From Alterinioella nitratireducens (GTDB lineage Bacteria; Pseudomonadota; Alphaproteobacteria; Rhodobacterales; Rhodobacteraceae), in contig NZ_JABJVX010000003.1 of assembly GCF_013155465.1 (NCBI RefSeq), positions 340,186 through 404,185 on the forward strand: a stretch of 64,000 bases of DNA, read 5' to 3'. Position 1 is the first letter of the stretch, and every line of letters begins with the position of its first letter. The position numbers and the translations under genes are program-made. This document shows, piece by piece, positions 1-64,000 of the stretch. The notes below the pieces were generated by a model. The model saw only the letters and a program-made list of their open reading frames with translations. It made no database searches and was not told where the DNA came from.

Positions 1-3
1 GCG

Positions 4-654
4 ATGAAGGAAGAGGCGCTTCCCGGCGACGGCACGCTGACGCAATCGGGGTTTGCGGCGGCGGGCCGGGGCAAGGTGCTGCTCCTGGCCTGCGGCGCGC
101 TGGCACATGAAATCGTGGCGCTGAAACGGTTGAACGGATGGGACCATATCGACCTTCACTGCCTGCCCGCGATCCTGCATAACAGCCCCGAGAAAATCCC
201 CGACGCGGTCGGGGCGGCGGTCGAAAAGCATCGCGACGGCTATGACGAGGTGTTCGTCGTCTACGCCGATTGCGGCACTGGCGGGTTGCTTCAGGCGCGC
301 TGCGAAGACCTCGGCGTGCAGATGATGCGCGGGCCCCATTGCTATTCCTTCTTCGAGGGCAATGACGCCTTCGCCGCGCATGACGATGAGATCACCGCCT
401 TCTACCTGACCGATTTCCTTGTCCGCCAGTTCGACGCCTTCGTCACCCGCCCCCTGGGCCTCGACCGCCACCCGGAGCTGCGCGACATGTATTTCGGCAA
501 TTACACGAAACTGGTCTACCAGGCGCAGGTAAACGATCCGAAATTGATTGAAAAGGCAAAGGCTTGCGCGGCGTTCTTAAAGCTCGATTTCGAGCTGCGC
601 CGCACCGGATACGGCGATCTGGAAACCGAGCTTGGCGCCGTGGCCAACCCGTAG
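4..654 (+). CDS. DUF1638 domain protein
   Basis: The 216-residue product looks like the DUF1638 family, of unproven function; members are often found beside corrinoid-dependent methyltransferase genes. Visible signatures are LLLACGALAHEI (about residues 26-37), YADCGTGGLL (88-97) and RGPHCYSFFEG (109-119), giving cysteines at 30, 53, 90, 100 and 113 that could bind metal or a cofactor. The ATG lies at the window edge and the conserved part begins only near residue 24, so the true start could be outside the window or further in. No methyltransferase gene is visible here, so the pathway remains open. Confidence 0.7.
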   Translation: MKEEALPGDGTLTQSGFAAAGRGKVLLLACGALAHEIVALKRLNGWDHIDLHCLPAILHNSPEKIPDAVGAAVEKHRDGYDEVFVVYADCGTGGLLQARCEDLGVQMMRGPHCYSFFEGNDAFAAHDDEITAFYLTDFLVRQFDAFVTRPLGLDRHPELRDMYFGNYTKLVYQAQVNDPKLIEKAKACAAFLKLDFELRRTGYGDLETELGAVANP

Positions 655-674
655 GGTGCGCGTCAACGCACCGC

Positions 675-1103
675 TCACGCCGCCGCCGCTTCGCCCGCCA
701 GGAACCGGATCCGCTCCACCATCGCGCGCAGCCCGTTCGAGCGTTGCGCCGACAGGTGATCGTTGAGCCCGAGCCGCGCCAGTTCACCGCCCGCGTCGAC
801 GCGCAGCACCTCCTCGACCGTCAGCCCGTTATAGAGTGCGGCCAGCACCGCGATCAGCCCGCGCACGATCATCGCATCGCTTTCGCCCCGGAAATGGAAC
901 TCGGCCCCGCGCCCCGCGCCCTCGATCTGCGGCAACAGCCAGACCTGCGAGGCGCAGCCATCGACCTTGGTGGCGGGCACGCGAAACGCCTCGTCCAGCG
1001 GTTCCATCGCGCGGCCCAACTCGATCACATGGCGATAGCGGTCTTCCCAGTCGTCGAGAAACTCGAACGTCTCCGCGATCTCTTCAAAGGCGTCGGTTGC
1101 CAT
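675..1103 (-). CDS. sufE: SufE-family cysteine desulfurase activator
   Basis: The 142-residue product is of SufE length and carries the diagnostic KVDGCASQVW segment, with the sulfur-accepting cysteine at residue 50. SufE takes persulfide sulfur from a SufS-type desulfurase and passes it to the Fe-S scaffold in the cytoplasm. The gene is convergent with the upstream DUF1638 gene and 20 bp from it. No other suf gene is in the window, so it is a detached member of the pathway. A CsdE-type role is the alternative. Confidence 0.9.
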   Translation of the reverse strand: MATDAFEEIAETFEFLDDWEDRYRHVIELGRAMEPLDEAFRVPATKVDGCASQVWLLPQIEGAGRGAEFHFRGESDAMIVRGLIAVLAALYNGLTVEEVLRVDAGGELARLGLNDHLSAQRSNGLRAMVERIRFLAGEAAAA

Positions 1104-1220
1104 TCATCCCTCCTGGTCGGTCGGCATTTAGGTATGTGCCAAACCGGCAAAGGTCCAGAGGCGCTTTTCAACACGCAAAGGATGCGCTAGGCAGAAGCAG
1201 CTTACGCGAGGGACCCCGCC

Positions 1221-1670
1221 ATGACATTTCGCCTGTTGATCACCTTCGTCCTTGTGCTCGGCCTCACGGGATGCGCCACGCGCTGGAACCCGATGAACTG
1301 GTTCGGCGGCGACCGCGAGGAACGCATCGAGGTGACGGCGGATGAGGTCGAGACCGATCCGCGCGGCCTGGTGACCGAGATCGTCAGCCTGTCCGTCGTG
1401 CCCAACCCCGGCGGCGCGGTGATCAGCGCCATGGGCCTGCCGCCCCGGCAAGGCTATTGGGAGGCCGACCTTGTGGAAGTGTCCCGCGAAGGTGGTGAGA
1501 TGGTCTTTGAATTCCGCGTCTTTCAGCCGCTCGATCCCAACACCCGCGTCTCCACACAACGCTCGCGCGAGGTGCTGGCGGGCACCGCGCTCAATCGCTT
1601 CGATCTTGCGGGCATCCGCTCGATCACCGTGATCGGGCAGCAGAACCGCCGCACGGTCAGCCGCCAGTAA
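1221..1670 (+). CDS. putative lipoprotein
   Basis: The 149-residue product starts with a short hydrophobic signal (residues 4-15) ending in LTGC, a lipobox with acceptor cysteine 18, so it should be a membrane-anchored lipoprotein. The mature part, 'VSLSVVPNPGGAVISAMG' then a beta-rich stretch with 'VSTQRSREV', recalls small conserved alphaproteobacterial lipoproteins, but I do not recognise a functional family. It stands alone, convergent with the RNase D gene only 7 bp away. Confidence 0.75.
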   Translation: MTFRLLITFVLVLGLTGCATRWNPMNWFGGDREERIEVTADEVETDPRGLVTEIVSLSVVPNPGGAVISAMGLPPRQGYWEADLVEVSREGGEMVFEFRVFQPLDPNTRVSTQRSREVLAGTALNRFDLAGIRSITVIGQQNRRTVSRQ

Positions 1671-1677
1671 CCCCTGA

Positions 1678-2838
1678 TCAGACCGGGATGATCTTGACCT
1701 GTTGGCCCTTGGCCGACAGCGCGATCTCGCCCTCGCAAAGCCGCAATGCGTCCTCGCCGAACACCTGCCCACGCCAGCCATGCGCCCACAGCCCGTCGCG
1801 CGTGCCGCAGGCGATATCGTCCAGATCGGCGGAGGAGGCAATGAGCTTCTGCGCCACGCCCGCCTCCTCGGCCTTGGCCTTGAGGAGCACGCGCAGAAGA
1901 TCGGCCAGCGCCGGGTTCATCTGCGACTTGTCGCGCCCCGCGGGCGCTTTCGGCATGTCCTCGGGCCGGGTCTCCAGCCCGCGCTTGACGGCGGCCAGCA
2001 GCGCCTCGGCGGCATCGCCCTTGCGTCCGTCACGTTGCAGCAGGCGCGATTTGCTCAGATCCTGCACCGATTTCGGCTTGGTCGAGGCCAGCTCCATCAG
2101 CACGTCATCCTTCATGATCCGGTTGCGCGGCACGTTGCGCGCCTGCGCCGTCTCCTCGCGGTATTTCGCAAGCTCGCGCAGGATGGCCAGGAACTTGCCC
2201 GAATTGGTCCGCGTCTTGAGGCGCTTCCAGGCCTCGTCCGGCTCGACCACGTAAGCCTCGCGGTTGGTCAGCGTCTGCAATTCCTCCTCGACCCAGGCGC
2301 GGCGCCCGGTGCGCTCCAGCTCGGCGGCGAGGTATTCGTAGATCTGGCGCAGATGCGTCACATCGGCCAGCGCATAGGTCTTTTGCGCATCGGTCAGCGG
2401 ACGGCGCGACCAGTCGGTAAAGCGCGAGGATTTGTCCAGCGAAGCCTTGGCGATCTTGCGCACCAGCGTCTCATATCCGACCTGTTCGCCAAAGCCGCAG
2501 ACCATCGCCGCGACCTGGGTGTCGAAAAGCGGCTCCGGCAGCACGTCGCCATCGACATGGAAGATCTCCAGATCCTGCCGCGCGGCGTGGAACACCTTGA
2601 CCACATCGCGGTTGCGGAAGAGTTCGAAAAGCGGCTCCAGCGACATGTCATCGGCCAGCGGATCGACCAGCACGGCATCACTGTCATCGGTGCCGGGCAG
2701 GGCCAGTTGCACCAGGCAAAGCTGCGCGAAATAGGTGCGTTCACGCAGGAACTCGGTATCGACGGTGACATAAGGGCATCGCGCGGCGCGGGCGCAGAAC
2801 TCGGCCAGCGCGTCGGTTGTGGTCAGGGTCTTGGGCAC
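1678..2838 (-). CDS. rnd: ribonuclease D
   Basis: This is a 3'-5' exoribonuclease of the DEDDy class that matures the 3' ends of tRNAs and small RNAs. The exonuclease residues are visible: D27 and E29 in VDTEFLRERT, D89 in HAARQDLEIF, and Y155 with D159 in YALADVTHLR; an HRDC-type region follows. I chose the GTG at 2838 (VPKTLTTTDALAEF), which gives 386 residues, the usual length. The reading frame stays open upstream to 3021, but that part runs through an intergenic repeat and does not look like protein. The gene lies downstream of purN, separated by that repeat. Confidence 0.92.
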   Translation of the reverse strand: MPKTLTTTDALAEFCARAARCPYVTVDTEFLRERTYFAQLCLVQLALPGTDDSDAVLVDPLADDMSLEPLFELFRNRDVVKVFHAARQDLEIFHVDGDVLPEPLFDTQVAAMVCGFGEQVGYETLVRKIAKASLDKSSRFTDWSRRPLTDAQKTYALADVTHLRQIYEYLAAELERTGRRAWVEEELQTLTNREAYVVEPDEAWKRLKTRTNSGKFLAILRELAKYREETAQARNVPRNRIMKDDVLMELASTKPKSVQDLSKSRLLQRDGRKGDAAEALLAAVKRGLETRPEDMPKAPAGRDKSQMNPALADLLRVLLKAKAEEAGVAQKLIASSADLDDIACGTRDGLWAHGWRGQVFGEDALRLCEGEIALSAKGQQVKIIPV

Positions 2839-2933
2839 GGGGGTGTCATACCTGTGTGTGTTGGTGTTCTTGGGCCGCTCGGGCCATATCCCCTCATAGG
2901 CCAGCCCCGCCGGAATGAAAAGAGGCGCACCGT

Positions 2934-3095
2934 CCCCTTCTTTGTTCTCCAAATATCCTCGCCGAAGGCATCCGGCCCCGGCCCGTCGCGCGCCGCCCGC
3001 ACTTCTTTCCGAACCTCGCATATATCCATGGCAATGCGCCGTGGCGACGGCCCCGAAGGGGCCCGAGCCGCGGCGCCCCCCGGTCGGCGCGCCCG
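2934..3095. repeat. two-part dispersed intergenic repeat, copy A
   Basis: Module 1 is the AT-richer segment with TTCTTTGTTC (from 2938) and AAATATCC. Module 2 begins at CATGGCAATGCG (3027) and runs into GGGGCCCGAG and a GC-rich dyad. Copy B at 17904 has both modules in the same order and 90 instead of 89 bases apart. It separates purN from rnd, 100 bp upstream of the rnd start. The part between the modules is not conserved. Confidence 0.55.
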
Positions 3096-3109
3096 CGCGT
3101 CGAAACCGC

Positions 3110-3699
3110 CTAAGGCAGGCGCACGACCCGCCTGTCCCCGGCCGCGAACCGCCGCAGCACCGCCGGATAAAGCGCGTGCTCCTGCACCAGCACCCGCGCG
3201 GCCAGTGTTTCGGGGGTATCCCCCGGCAGAACCTTTACCCGCGCCTGGCCCAGGATCGGCCCGTCATCCAGCGCCGCCGTCACCTCGTGCACGGTGCAGC
3301 CATGCTCGGCATCGCCTGCCGCCAGCGCGCGGGCATGGGTGTCGAGCCCGCGATATTTCGGCAGCAGAGAGGGGTGGATATTCAGCATCCGGCCCTGGTA
3401 GCGCGCGGTGAAGCCCCCGGTCAGCACCCGCATGAACCCGGCAAGGCAGAGAATATCCGGTCGCGCCGCGTCCAGCACCCGCGCCAGATCCACCTCGAAG
3501 GCCGCACGGTCGCCCTTGTAAGGCCGGTGATCGACGAAGGCTGTGGGGATGCCCCGCGCCGCCGCTTTCGCCAGCCCGCCCGCATCCGCCGAATTGGCCA
3601 GCACCAGGCAGGGCCGCGCGGGGTGATCGCCTGTCATGCTGTCGGCCAAGGCCACCATGTTCGAGCCGCTGCCCGAAATCAGGATGGCCACCCGCCTGG

Positions 3700-3703
<4 letters not shown>
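3110..3703 (-). CDS. purN: phosphoribosylglycinamide formyltransferase
   Basis: PurN converts GAR to FGAR with 10-formyl-THF in purine synthesis. The 197-residue product has GSGSN (11-15), LAGFMRVL, and the catalytic set N108, H110 ([12 protein letters not shown]) and D146 (ALDDGP), each two residues later than in the E. coli enzyme. The start is GTG at 3703, overlapping the purM stop by 4 bp, so the two genes are translationally coupled. An upstream extension in this frame is only the shadow of purM. Confidence 0.96.
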
Positions 3704-4749
<1,046 letters not shown>

Positions 4750-4825
4750 GGCCCACTCACCCCCCTCGGACAGCCCTTTGCGCCAGCCGTTACACCAGCC
4801 CCCGCGCCCGCACAACCGCCCGGTG

Positions 4826-5665
4826 TCACAGAACCGTGCGCATGTGCCAAAGCTCGGGGAAAAGCTCCACCTCCAGCATCTTCCTGAGGTAGCTGACCCC
4901 GCCGGTGCCGCCGGTGCCGCGCTTGAAGCCGATCACGCGCTCCACCGTGGTGACGTGGTTGAAGCGCCAGCGGCGGAAGTAATCCTCCAGATCGACCAGC
5001 TTCTCGCCCAACTCGTAAAGCGTCCAATGCGCCGTGGTGTCGTGATAGACCCGCGCCCAGAATTGCGTGACGACCTCGTGCGCCGCGTGCGGGCTGTCGG
5101 ACGGGGCGGCCAGCACCTCCTGCGGCAAATCATGCCCGGCCCGCGCCGCGAAGCGCAGCACCGTCTGGTAAAGGTCCGGTTTCGCAAGCTCCGCCTCCAG
5201 CGCCGCCACCGCCTGCGCGTCGTGGGAATGTGCCTTTATCATCGCCCGGTTGCGATTGCCAAGCGCGAACTCGATCAGCCGGTATTGCAGCGACTGGAAG
5301 CCCGAGCTTTGTCCGAGGCTTTCGCGGAACGTGGTGTAGTCGGACGGCGTCATCGTGCGCAGCACGTCCCAGGCATTGTTCAATTGCTCCATGATCCGGC
5401 TGACCCGCGCCAGGCATTTCATCGCCTCGGCGACGTGATCGGCCCCGATGGCATCGCGCGCCGCGCCCAATTCATGCAGCATCAGCTTCATCCACAGCTC
5501 CGAGGTCTGGTGCTGGATGATGAACAGCATCTCGTCCGGCGCGTCCGAGACCGGATGCTGCGCGCCCAGGATCTGGTCGATGCGCAGGTAGTCGCCATAG
5601 GACATGCGGGAAGAGAAATCGGTCTCGGCCCCCTCGCGGGCCGGGTCATAGGGCGGTTTCGTCAT
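4826..5665 (-). CDS. kynA: tryptophan 2,3-dioxygenase
   Basis: This haem enzyme opens the indole ring of L-tryptophan to N-formylkynurenine, the first step of the kynurenine route. The 279-residue product shows [18 protein letters not shown] (H52 in the substrate pocket), [21 protein letters not shown] with the proximal haem histidine, and GVSYLRKM near the end. The start is ATG 5665 (MTKPPYD), the family length; a longer frame to 5764 is non-conserved. No kynU or kynB is adjacent. Confidence 0.95.
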
Positions 5666-5775
5666 GGGCAGCCTCCGGCAGCATCTCGCGCGCCAACTAT
5701 GCGCCTGCATCTGCGCAGCGCAAGAGGGTTGGGACTTGACGCGAAGGCCCCGTCTGTTAGCCATTCCAGCCGGGA

Positions 5776-5852
5776 GGGCCTGTAGCTCAATTGGTTAGAG
5801 CAGAGCGCTCATAACGCTTTGGTTGCGGGTTCAAGTCCTGCCGGGCCTACCA
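5776..5852 (+). tRNA. tRNA with CAT anticodon (Met or lysidine-modified Ile2)
   Basis: A 77-nt cloverleaf with encoded CCA: acceptor 5776-5782, D-stem GCTC/GAGC, anticodon stem GAGCG/CGCTT around the loop CTCATAA (anticodon CAT), and T-stem GCGGG/CCTGC. The first acceptor pair is G1-U72. Pairs C4-G69 and C5-G68 match features used by TilS on tRNA-Ile2 in E. coli, so it may read AUA rather than AUG. It lacks initiator features (no unpaired 1-72, no three G-C anticodon pairs). Confidence 0.93.
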
Positions 5853-5946
5853 CCCCTCCCCGCCTGCCGGATATCGCGGAACTTTCCCCCCGTTTGCCGG
5901 TTACTTTCACATCCAGACGTTCCGATCCGACACCCGGAGAAGTCCG

Positions 5947-6120
5947 ATGTTGCAAGTGAAACTCCTTTGGTTCGCGCTCGGCCAGCTTTCTGCCATGGGG
6001 CAGTGGATGGCCGCGGCCGAATATGCCGGCGATGAGGCGAAGCGGCAGCGCGCGATGGCGCATAAGGCGCTCTACTTCGAGGCCATGGATGCCTTGCTGG
6101 CCTCGCTCATCCGCCGCTAG
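5947..6120 (+). CDS. small hypothetical protein, 57 residues
   Basis: The frame opens with ATG after a GGAGAA ribosome-binding sequence and reads MLQVKLLWFALGQLSAMGQ and on to ALLASLIRR. It looks like one or two amphipathic helices, rich in Ala, Met and Leu. The stop codon overlaps the stop of the opposing histidine kinase gene by a few bases, so the two messages are complementary at their ends. I do not recognise a family. Confidence is moderate because of the good ribosome-binding site and use of a stretch with no other gene. Confidence 0.45.
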   Translation: MLQVKLLWFALGQLSAMGQWMAAAEYAGDEAKRQRAMAHKALYFEAMDALLASLIRR

Positions 6121-7436
6121 CGCGCCAGCACCAGGTCGACGCGCAGACCGCCCAGATCCTCGCTGTCCGACAGGCGCATGGTGCCGCCATGGCCGCGCGC
6201 GATGTCATTGGCGATGGCCAGGCCAAGGCCGACACCGCTGCCGCGATCCTGGTTGCGGGCCTGGTCCAGACGGGCGAAGGGGCGCACCGCCTCGGCGCGG
6301 TCCTCGGGCGCGATGCCCGGCCCGTCATCCTCGATGGTGAAGCGCACCGACCGGTCCATGATCGCCAGGCTCAGCCTTGCCTGGGTGCCATAGCGCAGCG
6401 CGTTGGACAGAAGGTTGCCAAGCGCCCGCCGCACCGCCTGCGGGCGCAACGCGACAACCGGCGCCTTCTCGGGCAGGACCAGCGCCACCTGGCCCCGGCC
6501 AAGCCGCGCCGCATCCCCGCCCGCCTCGCGCGCCAGCGCCAGCAGGTCCACGGGTTCGGGATCGTCCAGCGCATCCGATCGGGCGAAATCCAGGAAGGTG
6601 GTCAGAAGCGCCTCCATCTCGGTCACGTCGCGCATCAGGTCGGCGGCCTCGGGCGCATCCTCCAACATGCTCAGCGCCAGCTTCATCCGGGTCAGCGGGG
6701 TGCGCAGGTCATGGCTGACGCCCGACAGCATCATGGTGCGCTGCTCGATGGCGCGTTCGATCCGGGCGCGCATGTCCAGGAAGGCCCGCCCCGCCGCCCG
6801 CACCTCCAGCGCGCCGGCAGGCTTGTAGGGCTCCATCCGGCCCTTGCCGAACGCCTCCGCCGCACGCGCCAGCCGCCGGATCGGGCGCAATTGGTTGCGC
6901 AGGAAGAGGTAGGCAACGGCGGTCATCAAGATGCCGGTGAAGATCATCAGCACAAAGAGCTGATGCGGGTTCGAGGCCGAGACCCTGCGCCGGTCGATCT
7001 CCAGCACCAGCGGCGCGTCCGGCCCCTCCAGCGACAGGAACACGCGCCGGTCATTGGCGGCCAGGTCGATCCAGCCGATATCGGGCTCCATTGCGTTCAG
7101 GGTCGCGATCACCTCGCGGCCCGAATAGTCGTACCAGCGCCGCCGCGCCTGCGTCTCGCCGACCCAGTCCGGCGCCTCGCGCGCGATCACGCCCATGTCC
7201 AGCCGTCCGGCAATGTCGGCGGCGGCCTGCGGCCCCTCTTCGCTCAGCGTATCGCCGACCAGCCGCAGGTCATGGCCGAGCGCCGAGGTCAGTTGACCCG
7301 TCACACCTTCGAAATGGCGTTGCAGGAATCCGACGGACACGACAAGTTGCAAGGTGACGATGGGCACGATCAGGATCAGCGCGGCCCGCCCATAGAGCCC
7401 GCGCGGCAGCGCCTGTTTGATCAAGTCCCATCCCAT
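6117..7436 (-). CDS. EnvZ-like sensor histidine kinase
   Basis: The 439-residue membrane kinase has TM1 at about 17-36, a periplasmic sensor of some 120 residues, TM2 at about 158-179, a HAMP linker (PIRRLARAAEAFGKG), the H-box SGVSHDLRTPLTR with phospho-acceptor H242, N-box NLLSNALRYG (341-350) and G-boxes DDGPGIAP and GSGVGLGLAIAN. The H-box and the domain plan resemble EnvZ/RegB-type osmosensing kinases. No response regulator is next to it, so its partner is unknown. The start is ATG 7436; the longer frame overlaps the divergent gene. Confidence 0.9.
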   Translation of the reverse strand: MGWDLIKQALPRGLYGRAALILIVPIVTLQLVVSVGFLQRHFEGVTGQLTSALGHDLRLVGDTLSEEGPQAAADIAGRLDMGVIAREAPDWVGETQARRRWYDYSGREVIATLNAMEPDIGWIDLAANDRRVFLSLEGPDAPLVLEIDRRRVSASNPHQLFVLMIFTGILMTAVAYLFLRNQLRPIRRLARAAEAFGKGRMEPYKPAGALEVRAAGRAFLDMRARIERAIEQRTMMLSGVSHDLRTPLTRMKLALSMLEDAPEAADLMRDVTEMEALLTTFLDFARSDALDDPEPVDLLALAREAGGDAARLGRGQVALVLPEKAPVVALRPQAVRRALGNLLSNALRYGTQARLSLAIMDRSVRFTIEDDGPGIAPEDRAEAVRPFARLDQARNQDRGSGVGLGLAIANDIARGHGGTMRLSDSEDLGGLRVDLVLAR

Positions 7437-7477
7437 GGCCCCATCTAACCCCGCGCAAGACCGAGAGGAAAGAGCCC

Positions 7478-8356
7478 ATGACCGCCCTGCCCCTTGCCCC
7501 CGGCCTGCGCCGCCTGACCGCGCCCAACCCCTCGCCGATGACGGCGGAGGGGACCAACACATTTCTCATCGGCGACACCGACATCGCCGTGATCGACCCC
7601 GGCCCCGCCTCGGATCCGCATCTGCGGGCGATCCTGGAGGCGCTCACCCAAGGCCAGCGCATCAGCCATATCCTGGTGACTCATTCGCATCTCGATCACT
7701 CGCCCCTCGCGCGCCCGCTGGCCCACGAAACCGGTGCCTTGGTGCTGGCGGCAGGCCCCAGCGACTGGGGCCGCTCGGCCGCGATGCAGGCGCTGGCCAA
7801 TGACGGCCTGATCGGCGGCGGTGAAGGGGTCGACGCGGCCTTCGCGCCCGATGCGCAGCTTGCCGATGGCGCGGCGGTCGAAGGCGACGGCTGGCGCATC
7901 ACCGCGCTGCACACGCCCGGCCACATGGCCAATCACCTCAGCTTTGCCTGGGGGGATGCGCTTTTCTGCGGCGACCTGGTGATGGGCTGGTCCACCTCGC
8001 TCATCTCGCCCCCCGATGGTGACCTCACCGCCTTCCGCGCCTCGCTGAGGCGGCTGATGACGCGGGCCGACAGCGTCTATTACCCCGCCCATGGCGACAG
8101 CATCGCGGACCCGCAGGCCCGCTGCGCCGAGCTGCTGGCCCACCGCGCCGGACGCGAGGCGCAGATTCTGGCCGCGCTCGCCCCGGGCCCCGCCACGCCC
8201 GCCACGCTGACGGGGCGCATCTACACCGACATACCCGCCCCGCTTCTGCCGGTGGCCGAACGCAACGTCCTGGCCCATCTCATTGATCTGGTTGAACGAA
8301 ACAAGGTCTCACCCGAGGGCCGCCTCTCCGCCCGCGCCCGCTTTCACCTGAATTGA
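7478..8356 (+). CDS. MBL-fold metallo-hydrolase (LACTB2-like)
   Basis: The 292-residue product has the metallo-beta-lactamase motif THSHLDHSP (H69, H71, D73, H74), LHTPGHMANH, GDLVMGW and YPAHGDSI, all dinuclear-zinc ligands, followed by a C-terminal winged-helix region typical of LACTB2/glyoxalase-II-like members. These act as hydrolases or endoribonucleases; the substrate cannot be told from sequence. It is divergent from the histidine kinase, with 41 bp between the start codons. Confidence 0.87.
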   Translation: MTALPLAPGLRRLTAPNPSPMTAEGTNTFLIGDTDIAVIDPGPASDPHLRAILEALTQGQRISHILVTHSHLDHSPLARPLAHETGALVLAAGPSDWGRSAAMQALANDGLIGGGEGVDAAFAPDAQLADGAAVEGDGWRITALHTPGHMANHLSFAWGDALFCGDLVMGWSTSLISPPDGDLTAFRASLRRLMTRADSVYYPAHGDSIADPQARCAELLAHRAGREAQILAALAPGPATPATLTGRIYTDIPAPLLPVAERNVLAHLIDLVERNKVSPEGRLSARARFHLN

Positions 8357-8426
8357 CCCCTGCCCCGGAATTTTCCGCAAAACCCACTGGACGCGAGGAA
8401 TCCCCCTTGCTATATCGCCCGAGTGT

Positions 8427-8502
8427 TCCGGCGTAGCTCAGCGGTAGAGCAGTTGACTGTTAATCAATTGGTCGTAGGTTCGATCCCTACCGCCGGAGCC
8501 AA
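8427..8502 (+). tRNA. tRNA-Asn (GTT)
   Basis: A 76-nt cloverleaf with encoded CCA: acceptor TCCGGCG/CGCCGGA, anticodon loop CTGTTAA giving GTT, T-stem GTAGG/CCTAC and loop TTCGATC. It stands alone after the MBL-fold gene and is followed by a terminator-like hairpin. Confidence 0.97.
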
Positions 8503-8512
8503 AGATTTCAAG

Positions 8513-8544
8513 GGCTTAGCGTCTTGTCGCTAAGACCTTTTTCA
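8513..8544 (+). terminator. terminator after tRNA-Asn
   Basis: A 7-bp stem CTTAGCG/CGCTAAG with a 6-nt loop is followed by ACCTTTTTC, a typical intrinsic terminator 14 nt after the tRNA 3' end. Confidence 0.7.
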
Positions 8545-8623
8545 TGTCTTGACAGTTCTTCCCGTCCGTCCGATCGGCCGCGCCAGGGTCTCTTCCCGGC
8601 GCGGTTCAAGATGGGAACCAGCC

Positions 8624-11600
8624 TTACGCCGCCGCGCTCGTGGCAGGCGCGCCGCCCGCGCGGAACGCGGTCAGGAGCTCGGCGCGGCGGGCCTTCGCGG
8701 CCTCGGCATTGGCCTCCTTGATCGGGCCGAAGCCACGGATCGTCAGCGGCAGGGCGGCCAGGTCGCGGGCGATCTCCAGCGTCTCGGGGGTCACGTCGCG
8801 CAGCACCTCGGCCATGTCGCGCTCATACTCCTTGATCAGCGCGCGCTCCAGCTTGCGATCCGCCGAATAGCCGAACGGGTTCAGCGGCGTGCCGCGCAGC
8901 ACCTTCATCCTGGCCAAGAGCTTGTAGGCCCCGCCGATCCACGCGCCGAACTCGCGCTTTTTCGGACGGCCCTCTGCATCCGTGCCCGGCAGCATCGGCG
9001 GGGCCAGGTGATAGGTCAGCTTCAGGTCGCCCTCAAACTCCTCGCGCAGCTTCGCCTCGGTGCTCAGGTGCAGCCGCGCGACCTCGAACTCGTCCTTGTA
9101 GGCCAGGAGCTTGTGATACCCCAACGCCACCGCCTCGCGCAGGGCCGGATCGTCGACCCCGTCGACCAGCGCACGGTATTTCTTCGCCAGACGCTTGCCC
9201 TGATAGGCGGTCAGGTGGGTGGCGCGATAGGCGATCTTCTCCTCCGGCGTCCTGGGCAGGCGGGTGACATTGGGCTGGCTCACGCGCGCCGCTTCCTCGG
9301 GGTTCAGTACGGCCCAACGGCCAAACTCGAAGGCCTGCTTGTTGCGCTCGGGTGCCGCGCCGTTCATCTCGATGGCGTGCAGGATCGCCTCCTCACTCAG
9401 CGGCACGAGGCCGCGCTGCCAGGACGCGCCAAGCACCATCATGTTGGAGAAGATCGAATCCCCCATCAGTGCGCGGGCCAGGTCGGAGGCATCGAACAGC
9501 GCCAGATCGTCGCCCAGGCGCGCTTGAAGCGCGACCTGCAGGTCATTGACCGGGATACGGAATTCCGTGTTGCCGGTGAACTCGCCGGTGATGATCTCAT
9601 GGCTGTTGACCACGGCCCCCGTGCGCCCCGTCGTCATCAGGCCCAGCGTGTTCGCGCCCGCCGAGACCACAAGATCGCCGCCGATGATGGCATCGGCCTC
9701 GCCCACCGCGACGCGGATGGCCGAGATGTCGGAGGGCTTTTCGGCAATGCGCAGGTGGATGCTGACCGCACCGCCCTTTTGCGCCAGGCCGGCCATTTCG
9801 ATCATACCGGCACCCTTGCCATCGAGTTGCGCGGCCTGTGCCAGCACCGCGCCGATGGTGACGACGCCGGTGCCGCCCACCCCGGTGATGACGGTGTTAT
9901 GGGTGCCGTTTATCGCGGGCAGATCCGGCGCGGGCAGATGGCCCACGTCGATCTCGGCCGAGGCCTCTTTCCTGATCTTGCCGCCCGTGACCGTCACGAA
10001 GGACGGGCAGAAGCCCTTGACGCAGGAATAATCCTTGTTGCAGCTTGACTGGTCGATCGCCCGCTTGCGGCCCAGTTCGGTCTCCTTCGGCACGATGGAT
10101 ACGCAGTTCGACTGCACCCCGCAGTCGCCGCAGCCTTCGCAGACATCGGGGTTGATGAAAACGCGCTTGTCGGGATCGGGGAAGGTGCCGCGCTTTCTCC
10201 GGCGGCGTTTTTCGGCGGCGCAGGTCTGCACATAGATGATGGCCGAGACGCCCTCGATCTCCTGATATTTCTTCTGCAACTGCATCAGGTCGTCGCGCGT
10301 GTGACGCTCCAGCCCCGCCGGAAAGGCCGAGAAATCAATCTCTTCTTTCTCGTCATAGACCAGCGCGATGTGGCGAACGCCCATCGCCTTGAGCTCATGC
10401 GCGATCTGTTCGGGCTGGAGGTCGCCCTCATTGGGCTGACCGCCCGTCATCGCGACGGCATCGTTGAAGAGGATCTTGTAGGTGATGTTGGTGTTCAGCG
10501 CCAAAGCCGCGCGAATGGCCAGGATGCCCGAGTGGTTATAGGTGCCCTCGCCGAGGTTCTGGAACATGTGCTTGCGGGTCGAAAACGGCGCCTCGCCCGC
10601 CCAGTTCACGCCCTCGCCGCCCATATGGGTGTAGGCTTCGGTGTTGCGGTCCATCCATTTCGCCATGAAGTGACAGCCGATGCCCGCGCCGCCGCGCGCG
10701 CCATCGGGCACCTTGGTCGATGTGTTATGCGGACAACCGGCGCAGAACCATGGCAGGCGGGTGGCCAGTTCCTGCGCGTTGTTGGCGCGCATCGCGTCGC
10801 GCACCTGCGCGATACCGGCGGTGATGCGGTCGGTGCCGCGCCCTTCCTCGACGAGGATCTCGCCCAGTTTCACGGCAATATCGTTGGGGTCCAGCGCGTA
10901 ATGCGTCGGGAACAGCACCTTGCCGTTCTTCTTGAAGCCATAGACGCGGCGGCCCCGGCGGTCGTCGAAGATCGCCTCCTTGACCTGCACCTCGATCAGC
11001 TTGCGCTTTTCCTCGACCACGACGATCAGTTCCAGCCCCTCGGCCCAGTCGTGGAAGCCCTCCATATCCAGCGGCCAGGTCTGGCCGACCTTGTAGGTGG
11101 TGACGCCCAGGCGCGCGGCCTCCTCCTCGCCGATGCCCAGAAGCGACATGGCATGCACGAGGTCGAGCCAGTTCTTGCCCGCCGCGACAAAACCGATCTT
11201 GGCACCGGGCTTGCCCAGCACGCGCTTGTCCATCTTGTTGGCATGGCTGAACGCCTCGGCGGCAAAGCGCTTGTGGCCGAGCAGCCGCTCCTCCTGCGCG
11301 ATCCAGTGGTCGCCCAGGCGGATGTTCAGCCCGTCGGCGGGCATGTCGAAATCTTCCGGCAGGACGAATTTCATCCGGTCCGGGCGGCCATCGACCACGG
11401 ATGTGGCCTCGACCGTGTCCTTCATCGTCTTGAGGCCGACCCAGACACCGGCAAAGCGGCTCATCTCGATGGCGTAATGGCCGTAATCCAGGATCTCCTG
11501 CACGCCCGCGGGGCTGAGCACCGGCATATGCACATCCACCAGCGCCCAATCGGACTGGTGGCAAACGGTCGAGCTTTCGCCGGTATGGTCGTCGCCCATC

Positions 11601-12028
11601 GCCATGATGACACCGCCATGGCGCGAAGTGCCCGCCATGTTGACATGGCGCATCACGTCGCCGGTGCGGTCCACCCCCGGCCCCTTGCCGTACCAGAGGC
11701 CGAAGACACCGTCATACCTGCCCTCGCCGCGCAGTTCCGCCTGCTGACTGCCCCAAAGTGCCGTGGCCGCCAGATCCTCGTTCTGACCCGGCTGGAACAC
11801 CACATCCGAGGCGCTGAGCAGCTTTTTCGCCTTCATCATCTGCAAATCGACCCCGCCCAGAGGCGAGCCGCGATAGCCCGTGACCAGACCGGCCGTGTTC
11901 AGCCCGGCCTGCCGGTCGCGCCATTTCTGCGCCAGCATCAGGCGCACCAGCGCCTGCGTCCCGTTCAGCAGAACAGGCGACTTTTCCAGATCGAAACGGT
12001 CTTGCAGTGAGATTTGGGCGATACCCAT
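8624..12028 (-). CDS. indolepyruvate:ferredoxin oxidoreductase, fused IorA-IorB
   Basis: A single 1134-residue chain combines the subunits that are separate in archaea. The enzyme decarboxylates arylpyruvates (from Trp, Phe, Tyr) to arylacetyl-CoA with ferredoxin. The N-terminal half is pyruvate-oxidoreductase and TPP-binding (GQNEDLAATALWGSQQ, FCAGCPHNTSTK, GGEGVNWAGEAPF); a ferredoxin-like cluster motif follows (NPDVCEGCGDCGVQSNC); the C-terminal third is the gamma/IorB domain starting at ITGVGGTGVVTIGAVLAQ. It is divergent from a LysR regulator, with an inverted repeat between them. Confidence 0.93.
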   Translation of the reverse strand: MGIAQISLQDRFDLEKSPVLLNGTQALVRLMLAQKWRDRQAGLNTAGLVTGYRGSPLGGVDLQMMKAKKLLSASDVVFQPGQNEDLAATALWGSQQAELRGEGRYDGVFGLWYGKGPGVDRTGDVMRHVNMAGTSRHGGVIMAMGDDHTGESSTVCHQSDWALVDVHMPVLSPAGVQEILDYGHYAIEMSRFAGVWVGLKTMKDTVEATSVVDGRPDRMKFVLPEDFDMPADGLNIRLGDHWIAQEERLLGHKRFAAEAFSHANKMDKRVLGKPGAKIGFVAAGKNWLDLVHAMSLLGIGEEEAARLGVTTYKVGQTWPLDMEGFHDWAEGLELIVVVEEKRKLIEVQVKEAIFDDRRGRRVYGFKKNGKVLFPTHYALDPNDIAVKLGEILVEEGRGTDRITAGIAQVRDAMRANNAQELATRLPWFCAGCPHNTSTKVPDGARGGAGIGCHFMAKWMDRNTEAYTHMGGEGVNWAGEAPFSTRKHMFQNLGEGTYNHSGILAIRAALALNTNITYKILFNDAVAMTGGQPNEGDLQPEQIAHELKAMGVRHIALVYDEKEEIDFSAFPAGLERHTRDDLMQLQKKYQEIEGVSAIIYVQTCAAEKRRRRKRGTFPDPDKRVFINPDVCEGCGDCGVQSNCVSIVPKETELGRKRAIDQSSCNKDYSCVKGFCPSFVTVTGGKIRKEASAEIDVGHLPAPDLPAINGTHNTVITGVGGTGVVTIGAVLAQAAQLDGKGAGMIEMAGLAQKGGAVSIHLRIAEKPSDISAIRVAVGEADAIIGGDLVVSAGANTLGLMTTGRTGAVVNSHEIITGEFTGNTEFRIPVNDLQVALQARLGDDLALFDASDLARALMGDSIFSNMMVLGASWQRGLVPLSEEAILHAIEMNGAAPERNKQAFEFGRWAVLNPEEAARVSQPNVTRLPRTPEEKIAYRATHLTAYQGKRLAKKYRALVDGVDDPALREAVALGYHKLLAYKDEFEVARLHLSTEAKLREEFEGDLKLTYHLAPPMLPGTDAEGRPKKREFGAWIGGAYKLLARMKVLRGTPLNPFGYSADRKLERALIKEYERDMAEVLRDVTPETLEIARDLAALPLTIRGFGPIKEANAEAAKARRAELLTAFRAGGAPATSAAA

Positions 12029-12068
12029 GGCGTCCTCCCCCCGAATGTGCGGTAATTGCCCCGATTAT

Positions 12069-12087
12069 AGGTCAGCTTTTTTGACCT
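12069..12087. promoter_or_regulatory. inverted repeat upstream of iorAB
   Basis: AGGTCA and TGACCT are separated by 7 nt in the 173-bp space between divergent iorAB and the LysR gene, 41-59 bp from the iorAB start codon. The arms are perfect, but the site occurs once and the cognate regulator is unknown; an operator is plausible only by position. Confidence 0.35.
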
Positions 12088-12201
12088 TTCAAGGAGAATG
12101 TCCCGCCATTCCCCGATTGCACGTTGAATTATAGCCCGACATGGCTAGGTTGCACCTCGAATTCAGGTGATCCCAGAAACTTGCAACGAACGGGTGCCCC
12201 A

Positions 12202-13104
12202 ATGGATTGGGACAAGCTGCGAATATTTCATGCGGTTGCCGATGCGGGCAGCCTGACCCATGCCGGCGACACGCTGCATCTGAGCCAATCCGCCGTCAGC
12301 CGCCAGGTCCGCGCGCTGGAGGAAAGCCTCAACGCCACGCTTTTCCACCGCCACGCGCGCGGGCTGATCCTGACCGAACAGGGCGAGCTTCTGTTCGACG
12401 CCACCCGCGCCATGGCCAAGCGGCTGGATACCGCCACCGCCCGCATCCGCGACAGCGAGGAGGAGGTGGTCGGCGAATTGCGCGTCACCACCACCGTGGG
12501 TTTTGGTCTGCTGTGGCTCGCCCCGCGCCTGCCGCAGCTCTACAAGACCTCGCCCAACCTCAAGATCGACCTAATCCTGGAGGAGGCGGTGCTGGACCTG
12601 CCGATGCGCGAGGCCGATGTCGCGATCCGCATGAAGGAGCCCTCCCAGGCCGACCTCATCCGCAAGAAACTGATGTCGGTGCGCATGTGCCTCTATGCCA
12701 GCCCGACCTATATCGCGACCCATGGCGCACCGGTCTCGCTGGACGACATGGAAAACCACCGCCTGATCAGCCAGAACGTCACCGCCGCCCAGGTCAGCGC
12801 GGGCGCCCTCATGATCAAGGAGATCATGACGCATAACGTGGGCAGTTCCCTGACCATCAACAACTATTTCGGCGTTCTCCAGGGCGTGCTGCATGATCTC
12901 GGCATCGGCCTGCTGCCCGATTACCTGACCGATGACTTCCCCGACCTCGTGCGCGTGCTGCCCGATGTGGAAAGCAATGAAATCCCTGTTTTCCTGGCCT
13001 ATCCCGAGGAATTGCGCCATTCGAAACGGATCGAGAATTTCCGCGATTTCGTCACCGAGGAAATCATCGCCCATCGCCGCCGCCGCCGGGATGCGCAGAA
13101 CTAG
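12202..13104 (+). CDS. LysR-family transcriptional regulator
   Basis: The 300-residue protein has the LysR helix-turn-helix at 1-60 (MDWDKLRIFHAVADAGSLTH, LSQSAVSRQVRALEE) and an effector-binding domain (LRVTTTVGFGLLWLAPRLP, READVAIRMKEPS, GVLHDLGIGLLPDYL). The start is the ATG at 12202 where LysR homology begins; the frame extends upstream without conservation. It could control the divergent iorAB, but this is inferred from position only. The end is Arg-rich (HRRRRRDAQN). Confidence 0.9.
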   Translation: MDWDKLRIFHAVADAGSLTHAGDTLHLSQSAVSRQVRALEESLNATLFHRHARGLILTEQGELLFDATRAMAKRLDTATARIRDSEEEVVGELRVTTTVGFGLLWLAPRLPQLYKTSPNLKIDLILEEAVLDLPMREADVAIRMKEPSQADLIRKKLMSVRMCLYASPTYIATHGAPVSLDDMENHRLISQNVTAAQVSAGALMIKEIMTHNVGSSLTINNYFGVLQGVLHDLGIGLLPDYLTDDFPDLVRVLPDVESNEIPVFLAYPEELRHSKRIENFRDFVTEEIIAHRRRRRDAQN

Positions 13105-13173
13105 CCCCCGCAACAACTGTGAGCCATGTGCAACGCGCATAGCAGCATTGCGACAGGGGGGCAGTGTTTTTTC

Positions 13174-13202
13174 TTGATCGGCCAGACACGGATAGCTATG
13201 TG
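13174..13202 (+). promoter_or_regulatory. promoter of sRNA candidate 1
   Basis: A -35 box TTGATC (13174-13179) is followed after exactly 17 bp by a -10 box TATGTG (13197-13202), predicting transcription from about 13208-13210, at the base of the first RNA hairpin. Confidence 0.5.
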
Positions 13203-13208
13203 ATCGGG

Positions 13209-13284
13209 CAGTGGAGCACAAGATTTGAGCTTCACTACCTCCCTGTTGGACTTTGGCCGAGAACTTGTTCTCGGCCTTTTTTTT
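13209..13284 (+). ncRNA. sRNA candidate 1 (anti-SD type)
   Basis: About 76 nt with a clear three-part design. A 5' hairpin pairs AGTGGAGC (13210-13217) with GCTTCACT (13229-13236, one G-U). An unpaired segment ACCTCCCTGTTGG follows. A strong terminator ends it: GGCCGAGAA/TTCTCGGCC (9 bp, loop CTTG) and eight T (13277-13284). CCUCCC can pair with Shine-Dalgarno sequences, as in other alphaproteobacterial Hfq-dependent sRNAs. The same design occurs at 45080-45170. There is no coding frame in the stretch. Confidence 0.6.
13255..13284 (+). terminator. terminator of sRNA candidate 1
   Basis: A perfect 9-bp stem GGCCGAGAA/TTCTCGGCC with a 4-nt loop is followed by T8. It lies 151 bp after the LysR stop and could also end that transcript. 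Confidence 0.85.
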
Positions 13285-13383
13285 GGCCTTGACAGGCGCG
13301 CCGCCAAGGCCGCGACACCCGCCCCCCTTTCCCCCGACCGGCCCTTGGCCTAAAGAAGCGCCAATGCTGTTTCGGGGGACCAT

Positions 13384-15549
<2,166 letters not shown>

Positions 15550-15674
15550 CGCAGGGGGTGTACAGGGGGTGCATCGGGGGGTGTACGGAAAGGCACCCCC
15601 CTGATTTGCCCGCCACCGCCTTGCAGCCCGCCCCCCGCACCTCTACATTCGGGCTAACAGATCAAGGGAAAATC

Positions 15675-15905
15675 ATGGCCATACTCGCCTCAGAAATCGA
15701 AGACCTGCTGCGCCAGGCCTTCCCCGATGCCAAGATCACCGTTGAAGGCGACGACGGCGCCCATTTCGCCGCGGAAGTCATCGACGAAAGCTTCCGCGGG
15801 AAAAGCCGCGTGCAGCAGCAACGTGCTGTAAACGCAGCAGTAAAATCTCAGATCGACAGCGGGCAATTGCACGCGCTGGCCCTGACCACGCGGGCCCCGG
15901 AGTAA
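15675..15905 (+). CDS. bolA: BolA-family protein
   Basis: The 76-residue protein belongs to the BolA/IbaG family, which binds monothiol glutaredoxins through a shared 2Fe-2S cluster. Helix-loop features DDGAHFAAEVIDESFRGKS and RVQQQRAVNAAVKSQI are visible; the histidine in GAHF is the usual cluster ligand. It sits 42 bp before the monothiol glutaredoxin gene, the classical pairing. Confidence 0.93.
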   Translation: MAILASEIEDLLRQAFPDAKITVEGDDGAHFAAEVIDESFRGKSRVQQQRAVNAAVKSQIDSGQLHALALTTRAPE

Positions 15906-15947
15906 GACGACATAGGCCGAAAGGCAGACCGAAAAGGACAAGGCAAG

Positions 15948-16307
15948 ATGACCGCACAAGACCAGATCAAGGAAACCGTCACCTCCAACGACGTGGTGCT
16001 GTTCATGAAGGGCACCAAGGCGATGCCGCAATGCGGGTTCTCCAGCCGCGTGGCGGGTGTCCTGAATTTCATGGGCGTCGACTATTCCGACGTCAACGTG
16101 TTGGAAAACGAGGATATTCGCCAGGGTATCAAGGAGTATTCCGATTGGCCGACCATCCCGCAGCTCTACGTCAAGGGCGAGTTCGTCGGCGGCTGCGACA
16201 TCATCACCGAGATGACGCTGTCGGGCGAATTGGACCAGATGTTCGAACAGAATGGCGTATCCTTCGACAAGGATGCGGCGGAGAAAATCCGCGCGGCGAA
16301 CGCTTGA
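15948..16307 (+). CDS. grxD: monothiol glutaredoxin Grx4
   Basis: The 119-residue protein has the CGFS active site (C29 in MPQCGFSSR), the GSH-binding [19 protein letters not shown] segment and the VLFMKGTK start of Grx4-type proteins. It carries and transfers 2Fe-2S clusters and senses iron together with BolA, encoded just upstream in the same operon. Confidence 0.96.
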
Positions 16308-16341
16308 TCTAAGGGCTTCGGATTGCTGCGCAATCCGACCC

Positions 16342-16398
16342 GCGGGGGGACGCTGTCCCCCCGCACCCCCCTGAGGTATTTCCAGCAAAATGAAAGGG
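16342..16398. repeat. dispersed intergenic repeat, copy D (hairpin plus AT-rich module)
   Basis: A perfect 10-bp hairpin GCGGGGGGAC/GTCCCCCCGC (16342-16364) is followed by GAGGTATTTCCAGCAAAATG, a degenerate form of the AT-rich module of the other copies. It lies between convergent grxD and der and may end both transcripts. Confidence 0.5.
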
Positions 16399-17835
16399 CT
16401 AGCCCTTTTTCGTGGCCCCCTTCTTCACATGCTTGCTGAGCCGTGAGGGGATGGATTTCTTGCGGTTCTTATAGGGGTTGGCATCCGATTGGCTGCGCAT
16501 ATGCAGCCGGATCGGCGTGCCGGGCATGTCGAAATCCTCGCGCAGCCCGTTGACCAGGTAGCGCGAGTAGCTCTCGGGCAGTTTCTCGGGCAGCGAGCAC
16601 ATCACCACGAAACCCGGCGGTCGCGTCTTGGCCTGGGTCATGTAGCGCAGCTTGATGCGGCGGCCGGCCGGGGCGGGAGGCGGATGCGCCTCGACCATGC
16701 CCGCAAGCCAGGAGTTGAGCCGCGCCGTGGGGATACGCCGGTTCCAGACCTCATGCGCCCGGATGATCGCTTCGCGCAGCCGGTCGAGACCGCGCCCCGT
16801 CTTGGCCGAGACCGTAATCAGCGGCGCGCCGCGCAATTGCGGCAAAAGGCGCTCGAACGCCTCCTTGAGGTCGCGCAGCTTTTCCTGCTTGGCCTCCTCG
16901 ATATCCCATTTGTTGACCGCGACAACAACGGCCCGCCCCTCGCGCTCTGCGAGGTCGGCGATGCGCAGATCCTGTTGCTCGAAGGGAATCGCGGCATCGA
17001 GAAGCACCACCACGATCTCGGCGAATTTCACCGCGCGCAGCCCGTCCGAGACCGAGAGTTTCTCCAGCTTTTCCTGCACCTTGGCCCGCTTGCGCATACC
17101 GGCGGTGTCGAAAAGGCGCATCCTGGTGCCGCCCCAGGTGATTGGCACGGCGATGGAATCGCGGGTGATCCCGGCTTCGGGTCCGGTCAGCAGGCGCTCC
17201 TCGCCGATGATCTTGTTGATCAGGGTGGACTTGCCCGCATTGGGCCGCCCGACAACGGCGATCTGCAAGGGCTTGTCGGGCAGCGTCTCGCCTTCCTCTA
17301 CGTCCACATCCGTCCGGGCCTCTTCCGCGGCACCCTCTGCCGCCTCGATCATCGGGGCCAGCACAACCGCCAGTTCCGCCATCCCCTCGCCATGCTCCGC
17401 CGACAGCGCGATCGGGTCGCCGAGCCCGACGCCATAGGCCTCCATCACGCCCGCCTCGGCGGCGCGCCCCTCGGCCTTGTTCGCCCCGAGGATGACCGGC
17501 GTGCCCGAGCGGCGCAGGATATCGGCAAAGATCTCGTCGGTCGGCGTCAGCCCGACCCGCGCGTCAATCAGGAAGAGGCAGGCATCGGCCATGCCCACGG
17601 CGCGTTCGGTCAGCCGCCGCATCCGGCCTTGCAGGCTGTCATCCGTGGCCTCCTCCAGCCCGGCAGTATCGACAACGGTAAAGCTCAGCCCGCCAAGACG
17701 CGCCTCGCCCTCGCGCAGGTCGCGCGTCACGCCGGGTTGATCATCGACCAGCGCAAGGCGCTTGCCCACCAGCCGGTTGAACAAGGTGGATTTCCCGACA
17801 TTCGGTCGCCCGACAATGGCCAGCACAAAGCTCAT
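16399..17835 (-). CDS. der: ribosome biogenesis GTPase Der
   Basis: The 478-residue protein has two tandem GTPase domains, each with its own P-loop (GRPNVGKST at residues 8-16 and GRPNAGKST), switch and DTAG motifs ([20 protein letters not shown]), NKXD elements ([14 protein letters not shown]) and a C-terminal KH-like domain with [14 protein letters not shown]. Der/EngA assists 50S subunit assembly. The first domain has AEG in place of the usual NKxD aspartate, as in many Der G1 domains. Confidence 0.96.
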
Positions 17836-17903
17836 CGGCCCAATTCCTTTAGCGTCTCAAGATCGTGCCGGATAGCGCAGCGCCCGCGAGAAGAAAAGCC
17901 CCC

Positions 17904-18058
17904 GCCTTCTTTGTTCCGAAAATATCCCCGCCGGAAGCTGCGTTACATTTGACCCGAACATGACCCCTGTTAGTCGCACCGCCCCCACCCCTCGCCCATG
18001 GCAATGCGGGTCGGCGAGGGCTCCCGCATGGGGGCCCGAGGCGGGTCGCGCCCCCGCG
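17904..18058. repeat. two-part dispersed intergenic repeat, copy B
   Basis: Module 1 holds TTCTTTGTTC (from 17907) and AAAATATCCCC; module 2 starts at CATGGCAATGCG (17997) and continues with GGGGGCCCGAG and GCGCCCCCGCG. It fills the 224-bp gap between bamB and der, 72 bp upstream of the der start, in the same orientation to its flanking minus-strand genes as copy A. Confidence 0.55.
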
Positions 18059-18059
18059 C

Positions 18060-19388
18060 TTACCGATAGGCGTGCAGCCGCCCGTCGCCCGAGACGACAT
18101 AGAGCACGCCCCCCACGACGATGGGATGCGCCGCCGCCCCGCCGCGCAGGGCCACCTGCCCGGTCTCGGCCCCGCTTTCGGGGTCGAAGAAGCGGATCAG
18201 CCCGTCGCCCGAGGCGATCACCAGGCGCCCGCCGGCCAGGATCGGGCCGAAATGGGTGAACACGGCCTGCCTGCGACGTTCGCGCTGCTGCACGTAGAGC
18301 GGCAGTTCGGTGCCCCAGATGCGATCGCCGGTCTCGGCATCCAGCCGGATCATCTCGTTGCGGTCGGAAACGAAGAAAATGCTGTCGCCTGCTGGCAGGA
18401 TCGGCGAATAGGCCCCGTCCTGCGCGGTCCACAGGCGCTCGCCCGAGGCGGCCTCCATCGCCACGACGCGGCCCGACTGGTTGCCCGCATAGAGCGTGCC
18501 GCCCACGACGACCGGATCGCCGGTGATGTCGTTGAGGTTGTTATAGGCCACGCCGCGCCGCCCGCCCGCGACCGAGGTGCCCCAGACCCGCACGCCCGAA
18601 AGGCGCAAGGTGGCCACCAATTCGCCCGAGCCGAAGGGGAAGATCACCAGCCGGTCGGTCACGGCGGGCGCAGAGCCCCCCGACAGCACCGCATCGGGCG
18701 CCCCTGCGGGCAATTGCCAGCGGATGCGGCCGTTATCGGGGTTGATCGACCAGGCCTGGCTGTCGCGGCTGACCACATAGATGGAATTGCCAGTGACCGT
18801 CGGCGCGGTGATGCCCGCCGCCAGACGCTGGCGCCAGTTCTCCGCCCCCGTCGCGGGATCGAGCGAGATCAATTCGCCATAGCCCGTGGTTGCATAGAGC
18901 GCGCCGCCGACCACGGCCAGCCCGCCGCCCGAGATCCCGCCGCCGCGCTCGAAGCCAGGTGTCAGATCGCGCGACCAGAGCGTCGCGCCCGCGGTCGATG
19001 TCGCGACCAGGCCAGCATCGGAATCGAGCGTGAAGATGCGCCCGTCGGCGGCCACCGGATCGGCGGTGATGCGGTTGCGGCGCGAATTGCCCTGGCCGAT
19101 ATTCGCGGCCCAGATTTCGGTCGGGGCTGAAGACAGCGCGACATGCGGCATCCGGTTCTCGTCGGTCGCCGCGCGCATCGGCCAGGCCGAGAGGTTGACG
19201 GGGGCCGCCAGGCTGATCGGGCGGGTCTGATCGACCTCTTCGGCTGCGGGCGCCTCACCCGGCACCGCCTCTTCCAAAGGCACGCGGGTGCCGAAGCGCT
19301 GGCCTTCCAGGATCAGTTCGCGTTCGCCGCAGCCCGAAAGACCGGCCAGCAGCCCGATCCCGATCACTCCGATAGACACCCTGTTCAT
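18060..19388 (-). CDS. bamB: outer membrane assembly lipoprotein BamB
   Basis: The 442-residue product has a lipoprotein signal ending in LSGC (C20) and then PQQ-like beta-propeller repeats with recurring 'GGTLYAGNQSGRVVAME'-type blades. BamB is the propeller subunit of the outer-membrane beta-barrel assembly machine. Start ATG 19388 (MNRVSIG) gives a proper signal; the extra upstream residues do not. It lies between the YfgM-like gene and der, the usual order. Confidence 0.93.
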   Translation of the reverse strand: MNRVSIGVIGIGLLAGLSGCGERELILEGQRFGTRVPLEEAVPGEAPAAEEVDQTRPISLAAPVNLSAWPMRAATDENRMPHVALSSAPTEIWAANIGQGNSRRNRITADPVAADGRIFTLDSDAGLVATSTAGATLWSRDLTPGFERGGGISGGGLAVVGGALYATTGYGELISLDPATGAENWRQRLAAGITAPTVTGNSIYVVSRDSQAWSINPDNGRIRWQLPAGAPDAVLSGGSAPAVTDRLVIFPFGSGELVATLRLSGVRVWGTSVAGGRRGVAYNNLNDITGDPVVVGGTLYAGNQSGRVVAMEAASGERLWTAQDGAYSPILPAGDSIFFVSDRNEMIRLDAETGDRIWGTELPLYVQQRERRRQAVFTHFGPILAGGRLVIASGDGLIRFFDPESGAETGQVALRGGAAAHPIVVGGVLYVVSGDGRLHAYR

Positions 19389-19436
19389 CTGCCCGCCGCC
19401 TCTTTCTGCCACCCGGCTTGACCTGCCAGGCGCTTG

Positions 19437-20180
19437 CTATTCGGTCGCCTCCACCGCGTCCGCATCCGTCTCGGGCGCTGGCGTCTGGTCCGCGTCTTGC
19501 GCCGCGTCTTCCCCTGCCGCCGCCTCCTCGGGGGCGTCTTGCAGGGTCGATCCGGCCTCAAGCGCCACAATCAACTGACTTGTGCGCTGTTGCAAGCCTG
19601 CCGTGGCCTGGCTGTCCTGTTCCAGCGCGCGCAAGATCTCGATCGCGGTCTCGCTGTCGCCGTTCTGGACATGAAGCAGCGCTTGCTGTTCCAGCGCCAG
19701 GGCGCGATAGGGCGCGCCGGGTTCGGCCAGCATCTCCAGCGTGGTCATCGCGTCTTCCTGCGGGTCCAGCAGATGCGCCTTGAGAAGCGCCAGGTCGCGG
19801 TAGCGCGGCGCCAGATCGGGCTGGTCGGCAATCGCGCGCAGGCTGGCCGCCGCCGCCACCGGATCGCCCGCGCGGGCCTGTTCCGTCGCCAGGAGCAGCG
19901 CCAGAAGCGTCTCGCCATCTTCGCCCGGTGCGCTGACGCTTTCGAGCGCTGCCACCCGGTCCGCGCCATCCTGGACCTCCAGGGCTGCGACCAGCGCGTC
20001 GCCGAAGGCTTCGGCCTCGGCCCGCTCCTGCGCCAGGCTGTATTCACGGTAAGCCGCGGCGCCGACGATGATCAGCACCACAAGCACCGGGATCCAGCCC
20101 CATTTGCGGAACATCGCAAACAGGCGATCGCGGCGAAGCTCTTCGTTCACCTCGTCAATGAAACTGTCGGTATTGGCCAT
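19437..20180 (-). CDS. YfgM-like tetratricopeptide membrane protein
   Basis: The 247-residue protein has an N-terminal cytoplasmic stretch, one transmembrane helix at about 29-44 (IPVLVVLIIVGAAAY) and a periplasmic alpha-helical repeat domain (TPR_21 type) ending in an acidic Ala/Glu-rich tail. YfgM works with periplasmic chaperones and the Sec machinery; it is commonly encoded just before bamB and der, as here. Start ATG 20180. Confidence 0.85.
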   Translation of the reverse strand: MANTDSFIDEVNEELRRDRLFAMFRKWGWIPVLVVLIIVGAAAYREYSLAQERAEAEAFGDALVAALEVQDGADRVAALESVSAPGEDGETLLALLLATEQARAGDPVAAAASLRAIADQPDLAPRYRDLALLKAHLLDPQEDAMTTLEMLAEPGAPYRALALEQQALLHVQNGDSETAIEILRALEQDSQATAGLQQRTSQLIVALEAGSTLQDAPEEAAAGEDAAQDADQTPAPETDADAVEATE

Positions 20181-20286
20181 GTCCGCCCCAGATTCCTGCC
20201 GCTTTGCGCGGGTATCAACTACTGACCCGCCTCTTAACGCGAAGATCGGCCCCTTGCCAAGGCTTTGCCCCCGCACAGCCGCAAAA

Positions 20287-20304
20287 CTGAACCGAACAGT
20301 TCAG
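20287..20304. promoter_or_regulatory. operator 1 upstream of RND efflux genes
   Basis: CTGAACCGAACAGTTCAG is an inverted repeat with perfect 6-bp arms around 6 nt. It ends 8 bp before the TTGACA -35 box. It matches operator 2 at 15 of 18 positions, typical of TetR-family repressors of efflux pumps. Confidence 0.7.
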
Positions 20305-20312
20305 TCTTGCGA

Positions 20313-20340
20313 TTGACAGCGCAAGGATTTAAACTAAACC
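20313..20340 (+). promoter_or_regulatory. promoter of RND efflux operon
   Basis: A consensus -35 TTGACA (20313-20318), 16 bp spacing and TAAACC (20335-20340) as a weak -10, lying between the two operators; the -10 is inside operator 2. Confidence 0.55.
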
Positions 20341-20351
20341 AAACGGTTCAG
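20334..20351. promoter_or_regulatory. operator 2 upstream of RND efflux genes
   Basis: CTAAACCAAACGGTTCAG has one mismatch between the arms and overlaps the predicted -10 box, so binding would block transcription of the adaptor gene at 20434. Repeat-to-repeat distance from operator 1 is 47 bp. Confidence 0.68.
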
Positions 20352-20433
20352 TGCATTGGTTGGGGTTGCCTTTTTCTGCAATCCGCACGATTTCATCCCG
20401 AATACCGCATGTTGCGGGTATCAAGAGGCTTCG

Positions 20434-21726
20434 ATGCGACTTTTTCCCATCCTGACCGCTCTTCTCGTCAGCGCCGTTCTCTATGCCGTGGTAATGGAGC
20501 GCGAGCGCCTGGTCGGCTTCGCAGAGGGTTTCCGTCCGCCTGCCGAGACCCCCGGGGAAACCCCGCTGGACATCGGCGACGAGCCCGTCGAGGCCGCGCC
20601 CGCCGGGGCCGAGCGCGTCTCGGTCGTGGTGCGCCGCTCGGTGGCCGAGGAGGTCGACTCAGCCGTCTTGCTGCGGGGCCGGACCGAGGCCGCGCGCCAG
20701 GTCGAGGTGCGCGCCGAGACCTCGGGGCTGATCACCTCGCAACCGATCCGCGCGGGGGCCTTTGTCGAGGAAGGGCAGCTTCTGTGCGAGATCGCGACCG
20801 GTGCCCGCGCCGCCGCCCTGGCCGAGGCCGAGGCCCGCCTGCTGGAGGCGCAGGCCCGCCTGCCCGAGGCCGAGGCGCAATTGCCCGCCGCCCGCGCCCG
20901 CCAGTCCGAGGCCGAGGCGATGCTGGCCGCCGCGCGCATCGATTCGAACGCGGCCACGCGGCTCAGCGAAAGCGGCTTCGGCTCGGAAACCCGCGCCGCA
21001 TCGGCCAGCGCCACGGTCAGTGCGGCCGAGGCCGCGCTGGAAGGGGCCGTTGCCGGGATCCAGACCGCGCAGGCCGCCGTGCAATCCGCGCAAAGCGGCA
21101 TCCGCGCCGCCGAAGCCGCGGTGCTGCGCGCCGAGCAGGAGATCTCCAACCTGCAGATCTTCGCCCCGTTCGAGGGTCTGCTGGAAAGCGACACCGCCGA
21201 GCTTGGCTCGCTGATGCAGCCCGGCGCGCTCTGCGCCACGGTGATCCAGCTCGACCCGATCAAGCTGGTGGGCTTCGTGCCCGAGGCCGAGGTTGCCCGC
21301 GTCACCGTCGGCGCGCCTGCCGCCGCGCGTCTGGCCTCGGGCGCGCAGGTCCAGGGCGAGGTGACATTCCTCAGCCGCTCCGCCGATCCGCAGACCCGCA
21401 CCTTCCGGGTCGAGGTCACGGTGCCCAACAGCGACCTGGCGATCAGCGATGGCCAGACCGCCGATATCATCATCGCCTCGGAAGGGTTGATGGCGCATCT
21501 GCTGCCGTCCTCGGCCCTGACGCTGAACGATGACGGCGTGCTTGGCCTGCGCATCGTGGACGAGGAGCAGATCGCGCGTTTCGCCCCCGTCACCTTCCTG
21601 CGCGACAATGCCCAGGGCGTGCTGCTGTCCGGCCTGCCCGAACGCGCCGAGGTCATCGTCGTGGGGCAGGAGTTCGTCACCGACGGCACGCCCGTCGAGC
21701 CGCATTACGGGGACATGACGCAATGA
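20434..21726 (+). CDS. RND efflux periplasmic adaptor (HlyD/MFP family)
   Basis: The 430-residue membrane fusion protein has an N-terminal membrane anchor (residues 3-17), a biotinyl-lipoyl half (VEVRAETSGLI, GAFVEEGQLLCEI), a long Ala/Glu-rich coiled-coil hairpin (about 120-230), the second lipoyl half (LQIFAPFEGLLES) and a beta-barrel region (VSLSRS-like TFLSRSADPQTRTFRVEV). It bridges the inner-membrane pump and an outer-membrane channel. Start ATG 20434 follows AAGAGG. It overlaps the permease gene by 4 bp. No outer-membrane factor gene is adjacent. Confidence 0.92.
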   Translation: MRLFPILTALLVSAVLYAVVMERERLVGFAEGFRPPAETPGETPLDIGDEPVEAAPAGAERVSVVVRRSVAEEVDSAVLLRGRTEAARQVEVRAETSGLITSQPIRAGAFVEEGQLLCEIATGARAAALAEAEARLLEAQARLPEAEAQLPAARARQSEAEAMLAAARIDSNAATRLSESGFGSETRAASASATVSAAEAALEGAVAGIQTAQAAVQSAQSGIRAAEAAVLRAEQEISNLQIFAPFEGLLESDTAELGSLMQPGALCATVIQLDPIKLVGFVPEAEVARVTVGAPAAARLASGAQVQGEVTFLSRSADPQTRTFRVEVTVPNSDLAISDGQTADIIIASEGLMAHLLPSSALTLNDDGVLGLRIVDEEQIARFAPVTFLRDNAQGVLLSGLPERAEVIVVGQEFVTDGTPVEPHYGDMTQ

Positions 21727-24548
21727 TCGGCATGGTGGACTGGGCCGCGAAACGGGCCCGCATGGTGGTGGCCTTCGTGATCCTGTCCGTCGTGATCGGG
21801 GCCGCGGCCTATGTCGGCCTGCCGAAAGAGGGCGAGCCGGATATCGACATCCCCGGCCTCTTCATCTCGGTCCCCTTCCCCGGCATTTCCGCCGCCGACA
21901 GCGAACGCCTGCTGGTGCGCCCGATGGAGACCGAGTTCCAGGATCTCGACGGCCTGAACACGATCACGGCGACCGCCTCCGAAGGCTATGCCGGCGTGTT
22001 CCTGGAGTTCGAGTTCGGCTGGGACAAATCCGCCACCATCGCCGATGTGCGCGACGCGATGGACACGGCCTCGGCCCAGTTTCCGGAAGGCGCCGAAACC
22101 TACTCGATCAACGAGATCAACTTTTCCGAGTTTCCCATCATCATCGTGGCGCTCTCGGGCGACGCGCCGGAACGCACGCTCTTGCGGCTTGCGCGCGAAT
22201 TGCAGGACCGGCTGGAGGCGCTGCCGCCCATTCTGGAGGCGGGGCTTGCCGGTGACCGCGACGAGATGGTCGAGGTCGTCATCGACCCGCTGGCGCTGGA
22301 GGCCTACAATGTCACCGCGCGCGAATTGATCGACGCGGTGGTCAACAACAACCAGCTGATCGCGGCGGGCGAGGTTTCCACCGATAGTGGTGCCATCGCG
22401 GTGTCGATCCCGTCGAGCTTCGACAATACCGAGGACATCTTTGCCCTGCCCGTCAAGGTCAATGGCGACCGCGTGGTGACGCTTGGCGATCTGGCCGATA
22501 TTCGTCTGACCTACGAGGACCGCACCGGCACCGCGCGCTTCAACGGCGAACCCACGGTGGCGTTGCAGGTGGTCAAACGGCTTGGCTACAACATCATCGA
22601 CACCGCCGCGCTGGTGCGCGCCGAGATCGAGGCCGCGCAGGAAGACTGGCCGCCCGAGCTGCGCCAATCCGTCCAGGTCTCCACTTCGCTGGATCAATCC
22701 GTCACCGTGGAAAGCATGGTCAGCCAGCTGGAAGGCTCGGTCCTGACCGCCATCGCGCTGGTGATGATCGTGGTGCTGGCAGCCCTCGGCACGCGCTCGG
22801 CGCTGTTGGTGGGGTTCGCGATCCCGACCTCGTTCCTTCTGTGCTTCATCCTGCTGGGGATCATGGGCATCACGATCTCGAATATCGTCATGTTCGGGCT
22901 GATCCTGGCCGTGGGGATGCTGGTCGACGGCGCCATCGTGGTGGTCGAATATGCCGACAAGCGCCTGGCCGAGGGTGCCCGCCCGATGGAAGCCTATACC
23001 GATGCCGCCAAGCGCATGTTCTGGCCCATCGTCTCCTCCACCGCGACGACGCTCTGCGCCTTTCTGCCGATGCTGTTCTGGCCCGGTGTGCCGGGGGAAT
23101 TCATGGGGATGCTCCCCGTGACCCTGATCTTCGTGCTGTCGGCCTCGCTCATTGTGGCGCTGATCTACCTGCCGGTCCTGGGCGGCGTCGCGGCACGGTT
23201 CTCGCGGCTGGTCGAACATGGCACCGCCGCCGTCAAGGCCCTCCTGCCCTTCTGGATCCTGCGCGCCGCGATCACGCTCGGCGTCGGTTACCTGATGTTC
23301 ATGGCGGCGCTGCAAACCATCAGCCCCGGCGTGCTGTTTCCGCCCGCGCCAGAGGCCAGCCCGTTCATGGCGATGCTGCCCGGCGGGCTTCTCTTCGTGG
23401 CGGCCTCGGTCATGATGTCGGTGATGCTCGGCTCGATCCAGCTGCCCAAGCGCGAGAAACCGGTGCGCGCGGGCTATCGGCGCAGCCCCTTCGGCTGGGT
23501 GATCCACGCCATCGTCGGCAACCCGGTAATGCCCATCGTCGCCATCGCATCGGTGGCGGCATTCGTCGGCTTCGTCTTCGTGACCTTTCAGCAAAACAAT
23601 AACGGGGTGGAGTTCTTCGTCGCCTCCGAGCCCGAAAACGCCATCGTCTATGTCCGCGCGCGCGGCAATCTCAGCGTCGAGGAGATGGACGCGCAGGTCC
23701 GCCTGGTCGAGCAGATCGTGATGCAGACCGAAGGCGTGCGCGACGTCTTCGCCTTTGCCGGCGAAGGCGGGCTGAACAGCAATACCGGCGGCTCCGAGGC
23801 CCCCCGCGACACCATCGGCCAGGTGCAGCTGGACCTTGAGGAATGGGGCACGCGCCCGGGGGGCGACGACATCCTCGATGGCTTGCAGGAGCGGCTGGAC
23901 CAGATCCCCGGCATCCGCACCGAGATCCTCGCCGCCTCGCGCGGGCCCGCCTCGGGCAAGCCGGTCAGCCTGCGCCTTGCGGGCGACAACTGGGAGGAAT
24001 TGCAGGAGGCCACGCGGCTGGTGCGCGCCCGGTTCGAGGAGACCCCCGCCCTGACCCTGATCGAGGACACCCTGCCCTTGCCCGGCGTCGAATGGGAGAT
24101 CAATGTCGATGTCGAGGCGGCGGGCCGTTTCGGGGCCAATGTGGCGACCGTGGGCGCGATGGTGCAGCTTGTCACGCGCGGTATCCTGCTCGATACGATG
24201 CGGGTGCCATCGAGCGACGAGGAGGTCGAAATCCGCGTCCGTTTCCCCGAGGAGGCGCGCGTGCTGTCCACGCTCGACACGCTTCGGGTGCGCACGGCGG
24301 ACGGGCTGGTGCCGCTGTCAAACTTCATCAGCCGCGAACCCGCCCCGCAACTGGCCGAGATCGACCGCCGCGATCAAAGCCGCATCTTCCATGTCCGCGC
24401 CGATGTCGAGGACGGGCTGACGCGCCTGACCGACACCGAAACCGGGGAAACCTGGCTGGAGAGGAGCGACCTGGTCGAGGAGAGCTTTTGCGCTGCAGGA
24501 AGGATTGCGCACCGGCGCGCTGGAATCCGAGCCCGTCACCGCCAATGA
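21723..24548 (+). CDS. RND efflux permease, 5' part (frameshifted gene)
   Basis: This frame encodes the first three quarters of an AcrB/MexF-type pump: TM1 (VVAFVILSVVIGAAAYVGLP), porter domains, and the TM4 region GMLVDGAIVVVEYADKRLAEG with the proton-relay aspartate. Homology stops at SDLVEESF (near 24489); the last some 20 residues (CAAGRIAHRR and on) are out-of-frame translation. The rest of the pump continues in the +1 frame to 25425. Removing one T from the run at 24486-24489 restores one frame of 1233 residues (ESFALQEGLRTGALE). The product as read would lack the second half of the membrane domain and should not work. Confidence 0.85.
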   Translation: MIGMVDWAAKRARMVVAFVILSVVIGAAAYVGLPKEGEPDIDIPGLFISVPFPGISAADSERLLVRPMETEFQDLDGLNTITATASEGYAGVFLEFEFGWDKSATIADVRDAMDTASAQFPEGAETYSINEINFSEFPIIIVALSGDAPERTLLRLARELQDRLEALPPILEAGLAGDRDEMVEVVIDPLALEAYNVTARELIDAVVNNNQLIAAGEVSTDSGAIAVSIPSSFDNTEDIFALPVKVNGDRVVTLGDLADIRLTYEDRTGTARFNGEPTVALQVVKRLGYNIIDTAALVRAEIEAAQEDWPPELRQSVQVSTSLDQSVTVESMVSQLEGSVLTAIALVMIVVLAALGTRSALLVGFAIPTSFLLCFILLGIMGITISNIVMFGLILAVGMLVDGAIVVVEYADKRLAEGARPMEAYTDAAKRMFWPIVSSTATTLCAFLPMLFWPGVPGEFMGMLPVTLIFVLSASLIVALIYLPVLGGVAARFSRLVEHGTAAVKALLPFWILRAAITLGVGYLMFMAALQTISPGVLFPPAPEASPFMAMLPGGLLFVAASVMMSVMLGSIQLPKREKPVRAGYRRSPFGWVIHAIVGNPVMPIVAIASVAAFVGFVFVTFQQNNNGVEFFVASEPENAIVYVRARGNLSVEEMDAQVRLVEQIVMQTEGVRDVFAFAGEGGLNSNTGGSEAPRDTIGQVQLDLEEWGTRPGGDDILDGLQERLDQIPGIRTEILAASRGPASGKPVSLRLAGDNWEELQEATRLVRARFEETPALTLIEDTLPLPGVEWEINVDVEAAGRFGANVATVGAMVQLVTRGILLDTMRVPSSDEEVEIRVRFPEEARVLSTLDTLRVRTADGLVPLSNFISREPAPQLAEIDRRDQSRIFHVRADVEDGLTRLTDTETGETWLERSDLVEESFCAAGRIAHRRAGIRARHRQ

Positions 24549-25425
24549 ACGCATCGCCACGCTGACCGGATGGCTGGAATCCGAGAGGCCCCTGCCACCG
24601 TCGGTCACCTGGGAATGGGCCGGGGACCAGGCCGAGCAGGAAGAAAGCCAGGCCTTCCTTGGCCAAGCCTTTCTGGGGGCGCTCGGGCTCATGTTCATCA
24701 TCCTGCTGGCGCAGTTCAACTCGGTCTACAACTCGGTCCTGGTGCTGCTGGCGGTTGTCTTGTCCACGACCGGCGTGCTGATCGGGATGCTGGTGATGGA
24801 TCAGACCTTCTCGATCATCATGACCGGCACCGGCATCGTCGCGCTGGCAGGGATCGTGGTGAACAACAATATTGTCCTGATCGACACGTACCAGGAATAC
24901 AGCCGCTACATGCCCAAGATCGAGGCGATCACCCGCACCGCCGAGGCGCGCATCCGTCCCGTCCTGCTGACCACGATCACCACCATGGCGGGCCTCGCCC
25001 CGATGATGTACGGCATCAGCCTGGATTTCGGCGCCGGCGGCTACACCGTCGATAGCCCCACCGCGCTGTGGTGGAAGCAACTGGCCACGGCGGTCGTCTT
25101 CGGGCTTGGTATCGCCACCGTTCTGACGCTGGTGATGACGCCGTCCCTGCTGGCGCTGCGGGTCTGGTCGGTGACAATCGCGGCCTGGCTGGCGCGCGGT
25201 CTTGGGCGGCTCGGCGCGCGGCGGGTGAGCCTCCGCGCGCAGGATTGGGCCCTGGCCCGCGAAGCGCGCAGGCTGCGCCACCCGGTGATCTTGTGGGAAG
25301 AGCCCCCGGTGACGCATGAGGTGGTGCCACTTGAACTGGGGCCGGACCTGCGTGTCGCGGAGGAGGCCGAGGTCGAACAGGAAGAGTCGGCCCCCCCGAA
25401 CGCCCCCTTGCGCGCGGCGGAATAA
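24505..25425 (+). CDS. RND efflux permease, 3' part (frameshifted gene)
   Basis: The C-terminal part of the same pump, 306 residues from a TTG in frame: porter remainder (GDQAEQEESQAFLGQAFLGA), TM8-TM12 with VVNNNIVLIDTYQEY, ARIRPVLLTTITTMAGLAPM and a long acidic cytoplasmic tail (EEAEVEQEESAPPNAP). In-frame homology extends back through the overlap to about 24490, before this TTG, so this is a continuation and not a separate gene. It cannot pump without the N-terminal half. Confidence 0.82.
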   Translation: MRTGALESEPVTANERIATLTGWLESERPLPPSVTWEWAGDQAEQEESQAFLGQAFLGALGLMFIILLAQFNSVYNSVLVLLAVVLSTTGVLIGMLVMDQTFSIIMTGTGIVALAGIVVNNNIVLIDTYQEYSRYMPKIEAITRTAEARIRPVLLTTITTMAGLAPMMYGISLDFGAGGYTVDSPTALWWKQLATAVVFGLGIATVLTLVMTPSLLALRVWSVTIAAWLARGLGRLGARRVSLRAQDWALAREARRLRHPVILWEEPPVTHEVVPLELGPDLRVAEEAEVEQEESAPPNAPLRAAE

Positions 25426-25434
25426 GGCGGCGGA

Positions 25435-25569
25435 AGGCTTTTCGAAAAGCCTCCGCAGGGCCTTCGAAGGCCCTGAACGCGGGGCCTGACCAATCTTGAA
25501 AAGAGGCTCTTCGAAGAGCCTCGACAAGAGCTTTGGAAAGCTCTTGCAATCGCGGGGTCGCCCCCCGCG
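25435..25569. repeat. cluster of five hairpins
   Basis: The 178-bp gap between the RND permease and the convergent ABC exporter is almost wholly palindromic. It holds AGGCTTTTCGAAAAGCCT (25435-25452), CAGGGCCTTCGAAGGCCCTG (25456-25475), GAGGCTCTTCGAAGAGCCTC (25503-25522), CAAGAGCTTT/AAAGCTCTTG (25525-25546) and CGCGGGG/CCCCGCG (25551-25569). Three share a central CTTCGAAG or TTTCGAAA core. The stems differ in sequence, so this is not a tandem repeat. No T-runs follow most of them. A transcript buffer or REP-like element is possible. Confidence 0.7.
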
Positions 25570-25603
25570 GGAGAAAAGCCGCATCGGCGCGGGCGCGCGC
25601 GCC

Positions 25604-27430
25604 TCAGGCAGCATCCTCGCGTTCCGACGCCTGGCGCACCCACATCGAGGCATAGCGCCCGTCGGCCTCCAGCAACTCCTCATGCGTGCCATGCTCGGCG
25701 ATCTGGCCCGCCTCAAGCACGATGATGCGGTCGGCATGAACCACGGTGGACAGCCGGTGCGCGATGGTGATGACCGAACGCCCCTGTCCCATCATCTTCA
25801 ACTCTTCCTGGATCTCCTGCTCGGTCTCGGTATCCAGTGCCGATGTCGCCTCGTCGAGCAGCAGGATCGGCGGATCCTTCAGCAGTGTCCTTGCAATCCC
25901 CACCCGCTGCTTTTCACCGCCGGACAGCTTCAGACCGCGCTCGCCCACGACCGTTTCATACCCCTCGGGCAGCGATTTGATGAAGCGGTCGATCTTGGCC
26001 GCTTTCGCCGCCGCCTCGATCTCGGCGAAGCTGGCCTCGGGGCGGCCATAGGCGATGTTGTAGCGGATGGTGTCGTTGAAGAGGACGGTATCTTGCGGCA
26101 CCACGCCGATGCGCGCGTGCAGGCTCTCTTGCGTCACGTCGCGCAGGTCCTGCCCGTCAATGCGCACCGCGCCGCCATCGACATCGTAGAAGCGGAAGAG
26201 AAGCCGCCCGATGGTCGATTTGCCCGAACCGGAAGGGCCGACCAGCGCCACGGTTTCGCCCGCGCCGACCTTGAAGGACAAGCCTTTCAGGATGGGCCGC
26301 GCCGGGTCATAGCCAAACTCCACATTGTCGAACTCGACCTCTCCCCTGGGGCAGTCCAGCTCCCTCGCGCCGTCACGATCCACCACATCGGCGGGCTGGC
26401 CCAACAGGTCGAACATCTCGCCCATATCGACCAGCGCCTGCCGGATCTCGCGATAGACCGTGCCGAGGAAGTTCAGCGGCAAGGTGATCTGGATCATGTA
26501 GGCGTTGACCATGACGAAATCGCCCACCGTCAGGTCGCCACGCTCGACCCCCATGGCCGCCATCACCATGACGATGACCAGCCCCACCGTGATGATCACG
26601 GATTGGCCGAAATTCAGGTAGCCGAGCGAATAGGCCGTGCGGATCGCGGCATCCTCATAGCCCGCCATGGCGCTGTCATAGCGCGCGGCCTCGCGCTTTT
26701 CGGCCCCGAAATACTTGACGGTCTCAAAATTGAGAAGGCTGTCGATGGCCTTCTGGTTGGCATCCGTGTCCTGGTCGTTCATCTGCTTGCGGATCTTCAC
26801 CCGCCATTCCGTCACCTTGAAGGTGAACCAGATGTAGATCGCGATGGTGACGGCGACGACGACGAAATACCAGATGTCGAAGATCACGGCGAGGACGACG
26901 CCGATCATCAGAAGCTCCAGCACCAGCGGCCCGATGGAAAAAAGCATGAAGCGCAGAAGGAACTCGACCCCCTTCACGCCCCGCTCGATGATGCGGGACA
27001 GGCCGCCCGTCTTGCGGGTGATGTGGTAGCGCAGGCTGAGCGCGTGGATATGCTCGAAGGTCTCCAGCGCCAGTTGCCGCAATGCGCGCTGGCCGACGCG
27101 GGCGAAGATCATGTCGCGCAACTGCGTGAACCCGACCGACATCGCGCGCGCCATGCCATAGGCCACGGTCAGCCCCACGGCCCCGATGGCCAGCCAGCGG
27201 GCGGGGTCGGCCTCGCCGGCCAGCACGTCCACCGCATCGGCATAGAGGAACGGCGTGTAGACCGAGATCAGCCGCGCCACCACCAGCATGACCAGCGCCC
27301 AGATGACGCGCGGTTTCACCCATGGGTGGGTGTCGGACCACAGGTAGGGTGCGACGCGCTTGATGGTGCGCCAGCCGGATCGGCGGGCCTCGGCGCCCGA
27401 GGGCTGGTCGGTGATCGTGGCTGGGGGCAT
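25604..27430 (-). CDS. Atm1-type ABC exporter
   Basis: The 608-residue protein is a half-transporter with an N-terminal six-helix membrane domain and a C-terminal ATPase: Walker A GPSGSGKST, Q-loop VPQDTVLFNDTI, signature LSGGEKQRVGIA, Walker B ILLLDEATSALD and H-loop IAHRLSTVVHAD. Residues such as LRYHITRKTGGLSRIIERG and NFETVKYFGAEKREAARYD are typical of the Atm1/HMT1 group, which exports glutathione-linked sulfur or metal conjugates. Start ATG 27430 (MPPATITD); a longer frame to 27502 is less likely. Confidence 0.92.
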   Translation of the reverse strand: MPPATITDQPSGAEARRSGWRTIKRVAPYLWSDTHPWVKPRVIWALVMLVVARLISVYTPFLYADAVDVLAGEADPARWLAIGAVGLTVAYGMARAMSVGFTQLRDMIFARVGQRALRQLALETFEHIHALSLRYHITRKTGGLSRIIERGVKGVEFLLRFMLFSIGPLVLELLMIGVVLAVIFDIWYFVVVAVTIAIYIWFTFKVTEWRVKIRKQMNDQDTDANQKAIDSLLNFETVKYFGAEKREAARYDSAMAGYEDAAIRTAYSLGYLNFGQSVIITVGLVIVMVMAAMGVERGDLTVGDFVMVNAYMIQITLPLNFLGTVYREIRQALVDMGEMFDLLGQPADVVDRDGARELDCPRGEVEFDNVEFGYDPARPILKGLSFKVGAGETVALVGPSGSGKSTIGRLLFRFYDVDGGAVRIDGQDLRDVTQESLHARIGVVPQDTVLFNDTIRYNIAYGRPEASFAEIEAAAKAAKIDRFIKSLPEGYETVVGERGLKLSGGEKQRVGIARTLLKDPPILLLDEATSALDTETEQEIQEELKMMGQGRSVITIAHRLSTVVHADRIIVLEAGQIAEHGTHEELLEADGRYASMWVRQASEREDAA

Positions 27431-27532
27431 GGGCTGGCTTTTCGGCTGGCGGATGTCGGGAAGGTGCAGATTATGCGCAGCCCGCCCGGATGACCAGATC
27501 ATCCGGACGCCTCCCGCTTGTGCGTTTTTGCA

Positions 27533-29539
27533 TTACTCGGCGGGGACCGCGTCGGGGATCGCGAAGATCTGGCCGGGATAGATCCAGTGCGGGTCGCGGA
27601 TCAGGTCACGATTGGCCTCGTAGACCTGCACATAGAGCACCCCGTCGCCCAACTGATCGCGTGCGATACCCCAGAGCGTGTGGCCCGGCTGCACCGTGAT
27701 GACCGAGACACCATCGCGCTGCGGCAGGGTCGCCAGCAATTCGGGTTCCTCGCGCAGGAAGGGGGTTTCGACACGGCTTAGCACATCGCCGGTTTCGCTG
27801 ACCTCATCGACGCGCAGCGTGTAGGTGCCGGGATCGACCTGCGGCAATTGCGTCGACCAGCCTCCGCCCTCGTCGATCTGCGCCAGTTGCACCGGCTGGT
27901 TGTCGAGATAGAGCCGCACATCCGAGCGCGCGGGCCCGCGCCCCGCCAGCACGACTTCGCCGCCAAGGTCATAGGAGATCGTGTCCAGCACCACCTGCGC
28001 CTGCGGCTGCGGCCCGCCGGTCTGCACCACGCGGATGCCCTCGCTGTCGGCGATCATGACGGTGGGGGCTTGCGGGGCCTCCGGCACGTCGGGGGCCGGG
28101 GGCGCATCGGCAAGATCCGCCCCGGTCGGCGTGGGGCCTGACAACGCAGTTTCGACCGCGCCGGACTCGACCAGCGCGGGCGGGGTCACGGCAGGCGCGG
28201 GGCTGCTGCCGGTCGCTTGCGTGTCGGTCTCTGCCACGCTGGTCACTGGGGACGTCGGGTCTGTTCCGGCATCCGGCGCCGCTGTCCCTGTCTCGGTCGT
28301 CGCGGGCGTCCCGGCGTTGCCTGCCGTGGCGAGGTCGGTGGCCGGGGGCTGCGGCGCGGCGATGGCGCTGTCGGTCGTGGCCTCAGCGGCCCCGGTGGCG
28401 GTCGCTCCTGTATCCGCGCCGCCTGACGGCGTGGGTTCGGGGGCCTGTGCCTCCGGGTCCACCGTGACGGGCGGCTCGGCCTCCAGCATCGCCAGATCGG
28501 TCACCGCATCGGGCGCGGCGGCGTCGGTCTGCGGCGCATCGGGGACGGCGGGTGTCTCCGCCGGGGCCGCTGCCTCGGGCTGGCCGGGATCGGCGGTTCC
28601 TGTCGCCGGGGCCTCGGTCGCGTCCGGGTCGAGCGCCGCGATGTCGGCCGTTTCGGGGGTGGCAGGCGTCTGGGGCGGCGCCGGACTGTCACCTGCCACG
28701 GGATCGGTGGCTGCCACTACGGGGGCGTCGGGCGTAGCGGTGGTCTGTGCGGCGGGGGCCCCGGCCAAATCGGTCTGTCGCGTGGCGGGCGCGGGCTCCG
28801 CCGCATCGGATGCGACCGTGCCCTGCCCGCCCGGTGCCGCCGGCAGGTCGGGCGCGGCCAGCTGCGGGGCTGTGGGCGCGGCGGGCGTTGCCGGGGCCGC
28901 ATCGCCCGCCAGGTTCGCGGCGAGGTCGAGCGCGTCGCCGCCCGGATCGGGCAGCATGGGCGAGGCATCGGCGGCCGCCGTGGTGGTGGTGGTGGTCGTC
29001 GGCGAGATGATCACGCTTTGATCCGAGACGAGGACCGAGCCGCCCTCCATCAGCATTTCAAGGCTCAGCACCTGCGGCAGGTCCGAACGCGGGATCGACA
29101 GCATGGCCACGAAGGAGCCGGTGCCATCGCTGCTGGCCTGGTGTATCTCCTCGCCATCGAGACGCAGGCGCAGATCGGCATTGGCCTCGGCCCGGCCCGC
29201 GATCACGGCGCCGCCCGCCGCATCGACGCGGACGAGATCGAAACGGGGCGCGACAGGAGGGGCCGCGTCCGGCGCCTCGGGGCTGTCCGGCGCGGGTTCA
29301 GCGACCGTCTCAGGCTCTGGCGCGGTCTCCATCGGGGTCTCCGGCGCCGCCTCAGGCAGGGGCGGCGCAGGGTCGGTCGTCTCGGGCAGGCCCGTTACCT
29401 CGACCTGCGGGGCCGGATCCTGCGGGGCGTCGGTTTCGCCAAAGTATTGATAGCCAACGGCCCCCGCCACGACCAGCGTGGCCGCAGCACCTGCGGCGAT
29501 CATGCTGCCGCTCAGGCCGTTTCCAGACCAGATTGCCAT
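27533..29539 (-). CDS. LysM-domain envelope protein with long Pro/Ala/Thr-rich region
   Basis: The 668-residue product has an N-terminal membrane anchor (GSMIAAGAAATLVVAGAVGYQYF), a bacterial Ig-like segment (FDLVRVDAAGGAVIAGRAEANADL), some 300 residues of low-complexity Ala/Pro/Thr/Asp sequence, a second Ig-like segment (YDLGGEVVLAGRGPARSDVRLYL) and a C-terminal LysM (ITVQPGHTLWGIARDQLGDG ... ANRDLIRDPHWIYPGQIFAIP). LysM binds peptidoglycan, so a membrane-to-wall bridge is plausible. A run of seven Thr is coded by a trinucleotide repeat near 28981-29000 that could vary in length. Confidence 0.85.
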   Translation of the reverse strand: MAIWSGNGLSGSMIAAGAAATLVVAGAVGYQYFGETDAPQDPAPQVEVTGLPETTDPAPPLPEAAPETPMETAPEPETVAEPAPDSPEAPDAAPPVAPRFDLVRVDAAGGAVIAGRAEANADLRLRLDGEEIHQASSDGTGSFVAMLSIPRSDLPQVLSLEMLMEGGSVLVSDQSVIISPTTTTTTTAAADASPMLPDPGGDALDLAANLAGDAAPATPAAPTAPQLAAPDLPAAPGGQGTVASDAAEPAPATRQTDLAGAPAAQTTATPDAPVVAATDPVAGDSPAPPQTPATPETADIAALDPDATEAPATGTADPGQPEAAAPAETPAVPDAPQTDAAAPDAVTDLAMLEAEPPVTVDPEAQAPEPTPSGGADTGATATGAAEATTDSAIAAPQPPATDLATAGNAGTPATTETGTAAPDAGTDPTSPVTSVAETDTQATGSSPAPAVTPPALVESGAVETALSGPTPTGADLADAPPAPDVPEAPQAPTVMIADSEGIRVVQTGGPQPQAQVVLDTISYDLGGEVVLAGRGPARSDVRLYLDNQPVQLAQIDEGGGWSTQLPQVDPGTYTLRVDEVSETGDVLSRVETPFLREEPELLATLPQRDGVSVITVQPGHTLWGIARDQLGDGVLYVQVYEANRDLIRDPHWIYPGQIFAIPDAVPAE

Positions 29540-29655
29540 TGCGTCGACATCTCCCCGATCGGGGCTGCCCTTCCCCAGAAGGGTCAGCCCTGTTGTGTGA
29601 CCTTATCAAGAGGTCTATCACGGGTCAAAACACCATATCTTGGGGTGCTTCACCA

Positions 29656-30204
29656 ATGACATATTCCGTTTGTGTGTATTGCGGGTCACGCTCCGGCGCG
29701 CGCGACACTTATGCCGAGGATGCCGCGAAACTGGGCACCGCGCTGGCCGAGGCCGGGATGCGGCTGGTCTACGGGGCGGGCGATGTCGGGCTGATGGGGA
29801 TCGTGGCGCGCGCTGCGATGGCCGCGGGCGGCACCACCTTCGGCGTCATCCCCGACCACCTCATGCGGCGCGAGGTCGGCAAGCGCGACCTGCACACCTT
29901 CATCGTCACCGAGACGATGCACGAGCGCAAGAAGGTGATGGTGATGAATGCCGATGCCATTATCGTGCTGCCCGGTGGGGCCGGGTCGCTGGACGAGTTC
30001 TTCGAGGTGCTGACATGGCGTCAGCTCGGCCTGCATGACAAGCCGATATTCCTTTTGAATTCAGAAGGCTACTGGGACAAGTTGAGAGGCTTGCTCGATC
30101 ATATCGTCGATCAGGGGTTCGCCGATGGCAGCCTGCTGGAGTTTTTCCAGACCGCCAGCGACGTGCCCGGGGTCATGCAGGCGCTGTTGCGCGCCGCGCG
30201 CTGA
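29656..30204 (+). CDS. LOG-family nucleotide 5'-monophosphate phosphoribohydrolase
   Basis: The 182-residue Rossmann-fold protein has the LOG signatures MHERKKVM (88-95) and PGGAGSLDEFFE (106-117) and the start VCVYCGSRSGA. Members cleave ribose-5-phosphate from cytokinin nucleotides or purine monophosphates. Start ATG 29656 (MTYSVCVYCG) is where homology begins. It is divergent from the LysM gene. Confidence 0.93.
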   Translation: MTYSVCVYCGSRSGARDTYAEDAAKLGTALAEAGMRLVYGAGDVGLMGIVARAAMAAGGTTFGVIPDHLMRREVGKRDLHTFIVTETMHERKKVMVMNADAIIVLPGGAGSLDEFFEVLTWRQLGLHDKPIFLLNSEGYWDKLRGLLDHIVDQGFADGSLLEFFQTASDVPGVMQALLRAAR

Positions 30205-30224
30205 CGCCCCATGATCACCCAAGC

Positions 30225-30734
30225 TCAGCTTTCCGGCGCCGTGGCTTCGGCGATCCGCCTGGCCATGTCATCGACGGTGTGATTGGTCAGGGTCAGGTCG
30301 GCCTCGGCCACCACCTTGTCGGTCACTTCCTTGTGCAGATCCCGGCGCAATTCACCCAGAATCTTCGGCCCCGCAACCAGGATGATCCTCTCGAACCGGC
30401 CCTTGCGCACCTGGTCGAGCAGCAGATCCGCGAGGTCGGCGGCAAAGCGTTCCTTAGCCAGCCAGTGCCAATCGGTGTCCTGGACCGCCGAGCGCTGCAC
30501 CTGCGGGCCGTCATTGTAGCGGCCCGGCGCGTGGGTACCCTGTTCGCGGCTTGGCGGGTTGTCCTGCACCTCCTCGCGGCGCACCTCCAGCCTCGGGGTT
30601 TCTGCGTCGCCGATATTCTCCAGCAGCAACGCCTTTTCGCCATCGGCCACCACCACCCAGGTGCCCATCTTGAGCGGCGAGCGGTTCTTGCGCGTGTAAT
30701 CAATCTCGGGATGTTTCAATCTGGGGTCTGTCAT
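30225..30734 (-). CDS. host-attachment family protein
   Basis: The 169-residue product fits the family annotated as 'protein required for attachment to host cells' (PF10116 type): TWVVVADGEKALLLENIG at the start, GRYNDGPQVQRSAVQDTDWH, KERFAADLADLLLDQ and RIILVAGPKILGELRRDL. The molecular activity is unknown; the fold resembles an eRF1 domain. Its start overlaps the stop of the small upstream gene by 4 bp, so the two are probably one operon. Confidence 0.85.
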   Translation of the reverse strand: MTDPRLKHPEIDYTRKNRSPLKMGTWVVVADGEKALLLENIGDAETPRLEVRREEVQDNPPSREQGTHAPGRYNDGPQVQRSAVQDTDWHWLAKERFAADLADLLLDQVRKGRFERIILVAGPKILGELRRDLHKEVTDKVVAEADLTLTNHTVDDMARRIAEATAPES

Positions 30735-30952
30735 GACTTGCCTTTCTTGTCCGTCGCGGTGTCGATCTCGTCGGATTTGCGGACACGGGTGGCGGCTCCG
30801 GGCTTGTCGATACGCTGCTTCTTCTCGTCCCGCGTGCCGACCTTGCGCTCCAGGTTGCCGTCGGCGCGGCCCTGCTGGCCCGGCTGATCAAGATCGTCGG
30901 TAAACTTCTCGGTCTCCTTGACGCCGTCCTTGCTGCGATGTCGGTCTGCCAT
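30731..30952 (-). CDS. small hydrophilic hypothetical protein, 73 residues
   Basis: From ATG 30952 the product reads MADRHRSKDGVKETEKF and is almost entirely charged or polar (Lys, Asp, Arg, Gln), likely disordered. An upstream in-frame ATG at 30964 would add four residues. The 4-bp overlap with the host-attachment gene supports it being real. Small polar proteins of this kind are often stress-induced, but I recognise no family. Confidence 0.55.
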   Translation of the reverse strand: MADRHRSKDGVKETEKFTDDLDQPGQQGRADGNLERKVGTRDEKKQRIDKPGAATRVRKSDEIDTATDKKGKS

Positions 30953-31033
30953 GTCGTCCTCCAATCATGAAAGCTGTCTGGTAAAACGCGAGGGCGTGCC
31001 GCGGGGTTCCGGTGGACGGACAAGAAAAAAAAG

Positions 31034-31148
31034 GGCCCGCCGGGTCGGTGTGTGTGTTGCCGAAGGCCAGTGTGACCGGAATGTTCCCACACATCGGCGG
31101 CGCGGTCCGGTTGAGCGCCGTTCTCGGTCTTGGTCACGACGGGCGATC
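31034..31148 (-). pseudogene. decayed fragment of a sodB copy
   Basis: Three blocks match intact sodB (32200-32799) and its terminator in the same order and orientation: 31034-31048 equals 32151-32165 (15 nt), 31078-31096 equals 32293-32311 (19 nt), 31116-31138 equals 32352-32374 (23 nt). Further similarity lies between (CGCGGTC/TCTGGTTGA). In translation it gives VTKTENG and DVWEHS without the residues between. About 100 bp between the first two blocks and 15-16 bp between the next are missing. No working product is possible. Confidence 0.8.
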
Positions 31149-31235
31149 CATCCCGTGATCCGGACCGGCCGGCATCAGCCCGGATCAAACGGCCCGAGAA
31201 TGGCAGCGGACGGCGCCGCTGGCTGGCGCTACATA

Positions 31236-31265
31236 TGAAAAACCGGCCGCGACGGCGGCCGGTTT
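31236..31265 (-). terminator. terminator of cupredoxin gene
   Basis: AAACCGGCCGC/GCGGCCGGTTT forms an 11-bp stem about 67 bp beyond the cupredoxin stop; on the minus strand it ends in a short T-run. No other gene ends here. The region 30966-31235 otherwise holds only the sodB relic. Confidence 0.6.
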
Positions 31266-31331
31266 GCGCTGCGTTTCCTGGGCCGGGCTGCGGGCCCGGC
31301 GGTTGCCCGCCGGATCGCCGCTCCGCGACGG

Positions 31332-31874
31332 TCAGGAGGCGTGGTCTTCGCCGATCACGACCGAGGCTTCCATCCCGGCCTGACGGTGGCCGGGCACGTT
31401 GCAGGCGATGATCAGCTCGTCCTGATCGCCGCTGAAGGTCCAGACAATCTCGGAGGTCTCGCCGGGTTCCAGAAGACGGGCATTTGCATCGACATGCATC
31501 ATGCCGGCTTCCAGCATCCGGTCATGTCGCAGTTCGCGCACGGTCATCATGCCGTTCTGCATCATGGTGCGCATTTCCTGAAGATGCGCGTCATGCATCT
31601 CGTCGGTTCCGATGGCGAATTCATGGACGGCGCGACCGCTGTTGATCAGTTCGAACCGAACCGTCTCGCCGCGCTCGAATTCATAGGCGTCGGGCGTGAA
31701 ATACATCTCGCCCATATCGACCTGAATCACACGGTCCACATGCGAAATGTCACCGGTCTGCCCGATATTCGGGGTCTCATCATGACCGGGCGACGCCAGG
31801 GCGACCGTTCCGCCGAAAGCCAGAAACGGTACCAGCGCGATACCGGCCAGACGGGCGATGCTTGTCTTGCTCAT
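31332..31874 (-). CDS. blue-copper (cupredoxin) protein, periplasmic
   Basis: The 180-residue product has a signal peptide (about 1-27, ending VALAS) and one cupredoxin domain. The type-1 copper ligands are visible: H84 (AVHEF), C158, H163 and M168 (CNVPGHRQAGM). An insertion between strands (about 93-127) is rich in Met and His (MHDAHLQEMRTMMQNGMM), as in copper-handling proteins. It resembles the copper-resistance or plastocyanin-like proteins rather than pseudoazurin. It could be an electron carrier or copper chaperone. A possible FNR box lies upstream. Confidence 0.85.
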   Translation of the reverse strand: MSKTSIARLAGIALVPFLAFGGTVALASPGHDETPNIGQTGDISHVDRVIQVDMGEMYFTPDAYEFERGETVRFELINSGRAVHEFAIGTDEMHDAHLQEMRTMMQNGMMTVRELRHDRMLEAGMMHVDANARLLEPGETSEIVWTFSGDQDELIIACNVPGHRQAGMEASVVIGEDHAS

Positions 31875-32011
31875 TTCTTGGTCCTTTCCAATTCTTAGAC
31901 CTGACGAGGCAGCGATTCTGCCGACGTCCATTCACCCTTTCACGCGCGGCCTTGAGCAGGTGCTTGCAATCGGGATTGACGAGACATTAGTGCCAAGCCG
32001 TGTGCCGCGCA

Positions 32012-32025
32012 TTGCGCTAGATCAA
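32012..32025. promoter_or_regulatory. possible FNR/CRP-type box
   Basis: TTGCGCTAGATCAA fits TTGNN-N4-NNCAA and matches TTGAT-N4-ATCAA at 8 of 10 arm positions. It lies 138-151 bp upstream of the cupredoxin start in the 325-bp gap between sodB and the cupredoxin gene. The distance is long for activation of the cupredoxin, so the assignment is tentative. Confidence 0.35.
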
Positions 32026-32146
32026 ATAGGATTACCTCGCATATGCAGAAACCCCCGCGCGCCCAAGAAACATTGCGTCAAATCAACGCGGCGACGCAGC
32101 ATTTCCCATGATCTTTCATGTATCAGGCCCGGATGCGGCGCAAAGG

Positions 32147-32173
32147 AAAAGGCCCGCCGGGTCGGGCGGGCCT
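32147..32173 (-). terminator. sodB terminator
   Basis: GGCCCGCC/GGCGGGCC with a 6-nt loop and, on the minus strand, CCTTTTCC after the stem, 27 bp beyond the sodB stop. A diverged second copy of its first half is part of the sodB relic at 31034. Confidence 0.75.
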
Positions 32174-32199
32174 TCCTGAATGTCATCGCGCGGCGCAGG

Positions 32200-32799
32200 T
32201 CACATCCGGCTGGCGACGTTTTCCCAGTTGACCAGGTTGTCGAGGAAATTGGTCAGGTAGGCAGGCCGCTTGTTGCGGAAGTCGATGTAATAGGAATGTT
32301 CCCACACATCGCAGCCAAGCAGCGCGGTCTGGTTGAAGCACAGCGGGTTGACGCCGTTCTCGGTCTTGGTCACGGCCAGCGATCCGTCCGCGTTCTTGAC
32401 CAGCCAGCACCAGCCCGAGCCGAACTGCCCGGCGCCCGCGGCGGAGAACTGCGACTTGAACTCATCGACCGAACCGAACGCCTCGGTCAGGGCCGATTCC
32501 AGCTCGGAGGGCATGGCGCTGCTGCCCGGTCCCATCATTTCCCAGAACTGGTTATGGTTCCAGAGCTGGCTTATATTGTTGAAGATCCCCGATTGCGCCA
32601 CGGCATTGGCGTCATAGGTGCCCTTGATGATCTCCTCCAGCGATTTGCCGTCCCATTCGGTCCCCTCGATGGCCTTGTTGCCATTGGTGACATAGGCGTT
32701 GTGGTGGATGTCGTGGTGATATTCCAGCGTCTCCTTCGACATGCCCTTATCGGCCAATGCGTCGTGAGCGTAGGGAAGATCGGGAAGTTGGAAAGCCAT
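32200..32799 (-). CDS. sodB: superoxide dismutase, Fe type
   Basis: The 199-residue enzyme dismutates superoxide. Metal ligands are H28 (LEYHHDIHH), H82 (QLWNHNQFW), D164 and H168 (DVWEHSYY). Gln78 in NNISQLWNH is the position used by Fe-type enzymes. Start ATG 32799 (MAFQLPDLPY) is the family start; 8 extra residues upstream are possible but not conserved. A decayed second copy lies 1.1 kb downstream. Confidence 0.96.
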   Translation of the reverse strand: MAFQLPDLPYAHDALADKGMSKETLEYHHDIHHNAYVTNGNKAIEGTEWDGKSLEEIIKGTYDANAVAQSGIFNNISQLWNHNQFWEMMGPGSSAMPSELESALTEAFGSVDEFKSQFSAAGAGQFGSGWCWLVKNADGSLAVTKTENGVNPLCFNQTALLGCDVWEHSYYIDFRNKRPAYLTNFLDNLVNWENVASRM

Positions 32800-33012
32800 G
32801 GGTCGCGCCCCTTTTTTGTTCACATCTCTATTGCTTCACACATGGAGTGTGGGATGCCCCGAGGTCAAGCCCGACACCGCAAAAATCGCGCCGCCCGATC
32901 CCATCGATCTGGGGGGATGGGGCGCAGGCAGCGAAATGCGCGAGATCGGTTGACCTCGGGACACGAGGACCAACGCCGCCCCTGTCAGGAAGGTTCCGTC
33001 GAGAGGGTGCCG

Positions 33013-34038
33013 TTACGCGCCGATGGCGACGACCTGCGGGATCGGGTCGAAGAAACCGCACAGGTATTCGTTCAATTCATCCGACTGGATGCGGCGGCGG
33101 CCCGAATTGGGCAGGAAGGTCAATTCACCCAGAAAAACCTCGCCGTCGCGCACATAGGTATCGACGCGCACGTAAGGGAACTTCTTGCAGATCGCAGCCG
33201 CCGCCTTCCGCGCCGCCTCCGCGCCCTCGGGCAGGTCGACCTCGCCCTTGTTGGCGCGCAGGAAATCATGCGGCATGTAATTCAGGTCGCCGTCGAAGAC
33301 CGGGTTGTTGCGCGCGTCGGTGCCAAGCCCCAGGTCCAGTTGCAGAAGCGCCACCTTGCCATTGATGCAGTGAAAGCGGAAATCGGGGACGATCTCGCCC
33401 TCCTCGCGGCACAGATCCTCCTCGATGAAGACCTTGCGGTCGATGAACTGATACCACCATTGCGAGGAGAACTTGCCGTGATCGCCCGCGATCCACTTCG
33501 CGCAGGTCGCCTTGTACGCGGCCATATCCACATCGGAAATCGGGGCCTTGGCGCGGATCACATGGGACGATCCGTGGTTCGACTTGATCACGTAATGGCC
33601 GGGTTCCAGCGCGGCCTTGTCGAGGTCATCGGCATCCGAGAACGCGGCGAAGACCTTTGGCGGGCGGATCTTGCTGCGCACGCCCTTGGGGATGTATTTG
33701 CCGACCAGCAGCTTGTCGGCGGGGTTCACGCGCGGCATCGGCGAGATGATCGAATTAAGCAGCGTCATCGCGGTGAAATCGCGCGCCTCGCGGAAATCGG
33801 GGAACACGCCCTGCGCGCGGAAATAATTGCCGATCCCGCGCCGCATCGCGCGCCAGAAATCCTTGGGCGTCAGCATGTCATGCGCGATCATCCAGTCCTT
33901 GGCCGGGACCGTGGGCGCGATTTTCAGGCATTCCTCGTACCAGTCGAGGAAATCGACCGCATATTCCTGCAAGTAGGTCCAGCCCGTCGCCTCGAAGGTG
34001 CGCTTGTTATAGAAGGCCTGCTCATCGAAATGGCGCAT
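33013..34038 (-). CDS. TupA-like ATP-grasp protein
   Basis: The 341-residue product matches the TupA-type ATP-grasp family, known from teichuronopeptide synthesis and from polysaccharide clusters. The nucleotide-binding parts are visible: LEPGHYVIKSNHGSSHVI (glycine-rich loop with Lys) and the C-terminal catalytic strands VPDFRFHCINGKVALLQLD and FLGELTFLPNSGRRR. It probably ligates an amino acid to a glycan or cell-surface compound. It stands alone between sodB and the sarcosine oxidase operon, so the substrate is not indicated. Confidence 0.8.
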   Translation of the reverse strand: MRHFDEQAFYNKRTFEATGWTYLQEYAVDFLDWYEECLKIAPTVPAKDWMIAHDMLTPKDFWRAMRRGIGNYFRAQGVFPDFREARDFTAMTLLNSIISPMPRVNPADKLLVGKYIPKGVRSKIRPPKVFAAFSDADDLDKAALEPGHYVIKSNHGSSHVIRAKAPISDVDMAAYKATCAKWIAGDHGKFSSQWWYQFIDRKVFIEEDLCREEGEIVPDFRFHCINGKVALLQLDLGLGTDARNNPVFDGDLNYMPHDFLRANKGEVDLPEGAEAARKAAAAICKKFPYVRVDTYVRDGEVFLGELTFLPNSGRRRIQSDELNEYLCGFFDPIPQVVAIGA

Positions 34039-34188
34039 CTGCCCTGCCTCATGTTTTCTGCTCGTTATTTGTTAGGCATGAATCTGCCCGCCGGGGCGGG
34101 TCAGGTCAAGCTTATCCACAGGCAAAACCGGCAGGGGTGGCAGAGGAGCCATAGCGCACGGGCGACGTTGGGCCGCCCGCAGGAAGTC

Positions 34189-34752
34189 TCAGCCGAAATA
34201 GCCGACCCTGCCGCTGTCATCGGCAGAGAGGGCCAGGATGTCGAAGACATATTTCGCCACGGATCGAAAGGCGATGACCGAGATCTCGTCCGTCTCGCTC
34301 AACCAGATCGCGGCGGGCACCTGCGCCAGCCGCGTGCGGCGCATCTCGCCTGCCCTGAAGCTTTCGGGGTGCAGATCGACCGGGGCAAGCTTGGCCAGCG
34401 CCTCGCGCGCCCCCGGCCCCGTCACGCGCAGCATCGCGCGGGCATCCGAGACGTTGACGGCAAGGAAATGCTCGCCCGCCAGCGCGGCCTCAAGCTCCGT
34501 GACCACGGCGTTTGCCTCTGCATGGGGGCAGAGGATCAGCACCTCGTCGCGGGCCATCCAGGCCACGGCGCGGTCACCCTTCTCGACGATCTGGCGCCGG
34601 TCGGGCAAGCCCGGCCCCACGGCCTTCAGCGCCGCCTTCATCTTGGCCGATCCCAAATCGCCCTTGAGCGTGACCATGCCTTGCAGACCGGCCTCCTCGA
34701 CGCGGGTTGGCCCGTCCGCCACGGCCCCGTTCAGCGCGCTGACCTCAAACAT
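34189..34752 (-). CDS. soxG: sarcosine oxidase gamma subunit
   Basis: The 187-residue protein fits the gamma subunit of heterotetrameric sarcosine oxidase, a small GcvT-like fold: VNVSDARAMLRVTGPGAREALAKLAPVDLHP, MRRTRLAQVPAAIWLSETDEI and FRSVAKYVFDIL. Start ATG 34752 (MFEVSALNG) overlaps the soxA stop by 8 bp. It is the last gene of the operon. Confidence 0.9.
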   Translation of the reverse strand: MFEVSALNGAVADGPTRVEEAGLQGMVTLKGDLGSAKMKAALKAVGPGLPDRRQIVEKGDRAVAWMARDEVLILCPHAEANAVVTELEAALAGEHFLAVNVSDARAMLRVTGPGAREALAKLAPVDLHPESFRAGEMRRTRLAQVPAAIWLSETDEISVIAFRSVAKYVFDILALSADDSGRVGYFG

Positions 34753-37700
34753 TCTGCTTCTCCCCGTCCTTGTCGAAGAAGACCGGATCGACGATCTTCG
34801 CCGCGACCGTGCCGCCATCGACCTTGTTGAATTCGACGATATCGCCCATCCGGTCCGGCCCGTTCAGGACCAGCCCCATGGCGATACCGCGACCCAGGGT
34901 GGGCGAATGATAGGTCGAGGTCACCCGCCCCTGCACGTTGCGCTGGTTGTTGGCATTGGTCCCCGCCGCGATGCAATAGGCGCCATCGGGCAGCGTCGAG
35001 CCGTCCGTCGTCTCCAGCCCCACCAGTTTCCAGCGCGTCGGATCAGTCATGTGGCTGCGCGCCTGCGCGCGTTTGCCCATGTAATCCTCTTTTTTCTTCG
35101 AGATCGCCCAGTTCAGCCCCAGATCCTGCGGGATCACGGTGCCGTCGGTCTCATCCCCGATCATGATGAAGCCCTTCTCGGCCCGCATGATATGCAGCGC
35201 TTCCGTGCCGTAGGGGGTGATGTCCCATGTTCCCCCGGCCTCCAACGCGGCATCCCAGAAGGCGCGGCCCTGACTTGCGGGAATGGCGATTTCATAGGAC
35301 AGTTCCCCCGAGAAGGAGATACGGAAGACGCGGGCGTCAAAGCCCCCGATCCGCCCCTCGGCCCATCCCATGAAGGGCAGCGCCTCGGCGCTCAGGTCCA
35401 TATCGCCGCCCATCTTCTCCAGCAGTTTCCGGGCGTTCGGGCCAACCACGGCAATCTGGGCGAATTGTTCCGTGATGTTGACGGTGTGGACCTTCCAGTC
35501 CCACCACTCGCATTGCAGCCAGTCCTCCATATGGGCGTGGGTATGTTCCGCCCCGCCCGAGGTCGTGTGGACAAGAAACGTGTCCTCATCCAGCCGCGCC
35601 ACGACACCGTCATCCATCAGGAAGCCGTTTTCGTTGCACATGAGGCCGTAGCGGCATTTGCCCGGTTTCAGCGTGCTCATCATGTTGGTGTAGAGCATGT
35701 CGAGGAACTTGCCCGCATCGGGGCCTTTGACAAGGATCTTGCCAAGCGTCGAGGCATCCAGCAGCCCGAGCGAGTTGCGCGTCGCCAGAACCTCGCGATG
35801 CACGGATTCGGCGTGGCTTTCACCGGTCTTCGGATAGGTATAGGGCCGCCGCCAATGGCCGACGGGTTCCATATAGGCACCCTGGTCCTCGTGGTAGTCA
35901 TGGATCGGGGTGCGCCGCAGCGGCTGGAAGGTGGCATCGCGCGCCTCGCCCGCGATGGCCCCCATCGAAATCGGCGTATAGGGCGGGCGGAAGGTGGTGG
36001 TGCCGACGGCGGGAATCTCCGCATTCAACGCACCCGCCAGCGTCGCCAGACCATTGATATTGCTGAGCTTCCCTTGATCTGTCGCCATGCCGAGCGTGGT
36101 GTAGCGCTTGGTATGTTCGACGCTTTCATAACCCTCCTGCGCGGCCAGCCGCACATCCGAGACTTTCACATCATTCTGGTAATCCAGCCACATCTTCATG
36201 CGTTTCGCGGGGCCCGCGCCCTGCGGCATGATCCAGACCGGGGCCATGGGTTCCTCATGCGGGTCATTGGTGCCGGCTGCGTCCAAGTCCGGCAGGGATC
36301 GCCCGAGCGCGTCGGCGGCGGCGCCCGCCGCGGTCTTTGCATCCGCCAGCACGTCGCCGGCGGTTTCCGCGCCCGAGGCCGCGCCCGCCGTGATCACGAA
36401 GGGCTTGCCGTCATGCCCCGTGGGGGCGCGGGCGGCGTCAGGGCGGAAATGGGATCGCTCGGCGTCCCAGATCAACTTGCCGCCGCAATGCGACCACAGA
36501 TGCACGACCGGGGACCAGCCGCCCGACATGGCGACCGCTTCGCATGCGATCTCATCCGTCGCGGCGCCCTCGCCCGCCTGCGCGCAGAGCACGACGCCGG
36601 TGACGGATTTCCGCCCCTTGACCTCGGCGATGCCGGTGCCGGTCAGCACACGTATCCCGGCCTCACGCGCCGCCTGCGGCAGGTCACCGGTGGCCGAGGG
36701 CCGCGCATCGACGATGGCGGGCACCGCGAGCCCCGCCTCGTGCAGCACCAGCGCGGTGCGGTAGGCGTCGTCATTATTGGTCACGATCACGGTGCGGTCA
36801 CCGGGCGAGATCCCCCAGTTGACCACGTAATCGCGCAGGGCCGAGGCCAGCATCACGCCGGGAATATCATTGCCCGCGAAGGAGAGCGGACGCTCGATCG
36901 CCCCGGTCGCGGTGATGATCTGACCGGCACGGACCCGCCACAACCGATGGCGCGGCCCGCCCATCTCGGGCGCATGATCGGTCAGCCGCTCATAGACCAG
37001 CGCATAGCCATGGTCATAAACACCGGAGGCCATGGAACGGGTGCGGATACAGACATTCTCCATTCCTTCAAGGGCTTGCAGCGTGTCGTTGATCCACTCC
37101 TCCGCCGGTTTTCCACCGATCTCGACCCCGTCAACCGGCGCGCGGCCACCCCAATGGGCGGTCTGTTCGACCAGCAGCACGCGCAGACCCGCCTGGCCCG
37201 CGCGCAGCGCCGCTTGCAGCCCCGCGATACCGCCGCCCGCGACCAACAGATCGACATGGGCATAAAAGTGCTCGTAGCGATCCGCGTCGCGATCCTTGGG
37301 CGCGGCCCCGAGACCGGCGGACTTGCGGATCACCGGCTCGAACACATGTTTCCAGAACGGGCGCGGGAACATGAAGGTCTTGTAGTAGAACCCGGCGGGC
37401 AAAAGGCGCGGCACCATCGCGTTGACCGCGCCCACGTCGAAATCGAGGCTCGGCCAGTGGTTCTGCGTCTTCGCGGTCAGCCCATCGAAAATCTCGGTCG
37501 TGGTGGCGCGCTGGTTGGGCTCGAACCGCCCGCCCTCGCCGATCCCCATCAGGGCGTTGGGTTCCTCCGCGCCGCTGGCGACCACGCCGCGCGGGCGGTG
37601 ATATTTGAAGCTGCGCCCCATCAGCGTCTGGCCATTGGCCAGGAGCGCCGAGGCCAGCGTATCGCCGTCATGCCCCGACAGGCGCTTGCCGTTGAAGGTG

Positions 37701-37759
37701 AAGGTGCGGGTCGTGTGACGGTCGATCAGGCGACCGCCCGAGGCAAGGCGGGTGCTCAT
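34745..37759 (-). CDS. soxA: sarcosine oxidase alpha subunit
   Basis: The 1004-residue catalytic subunit has an N-terminal ferredoxin-like Fer2_4 segment (FTFNGKRLSGHDGDTLASALLANG), an NAD-binding Rossmann fold (LLVAGGGIAGLQAALRAGQ, GGGIAG at 175-180), a pyridine-nucleotide oxidoreductase middle, and a C-terminal GcvT/aminomethyltransferase domain that binds tetrahydrofolate (YTYPKTGESHAESVHREV, CRYGLMCNENGFLMDDGV). The tetramer turns sarcosine into glycine, methylene-THF and H2O2. It overlaps soxD by 4 bp. Confidence 0.96.
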   Translation of the reverse strand: MSTRLASGGRLIDRHTTRTFTFNGKRLSGHDGDTLASALLANGQTLMGRSFKYHRPRGVVASGAEEPNALMGIGEGGRFEPNQRATTTEIFDGLTAKTQNHWPSLDFDVGAVNAMVPRLLPAGFYYKTFMFPRPFWKHVFEPVIRKSAGLGAAPKDRDADRYEHFYAHVDLLVAGGGIAGLQAALRAGQAGLRVLLVEQTAHWGGRAPVDGVEIGGKPAEEWINDTLQALEGMENVCIRTRSMASGVYDHGYALVYERLTDHAPEMGGPRHRLWRVRAGQIITATGAIERPLSFAGNDIPGVMLASALRDYVVNWGISPGDRTVIVTNNDDAYRTALVLHEAGLAVPAIVDARPSATGDLPQAAREAGIRVLTGTGIAEVKGRKSVTGVVLCAQAGEGAATDEIACEAVAMSGGWSPVVHLWSHCGGKLIWDAERSHFRPDAARAPTGHDGKPFVITAGAASGAETAGDVLADAKTAAGAAADALGRSLPDLDAAGTNDPHEEPMAPVWIMPQGAGPAKRMKMWLDYQNDVKVSDVRLAAQEGYESVEHTKRYTTLGMATDQGKLSNINGLATLAGALNAEIPAVGTTTFRPPYTPISMGAIAGEARDATFQPLRRTPIHDYHEDQGAYMEPVGHWRRPYTYPKTGESHAESVHREVLATRNSLGLLDASTLGKILVKGPDAGKFLDMLYTNMMSTLKPGKCRYGLMCNENGFLMDDGVVARLDEDTFLVHTTSGGAEHTHAHMEDWLQCEWWDWKVHTVNITEQFAQIAVVGPNARKLLEKMGGDMDLSAEALPFMGWAEGRIGGFDARVFRISFSGELSYEIAIPASQGRAFWDAALEAGGTWDITPYGTEALHIMRAEKGFIMIGDETDGTVIPQDLGLNWAISKKKEDYMGKRAQARSHMTDPTRWKLVGLETTDGSTLPDGAYCIAAGTNANNQRNVQGRVTSTYHSPTLGRGIAMGLVLNGPDRMGDIVEFNKVDGGTVAAKIVDPVFFDKDGEKQNV

Positions 37760-38079
37760 GTCTCATGGCTCCAATCGGGGCGCTTCGCCTTGATGGCGGC
37801 GATGACGGTGTCGGGAACGGTGCTGGTTTGCGCCGTGTAGGTCGCGAAGACCTCCAGCGTGTTGGTGCAGCGGGCGGCATGGAACCACTTGCCGCAGCCA
37901 TTGGCGTGCCGCCAGCGTTCGAAATGCACGCCCTTGGGGTTGGCGCGGTGGAACAGGTAGCCTTCGAATTCCTCATCCGAGGATCCGGGGCCGAAGCGCT
38001 TCAGATGCGCCTCGCCACCGGCGGAAAGCTCGGTCTCGTCGGCCATGACGCCGCAATTGGGGCATTCGAGGATCAGCAT
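37756..38079 (-). CDS. soxD: sarcosine oxidase delta subunit
   Basis: The 107-residue zinc-binding subunit has the ligand set C6, C9 (ECPNCG), H58 and C62 (RHANGCGKW), with WFHAARCTNTLEV after it. It stabilises the tetramer. Its stop overlaps the soxA start by 4 bp. Its normal partner soxB lies 0.9 kb upstream, separated by two small genes. Confidence 0.95.
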   Translation of the reverse strand: MLILECPNCGVMADETELSAGGEAHLKRFGPGSSDEEFEGYLFHRANPKGVHFERWRHANGCGKWFHAARCTNTLEVFATYTAQTSTVPDTVIAAIKAKRPDWSHET

Positions 38080-38178
38080 GTCACTCTCCGATCGGGCATG
38101 AAAAACGGGCGGCAGGCCAGATGGCCGCCGCCCGGACAGAACTGTTGCAGGAATAGCGCCGAAAGGGCGCGCGCGGCG

Positions 38179-38373
38179 TCAGCCGCCGCCTTCCACTTCG
38201 CCTTCGATGGACCCGCCGCCGGGCAAGTCGATCTGGATGTCGGGCTCGTCAAGCGGGTTCTCGCCGCCCGAGAAGACGACCCAGGCCAACACGCCAAGTG
38301 CCACGACGACGGCGCCGAGGATGAAGGCCAATCCGGTATTGCCGCCGGAGGAATTATTGTTGCGGTCTGCCAT
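38179..38373 (-). CDS. small single-span membrane protein, 64 residues
   Basis: The product has a polar Asn/Ser/Gly-rich N-terminus (MADRNNNSSGGNTG), one transmembrane helix (LAFILGAVVVALGVLAWVVF) and an acidic Gly-rich tail (PDIQIDLPGGGSIEGEVEGG). A GAAGGAGC ribosome-binding sequence precedes the ATG. It lies inside the sox gene row, on the same strand, between the 80-residue membrane protein and soxD. No family recognised. Confidence 0.65.
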   Translation of the reverse strand: MADRNNNSSGGNTGLAFILGAVVVALGVLAWVVFSGGENPLDEPDIQIDLPGGGSIEGEVEGGG

Positions 38374-38526
38374 CGGGTCTGCTCCTTCTTGATGTCAATC
38401 GAGAAGGCAACGTGTGGGGTTTGCGCAGGGTTCCCGGCCGCCCCGGGCAGGGCGCGGGTTTCCGCCGAGGCCCCGCACGGCAGGACCGGGCGACCCTTGC
38501 AAATGGGGCCGCCCGGTCCGCGCGCA

Positions 38527-38769
38527 TCAATAGGCCGGTGCGGCGGGTGCGACCGGTGCGGGGTCTTCCTGCACGACAACAGGCGGAGCGCCCGCGCCGC
38601 CGGGGTGGACATCCGTGGTCGTGCCACCCGGCCCGAAGACCAGCAGCGCCAGGATGATGAGGGCAGCGATCCCGATAAGGATACGCCAGCCGCCGCCACC
38701 GCTGCGCGATGCCGAATAGTCGATGCGCTCAGGGTGTCTTGGGGTAAGATCGTCTGGGGTATAGTACAT
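38527..38769 (-). CDS. small single-span membrane protein, 80 residues
   Basis: From ATG 38769, preceded by a near-perfect AAAGGAGGT Shine-Dalgarno sequence, the product has a polar N-terminus (MYYTPDDLTPRHPERIDYS), a Gly-rich linker, one transmembrane helix (WRILIGIAALIILALLVFG) and a Pro/Ala/Val-rich tail. The layout repeats that of the 64-residue protein after it, but the sequences are not clearly alike. The frame stays open upstream to 38961, but the Shine-Dalgarno fixes the start. Confidence 0.7.
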   Translation of the reverse strand: MYYTPDDLTPRHPERIDYSASRSGGGGWRILIGIAALIILALLVFGPGGTTTDVHPGGAGAPPVVVQEDPAPVAPAAPAY

Positions 38770-38966
38770 GTCGCGACCTCCTTTCGCTGATGAAAGGATA
38801 ACCGCGCGCCGCTGTCGCGCGTTCCGCAGGCCGCGACGTCCTGCCGAAACGGGCCAGAACATGCGGGTTTCTGCGCTGCGGATAGGCCAGAACTGGCCGT
38901 GTTCACGCGAATGTGAGGATCGCTTGCGGAACATGCCCCCCCTCCGCCGATCGCGCGCCACGCCGG

Positions 38967-39018
38967 AAAATCCTTCGGGAAGGATTTTCGGACCGAAGAA
39001 TTTTCAGGAAAATTCTTC
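38967..39018. repeat. two adjacent 2-nt-loop hairpins after soxB
   Basis: AAAATCCTTC/GAAGGATTTT (38967-38988) and GAAGAATTTTC/GAAAATTCTTC (38995-39018) each have perfect arms and 2-nt loops. They begin directly after the soxB stop and resemble in style the cluster at 25435. They could attenuate or stabilise the sox message between soxB and the following genes. Confidence 0.65.
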
Positions 39019-39019
39019 A

Positions 39020-40264
39020 TCAATGCGCCACCCCCGCCGCGACGCTCTCATCAATGAACCGCCCCTCGCGGAACCGGTTGAGGCCGAACTCGGCGGTCAG
39101 TGGCGAATAGCCCCGCGCCATCAGCTCGGCAAAGCCCCATCCCGATCCGGGGATCGCCTTGAACCCGCCGGTGCCCCATCCGCAGTTGAAGAACATCCCC
39201 TCGACCGGTGCCTTGGAGATGATCGGCGAGCGGTCGCCCGTCACGTCCACGATGCCGCCCCATTGGCGCAGCATCTTGAGGCGCGAGATCATCGGGAAGG
39301 TCTCGACCAGGGCGCGCACGGTTTCCTCGATATGATGGAAGCTGCCGCGCTGCGTGTAGTTGTTGTAGCCATCCGTGCCGCCGCCGATCACCATCTCACC
39401 CTTGTCGGACTGGCTCATGTAGCCATGCACGGTATTGGCCATGACGACGCAATCCATGCAGGGCTTGATGGGCTCGCTGACCAGCGCCTGCAATGCCACG
39501 GATTCCATCGGCAGGCGAAAGCCCGCCATCTCGGCCAGTACGCTGGAATGTCCCGCCACCACGACGCCCAGTTTCTTGCAGCCGATGGTTCCCCTGGTGG
39601 TCTCCACCCCCGTGACAGCGCCGTTTTCCGTGTTCACGCCGGTCACTTCGCATTTCTGGATGATGTCCATCCCCATGTCCGAGCACGCCCGCGCATAGCC
39701 CCAGGCCACGGCGTCATGGCGGGCGGTCCCGGCCCGCGCCTGCCAGAGCGCACCCAGGACCGGATAGCGCGGCCCGTCGATATTGATGATCGGCACGATC
39801 TCCTTGACGCGCTCGGGGCCGACAAACTCGGTCTTCACGCCCTGTAGCGCGTTGGCATGCGCGGTGCGGGTATAGCCGCGCACCTCGTGTTCCGTCTGCG
39901 CCAGCATCAGCACGCCGCGGGGGGAGAACATGACGTTGTAGTTCAGGTCCTGGCTCATCGTCTCGTAAAGGCTGCGCGCCTTCTCGTAGATCGCCGCCGA
40001 CGGGTCTTGCAGGTAATTCGAGCGGATGATCGTCGTGTTGCGCCCCGTGTTGCCGCCGCCAAGCCAGCCCTTCTCGATCACCGCGACATTGGTGATGCCG
40101 AAATTTTTCCCGAGGTAGAACGCAGTGGCCAGCCCATGCCCGCCCGCGCCGACGATGATCACGTCATAGGCGCGTTTGGGTTCCGGCGAGGCCCAGGCCC
40201 GTTCCCATCCCTGGTGATAGCGGGCCGCCTCTCGGGCGATGGCAAAAGCGGAGTAGCGGCGCAT
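39020..40264 (-). CDS. soxB: sarcosine oxidase beta subunit
   Basis: The 414-residue flavoprotein has the FAD dinucleotide-binding motif VIIVGAGGHGLATAFYLG (GAGGHG 39-44), EKGWLGGGNTGRNTTIIRSNY and the C-terminal GWGTGGFKAIPGSGWGFAELMA. It is the sarcosine-oxidising subunit. Start ATG 40264 (MRRYSAFAIA) is the family start; the longer frame upstream is not conserved. It heads the operon soxB - two small genes - soxD - soxA - soxG. Confidence 0.96.
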   Translation of the reverse strand: MRRYSAFAIAREAARYHQGWERAWASPEPKRAYDVIIVGAGGHGLATAFYLGKNFGITNVAVIEKGWLGGGNTGRNTTIIRSNYLQDPSAAIYEKARSLYETMSQDLNYNVMFSPRGVLMLAQTEHEVRGYTRTAHANALQGVKTEFVGPERVKEIVPIINIDGPRYPVLGALWQARAGTARHDAVAWGYARACSDMGMDIIQKCEVTGVNTENGAVTGVETTRGTIGCKKLGVVVAGHSSVLAEMAGFRLPMESVALQALVSEPIKPCMDCVVMANTVHGYMSQSDKGEMVIGGGTDGYNNYTQRGSFHHIEETVRALVETFPMISRLKMLRQWGGIVDVTGDRSPIISKAPVEGMFFNCGWGTGGFKAIPGSGWGFAELMARGYSPLTAEFGLNRFREGRFIDESVAAGVAH

Positions 40265-40450
40265 GGGGGTCCCCTCATGACAGATCAGGCTGACACTTAA
40301 TGGTCTGTGGCGACGGAAAAGTAACATCACGGCGCGGCATTTCGATTGGAAAAAACGACAGTGTGACATGTCGCGCCGGATGCGCGCGGGGCTTTCGGAT
40401 CGGGTCGTGCCGGGGTAGAGAGTGCGCAACATCCAATTGGTGGAGGGCGC

Positions 40451-40534
40451 ATGGGGTTCTGGTTGATGGCGGGTCTGATCGCGGCGCTGGAAATGATCCG
40501 CGCGGCCGGAACCGGGCTGGAGGACGCCCCGTGA
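40451..40534 (+). CDS. tiny upstream reading frame, 27 residues
   Basis: ATG follows GGAGGGCGC and encodes MGFWLMAGLIAALEMI then RAAGTGLEDAP, a single hydrophobic segment. The TGA overlaps the GTG start of ruvX (GTGA), so its translation would couple to ruvX. It could be a small membrane peptide or only a translational leader. Too short for family recognition. Confidence 0.4.
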   Translation: MGFWLMAGLIAALEMIRAAGTGLEDAP

Positions 40535-41010
40535 TCTGCGACGGAATCGAAAGCTTCGCCGCCGCCCTGCCGCCCGCGCGCGCGTTGATGGGGCTGGACC
40601 TTGGCACCAAGACCATCGGCGTTGCCGTCTCGGACCCGTTCCTGGCCATCGCCACGCCGCTGGAGACCGTCCGCCGCATCAAGTTCACCCAGGACGCCGC
40701 CGCGCTGCAAAAGATCATCGCGCATCGCACCATCGGCGGCATCGTGCTTGGGCTGCCCTTCAACATGGACGGCAGCGAGGGTCCGCGCGCCCAATCGACC
40801 CGCGCCTTCGCCCGCAACCTCGACCGTCTCACCGACCTGCCGATTGCCTTCTGGGACGAACGCCTGTCCACCGTCGCCGCCGAACGGGCGCTGTTGGAGG
40901 CGGATACGTCGCGCAAACGTCGCGGCGAGGTGATCGACCACGTCGCGGCGGGGTATATCCTGCAAGGGGTGCTGGACCGGCTGGCGCATCTGAAAGGGGC
41001 TGCGGGATGA
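40531..41010 (+). CDS. ruvX: Holliday junction resolvase-like protein RuvX (YqgF)
   Basis: The 159-residue RNase H-fold protein has LMGLDLGTKTIGVAVSD, IVLGLPFNMDGSEGPRA, FWDERLSTVAAE and DHVAAGYILQG, with the acidic catalytic residues in the first and last motifs. YqgF proteins process the 5' end of pre-16S rRNA. The GTG at 40531 is the start, overlapping the 27-codon frame before it; a 4-bp overlap joins it to the DUF1289 gene. Confidence 0.93.
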   Translation: MICDGIESFAAALPPARALMGLDLGTKTIGVAVSDPFLAIATPLETVRRIKFTQDAAALQKIIAHRTIGGIVLGLPFNMDGSEGPRAQSTRAFARNLDRLTDLPIAFWDERLSTVAAERALLEADTSRKRRGEVIDHVAAGYILQGVLDRLAHLKGAAG

Positions 41011-41240
41011 GTGACGAGATATGGCAACGCAACGAGGTGGAGAGCCCCTGCGTCAAGATCTGCGTCGTCCACCCCAATGCGCGCATCTGCATCGGCTGTT
41101 TCCGCAGCGTCGAGGAAATCACCCAGTGGAGCCGCATGAGCTCGGCAGAGCGCGCCCGCATCATGGATGAATTGCCCAACCGCAAGGGCCAGGTCGCGCA
41201 GCGCCGGGGGGGACGGGCCGCGCGGCTGAAGCGGTCCTGA
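41007..41240 (+). CDS. DUF1289 protein (four-cysteine)
   Basis: The 77-residue protein has four conserved cysteines: C15 and C19 (SPCVKICV), C28 and C31 (ICIGCFRSVEEITQWS). This is the DUF1289 signature and suggests zinc or Fe-S binding. Function unknown. ATGA overlap with ruvX. The tail is Arg-rich. Confidence 0.92.
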   Translation: MSDEIWQRNEVESPCVKICVVHPNARICIGCFRSVEEITQWSRMSSAERARIMDELPNRKGQVAQRRGGRAARLKRS

Positions 41241-41261
41241 TGCGGGGATATGCCGGGGGGC

Positions 41262-42038
41262 TCAGCGCCCCTCGAACTTCGTCGGCCGCTTGTCCAGGAA
41301 GGCCACCACGCCTTCCCGGAAATCGCGGGTGCGGCCACATTCGCCCTGCAGCCGCGCCTCCAGCATCAGTTGTTCTTCCATCCCGTTGGCCAGGCTTTCC
41401 CGCATCGCCTGCTTGATGCGCGAGAACGCCTGGGTCGGGCCGCTGGCCAGGTGATCGGCCCGGGCGCGCCAGTGATCCTCGAACGCGTCATCGGCGACGG
41501 CCTCCCAGATCAGGCCCTGGTCGGCGGCGTCGCGCGCGGACAGCTTGTCGGCAAAAAGCGCCAGACCCATCGCGCGGGCCAGCCCCAGTTTGCGCGGCAG
41601 CACATAGGTGCCGCCCGCATCCGGCATCAGCCCGATCCTGGAAAACGCCTGCATGAAACTGGCGCTCTCAGTTGCGATCACTACGTCACAAGCCAGCGCC
41701 AGGTTGGCCCCGGCCCCGGCAGCGACCCCGTTGACGGCGGCGATGACCGGCACCGGGCAGTCCGCGATGGCCAACAGGATCGGCGTGTATTCGTCGCGCA
41801 GGAGGCGTTCGAGGTTTATATTGTTCAGGTTCCCGGTATCGCCCAGATCCTGCCCGGCGCAGAAGGCCCGCCCCTCGCCCGTCAGCACGACCGCGCGCGC
41901 CTCACCGCTCGCGCGCTTGACCGCGTGCAGCAGCTCCGCCCGCATTTGCGCATTCAGCGCGTTCATCACATCGGGCCGCGCCAGCGTGATCAGCGCCACG
42001 CCATCGGTCAGGTCGTAGTGGAGGGTCTCATACTGCAT
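41262..42038 (-). CDS. paaG: enoyl-CoA hydratase/isomerase, PaaG-like
   Basis: The 258-residue crotonase-fold protein has AFCAGQDLGD, NGVAAGAGANLALACDVVIA (oxyanion hole), SFMQAFSRIGLMPDAGGTYVLPR and AMGLALFADKLSARDAADQGLIWE, closest in pattern to PaaG, the ring 1,2-epoxyphenylacetyl-CoA isomerase. Other paa genes are absent, so the specific assignment is less sure than the family. Start ATG 42038. It would connect to IorAB, which makes phenylacetyl-CoA. Confidence 0.8.
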   Translation of the reverse strand: MQYETLHYDLTDGVALITLARPDVMNALNAQMRAELLHAVKRASGEARAVVLTGEGRAFCAGQDLGDTGNLNNINLERLLRDEYTPILLAIADCPVPVIAAVNGVAAGAGANLALACDVVIATESASFMQAFSRIGLMPDAGGTYVLPRKLGLARAMGLALFADKLSARDAADQGLIWEAVADDAFEDHWRARADHLASGPTQAFSRIKQAMRESLANGMEEQLMLEARLQGECGRTRDFREGVVAFLDKRPTKFEGR

Positions 42039-42264
42039 CGCGCGGGCCTGTCTGTTGCGGGGGTGCCCCATGTGAATAGGGCCAGAGCGCGGGCGAGGAA
42101 AGCCGAAACGCCGCGTCAGTCGTCCATCAGTTGCGCCAGCCACCTGTTCCTCGGGGCTCACCCCCTCGGGCGACATGGCAATGAATGAACAGCCCATTGA
42201 TTGCTTGCAGCCAGCCCCGTCGCCATTGTCGCCCGGACCAATGGCGCAATAATGGCGCCCCCCC

Positions 42265-42292
42265 GAGGATGTTTTCAGAACAAGGAAGGGGG
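42265..42292. repeat. dispersed intergenic repeat, copy C (AT-rich module)
   Basis: GAGGATGTTTTCAGAACAAG then GAAGGGGG matches the reverse complement of module 1 of copies A and B. It lies in the 365-bp gap between divergent paaG and the Hint gene. Otherwise the gap (42039-42403) shows no gene or clear promoter. Confidence 0.45.
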
Positions 42293-42403
42293 CCTGCGCG
42301 CGCCTGTCCCGCTTTGGGAAGAACCCGCGGAATTGCGCAGAACCTCCACAGTTCCGCCCGAATCCGGTTGCATCACACCCCTTCAAGACAAGGGGCAAAC
42401 CAC

Positions 42404-43444
42404 ATGCCGGTTTACACGATCTACACGCTGGAAAGCGCCAACATCACCGTCTCGGGCGGCGAACAGCTGTCGGGTATCACGCAGGGCGACGGCTCGCACC
42501 TGATGGGCGAGACGATCACGCTGAACAGCAACGATTGGGTCGCGGTCGATATCGACGACACCAATGACGCCAGTTTCGACGATTCCGACAGCTCGCAAAG
42601 CCTGGAGAACGCGATCTCCTATGACGGGACGGCCTATGTGTCGGGGCTGCGGGTCGAATCCGAATACGAGATGATCTTGCAGGATCCCGATGGCAACACC
42701 TACACGGTGCTGGCCTTCAACATCAACGAACCGGGCGTGACCTCCTACGCCACGGTCGAGGGGCTGGCCTTTGTCGGCGGCGTCGGCGGCTTTCCCCCGA
42801 TCGGCGTGCCGCTGACGGTGATCTCGACCGGCGAGGGGCCGAGCGACCCCTATTCCAGCCTCGCCACGCCCCCCTGCTTCACCGCCGGGTGCCTGATCGA
42901 CACAACGAACGGACCGGTCCCGGTCGAGGCGCTGGAGGTTGGCGACCTGGTCGAGACACTGGACCACGGGCCGCGTCCCATCCGCTGGATCGGGCGGCGC
43001 AGGTTCCCGGCGGCCGTCTTGCAGCGCGAGGCCGGGTTCCGACCCATCCTGGTGCGCAAGGACGCGTTCGGCCCCGGCCAGCCAGGCGCCGATACCCGCC
43101 TCTCGCCGCAGCATCGCGTGCTGGTGCAGGGCTGGCGCGCGGAACTGATGACCGGCGAAGCGGAGGTCCTGGTGCCCGTCAAGAAGCTGGTCAATGACAC
43201 CAGCATCCGGGTTTGCGGGGCCGGGACGGATGTCACCTATGTCCACATCCTGTTTGACGGGCACGAGATCGTCACCTGCGACGGGTTGCTTACGGAGAGC
43301 TACTTCACCGGCGAGGCCACCCCCGATGCCGCAGACGCGCGGGCCGAGATCCTGCGCATCTTCCCCACGCTTGGCGGCAGCATGGACATGGCCGCAGCGC
43401 GCCCTGTCGTGTCGAACACCAGTGCGGCGCTGCTGGCGCCTTGA
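42404..43444 (+). CDS. Hint (hedgehog/intein) domain protein
   Basis: The 346-residue product has a N-terminal beta-rich domain (about 1-150, ending GLAFVGGVGGFPPIGVPLTV) and a Hint_2 domain with CFTAGCLIDTTNGPVPVEALEVGDLVETLDHGPRPIRWIGRR, RLSPQHRVLVQG and ILFDGHEIVTCDGLLTESYF. Cys161 and the later His residues could carry out intein-like cleavage. It has no signal peptide; such proteins of marine alphaproteobacteria may leave by type I secretion. Start ATG 42404, a good length. It converges with the HerA-like gene one base away. Confidence 0.83.
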   Translation: MPVYTIYTLESANITVSGGEQLSGITQGDGSHLMGETITLNSNDWVAVDIDDTNDASFDDSDSSQSLENAISYDGTAYVSGLRVESEYEMILQDPDGNTYTVLAFNINEPGVTSYATVEGLAFVGGVGGFPPIGVPLTVISTGEGPSDPYSSLATPPCFTAGCLIDTTNGPVPVEALEVGDLVETLDHGPRPIRWIGRRRFPAAVLQREAGFRPILVRKDAFGPGQPGADTRLSPQHRVLVQGWRAELMTGEAEVLVPVKKLVNDTSIRVCGAGTDVTYVHILFDGHEIVTCDGLLTESYFTGEATPDAADARAEILRIFPTLGGSMDMAAARPVVSNTSAALLAP

Positions 43445-43445
43445 T

Positions 43446-45005
43446 CTAGCGCCCCCGGAACAGCCCGCCGAGAATACCGCGCACCACGGCGCGGCCCGAC
43501 TGGGTGCCGATCTGGCGCGCGAAGCTCTTGGCAAAGGCCGTGCCGACGCTGTCGGAGCGGGACGTGCGGCGGCGGGTCGGCGTGCTGCTGCTCGACCTGC
43601 CCACGCGGTTGCCGGAATAGCGCCGGCCAGCCTGGTATTCGCGTTCCGCCGCGCTCTCGGCCGCCTCCTCGGCCTGCTCGGCCTGCTCGGCTTCACGCGC
43701 CGCGGCCTCGGCGCGGGCGGCGAGAATCTCGAAGGCGCTTTCGCGGTCGATGCCCGTGTCGTATTTGCCCGCGACGGGCGATCCGTTCATCACAGCGCGG
43801 CGCGCATCCGGATCAATCGGCCCAAGCTGCGACGAGGGCGGGCGGATCAGCGTGCGCTGCACCACCCCCGGCACGCCCTTGCGCTCCAGCATCGAGGTCA
43901 CGGCTTCGCCGACGCCAACCTCGCGGATCGCGTCCTCGGTGTCGAAATCGGGGTTCTCGCGGTAGTTTTCCGCCGCCTGCCGCAACTCGCGCCGGTCCTT
44001 GCCAGTGAAGGCGCGCAGGGCGTGCTGCACCCGGTTGCCTAGCTGGCCCAACACATCCTCGGGCACATCCGCCGGATTCTGGGTGATGAAATAGACCCCG
44101 ACCCCCTTGGAGCGAATGAGGCGCGCGACCTGTTCGACCTTGTCAATGAGCGCCTTGGGCGCGTCGTCGAACAAGAGATGCGCCTCGTCGAAGAAGAAGA
44201 CCAGCTTCGGTTTGTCCGGGTCGCCGACCTCGGGCAGGATCTCGAAAAGCTCCGACAGCAGCCACAGCAGGAAGGTCGCGTAGAGGCGCGGGGAGTTCAT
44301 CAGCTTGTCGGCGGCCAGGATGTTGATGCGGCCAAACCCGGCCTCGTCATGGGTCATGATGTCGGACAATTCCAGCGCCGGTTCGCCGAAAAGGCGGTCG
44401 CCGCCCTGTCCCTCCAGCACCAGCAGCCGCCGCTGAATGGCCCCGATCGAGGCGGTGGAAACATTGCCGTAGCGCAAGGACAGCGTCTTGCGGTTCTCGC
44501 CCACCCAGACCAGCAGCGATTGCAGATCCTTGAGGTCGAGCAGCGCAAGCCCCTGTTCGTCGGCGACGCGGAAGGCGATGTTCATGATGCCTTCCTGGGC
44601 CTCGCTCAACTCCATCAGCCGCGACAGCAGCAGTGGACCCATTTCCGATATGGTGGTGCGCACGGGATGGCCGACCTCGCCGTAGAGATCCCAGAAGGTG
44701 ACCGGATAGGCGCGATAGGCGTAATCGGTGAAGCCGATGGTGCCCGCCCGGCCCATGAAGGCGTCATGCAGGTGGAAATCGGCCCGGCCCGAGGCGCCGA
44801 GGCCGGAGAGATCGCCCTTCACATCGGACAGGAAGACCGGCACGCCCTGCGACGCAAAGCTTTCGGCCAGGATCTGCAGCGTCACCGTCTTGCCGGTGCC
44901 CGTGGCCCCCGCGATGAGGCCGTGCCGGTTGGCGTATTTCAGCAGCAGGTGCTGCGGCTCGGCGTAGCCTGCGCCCCCGCCGCCGATGAAGATCCGATCC
45001 GTCAT
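43446..45005 (-). CDS. HerA-like ATPase (DUF853 family)
   Basis: The 519-residue protein is a HerA/FtsK-type P-loop ATPase of the YjgR/DUF853 group: GLIAGATGTGKTVTLQILAE (Walker A), FLSDVKGDLSGL, KPKLVFFFDEAHLLFDDAP (Walker B) and an arginine-finger-like VYFITQNPADVPEDVLGQLGNRVQHALRA. The C-terminal part is an Ala/Glu coiled region then an Arg/Ser-rich tail. Role not established. Start ATG 45005 (MTDRIFIGGGG). Confidence 0.9.
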   Translation of the reverse strand: MTDRIFIGGGGAGYAEPQHLLLKYANRHGLIAGATGTGKTVTLQILAESFASQGVPVFLSDVKGDLSGLGASGRADFHLHDAFMGRAGTIGFTDYAYRAYPVTFWDLYGEVGHPVRTTISEMGPLLLSRLMELSEAQEGIMNIAFRVADEQGLALLDLKDLQSLLVWVGENRKTLSLRYGNVSTASIGAIQRRLLVLEGQGGDRLFGEPALELSDIMTHDEAGFGRINILAADKLMNSPRLYATFLLWLLSELFEILPEVGDPDKPKLVFFFDEAHLLFDDAPKALIDKVEQVARLIRSKGVGVYFITQNPADVPEDVLGQLGNRVQHALRAFTGKDRRELRQAAENYRENPDFDTEDAIREVGVGEAVTSMLERKGVPGVVQRTLIRPPSSQLGPIDPDARRAVMNGSPVAGKYDTGIDRESAFEILAARAEAAAREAEQAEQAEEAAESAAEREYQAGRRYSGNRVGRSSSSTPTRRRTSRSDSVGTAFAKSFARQIGTQSGRAVVRGILGGLFRGR

Positions 45006-45079
45006 TGCCTGCCCCCTCGTTGCCGCTCCGGCGCTTAAGTCGCCGGTCACAATACATTCTTAACCCTATTGTGCCAGTC

Positions 45080-45170
45080 TGAGTCTCGTGCCGGGCACGG
45101 AATGATCCCGCGTCCCGGCATGAACTTCCTCCCTGTTAACTGGCCGCGCCGCATTGGCGCGGTTCTTTTT
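45080..45170 (+). ncRNA. sRNA candidate 2 (same design as candidate 1)
   Basis: A 7-bp 5' stem TGCCGGG/CCCGGCA (45089-45095, 45114-45120), an unpaired TGAACTTCCTCCCTGTTAAC segment, and a terminator CCGCGCC/GGCGCGG (45144-45162) followed by TTCTTTTT. The middle segment shares CCTCCCTGTT with candidate 1 at 13238. A possible -10 is TATTGT at 45067; the -35 is weak, so the 5' end is uncertain. Confidence 0.55.
45144..45170 (+). terminator. terminator of sRNA candidate 2
   Basis: CCGCGCC/GGCGCGG with a 5-nt loop and TTCTTTTT. No protein gene ends upstream on this strand, which supports an RNA gene. Confidence 0.8.
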
Positions 45171-45249
45171 CTTGCGCCCCACCCGCCACGCGCCAAGCAT
45201 TGGCCCAAACCGCTTTGAAAAAATTGACCGTTTCGGACCTTTTTCCCTG

Positions 45250-45278
45250 TTGACGCAACGCCGGTGTCCCCATAACGT
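45250..45278 (+). promoter_or_regulatory. promoter of sRNA candidate 3
   Basis: TTGACG (45250-45255) and TAACGT (45273-45278) are spaced by exactly 17 bp, predicting transcription from about 45285. Confidence 0.55.
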
Positions 45279-45284
45279 GCGCTC

Positions 45285-45353
45285 ATAAGTCGGCCAGTCC
45301 GACAGGGAGAGAATAAAAAATTCTGAAAAGGGCCCCATCTGCGGGCCCTTTTT
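45285..45353 (+). ncRNA. sRNA candidate 3 (possible sponge)
   Basis: About 69 nt between a good promoter and a strong terminator. A 5' stem GTCGG/CCGAC is followed by ACAGGGAGAGAATAAA and a 10-bp terminator stem AAAAGGGCCC/GGGCCCTTTT. ACAGGGAG is a perfect 8-nt complement of CTCCCTGT in candidates 1 and 2. No start codon fits the AGGGAG as a ribosome site, so it is unlikely to be a leader peptide. The rest of 45354-45504 holds no clear element. Confidence 0.55.
45326..45353 (+). terminator. terminator of sRNA candidate 3
   Basis: AAAAGGGCCC/GGGCCCTTTT, 7-nt loop, T5 at the end; 152 bp before the next gene. Confidence 0.85.
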
Positions 45354-45504
45354 ACTTGGCCCATGAAGGGCTTGGCGAAAACGGGCCGATGGCGGCGCTC
45401 CGCGCCCGCGCGCCGGTGCATTTTGCGCCTGACAGTATCACGCGGCCATGTTAGCCAAGGACCGAACATACCGTTTTCTTCGCATCCATTGACGAGGCGT
45501 TCAC

Positions 45505-46152
45505 ATGAAACTGACGATCATCACCGCAGCCGCTTTGGCTGGCCTCCTGGCCCTGCCGCTGGCGGCGCAGGAAACCGAAACCACAGAAGGCAGCGGCGAC
45601 ACGCTTGGCCTGTCCACCGGCACGCCCGAAGTGGGTTCCACCTACCTGGAGGCCGAATTCGGCGATTGGGAAATGCGCTGCGTGACCGCGCCCGAAGGCC
45701 AGCCCGACCCGTGCCAGCTCTACCAGCTTCTGCGCGACCAGGACGGCAACGCCGTGGCCGAGTTCAACCTCTTCGACGTGCCCAATGAAGGTGACCTTGC
45801 CGCGGGCGCCACCATCGTCACGCCGCTGGACACGCTCCTGACCGGGCAATTGCGCATGGCCGTCGATAGCGCGCAGCCACGCGTCTACCCGTTCAGCTTC
45901 TGCCAGCCCATCGGCTGCTTCGTGCGCCTCGGCCTGACCCATGGCGACCTGGATGCGTTCCGCGCCGGCAACGTGGCCACGATCGCCATCGTGCCGCTGC
46001 CCGCGCCCGACCAGGTGGTGGCGCTTGGCCTGTCGCTTACGGGCTTCACCGCGGGCTTCGAGGCGCTGGAGGCCTATAATGCCGAGGCTCGCGTGCAGAT
46101 GGAGGCGCTGATCGGCACGCCTGACACCGAAAGCACCGAAGCGACCGAGTAA
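45505..46152 (+). CDS. invasion-associated locus B (IalB) family protein
   Basis: The 215-residue product has a cleavable signal peptide (MKLTIITAAALAGLLALPLAAQ) and an IalB-type domain: FGDWEMRCVTAPEGQPDPCQLYQLL, four cysteines likely paired, SFCQPIGCFVRLGLT, and an acidic end. It is periplasmic or surface-exposed. Family name derives from Bartonella invasion locus B; in free-living species the role is unknown. Confidence 0.88.
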   Translation: MKLTIITAAALAGLLALPLAAQETETTEGSGDTLGLSTGTPEVGSTYLEAEFGDWEMRCVTAPEGQPDPCQLYQLLRDQDGNAVAEFNLFDVPNEGDLAAGATIVTPLDTLLTGQLRMAVDSAQPRVYPFSFCQPIGCFVRLGLTHGDLDAFRAGNVATIAIVPLPAPDQVVALGLSLTGFTAGFEALEAYNAEARVQMEALIGTPDTESTEATE

Positions 46153-46177
46153 CGCAAGGCGCGTTAATCAATTCCAA

Positions 46178-46209
46178 GGGCCCGCCGGAGTTTCCGCGCG
46201 GGCCTTTTT
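46178..46209 (+). terminator. terminator of IalB-family gene
   Basis: GGCCCGC/GCGGGCC stem with TTTTT, 26 bp after the stop. It also lies near the end of the convergent ACT-domain gene. Confidence 0.75.
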
Positions 46210-46214
46210 CCGTG

Positions 46215-46616
46215 TCACCCGGCGTGATCGGCGGCGATCCGGGTCAGGATGCGCAATGCGTCCCCCTCGCGGCCCTCGGGCACAAAGATATGGTCATGGT
46301 AGAAGCCCGCGACCGGGTTCACGCCCATCCCCGCCTTCGCCAGTTCCGTCGCGATCACCGCGATGAACCCCACCGCCTCCAGCGCCGAATGCACATCGAG
46401 CGTGATCATCCGGCTTGGAAACTCATAGGCCAGCCCCGCCGCCTCGGCCTCGGCCCGCGTCAGGATCAGCGTGGTGCCCTCGGCCTCGCGGAACACCATG
46501 CGCGCGGTGACGCCCCGAGGGATCGGCCCGGTCAGTGTGGCGAAGACATACGTGCCCGGCACAAGCGTGGCGCGCAGTCCGGCCAAGAGCTTGCCCAGAT
46601 CGGTCTCACCGCTCAT
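46215..46616 (-). CDS. ACT-domain protein
   Basis: The 133-residue product has features of small ACT-domain proteins (ACT_7/DUF2241 type): YVFATLTGPIPRGVTARMVFREAEGTTLILTR and GFIAVIATELAKAGMGVNPVAGFYHDHIFVPEGR. ACT domains bind small ligands, often amino acids. Start ATG 46616 overlaps the ketosynthase stop by 4 bp, so it belongs to the lpxD-ACP-ketosynthase row; the link to lipid chemistry is unclear. Confidence 0.8.
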   Translation of the reverse strand: MSGETDLGKLLAGLRATLVPGTYVFATLTGPIPRGVTARMVFREAEGTTLILTRAEAEAAGLAYEFPSRMITLDVHSALEAVGFIAVIATELAKAGMGVNPVAGFYHDHIFVPEGREGDALRILTRIAADHAG

Positions 46617-47824
46617 GGGGCCGCCCGGAAGGCCAGCACCGCGTTCAGCCCGCCAAAGGCGAAGGCATTGGACAGGACCGCCGTGACCCGCGCCTCGCGC
46701 GCCTCGTTCGGAACCACGTCCAGCGCGCATTCGGGGTCCGGTTCCTCGTAGCCGATGGTCGGCGCGATCACCCCGTCGGTCAGCGCCATGATGCAGGCCA
46801 GCGCCTCGACCGCGCCGGTGCCGCCGATCAGGTGGCCGTGCATCGACTTGGTGGACGAGATCATCAACGCGTCGGCGTGATGGCCGAACACATCCGCCAC
46901 GGCGGCGCATTCGACCTTGTCATTCGCCGCCGTCCCGGTGCCATGCGCGTTGATATAGCCGACATCCTCGCGGTTCAGCCCGGCATCCTTGAGCGCGCCG
47001 GCCATCGCCCGCGCCGCGCCCTGCTTGGACGGCATGACGATATCGGCGGCGTCCGAGGTCATGGCAAAGCCCACCACCTCGGCCAGGATCTCGGCCCCGC
47101 GCGCCTTGGCCCGCTCCAGCGTCTCGAAGACGAAGACGGCTGCCCCCTCGCCCTGCACCATGCCGTTCCTTGTGGCGCTGAACGGGCGGCAGCCATCCTT
47201 GGACATGACGCGCAGCCCTTCCCAGGCCTTCATGCCGCCAAAGCACAGCATCGATTCCGAGCCGCCCGTCACCATGACATCGCACATGCCCGACCGGATC
47301 ATCCAGAACGCCTGCCCCATCGCGTGGTTCGACGAGGAGCAGGCGGTGGCGACGGTAAAGCTCGGGCCCTTGAGGTTGAACTCCATGCTGACATGGCTGG
47401 CCGCCGCGTTGTTCATCAGCTTCGGGACCACGAAGGGGTGCACCCGGTTCTTCCCGTCCTCGTAGACGGTGCGGTAATTCTCATCCAGCGTCTGCATGCC
47501 CCCGCCCGAGGTGCCGAGCACGACGCCCGAGCGCGCCGCCAGGTCGCCGCTGAATTCCAGCCCGGACTGCGCAATCGCCTCGCGCGCGGCGATCAGGGTG
47601 AACTGGGTGAAGCGGTCATAGAGCGAGATCTGCTGCCGGTTGAACAGCGCCTCCGGGTCGTAATCCTTGATCTGCCCGCCAATGCGCACCGCCAGCCGGT
47701 CGAGGTCGCGCATCTCAAGCTCGCCGATGCCGCAGCGCCCCTCGGCCATGGCCCGCTTGGTCGCGGCCACATCGGCCCCGAGCGCGTTGATCGTGCCCTG
47801 CCCGGTGATGACGACGCGCCTCAT
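46613..47824 (-). CDS. beta-ketoacyl-ACP synthase (FabF/NodE-like)
   Basis: The 403-residue condensing enzyme has the active-site C162 (TACSSSNHA), H294 (NAHGTGT) and H331 (KSMHGHLIGGTG), and family blocks GTSGGGMQTLDENY and SNAFAFGGLNAVL. It elongates ACP-bound acyl chains. Since a dedicated ACP is coded just upstream and lpxD before that, a specialised chain such as a lipid A acyl group is a reasonable target. The housekeeping FabF is elsewhere. Confidence 0.9.
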   Translation of the reverse strand: MRRVVITGQGTINALGADVAATKRAMAEGRCGIGELEMRDLDRLAVRIGGQIKDYDPEALFNRQQISLYDRFTQFTLIAAREAIAQSGLEFSGDLAARSGVVLGTSGGGMQTLDENYRTVYEDGKNRVHPFVVPKLMNNAAASHVSMEFNLKGPSFTVATACSSSNHAMGQAFWMIRSGMCDVMVTGGSESMLCFGGMKAWEGLRVMSKDGCRPFSATRNGMVQGEGAAVFVFETLERAKARGAEILAEVVGFAMTSDAADIVMPSKQGAARAMAGALKDAGLNREDVGYINAHGTGTAANDKVECAAVADVFGHHADALMISSTKSMHGHLIGGTGAVEALACIMALTDGVIAPTIGYEEPDPECALDVVPNEAREARVTAVLSNAFAFGGLNAVLAFRAAP

Positions 47825-48084
47825 CTCTGCTCGGCCATCAGCGTCTTGACCGCCGCGATGATGGTCTCGACCGAGGAGATGTCGAAGGGGCTGTTCTGCG
47901 GTTCGTTCGCGTTGAAGGGAACCTGGATGTCGAACTCCTCCTCGATGGCGAAGATGCTTTCGACAAGGCCGAGGCTGTCGATGCCGAGATCGTCCAGCGT
48001 GGCGTCGCGGCGCACGTCCTCCGGCTCGATCACCGCCTGTTCCGCGAGGATCGCGATCACCCGTTTGTCGATTGTGTCAGTCAT
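47821..48084 (-). CDS. acyl carrier protein, AcpXL-like
   Basis: The 87-residue protein has the phosphopantetheine site DDLGIDSLGLVESIFAIEEEF with S37. The following FDIQVPFNANEP stretch recalls AcpXL-type carriers for very long acyl chains in rhizobia rather than the housekeeping AcpP. It is coupled to the ketosynthase by a 4-bp overlap and lies 39 bp after lpxD. Confidence 0.85.
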   Translation of the reverse strand: MTDTIDKRVIAILAEQAVIEPEDVRRDATLDDLGIDSLGLVESIFAIEEEFDIQVPFNANEPQNSPFDISSVETIIAAVKTLMAEQR

Positions 48085-48123
48085 GGCGCCTGATGCCTGT
48101 GCGGGTCCGGTTCAGGGATGGAC

Positions 48124-49212
48124 TTAGTCACTCGAGCCGGGTTTTGAAACGGCTTTCTGCAATGCCGCGACGGTGGCGGCCAGCCGCGGCAGGCGGCGCA
48201 GGGCCTTGTAGGTCTCGACATGGGTTTCCATCTTGACCGCCGGATAGCCCAAGACGGCCCGACCCGCCGGCACGTTCGACAGGATCTTGGTGCCGCCGCC
48301 CGCGACCACGTCCGAGCCGATGGTGACGTTGTCCACGACACCGACCTGGCCGCCGAACACCACCCGGTCCCCGATCGTGGTGGAGCCCGCGACCCCGACC
48401 AGTGCCGCGAAAAGACAGTGTTCACCGGTCACCACGTTATGGGCCAGGTGCACAAGGTTGTCGATCTTGCAGCCATTGCCCACCACGGTGTCGCGGATGG
48501 TGCCCCGGTCGATGGCGGCGTTGGCCCCGATCTCGACGTCATCGCCGATGCGCACCGAGCCGAGCGAATGGATACGGGTCCAGCTCTGGTTCGCGGCCTC
48601 GACCTGGCCCAGGCTTTCGCGGACCTGCTCGACGGTGGATTTCTCGGGCGTCACGAAGGACATCCCGTCATTGCCGATGGAGGCGCCGGGTTGCAGGATC
48701 ACGCGGTCGCCGATGCGCACCCGCGCGCCGATGCGCACCCCTTGCAGGATCAGCGCGTCATCGCCGATCACCGCGCCTTCGGCAATGCTCACATGGCTGG
48801 CGATCCGGGCCCTGGCCCCGATCCGCGCGCCGCGTCCGATCACCACGAACGGGCCGATGGCGGCCCCGATGCCGATTTCGGCGGAGGGGTCGATGATGGT
48901 GGAGGGATGGATCCCCGGCGCGATCTCGGGCCCCGGATCCAGCGCCGCGGTCAGCCCCGCCATGGCATAGCGCGCGCGGCCCACGAAGATCGCCGCCTCA
49001 AGCCCCGCGCCCTGCCAGTCGGTGCCGGGCGACAGCACCGCGGCCCGTGCGCGGCCCCTGGCCAGCCCCTCGACATATTGCGGAGCCATGGCCAGCGCCA
49101 GGTCGCGCGGACCTGCCGAGGCGGGTTCCGCCAGCCCGTCAATCTCAATGTCCAGCGCGCCCTCCGCCGAGGCCCCGAGAGCCTCGGCAATCTGCCGGAT
49201 CGTATGTGCCAT
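48124..49212 (-). CDS. lpxD: UDP-3-O-(3-hydroxyacyl)glucosamine N-acyltransferase
   Basis: The 362-residue protein has the LpxD N-terminal domain ([25 protein letters not shown]) and a left-handed beta-helix of hexapeptide repeats ([20 protein letters not shown] and on) with catalytic-loop HLAHNV in [16 protein letters not shown]. It adds the N-linked 3-hydroxyacyl chain in lipid A synthesis. Other lpx genes (lpxA, lpxB) are not next to it; instead a private ACP and ketosynthase follow. Confidence 0.94.
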
Positions 49213-49251
49213 GTCTCTGCCCTCCAGCGACCGCCGCTTTCGGGCAGAGCT

Positions 49252-50859
49252 TTAGCTTGAGACCGAGCGGAGTTCCACCCCGGCCTCTTCCATCGCGCGC
49301 CACAGACGCGCGTCGCGGTCATAGACGTCGCGGCGGAAATGCAGCGCGCCATCTTGGTCCACAAAGCTGGTCCAGTAGACGATATGCACCGGAATCTGCG
49401 TGGCCAGATCGACCTGCGTTTCCTGGCCGGTGCTCAGGATGCCGTCGAAATAGCTCTGCGGCGACGCCTCCTGACGCGCCAGCAGGTGATAGGCCAGTTC
49501 CAGCGGGCGCTGCACGCGCACGCAGCCATGGCTGAAGGCGCGGCTTTCGCGCTCGAACAGGCTGCGCGTCGGTGTGTCGTGCAGATAGATGTTGTGCCGG
49601 TTCGGGAACATGAACTTGACCCGGCCAAGCGCGTTGTTCGGCCCCGGCGGCTGGCGCAGGTCGAAGGGGAAGTTGCGCCGAGTATATTGCGTGAAGTCGA
49701 TGCCCGCGCGGCTGACCGGACGACCGCCGCGCATCAGCTCCATTTGCGCCGCGCCGCCGGGATTGGCCTGCATCTGCGGCAGGTATTCATTCACCGTGAT
49801 CGAGCGCGGAACATACCAGCTCGGGTTGATGACCATGTGCTCCATGACGTCCGAGAACTCTGGCGTGGCACGATCCTCGGGGCTGGCACCGACGACGACG
49901 CGGGTGGAAAAGCTCACCTCTTCATCGTCGATCACAAAGGCGTGGAAATCGGGGATATTGACCAGGATATGCCGGTCGCCCCGGTTCGGGTCTTCCCAGT
50001 TCAGCCAGCGCTGACGCTCCATGCCCAGGATGATCTCGCGCAGGCGCTGTTCGGGCGCCACGTTGATTTCCTCGAGCGTGCCGGTCCCAGCGACGCCATC
50101 GGCCTCCAGCCCGTGGCGCACCTGGAAAAGCTGGACCGCCGCCTGCAGTTCCGCGTCATAGACGGCGGTGGCCGAGCGATCCATGTAGCCCATCGCGATC
50201 AGGCGGTCGCGCAGGGCAACCACGGCAGGACCGCGCGCGCCAAGCTCCAGCCGGCCGCCGCGCACCGGTTCGCCCCACCCGCCATTGCCGATCACGCGCT
50301 CCATTTCCATCATGCGGCGTTGCAGGTTGACATATTCGGGATGCGCGGGCGGCAATGCGCGCATGAAATCATGCGGATCGCCCTGCATCAGACCGCTCAG
50401 CAGATCGGTGGGGTCGCGACGCGGAAGCTCGCGCGCGATAACGGGGATGATATCGCCGGGCTCCAGCATCCCCGTCTGCACGTCGCGGGCATAGGCCAGG
50501 AACATGGTCGAGGCCAGGATCTCGGCCTGGCCCCGCGCGTAGGCGTTGTCGGCATCCATGAAGGCCGCGCGCAGCGTGTCGGGGTCATAGCGCGACACCG
50601 GCAGCCCGTGATCGGCGGCCCCCTCCAGCGCGGTCAGGAGCGCGTTGCGCCGGTCGGCATCCTCGGTCCCGGTCCAGATCGGCTCGAACGCGCGCCCGCG
50701 ATAGAACTCGGCCAACCCGTCCTCGGCGGCAACGCCTTCCGCAATGGCCTGGCGGAAGGCCGTGACCAGTGCCGAGGCCGGGGCCGGAATCAGAAGGGTC
50801 AGCGTGAGGGCGAGGGTCAGCAGCGAAAGCGGCAGTCGGCGGAGGCTGAAAAAGGTCAT
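49252..50859 (-). CDS. L,D-transpeptidase (YcbB/LdtD-like)
   Basis: The 535-residue protein has a signal sequence (about 1-30), a peptidoglycan-binding domain (ELGARGPAVVALRDRLIAMGYM, FQVRHGLEADGVAGTGTLEEINV), and the YkuD catalytic domain with HDTPTRSLFERESRAFSHGCVR, nucleophile C446. It makes 3-3 crosslinks in peptidoglycan. It precedes lpxD by 39 bp on the same strand. A divergent YcbK-like gene lies upstream, the partner found beside ycbB in other proteobacteria. Confidence 0.93.
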   Translation of the reverse strand: MTFFSLRRLPLSLLTLALTLTLLIPAPASALVTAFRQAIAEGVAAEDGLAEFYRGRAFEPIWTGTEDADRRNALLTALEGAADHGLPVSRYDPDTLRAAFMDADNAYARGQAEILASTMFLAYARDVQTGMLEPGDIIPVIARELPRRDPTDLLSGLMQGDPHDFMRALPPAHPEYVNLQRRMMEMERVIGNGGWGEPVRGGRLELGARGPAVVALRDRLIAMGYMDRSATAVYDAELQAAVQLFQVRHGLEADGVAGTGTLEEINVAPEQRLREIILGMERQRWLNWEDPNRGDRHILVNIPDFHAFVIDDEEVSFSTRVVVGASPEDRATPEFSDVMEHMVINPSWYVPRSITVNEYLPQMQANPGGAAQMELMRGGRPVSRAGIDFTQYTRRNFPFDLRQPPGPNNALGRVKFMFPNRHNIYLHDTPTRSLFERESRAFSHGCVRVQRPLELAYHLLARQEASPQSYFDGILSTGQETQVDLATQIPVHIVYWTSFVDQDGALHFRRDVYDRDARLWRAMEEAGVELRSVSS

Positions 50860-51213
50860 GGATCACCTGTGCGCATAAAGAGGTCCGTCATTCATAGGCA
50901 TGAACCCTGCCAGACGCCCCCCCCGCCTGTCTATTCACGTTTTTGAAACGCAGGCGCGCTAAACTGCCGAAATCATGGCAGGAAAACCGCCCTCATCGCG
51001 CGCCGGGAAATCGGCCAAGCCCATCGGATCATGGTCCTTTTTGGCAAGATTCTGCCGACCAGGCCCGGTTCGGCAGAAAGTGCCGCCCTGAGACTATCAA
51101 AAATCTCCCGAATGTGTCAGTAAACCCACACTTGGGGATGGACACAAATAAAACCGAATTCAACGGTAATTTGTGGTTTTGAAACGGGTACGAAGGACGG
51201 GGCTTTAATAGAC

Positions 51214-51774
51214 ATGACGAAACCGACGATGACGCGGCGGGCACTTCTTGGTGCCTTTGCAGCGACGACCGTGGCGGCTGCGCCGTTTACGGCCAACGCA
51301 TTCGGCATCCTGCGGGGCGCAGGCGATATCCGCCGATTGAAGATGCATTCCGGGCGCACCGGCGAGACTGTGGACATGGTCTACTGGATCGAGGGCGACT
51401 ACATCCGCCCGGCAATTCAGGAGATCAACTACTTCATGCGCGACTGGCGCACGGATCAGGTGCATGACATCGACCCGCGCACGCTGGACATCATGAGCGC
51501 GTCGCACAAACTGCTGGAGACGAACGAACCCTACATGCTGTTGTCGGGCTACCGCTCGCCCGAGACCAACGCGATGCTGCGGGCCCGGTCTTCGGGCGTG
51601 GCACGCCGGTCGCTGCACATGCAGGGCCAGGCGGCGGATCTGCGTGTCGCCGGACGCTCGGTCAGCCAGGTCGCCCGCGCGGCGCAAACCTGGTCGGCAG
51701 GGGGCGTCGGGCGCTATTCCGGATCGAACTTCACCCATATGGATTGCGGCCCGGTCCGCACCTGGGGCGGCTAA
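51214..51774 (+). CDS. YcbK/DUF882 family zinc peptidase-like protein
   Basis: The 186-residue product starts with a Tat-type signal (TMTRRALLGAFAATTVAAAPFTANA) and has the M15-like ligands H135, D142 and H175 (SLHMQGQAADLR, NFTHMDCGP) plus SGYRSPETN. It is a periplasmic peptidoglycan-related peptidase-like protein. The 354-bp gap 50860-51213 before it shows no gene; I see no strong promoter in it, only an A/T-rich stretch near 51140-51185. Confidence 0.9.
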   Translation: MTKPTMTRRALLGAFAATTVAAAPFTANAFGILRGAGDIRRLKMHSGRTGETVDMVYWIEGDYIRPAIQEINYFMRDWRTDQVHDIDPRTLDIMSASHKLLETNEPYMLLSGYRSPETNAMLRARSSGVARRSLHMQGQAADLRVAGRSVSQVARAAQTWSAGGVGRYSGSNFTHMDCGPVRTWGG

Positions 51775-51848
51775 GCTGCACGGGTGATCCTGTTGCGGGG
51801 GCGGCTGAACCCGTCTGCCCCCGACCGGCACCCGAACCGCGAGATACG

Positions 51849-51875
51849 AAACCGGCCCATGACGGCCGGTTTTTT
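51849..51875. terminator. shared terminator of YcbK-like and pfkB genes
   Basis: AAACCGGCC/GGCCGGTTT with a 6-nt loop and T6 on the plus strand, between two convergent genes. Confidence 0.78.
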
Positions 51876-51885
51876 CATGTGCGGG

Positions 51886-52833
51886 TCACAGCGCGCGGAC
51901 GGGGCAATCATCCATCAACGCCTCGGCATCCGAGCGGCGGCACAGCGCGGTCGCCTCGGTCATCACCGCGGCACTTGCCGCGGCCACGCCGTGTTGCAGG
52001 GCGATCTCGGGCGCGTCACCCCGCGCCAGGGCGACCGCGAACCCGGCCACGAAACTGTCGCCCGCCCCGGTTCTTGAGCGCACCGGCACCCGGGCCGCGG
52101 TGCAGAACCAGCGCCCCGCACCCGTGACCAGCACCGACCCCTCGGCCCCGCGCGCCAGCACCACCATGCGCGCCACGCGCCGCGCAACCAGATCGGCGGC
52201 AAGGTCCGCGCTGGCGGCGCTGTCGGGAAGGTCGCGTCCGGCAAGCTCCTCGGCCTCGGCATGATCGAGCCGCAGCAGCTCCAGCCCCTGGATGCGCCCT
52301 TGCGCGATGGCGGCCAGCGCCGGGCCGGAACTGTCGAGGATCACGCCCGCCCCCTGCGCCTCCGCGATCGCCACCAGCCAGGCGGCGAAATCGTCGGGAA
52401 ACCCCTCCGGCTGGCTGCCAGACAGGATCGCCAGCCCACCGGACGGCAGGGAAGCCGCGATCTCATCCTGCGCGCGGGCCAGGTCATCTTGCCGCCACTC
52501 CGGGCCGGGAAAGACAAACCGGTATTGCGCGCCGCTGCTGCGGTCGGTGACGGAGAGATTCTGGCGCGTGTCACCGGGGGCCGCGACGCAGCGCGCCGTC
52601 ACCCCCTCACGGTCCAGCAACCCCCGCAAGGTCTCGCCCGCCGCACCGCCCACGGCCACCAGCGCCACGCTGGTCCCGCCAAGCTCGGCCAGGGCGCGGC
52701 TGATATTGATGCCGCCGCCGCCGGGATCCATCCGGGGGGCGTCACAGCGCAGTTTGGGCCCCGGTTCCACCTCGGCTGCGGAACTGTCCAGGTCCACCGC
52801 CGGGTTCAGCGTTATCGTCAGGATCTCGCGCAT
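51886..52833 (-). CDS. PfkB-family sugar kinase (1-phosphofructokinase-like)
   Basis: The 315-residue kinase has the PfkB motifs: TLNPAVDLD at the start, MDPGGGGINISRALAELGG, LSGSQPEGFPDDF and the C-terminal RTGAGDSFVAGFAVALARG with anion hole and catalytic Asp. The N-terminal pattern matches fructose-1-phosphate or tagatose-6-phosphate kinases. Start ATG 52833 (MREILTITLNP). It lies 25 bp after the SDR gene on the same strand. Confidence 0.85.
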   Translation of the reverse strand: MREILTITLNPAVDLDSSAAEVEPGPKLRCDAPRMDPGGGGINISRALAELGGTSVALVAVGGAAGETLRGLLDREGVTARCVAAPGDTRQNLSVTDRSSGAQYRFVFPGPEWRQDDLARAQDEIAASLPSGGLAILSGSQPEGFPDDFAAWLVAIAEAQGAGVILDSSGPALAAIAQGRIQGLELLRLDHAEAEELAGRDLPDSAASADLAADLVARRVARMVVLARGAEGSVLVTGAGRWFCTAARVPVRSRTGAGDSFVAGFAVALARGDAPEIALQHGVAAASAAVMTEATALCRRSDAEALMDDCPVRAL

Positions 52834-52858
52834 GTCAGCCCCCTTTTCACGCCACAAT

Positions 52859-53614
52859 CTAGGGCAGACGCAGGCCCCCATCCAGCCGGATCGTCTCGCC
52901 GTTCAGATAGGCCATCTCGATGATGAAACGGACCGTGCGGGCGAACTCCTGCGGATCGCCGAGGCGGCGGGGAAAGACCACGTCGGCGGCCAGACTGTCC
53001 ATCATCTCCTGCCCCAGGCTTTCCAGCATCGGGGTCAGGAACAGACCCGGCGCGATGGCCATGCAGCGAATGCCAAGCGAGGCGAGGTCGCGCGCCACCG
53101 GCAGGGACAGCCCCGCCACCCCGGCCTTGGAGGACGCATAGGCCGCCTGCCCCTTCTGCCCGTCATAGGCCGCAATGGAGGCCGTGTTGACGATGACGCC
53201 GCGTTCGCCATCGGCATTGGGATCGTTCCTGGCCATCTCGGCCGCGGCCAGCCGCGCGACATTGAAGGCGCCGACCAGGTTGATGTCGATGGTGCGCTGG
53301 AAGTCGGCCAATGGGAACGGCCCCCTGGAGCCGACCGTCTTGGCCCCGGTCACGATCCCCGCGCAATTGACGACGCCGGTGATGCCGCCCATCCGGGCCG
53401 AGGCCAGCGCAACGCCCTCCGCAACACTCTCCTCCGAGGTCACATCGACTTTTACGAACCCGCCCCCGATCTCGTCGGCCACCGCCTGCCCCTTGTCGGC
53501 ATCGCGGTCGAACAGGGCAACCTGCGCCCCCGCCCCCGCCAGGTAGCGCGCCGTCGCCTCGCCGAGGCCGCTGGCCCCGCCGGTCACGATCAGTCTTGCC
53601 GTTGAAATATCCAT
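52859..53614 (-). CDS. SDR dehydrogenase (3-hydroxyacyl-CoA dehydrogenase type II-like)
   Basis: The 251-residue short-chain dehydrogenase has TGGASGLGEATARYL (NAD site), NCAGI, IDINLVGAFNVAR and the catalytic YASSKAG preceded by NTASIAAYDGQKGQ. It resembles the HSD17B10 group that oxidises 3-hydroxyacyl-CoA or 2-methyl-3-hydroxybutyryl-CoA. Start ATG 53614; a GTG one codon upstream is possible. It has its own promoter and operator inside the end region of aglK, so it need not belong to the agl operon. Confidence 0.85.
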   Translation of the reverse strand: MDISTARLIVTGGASGLGEATARYLAGAGAQVALFDRDADKGQAVADEIGGGFVKVDVTSEESVAEGVALASARMGGITGVVNCAGIVTGAKTVGSRGPFPLADFQRTIDINLVGAFNVARLAAAEMARNDPNADGERGVIVNTASIAAYDGQKGQAAYASSKAGVAGLSLPVARDLASLGIRCMAIAPGLFLTPMLESLGQEMMDSLAADVVFPRRLGDPQEFARTVRFIIEMAYLNGETIRLDGGLRLP

Positions 53615-53633
53615 CACGCCATCCCCCTTGAAT

Positions 53634-53647
53634 TGAACATGTGTTCA
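53634..53647. promoter_or_regulatory. operator overlapping SDR promoter
   Basis: TGAACA and TGTTCA flank 2 nt, a perfect inverted repeat, 20 bp before the SDR start and covering the last base of the predicted -10 and the start region. The TGAAC half-site is shared with the RND operators at 20287 and 20334, though with a 4-bp instead of 6-bp spacer between TGAAC and GTTCA. Confidence 0.6.
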
Positions 53648-53674
53648 GTTATCAGGCGCGGGCGATCCGGTCAA
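53646..53674 (-). promoter_or_regulatory. promoter of SDR-pfkB genes
   Basis: On the minus strand TTGACC (53674-53669) and TAACTG (53651-53646) with 17-bp spacing; the -35 is just past the aglK stop codon. Confidence 0.5.
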
Positions 53675-53678
53675 ATCC

Positions 53679-54770
53679 TCAGCGGTAATGCAGCGAGACG
53701 CCGTCGCGGAAGACATGCACCTTTTCCGGCGGGGCCGACATGCGCAGGGTCTTGTGGCGGTCGTCGGAATGCACGCCGGGGCGCTTGCCGATCACCGGAT
53801 CCTGGCCGGTCGCGGCCTCGAAATACAGAAGCGTCACTTCGCCCAGGGCTTCCGTGATGGCGACCTTGCCCTCATAGGCGAAATCGGCGCTGTCGGTGAC
53901 GACCATATCCTCGGGCCGGATGCCGACACGCACCCGCGCGCCCTGATCATCAGCGTTCGAGGGGTAATCAGACACGATCGTGCCGCCGCCCTGATCCGTC
54001 TGCACCCGCGTCTGCGCGCCGGTTTCGACGATCTCGCCCGCCAGCAGGTTCATCTGCGGGCTGCCGATGAATTGCGCCACGAACTCGCTGTTGGGCCGCT
54101 CGTAAAGCTCCAGCGGCGTGCCGACCTGGGCGATGCCCTTGTTGGCCAGCACCACGATGCGGCTGGCCAGTGTCATCGCCTCGACCTGGTCATGGGTGAC
54201 GTAAATCATGGTCGAGTCGGGCATCTGCTCCTTCAGCTGCGCGATCTCGATCCGGGTCGCCACGCGCAGGGCCGCGTCGAGATTCGAGAGCGGCTCATCG
54301 AAGAGATAGACCTTGGGGTCGCGCACGATGGCCCGGCCAATGGCCACCCGCTGACGCTGCCCGCCCGACAGCGCCTTGGGCAGGCGGTCAAGGTATTCCT
54401 TCAATTGCAGCTTTTCCGCCGCGCCATTGACTGCCTCGTCGATCTCGGCCTTGGACTTGCCCGCGATGTTAAGCGCGAAGGCCATGTTGTCGCGCACCGT
54501 CATATGCGGATAAAGCGCGTAGGTCTGAAACACCATCGCAATGCCGCGCTGCGAGGGGGGCACGTCGTTCATCACCTGCCCGTCGATGGTGAAAGTCCCG
54601 CCCGAGATCTTCTCCAGCCCCGCCACCATGCGCAGAAGCGTGGACTTGCCGCAGCCCGAGGGCCCGACAAAGACGATCAGTTCGCCCGTCTCGATGTCGA
54701 GATTGATGTCGTTCAGGACATTCACATCGCCATAGGATTTGGCGACACCTTTCAGGATCAGATCGGCCAT
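53679..54770 (-). CDS. aglK: alpha-glucoside ABC transporter ATPase
   Basis: The 363-residue ATPase has Walker A GPSGCGKST, signature LSGGQRQRVAIGRA, Walker B VYLFDEPLSNLD, VTHDQVEAMTLASRI and a C-terminal TOBE/regulatory domain, of the MalK/UgpC type. It powers the AglF-AglG channel. It is the last agl gene, after the glucosidase. Confidence 0.92.
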   Translation of the reverse strand: MADLILKGVAKSYGDVNVLNDINLDIETGELIVFVGPSGCGKSTLLRMVAGLEKISGGTFTIDGQVMNDVPPSQRGIAMVFQTYALYPHMTVRDNMAFALNIAGKSKAEIDEAVNGAAEKLQLKEYLDRLPKALSGGQRQRVAIGRAIVRDPKVYLFDEPLSNLDAALRVATRIEIAQLKEQMPDSTMIYVTHDQVEAMTLASRIVVLANKGIAQVGTPLELYERPNSEFVAQFIGSPQMNLLAGEIVETGAQTRVQTDQGGGTIVSDYPSNADDQGARVRVGIRPEDMVVTDSADFAYEGKVAITEALGEVTLLYFEAATGQDPVIGKRPGVHSDDRHKTLRMSAPPEKVHVFRDGVSLHYR

Positions 54771-54773
54771 ATT

Positions 54774-56417
54774 TCAGGTCTCCTCATGGGCGAACAGGGC
54801 CTGCCAGGGCCCGATATGCTGTGCGTCGGGGGTTGCGAAGGGGGCATCCTCGCACAGGGTCCAGTTGCCATCCGGCAGGGCGATGTCCTGGCCCGCATCG
54901 CTCAGGTTGAAGGCGCAGAGCAGGCGCTGGCCGTCATGGGACCGGGTGAAGATCACGACGCCCTCCTCGGCGCGGATCAGGGTGAAATCCCCCTTGGCCA
55001 GCGCCGGGTAACGTCCGCGAAACGCGATCATGGCGCGGTAAAAGTCCAGCATCGCGTCGGGCTGCGCGTTCTGCACCGAGACGGCGCGCGCCACATGTTC
55101 CATCGCGATGGGCAGCCACGGCTTGCCATCCGAGAACCCGGCATTGCGGTTATCGGCCACCCAGGGCATCGGCGTGCGGCAGCCGTCGCGGCCCTTGAAC
55201 TTGGGCCAGAACCTTATGCCGTAGGGATCTTGCAGATCCTCATAGGCGACATAGGCCTCGCTCAGCCCCAGTTCCTCGCCCTGGTAGAGGCAGACCGAGC
55301 CGCGCAGGCTGAGCAGCAGCGCGGCGTAGGTCCGGTAGGCCGCATCGGACAGTTGCCAGCGCGTCGCGTGGCGGATCACGTCATGGTTGGAGAAGGCCCA
55401 ACAGGCCCATCCGTCGCCGACGCCGGCCTCGAACTCCCTCAACACCCCGCCGACGCGGTCCGCCGTGGGGGAGACGCCGGACAGGAAATCGAAGCTGTAG
55501 CACATCTGCACCTTGTCATTGCCCGAGGTATAGGCGGCCTGGATTTCCTGGCCCCGCTGCGCATCGCCGACCTCGCCCACGGCGACGGCGGAGAACTCGT
55601 CCAGCACCGCGCGGAAGCGCTTGAGGAAGGCCAGGTTTTCGGGCTGGTTCTTGTCGTAGAGGTGATCTTGCCAGTTATAGGGGTTCACTTCAGGCGCGAT
55701 AGTGGCGTTGCGCTGATCGGGGTCCAGCGCCGGGTTGTCGCGCAACTCCTTGTCGTGGAAGTAGAAATTGATCGTGTCGAGGCGGAAGCCATCGACGCCC
55801 CGCTCCAGCCAGAACCGCGCCACATCCAGCAGCGCATCCTGCACATCCGGGTTATGCAGGTTCAGGTCGGGCTGCGAGGTCAGGAAGTTGTGCAGGTAAT
55901 ACTGCATCCGCTCGCCATCCCATTCCCAGGCCGAGCCGCCGAAGATCGACAGCCAGTTGTTGGGCGGCGTGCCGTCGGGTTTGGCATCGGCCCAGACATA
56001 CCAATCGGCGCGGGCATTCTCGCGGCTCTGGCGGCTTTCCTGGAACCAGGCATGCTGGTCCGACGAATGGCTCAGGACGAGGTCTATCAGCACCTTGATA
56101 CCAAGCTCATGCGCCCGCGCGATCAGCGCGTCGAAATCGCCAAGCGACCCGAACATCGGATCGACATCACGGTAATCGGAGACGTCATAGCCGAAATCCA
56201 GCATCGGCGAGCGGAAGAAGGGCGAGATCCAGATCGCATCGACACCGAGGCTGGCGACATGGTCCAGCCGGTGGATGATGCCGCTGAGGTCGCCGATCCC
56301 GTCGCCATTGCTGTCCTGGAAGCTGCGGGGGTAGATCTGGTAGATCACCGCCCCGCGCCACCAGTCCTGATCGGGGGCGTGGACATCCTTGCGGGACATA
56401 TCCTGCATGAGGTTCAT
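54774..56417 (-). CDS. aglA: alpha-glucosidase (GH13)
   Basis: The 547-residue enzyme is a GH13 oligo-glucosidase: VIYQIYPRSFQDSNGDGIGDL, DLVLSHSSDQHAWF, nucleophile Asp in GFRLDTINFYFHDKEL, acid/base Glu in AVAVGEVGD and transition-state Asp in FSNHDVIRHATR. No signal peptide, so it hydrolyses imported alpha-glucosides (maltose, sucrose, trehalose) in the cytoplasm. Placed between aglG and aglK as in Sinorhizobium. Confidence 0.93.
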   Translation of the reverse strand: MNLMQDMSRKDVHAPDQDWWRGAVIYQIYPRSFQDSNGDGIGDLSGIIHRLDHVASLGVDAIWISPFFRSPMLDFGYDVSDYRDVDPMFGSLGDFDALIARAHELGIKVLIDLVLSHSSDQHAWFQESRQSRENARADWYVWADAKPDGTPPNNWLSIFGGSAWEWDGERMQYYLHNFLTSQPDLNLHNPDVQDALLDVARFWLERGVDGFRLDTINFYFHDKELRDNPALDPDQRNATIAPEVNPYNWQDHLYDKNQPENLAFLKRFRAVLDEFSAVAVGEVGDAQRGQEIQAAYTSGNDKVQMCYSFDFLSGVSPTADRVGGVLREFEAGVGDGWACWAFSNHDVIRHATRWQLSDAAYRTYAALLLSLRGSVCLYQGEELGLSEAYVAYEDLQDPYGIRFWPKFKGRDGCRTPMPWVADNRNAGFSDGKPWLPIAMEHVARAVSVQNAQPDAMLDFYRAMIAFRGRYPALAKGDFTLIRAEEGVVIFTRSHDGQRLLCAFNLSDAGQDIALPDGNWTLCEDAPFATPDAQHIGPWQALFAHEET

Positions 56418-56433
56418 TACGTAACTGCCTTGT

Positions 56434-57582
56434 TTACTTGACCGAGCCGGCCAGGAGGCCGCGCACGAGGTAGCGTTGCATTGTGAAGAAGACCAAGAGC
56501 GGCACCGCGATCGAGACGAAGGCCGCCGTGGCCAGGATCCCCCAATCGCCGCCGCGGCTGCCCAGGAGGTCGTCGGCGATGGTGACGGTCATCACGCGGC
56601 TGGCCTCATCGGACGGCAGGAACACCTTGGCGACCAGCAGGTCGTTCCAGGTCCACAGGAACTGGAAGATGGCGAAGCTGGCAAGTGCCGGGAAGGACAG
56701 CGGCAGGATGATCTTGAGGAATATCTGGAAATCCGTGGCTCCATCGACCTTGGCGCTTTCGATGATGTCGCGTGGCAGGCCGACCATGTAGTTTCTGAGC
56801 AGATAGACCGCCAGCGGCAGGCCGAACCCGGTATGGGCCAGCCAGATGCCGACGAAACTCTGCCCGATGCCGATCTGGTTGTGCAGGTTCAAAAGCGGCA
56901 CAAGCGCCAGTTGCAGGGGCACGACCAGCAGGCCGACGACACAGGCGATCAGCAGCCCGCGACCGGGGAAATCCATCCAGGCCAGCGCATAGGCCGCGAA
57001 GGCCGCGATCAGGATCGGGATGATGGTGGCCGGGATCGTCACCGTCAGCGTGTTGATGAAGGCCCGGTCCATCCCGTCCGAGGTCAGGATGGTGCGGTAA
57101 TTGTCCAAGGTGAAATTGGGCGGCGTCTCGGCCGCGAAATAGACGCGCGGACCGCTGCCCGGATCCTCCTCGGAGGTATAGACATAGCTGCCATCGGCGT
57201 TGACCGTCAGCATCCCGCCATCGCGGGTTTCGACCTCTTCGCCCGGCGCATAGGCCGCCGGTTCGCGGCCAAGGATGCCGAAACCGGTGATCTGCGCCTC
57301 ACCGCTGGTGAACTCCGCGGCCACTTCCGCGCTCTCGAAGATGTTGCCCTCGACGATCCAGAGGTCGCCCTCCTGGCGGGGGTCGGCATCGCCGCGCGTG
57401 CGGTAGGTCAGCTCGACCGAGAACGGCGCCACCCACCAGCCCGAGGCGGTGATCTGGTCGCGGTCGCGGAAGGACGAGACGAACAGCCCCACGGTCGGGA
57501 TCAGCCAGGCGATGACCAGGATCAGGACCGAGATATTGACCGCCCATTTCAGCGCGTTGTTCTGTCCGGCGATATTGTCCAT
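56434..57582 (-). CDS. aglG: alpha-glucoside ABC transporter permease AglG
   Basis: The 382-residue permease has TM1 (ISVLILVIAWLIPTVGLFVSS), a long extracytoplasmic insertion (about 45-150, with Gly/Asp-rich VNADGSYVYTSEEDPG) and five further helices with the EAA motif IIESAKVDGATDFQIFLKIILPL. Such an insertion is known from the AglG group. Start overlaps aglF by one base. Confidence 0.9.
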   Translation of the reverse strand: MDNIAGQNNALKWAVNISVLILVIAWLIPTVGLFVSSFRDRDQITASGWWVAPFSVELTYRTRGDADPRQEGDLWIVEGNIFESAEVAAEFTSGEAQITGFGILGREPAAYAPGEEVETRDGGMLTVNADGSYVYTSEEDPGSGPRVYFAAETPPNFTLDNYRTILTSDGMDRAFINTLTVTIPATIIPILIAAFAAYALAWMDFPGRGLLIACVVGLLVVPLQLALVPLLNLHNQIGIGQSFVGIWLAHTGFGLPLAVYLLRNYMVGLPRDIIESAKVDGATDFQIFLKIILPLSFPALASFAIFQFLWTWNDLLVAKVFLPSDEASRVMTVTIADDLLGSRGGDWGILATAAFVSIAVPLLVFFTMQRYLVRGLLAGSVK

Positions 57583-58559
57583 CAGCGCATCTCCTTCTGG
57601 GCCTGGCGGATGTTCCAGATCATCACCGGCAGGACGACGATCATGATCACCACGGCCACGGCGGTCGCCCGCCCGTCATCGCGGAACATGAAGCTCATCA
57701 TGTAGCTTGGCAGGATCTCGGTGCCGAAATTGCCGCCCGTCATGGTGTAGACGATGTCGAAGACCTTGAGCACGAGGATGGTGATCGTGGTCCAGACCAC
57801 GACGATGGTGCCCATGATCTGCGGCACCTTGATGCGGAAGAAGACGCGGAACGGCCCCGCCCCGTCGATGATCGCGGCCTCGATCGTGTCCTCGGGCACG
57901 CCGCGCAGGGCGGCAGAGAGGATCACCATGGCAAAGCCGGTCTGGATCCAGACCAGGATCACCATGAGGAAGAAGTTGTTCCAGAACGGCAGTTGCAGCG
58001 GATCGAGCGGATCGAGCCCCATGCCGTCGCGGATCGCGTTGATGATGCCGATATCGGGATCGCCCGCATAGACGAATTTCCAGATCAGCGAGGCGCCGAC
58101 GAAAGAGATCGCCATCGGCATGAAGATCAGCGATTTGGCGATGTTGCCCCAGGACAGGCGGTCGGTCAGTTGCGCCACCACGAGGCCGAAGAAGGTGGCG
58201 GCGGCGGGCACGACCAGGGCCCAGAGCGCGTTGTTGATCAGCGCGGTCTGGAACTCGGGGTCGCCCGCAAGCGAAGTGTAGTTGCCAAGGCCGATGAACT
58301 CGTTGCCGGCCCGGTTATACATCGACCGGATCAGGCTGCCGATGACCGGGTAGACCAGGTAGATCGACAGCGCCAGGATGGCGGGCAGCAGGAACAGCCA
58401 GGGCCGGATCGCGTTGGCCCGGTTGATGTTGCGCCCGATATTGGGGCCCTTGGCGGGATAGATGACCTTATCGAGCAGCAGGTTCGCGGCATAGAAATAG
58501 CCGACACACCCGAACACACCGACGAAGATCGTGATTGCACCTTGCACCAGCGGTGACAT
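57582..58559 (-). CDS. aglF: alpha-glucoside ABC transporter permease AglF
   Basis: The 325-residue inner-membrane protein has several TM helices and the EAA-type loop DTIEAAIIDGAGPFRVFFRIKVPQI. The start is ATG 58559 (MSPLVQGAITIFVG); a longer frame to 58742 includes intergenic sequence and is not conserved. Confidence 0.9.
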   Translation of the reverse strand: MSPLVQGAITIFVGVFGCVGYFYAANLLLDKVIYPAKGPNIGRNINRANAIRPWLFLLPAILALSIYLVYPVIGSLIRSMYNRAGNEFIGLGNYTSLAGDPEFQTALINNALWALVVPAAATFFGLVVAQLTDRLSWGNIAKSLIFMPMAISFVGASLIWKFVYAGDPDIGIINAIRDGMGLDPLDPLQLPFWNNFFLMVILVWIQTGFAMVILSAALRGVPEDTIEAAIIDGAGPFRVFFRIKVPQIMGTIVVVWTTITILVLKVFDIVYTMTGGNFGTEILPSYMMSFMFRDDGRATAVAVVIMIVVLPVMIWNIRQAQKEMR

Positions 58560-58632
58560 GACCGTGCCCCTCCCCCCTTGAGTTGGCCGTATGGTCCCGG
58601 CCCGCGCGCATGGCGGGCCGGGATCTCGGTGT

Positions 58633-59979
58633 CTACTGGATCGAGTCCCAGCGGTCCTGGATTGACGCCGCCACATCCGCGGCATCCGCGCCGGTGACGT
58701 AATCGACCATGCCGGTCCAGAAGGCGCCCGCGCCGATCTCACCGGGCATCAGGTCCGAGGCGTCGAACCGGAAGGTGGTGGCGTTCAGAAGGATCTCGTT
58801 CATGGCGCGCTGTGCATCCGAGGCGAAGACCTCGGCGTTCGCGTCGCCATAGGGCGTCAGGAAGCCCGATTGCGCCATCCAGATCTCATGCGCGATGGGG
58901 GTTTGCAGGAATTCCATCCACACATTGGCCGCATCGGACGGGTCGGTGATCGCCCAGAGCGTGCCCGCGCCCAGGACCGGGCTGCCGAGGCCCGCCTCTT
59001 CCGAGGCCGGGAAGTAGAAGAAATCCGCATCCGCGTCTTCCGGGAAGAAGGTCGGGATGAAGCTGGCCTGACGGTGCATGTAGCATTCCGCCGGGAAGGT
59101 GAAGAGGCCCGCGGGGCTGTCGCGGAAATCGGTCGTGGCCACGGCCTGCGATCCGCCGCTCACGTAATCCTCGTTGCGGGCGAACTCGCCGAAGGCCTCG
59201 ATCGCGCCGACGACACGCTCGTCGTCGAAGGGAATCTCGTTGGCGACCCATTGGTCATAGACCTCGGGCGGCTGCGTGCGCAGCATCATGTCCTCGACCC
59301 AGTCGGTCGCGGGCCAGCCGGTCGCGGCGCCCGATCCCAGGCCGATGCACCAGGGCGTTTCGCCATCGGCGACGATCTGGTCGGAGAGCGCGCGCAGCTC
59401 TTCCATGGTTTCGGGCACCTCATAGCCCATCTCGTCGAAGGCCTCGGGCGAATACCAGACCAGCGATTTCAGATCGACCTTGTAGAAAAAGCCGAACAGC
59501 TCCTCCTCGCCGTCCTCGTTGGCATAGGTGCCCAGATCGACCCAGGACTGCCCGGCGGCGTAGTTTTCGCGGATCCAGTCGGCGGTGCCCTCGGGCAAGG
59601 GCGTCAGCGCGCCGCGTCCGGCCATGTCCGAGGCCAGGCCCGGCTGCGGGAACACCGCGATATTGGGCGGGCTGTTGGCCTGGATCGAGATCACGATGTC
59701 CTGCTCGAAACTGTCCGAACCGGAATAGTTCACGGTGGCGCCGGTCGCCTCCTCGAAATAGGCGGCGACGCTGTTCATCAGGTCGGCATCGGCACCGGTC
59801 CAGGGGCCGGTGATGCTGAGCGTCTGACCGCTCAGGTCATTGTCCGCGGCGAAGGCCTCGAAACTGTCCCAGCTGAACGCGCCCTCGCCCGGCGCGAACA
59901 TCAGGTGTCCTTCGGCATTGGCGGCCCCGGCTGCCAGCAGCGCGATCCCTGCCACGCCTGCGTATAGCGATGTCTTCAT
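58633..59979 (-). CDS. aglE: alpha-glucoside ABC transporter binding protein
   Basis: The 448-residue extracellular sugar-binding protein has a signal peptide ending AGAANA (about residue 22) and typical family-1 features (LSITGPWTGADADLMNSVAAYFEEATG, YEVPETMEELRALSDQIV). First gene of aglEFGAK, divergent from the LacI regulator; start ATG 59979 with GGGAGGGAATC before it. Confidence 0.93.
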   Translation of the reverse strand: MKTSLYAGVAGIALLAAGAANAEGHLMFAPGEGAFSWDSFEAFAADNDLSGQTLSITGPWTGADADLMNSVAAYFEEATGATVNYSGSDSFEQDIVISIQANSPPNIAVFPQPGLASDMAGRGALTPLPEGTADWIRENYAAGQSWVDLGTYANEDGEEELFGFFYKVDLKSLVWYSPEAFDEMGYEVPETMEELRALSDQIVADGETPWCIGLGSGAATGWPATDWVEDMMLRTQPPEVYDQWVANEIPFDDERVVGAIEAFGEFARNEDYVSGGSQAVATTDFRDSPAGLFTFPAECYMHRQASFIPTFFPEDADADFFYFPASEEAGLGSPVLGAGTLWAITDPSDAANVWMEFLQTPIAHEIWMAQSGFLTPYGDANAEVFASDAQRAMNEILLNATTFRFDASDLMPGEIGAGAFWTGMVDYVTGADAADVAASIQDRWDSIQ

Positions 59980-60049
59980 GATTCCCTCCCGGTTGTCGGC
60001 CCAATCGGGCCTGTCTTGTCTGGATGCACCCGGCATTTACAAAGATTAC

Positions 60050-60061
60050 CAAAGCGCTTTG
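60050..60061. promoter_or_regulatory. LacI-type operator, aglE side
   Basis: CAAAGCGCTTTG, a perfect palindrome with central CG as favoured by LacI-family repressors, 71-82 bp upstream of the aglE start. The same AAAGCGCTTT core recurs at 60217. Confidence 0.75.
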
Positions 60062-60174
60062 ACTGGCTGCACAGTCTCGCAGAATCGCCTGCCTGTCAAT
60101 TGGGCATGTTACCACGGACCAATAAAAACAGGCACTCCCTTCGCAGGCGCAGCATTCCAAACGCAACTCCCCCT

Positions 60175-60204
60175 TTGACAGGCACAAAGGTTCCGGTCTA
60201 GCTT
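60175..60204 (+). promoter_or_regulatory. promoter of lacI-bgl-glk genes
   Basis: TTGACA (60175-60180), 18-bp spacer, TAGCTT (60199-60204); the operator at 60217 begins 13 bp downstream. Confidence 0.5.
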
Positions 60205-60216
60205 CTGCAAATATTG

Positions 60217-60226
60217 AAAGCGCTTT
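60217..60226. promoter_or_regulatory. LacI-type operator, regulator side
   Basis: AAAGCGCTTT, identical core to the aglE-side site, 166 bp from it and 16 bp before the regulator start codon; suggests autorepression and possible looping. Confidence 0.72.
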
Positions 60227-60241
60227 GGTGCCCCTTTGGCG

Positions 60242-61273
60242 ATGAACCTCAAACAACTGGCCGAGACGCTCGGACTGTCGCAAACGACGGTCAGCCGGGC
60301 CATGAACGGCTACCCGGAGGTCAGCGAGGCCACCCGCGCGCGCGTCCATGCCGCCGCCGCGCGGCACAATTACCGCCCCAACACCCGCGCCCGCAGCCTG
60401 GCCACGGGCCGTTCGATGATGATCGGGCATGTGATCCCGGTCTCGACCCGGCACGAGATGATGAACCCGATCTTCTCGGATTTCATCTCGGGCGCGGGCG
60501 AAGCCTATGCCAAGGCCGGGTTCGACATGATGCTGTCGATCGTGCCCGACGACATGGAGGACAGCGCCTATCGCGCGCTGGCCCGGCGGCAATCGGTCGA
60601 TGGCATCGTCATTCACGGCCCCCGCGCCGACGATCCGCGCATCGCGTTGCTGAAAGAGATCGGCCTGCCCTTCGTGGTGCACGGCCGCGCCTCGGACGCG
60701 CCCGCCGATTTCTCCTGGGTCGATGTCAACAACCGCCGCGCCTTTGCCCGCGCGACCGAACTGCTCTGCGATCTCGGGCACCGGCGCATCGCGCTGATCA
60801 ACGGGCTGGAGGACATGGATTTTGCCCGCCGCCGCCGCGAAGGCGTCGAGATGACGTTGCGCGCGCGCGGGCTGGAGGTGAACCCCGACTGGATGAGCAG
60901 CGACGAGATGACCGAGCATTACGGCCACGCCAGCGCGGCGCGGATGCTGGCCGGTGACCCTGCCCCCACGGCCTTCCTGGTCTCCTCCATGATCCCGGCC
61001 ATCGGCGTGCGCCGCGCGGTCGAGGATGCGGGGCTGAAACTGGGCCGCGACATCAGCGTGATCACCCATGACGATGCGCTGAGCTACCTCGGCAATGGCG
61101 GCGATGTGCCGATCTTCACCGCCACCCGTTCCTCGGTGCGCGAGGCGGGGCGCATCGCCGGCACCCTGCTGCTAGAGATGATCGCAGATCCCGGCGGCCC
61201 GCCCCTGCAAACCTTGCTTGAGGCCGAATTGATGCTCGGCCAATCCACCGGCCCCGTGCCAAGACCGGAGTGA
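60242..61273 (+). CDS. aglR: LacI-family regulator of alpha-glucoside uptake
   Basis: The 343-residue protein has the LacI helix-turn-helix (NLKQLAETLGLSQTTVSRAMNGYPEVSEATRARV) and a periplasmic-binding-like effector domain (DGIVIHGPRADDPRI, VDVNNRRAFARATELL). Start ATG 60242; a TTG two codons before is possible. Divergent from aglE; 4 bp before the GH1 gene. Confidence 0.92.
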   Translation: MNLKQLAETLGLSQTTVSRAMNGYPEVSEATRARVHAAAARHNYRPNTRARSLATGRSMMIGHVIPVSTRHEMMNPIFSDFISGAGEAYAKAGFDMMLSIVPDDMEDSAYRALARRQSVDGIVIHGPRADDPRIALLKEIGLPFVVHGRASDAPADFSWVDVNNRRAFARATELLCDLGHRRIALINGLEDMDFARRRREGVEMTLRARGLEVNPDWMSSDEMTEHYGHASAARMLAGDPAPTAFLVSSMIPAIGVRRAVEDAGLKLGRDISVITHDDALSYLGNGGDVPIFTATRSSVREAGRIAGTLLLEMIADPGGPPLQTLLEAELMLGQSTGPVPRPE

Positions 61274-61277
61274 CCCC

Positions 61278-62612
61278 ATGACATGGACGCGTAACGATTT
61301 CCCCGAAGGCTTCCTCTTCGGGGCGGCGACATCCTCCTACCAGATCGAGGGGCATGGCATGGGCGGCGCGGGGCCGACCCATTGGGACAGTTTCGCCGCC
61401 ACGCCGGGCAATGTCGTGCGGGCCGAGGATGGCGCGCGCGCCTGCGATCACTACACCCGCTGGCCCGAGGATCTGGACCTTCTGCGCGATCTCAATGTCG
61501 ATATCTACCGCTTCTCGACCTCCTGGGCGCGGGTCTTGCCCGAGGGGACCGGCACGCCCAATCCGGAGGGGCTGGATTTCTACGACCGGCTGGTCGATGG
61601 CATGCTGGAACGCGGCTTGAAGCCCGCCGCGACGCTCTACCATTGGGAATTGCCGCAACCGCTGGCCGACAGGGGCGGCTGGCGCAACCGCGATATCGCG
61701 GGCTGGTTCGCCGAGTTCACCGAAACCATCATGGGGCGGATCGGCGACCGCCTCTGGTCCGCCGCCCCGATAAATGAGCCCTGGTGCGTCAGCTGGCTCA
61801 GCCATTTCGAGGGCCATCACGCGCCGGGGATGCGCGACATCCGCGCCACCGCCCGCGCCATGCATCACGTGTTGCTGGCGCATGGCCGCGCGATCGAGGT
61901 CATGCGCGGCCTCGGGCTGTCAAACCTGGGCGGTGTGTTCAACCTGGAATGGGCCGATCCGGCCGACCCGGACAACCCGGCCGATGTCGCAGCCGCCGCG
62001 CGCTATGACGCGATCTATAACCGCTTCTTCCTGGGCGGCGTCTTTCAGGGGCATTACCCGGCGGAGGTGCTGGAAGGGCTGGAGCCGCATCTGCCGCAAG
62101 GCTGGCAGGACGATTTCGCCACGATCACCCAACCGCTCGACTGGGTCGGCCTGAATTACTACACCCGCAAGCTGATTGCCGCCGCCCCCGGCCCCTGGCC
62201 TGGGCTGACAGAGGTGCAAGGCCCCCTGCCCAAGACCCAGATGGGGTGGGAGGTCTGCCCCGAGGCGCTCTACCGGTTCATCATGCGCGTGGCCAATACC
62301 CATGCGCCCGACCTGCCCATCTATGTCACCGAGAACGGCATGGCCAATGCCGACCGGTTGCAAGGGGGCGTGATCGACGACCCAGAGAGGCTGGCCTATC
62401 TCGATGCGCATCTGGCGCAATGCCGCCGCGCCATCGCCGACGGGGCCGACCTGCGCGGCTACATCATCTGGTCGCTTCTGGACAATTACGAATGGGCCCT
62501 GGGCTATGAAAAGCGCTTCGGCCTCGTTCATGTCGATTTCGAAAGCTTGAAGCGCACCCCGAAAGCGTCCTATCACGCGCTTGAGCGCGCTTTGCGCCGA
62601 AAGGGCGGATGA
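61278..62612 (+). CDS. beta-glucosidase (GH1)
   Basis: The 444-residue enzyme has FPEGFLFGAATSSYQIEG at the start, acid/base E167 (PINEPWC) and nucleophile E352 (YVTENGM). It lacks a signal peptide. It broadens the unit to beta-glucosides. It overlaps glucokinase by 4 bp. Confidence 0.93.
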   Translation: MTWTRNDFPEGFLFGAATSSYQIEGHGMGGAGPTHWDSFAATPGNVVRAEDGARACDHYTRWPEDLDLLRDLNVDIYRFSTSWARVLPEGTGTPNPEGLDFYDRLVDGMLERGLKPAATLYHWELPQPLADRGGWRNRDIAGWFAEFTETIMGRIGDRLWSAAPINEPWCVSWLSHFEGHHAPGMRDIRATARAMHHVLLAHGRAIEVMRGLGLSNLGGVFNLEWADPADPDNPADVAAAARYDAIYNRFFLGGVFQGHYPAEVLEGLEPHLPQGWQDDFATITQPLDWVGLNYYTRKLIAAAPGPWPGLTEVQGPLPKTQMGWEVCPEALYRFIMRVANTHAPDLPIYVTENGMANADRLQGGVIDDPERLAYLDAHLAQCRRAIADGADLRGYIIWSLLDNYEWALGYEKRFGLVHVDFESLKRTPKASYHALERALRRKGG

Positions 62613-63559
62613 TGAGTTCGACGCTATCCCTCGTGGCCGATATCGGCGGCACCAACACCCGCGTGGCGCTAGCCGAGGGGGCGAGCGTGCGCGTGGACAG
62701 CGTGCGCCGCTACAAGAACGCAGGGTTCGCGGGGCTCTCGCCGGTGCTGGAGGCCTATCTGGCCGAGCTGGCCCCCGGCAACCTGACCGGAGCCTGCGTC
62801 GCCGTGGCGGGCCCGGTGCGCGACGGGGTCGGCCAGATGACCAACCTCGACTGGCGCATCGACCGGACCGATCTGGGCCAGGTCACGGGTGCTGCGAACC
62901 TCGCGGTGCTGAACGACCTTCAGGCGCAGGGCCATGCTGTGGGGCAAGTGACCGAGGGCGATCTGATCCGCCTGTTGCCGCAGCCCCCGGCCTCGCCCCA
63001 GGCGGCCAAGCTGGTGGTGGGCCTCGGCACCGGGTTCAACGCGGCGCCGATCTATGACACCAGGGCTGGTCGCTTCGTGCCGCCGTCCGAATGCGGTCAC
63101 ATCACCCTGCCCCGCTCCTCCGATGCGCTGGCCGCCCTGGCCGCCGACCTGACCGACGGGCGCGGTTTCGCCGCCGTGGAGGAGGCGCTGTCGGGCCGCG
63201 GCATCGTGGCGGTTCACAAGCACCTGCACGGCGTGCGCCTCACCAGCACCGAGATCATGGACCGGCTGGAGGCAGGCGACGCAGCCGCCCGCGCCACCGC
63301 GCGGCTCTTCACCCAGGCGCTCGGCACCGTGATGGGGGATCTTGCGCTCATCCACCTGCCGTTCGGCGGCATCTACCTGGTCGGCGGCATGGCCCGCGCC
63401 ATCGCGCCCTGGCTGCAAGAGCTGGATTTCGCCCCCGCCTTCCGCGCCAAGGGCCGCTTTGCCCGCTTCATGGACCAGTTCGGCATCGCGGTGGTGACCG
63501 ACGATTACGCCGCCCTCTCGGGCTGCGCCGCGCATCTCGATCACCTGCCCGCCGGGTAG
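62609..63559 (+). CDS. glk: glucokinase
   Basis: The 316-residue ROK-unrelated Glk-type kinase has LVADIGGTNTRVALAEG (phosphate loop), LNDLQAQGHAVG, GLGTGFNAAPIY and PSECGHITLP. It phosphorylates the glucose released by the two glucosidases. Two ATGs in a row allow start 62609 or 62612. Confidence 0.93.
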   Translation: MMSSTLSLVADIGGTNTRVALAEGASVRVDSVRRYKNAGFAGLSPVLEAYLAELAPGNLTGACVAVAGPVRDGVGQMTNLDWRIDRTDLGQVTGAANLAVLNDLQAQGHAVGQVTEGDLIRLLPQPPASPQAAKLVVGLGTGFNAAPIYDTRAGRFVPPSECGHITLPRSSDALAALAADLTDGRGFAAVEEALSGRGIVAVHKHLHGVRLTSTEIMDRLEAGDAAARATARLFTQALGTVMGDLALIHLPFGGIYLVGGMARAIAPWLQELDFAPAFRAKGRFARFMDQFGIAVVTDDYAALSGCAAHLDHLPAG

Positions 63560-63632
63560 CCCAGATTTTTTCACCTCAAGGCGCGCGCCCCCTTGCACCC
63601 GGCAACGTCCTTGCGCTATTGCGCTTCGGCAC

Positions 63633-63722
63633 GGAGAGGTGGCCGAGTGGTCGAAGGCGCACGCCTGGAAAGTGTGTAGGCGGGAAACCGTCTCCAGGGT
63701 TCGAATCCCTGTCTCTCCGCCA
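63633..63722 (+). tRNA. tRNA-Ser (GGA)
   Basis: 90-nt class II tRNA with encoded CCA: acceptor GGAGAGG/TCTCTCC, anticodon loop CTGGAAA (GGA), variable arm and T-loop TTCGAAT. The 278 bp after it (63723 to the window end) show no coding frame I can support, only a small hairpin CACGG/CCGTG near 63760. Confidence 0.96.
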
Positions 63723-64000
63723 TTATCCCCATTGCGAACCAGTGACACCGCCCTGACGGGCACGGATTTTTCCGTGTTATCAAAGTGGTTTGCGAGGTCT
63801 GACCGTACCTCATAGACGCGCCGCCTCGCCGAGTCTGGGCTCAGGATGCGCCTCTGTCTCAGTTTGGGCGAACCTCACCCTTTGCGGTTCGGTCCACTTT
63901 TGGCATTACTTTTCAATGGCCTGCCTGCGAACCCCGCCAAAACCCTAACGTGCGTTCCGAACGACATCGATGGCAACATAGCCAGAACACGCGGTAGGCG

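Follow-up and report, generated by a model that had tools for sequence, protein, structure and literature searches.

Between a divergent gene for a HerA_C-type ATPase (43446-45005, minus strand; Pfam HerA_C 733.8 bits) and an ialB-like gene (45505-46152, plus strand; Pfam IalB 113 bits), the genome of Alterinioella nitratireducens has two short predicted plus-strand transcription units, which we call A and B. All positions refer to the window, the whole stretch of 64,000 nucleotides that was analysed, and the two genes served as synteny markers. A preliminary description of this DNA noticed that B exposes the complement of a seed found in A and in one more sRNA candidate, and proposed that B is a possible sponge encoded beside a member of the sRNA family that it would sequester. 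The question that the locus raises is thus whether B is a sponge, and if so, for which RNAs.

The locus and its predicted transcripts

The sRNA A (candidate 2 of the preliminary description) is located at 45085-45170 on the plus strand, with an approximate 5' end, and consists of a 5' hairpin, a single-stranded UUCCUCCCUGUU seed and a terminator at 45142-45164. The seed 8-mer CTCCCTGT is found at 45129-45136. Upstream of A, the element CAATACA...TTAACC...TGCCAG (45050-45080 in the window) recurs in many loci, and on the minus strand it reads like CTGGCA-N17-TATTGT, which could serve the divergent HerA-type gene as a promoter. The pattern TTAACC...CCAG was considered as the promoter of A and rejected; in its strict form it was present in only 27 of 118 loci and we take it as the divergent HerA promoter.

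RNA B follows on the same strand about 115 nt past the terminator of A, and its position, its promoter and its terminator are all as first described. The promoter (45250-45278, plus strand) was read from the sequence as TTGACG-N17-TAACGT, with the -35 at 45250-45255, a spacer of 17 nt and the -10 at 45273-45278, and the Rho-independent terminator (45326-45352, plus strand) has a stem of 10 pairs and a T run. Together they predict a free-standing transcript of about 70 nt, 45285-45353 on the plus strand, the 5' end being placed from the promoter. The RNA starts with 21 conserved nucleotides, the core, GUCGGCCAGUCCGACAGGGAG (45289-45309), and the same plus-strand positions hold the pairing core GTCGGCCAGTCCGACAGGGAG as defined by conservation and by complementarity to the seeds of SorX, SorY and A. 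According to the fold prediction the core is a hairpin at 45289-45303 (stem GUCGG/CCGAC, loop CCAGU) followed by single-stranded AGGGAG at 45304-45309, so that the promoter of B is followed by the hairpin GUCGG-CCAGU-CCGAC, the unpaired AGGGAG, a stretch rich in A and, last, a strong terminator. The fold z-score was -2.8 for 45285-45353 and -4.0 for 45280-45355. There is one strong copy of B in the genome. An Rfam search of the locus gave no match above the cut-off, and weak matches of B to Thr_leader, DnaX and RsmY were taken as chance.

For the comparison with relatives we collected B loci from 141 of the 146 genomes in which the core was found (see below). Of 144 loci, 139 were kept, all with TTGAC upstream; three duplicates (L001, L021 and L046) were left out, as were L143 and L144, which have no promoter and were taken as chance. 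Counts of synteny, terminators and ialB elements are based on 146 distinct loci, after removal of four repeated sequences from a set of 150. Alignments were made from 45 drawn loci, 44 of them used for A (without L069) and 38 for B (seven left out).

A scanner with a strict sigma-70 rule reported 0 promoters at B, and the support for the promoter is comparative: a -10 of the TA type is found 17 nt from TTGAC in 127 of the 139 B loci of relatives, and 18 nt from it in one. The scanner assigned the terminator stem to the minus strand; the stem is usable on both strands and the T's follow its plus-strand side. A T run is present where expected after B in 138 of 146 distinct loci. By sequence, B has a conserved promoter and terminator, and it would be a transcription unit of its own that gives a free-standing RNA.

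The neighbourhood could also be read in another way, with B as a 5' leader or attenuator of ialB in which binding of an sRNA alters termination and hence ialB expression. ialB is indeed found downstream of B in 129 of the 132 distinct loci with enough flank, and in the consensus fold of the alignment AGGG forms pairs with the terminator's 3' half. That pairing is probably an artefact, since the terminator alignment is gappy, and the same probably applies to the second helix of R2, the model of B. The core does not overlap the terminator, which in the window folds on its own. The leader reading is further weakened by a promoter-like element that ialB has for itself, at 45429-45453 on the plus strand (CTGACA-N13-ATGTTA as read, the true -10 being uncertain). 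Where ialB lies downstream, a similar element occurs in 126 of 136 distinct loci (130 of 140 including duplicates), compared to about 0.05 per 140 in shuffled sequence, and the element is probably an ialB promoter separate from that of B. The HerA gene is nearly as syntenic, divergent and upstream of B in 121 of the 132 distinct loci with enough flank, so the linkage to ialB may be mere inheritance, and we find an ialB leader improbable.

AGGGAG resembles a ribosome-binding site, and B might be a leader-peptide RNA in which the complement CTCCC is the usual anti-Shine-Dalgarno coincidence. The preliminary description named a leader-peptide start after AGGGAG as an outcome that would speak against a sponge, and this was not borne out. 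A start codon (ATG, GTG or TTG) is situated 3-13 nt downstream in 45 of 139 loci (28 of them ATG) and lacking there in the other 94, and the open reading frames have scattered lengths, from 1 to 92 aa, so that neither a conserved start codon nor a conserved reading frame follows AGGGAG. The complementarity moreover spans the hairpin, far past any ribosome site, and we give the leader peptide hardly any credence.

The predicted partner sRNAs

A covariance model built from 44 A sequences (R1; the A of the window is among its loci) had 19 matches at E<=1 in the genome. Three were full-length with E<0.001, namely A itself (45123-45169, 56.3 bits), candidate 1 (46.2 bits) and a homologue of SorX (29.6 bits), and most of the others cover the terminator part only. 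Candidate 1 is a SorY-like sRNA at 13233-13281 on the plus strand, between a LysR-type gene and purL, with the seed 8-mer CTCCCTGT at 13239-13246. Its seed UACCUCCCUGUUGGACUU is that of the SorY consensus, save one inserted base before the seed. It scores 43.6 bits against Rfam SorY (RF02651), where the gathering cut-off is 111, which is why a default Rfam search misses it, and 39.6 bits against SorX (RF02784), below the cut-off of 46.6. The SorX homologue (L147:1501-1551, which is G000:C43:50974-51024) lies in the 3'UTR of a gene for an OmpR-type response regulator (Response_reg and Trans_reg_C), 61-111 nt past the stop codon. Against the same SorX cut-off of 46.6 it reaches 28.2 bits, and A 27.0 bits. 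As all scores are below the Rfam cut-offs, the homology to SorX and SorY rests on the seed, the architecture and, for SorX, the gene order. All three sRNAs have the features of SorX/SorY-type siblings: the seed CUCCCUGU, then (G)AC, GGCC and a terminator. In one relative, two SorX-type sRNAs are encoded on the same strand at a distance of about 200 nt (G198:C35:29512-29761; L304 and L308), perhaps through a tandem duplication.

In Rhodobacter sphaeroides, according to the portions of the publications that we draw on, SorX represses potA and limits spermidine uptake under oxidative stress (PMC9438474), SorY limits malate import under oxidative stress (PMC5036791), and both were co-precipitated with Hfq (PMC5036791).

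Complementarity of B to the seeds

The match that first drew attention to B is exact: ACAGGGAG at 45302-45309 is the complement of CTCCCTGT in candidates 2 and 1. The caution that AGGGAG may match by chance was also justified, since the window holds 3 matches to the 8-mer alone, for an expectation of 1.38, and at least as many are found in 19 of 100 shuffles. This is not significant, and we discarded the 8-mer statistics alone as evidence. The complementarity does, however, extend beyond the 8-mer to the whole 5' hairpin plus AGGGAG, and the core of B complements about 18 nt of the seed region in three sRNAs of the same genome, A, candidate 1 and the SorX homologue. The reverse complement of the core is CTCCCTGTCGGACTGGCCGAC, and A reads CTCCCTGTTAACTGGCCG at this stretch in the window and often CTCCCTGTCAGACTGGCCG in relatives. 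R1, the model of A, also has a match at 45315-45257 in the window (E 0.0035), on the strand opposite to B.

The duplexes predicted with B were -43.9 kcal/mol for the SorX homologue, -39.4 for candidate 1 and -34.1 for A, whereas shuffled B averages about -14 kcal/mol with the first two. With the SorX homologue there are 18 consecutive pairs by sequence, one of them G-U. When 31-nt stretches of the 64 kb were scanned every 6 nt on both strands, no other sampled stretch of either strand was predicted to pair with the SorX seed as well as B (-40.8 kcal/mol; the next, at -39.9, was the antisense of candidate 1), and for the SorY-like seed and that of A, B came second only to the antisense of the respective gene. 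The margins of B over the next window site were 0.9 (SorX), 3.8 (SorY) and 2.4 (A) kcal/mol. A full cofold of A and B gave a binding energy of -16.6 kcal/mol against a mean of -5.5 for 100 shuffled B, the best shuffle reaching -18.1. In the own genome, complements of the 13-mer seed with at most one mismatch were found in the SorX/SorY antisense and at only two further sites, neither of which we could assign to a start codon. B has, in other words, a complementarity to the seed of regulatory sRNAs that is specific and, as described below, conserved.

These results lead us to regard B as a probable free-standing sponge, or decoy, that would antagonise sRNAs of the SorX/SorY type. From the sequences, the original proposal of a sponge beside a family member is the best reading, but the emphasis on the adjacent member has to change, as A makes the poorest fit among the three local partners. 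SorX and SorY fit B better than A does, and B therefore seems shaped to match the family as a whole more than the sRNA next to it.

Distribution of B and its predicted partners

With at most two mismatches, the core of B occurs in 146 of 198 genomes of the family, compared to 12 of 198 for a reversed-pattern control (the control being counted by eye). In a sample of 197 family genomes, one per genus, R2 matches 188 at E<=0.1 and 165 at E<=1e-8, as counted by eye and with not every match inspected. The element is present in Ruegeria, Roseovarius, Shimia, Rhodobacter, Tabrizicola and the like, as seen in a collection of named genomes with at least 118 matching stretches. Among the matches listed there, 108 have the promoter, 85 of these also A, and the 10 of 118 listed stretches that lack the promoter were taken as chance. 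After removal of sequences that had already been counted, A was found in 81 of 104, again among the matches listed. In a sample of the class, 240 genomes, eight had R2 matches at E<=1e-6 and three of these are family members; the five matches outside the family were weak (23.7-26.7 bits) and had no core within 6 mismatches over the whole loci. One core-like site with 7 mismatches outside the family was taken as chance.

None of the 11 out of 197 family genomes with no or weak (E>1e-4) A-family matches has B at E<=1e-8, and in the 186 genomes with A-family matches, strong B is found in 165 and lacking in 21 (all by eye). Shared ancestry may explain part of this co-occurrence, a statistic that ignores phylogeny, as do the shuffle and permutation figures given below.

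A CCTCCCT sRNA is located 100-269 nt upstream of B (median 138) in 118 of the 139 loci. A diverged A is kept in eight of the remaining 21, and 13 have none (by eye). All of these 13 genomes hold other SorX/SorY-type sRNAs according to the R1 search, and in each of them at least one has a predicted duplex with the B of the same genome at -36 kcal/mol or better. They contain 30 A-family loci, of which 25 are better than -32 kcal/mol with B and five reach only -18.9 to -23.7, near the shuffled level, some of them being a mis-cut stretch. B is thus kept where the seed sRNAs are found elsewhere, and does not depend on A as a neighbour.

The distribution also has a bearing on which RNA regulates which. 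Pairing is symmetrical, and B could instead be the regulator, acting on mRNAs or other RNA through AGGGAG and the hairpin, with A (and SorX/SorY) as its decoy. It would agree with this that the weaker partner A is the one encoded beside B, and that the two kinds of RNA of a Caulobacter pair lower each other, as reported in the portions of PMC12559287 considered here. SorX and SorY are, however, trans-acting regulators with mRNA targets reported in the sources cited above, and the core of B consists of purines and is Shine-Dalgarno-like, as in a target mimic, with one strong copy in its genome. The pyrimidine seed, on the other hand, is carried by three sRNAs in the own genome and by at least one in every one of the 13 genomes that lack A. 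We consider the reversed roles unlikely, and prefer B as the sponge.

The pattern of change in B and in the seeds

Conservation within the core stops at the last G of AGGGAG, which is where pairing stops. In 133 of 139 B loci, 13 of 13 positions pair with the SorX/SorY seed and in the other six 12 of 13, while only 2 of 56,573 control 13-mers from upstream of B reach 12 seed pairs. The number of pairing positions is partly built in, since the loci were collected by their similarity to the core, but this does not apply to the direction of the changes. In the seed-pairing part, 81 of 94 changes are from A to G opposite a U of the seed, which keeps a G-U pair. The common ones, at position 13 (24 of 139) and position 15 (57 of 139), are both of this kind and explain why 133 loci still pair at every seed position, and the GGG opposite CCC is invariant in all 139. 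A loss of complementarity in relatives, which the preliminary description considered fatal to the idea, was consequently not seen, and genomes without A keep B.

A core this constant could also be a protein-binding or otherwise structural element made up of the hairpin and AGGGAG, with the seed match as something secondary. The hairpin does seem to be kept in its own right, for instance by a change from U-A to U-G in the stem in 6 of 38 sequences, and the core is near-invariant beyond what wobble pairing would demand. It is difficult to reconcile with such an element that the most variable seed-pairing positions (13 and 15, A or G opposite U) obey the wobble rule and that four two-sided changes track A, and we think that it is quite unlikely to be the explanation.

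The 118 neighbouring A-B pairs have a median of -37.7 kcal/mol, compared to a mean of -16.8 with mononucleotide-shuffled B, and none of 2360 shuffles reach that median, although poor pairs exist (L105 with -18.2 and L024 with -24.0 kcal/mol). Cognate pairs score -37.22 and swapped pairs -36.93 kcal/mol, and 6 of 2000 permutations reach the cognate value. An exchange of A between genomes costs just 0.3 kcal/mol because both sides are nearly fixed, which is what one would expect if one RNA must fit several partners. Columns were counted in the 83 ungapped pairs, 35 of the 118 having indels and being left out. Two-sided changes numbered four, where shuffles gave 0.56 (with four attained in 2 of 1000), and standard pairs made up 93.85% against 93.52% (0 of 1000). 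A joint change of both sides in relatives, for which the preliminary description suggested a test, is hence seen in part: the two-sided changes are in excess, but the cognate gain is only 0.3 kcal/mol, and for that reason we abandoned coevolution by pair swapping as the main support. Since cognate pairs barely beat swapped ones the covariation is thin, and the case rests on invariance. Position 10 of the A seed does not pair with B in 71 of the 83 ungapped pairs, whereas SorX and SorY carry a pairing G there, and A may be tuned as a weaker partner of B.

A possible mechanism and its implications

We hypothesize that B offers the sRNAs two landing sites, the loop CCAGU of the 5' hairpin and the adjacent single-stranded AGGGAG. 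Pairing could start at either one, as the fold prediction leaves both of them unpaired, and both are complements of sequence in the seed region. It would then spread and open the small hairpin, and the resulting duplex, some 18 bp long, would cover the seed (A)CCUCCCUGUUGGACU(N)GGCC that SorX, SorY and A have in common. This would hide the anti-Shine-Dalgarno seed, and the duplex would probably be cut by RNase III or RNase E. With their seeds blocked, SorX, SorY and A would release their mRNAs. The co-precipitation of SorX and SorY with Hfq, reported in part of PMC5036791 as mentioned, makes it likely that Hfq is involved, and help from Hfq, titration in vivo and a physiological signal for B would complete the picture. 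As SorX limits spermidine uptake and SorY malate import, B would turn the oxidative-stress response down.

It is conceivable, and we suggest it tentatively, that B is a general off-switch of the SorX/SorY oxidative-stress sRNAs of Rhodobacteraceae, an old sponge retained by roughly four in five of the genera sampled (165 of 197) and mostly encoded in tandem with a sibling, A, that buffers it. It would then be a second alphaproteobacterial sponge against anti-Shine-Dalgarno CCUCCCU sRNAs besides CrfA, built independently. We found no report of a SorX/SorY antagonist, and one short RNA matching all of the siblings simultaneously would account for the resetting of the response. If this is true, knock-out and over-expression data on SorX and SorY should be read with a sponge in mind. 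B and A make up an adjacent gene pair that can be tested directly in culturable roseobacters.

Comparison with known systems

Sponge RNAs are an already known kind of regulator, and what would be new with B is a widely conserved one with named partners. The literature that we searched on SorX, Rhodobacter and alphaproteobacterial sponges has no description of a B-like RNA or of a sponge for SorX or SorY, and B is not named in the portions of the main text considered from two sRNA surveys (PMC4809877 and PMC5107571). The predicted partners of B are SorX (RF02784) and SorY (RF02651), known from R. sphaeroides, and A, which shares their seed, is counted as a third sibling. A and candidate 1 also share the order of hairpin, single-stranded CCUCCCU and terminator with alphaR8/MmgR (suhB, RF00519), but score only 17.5 and 28.7 bits against that family, below the cut-off of 41. 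Unlike in alphaR8, their seed continues as GUUGGACU(N)GGCC, which is SorX/SorY-like.

Some sRNAs that act on other sRNAs are similar to B in principle. StsR is an sRNA of 72 nt in the related R. sphaeroides that acts on another sRNA, UpsM; judged by its description in parts of PMC8307010 it would be set apart from B by its partners, UpsM and the rpoE mRNA, and by being under RpoHI/RpoHII. QrrX of Vibrio is, like B, one sponge against a set of siblings, the Qrr sRNAs (PMC12559287, in part), but belongs to another bacterial class, has another seed and takes part in quorum sensing.

The nearest proven case for the action that we propose is CrfA of Caulobacter crescentus, an analogy that builds on portions of PMC12559287. 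There, a G/A-rich stem-loop sequesters four sRNAs, SisA-D (alphaR8), via their UUUCCUCCCU core, and the lowering is mutual and Hfq-dependent. Both CrfA and B are alphaproteobacterial sRNAs with a G/A-rich site against the anti-Shine-Dalgarno CCUCCCU seed of a group of siblings. The site of CrfA is its second stem-loop (G49-C63 protected), while that of B would be the 5' hairpin and AGGGAG at the very start of the RNA. Unlike CrfA, as far as the two can be compared by description, B usually has a sibling sRNA as its genomic neighbour, and the complementarity predicted for it extends over about 18 nt. Taken together with CrfA, B would point to dedicated decoys as a recurring means of restraining promiscuous CCUCCCU sRNAs.
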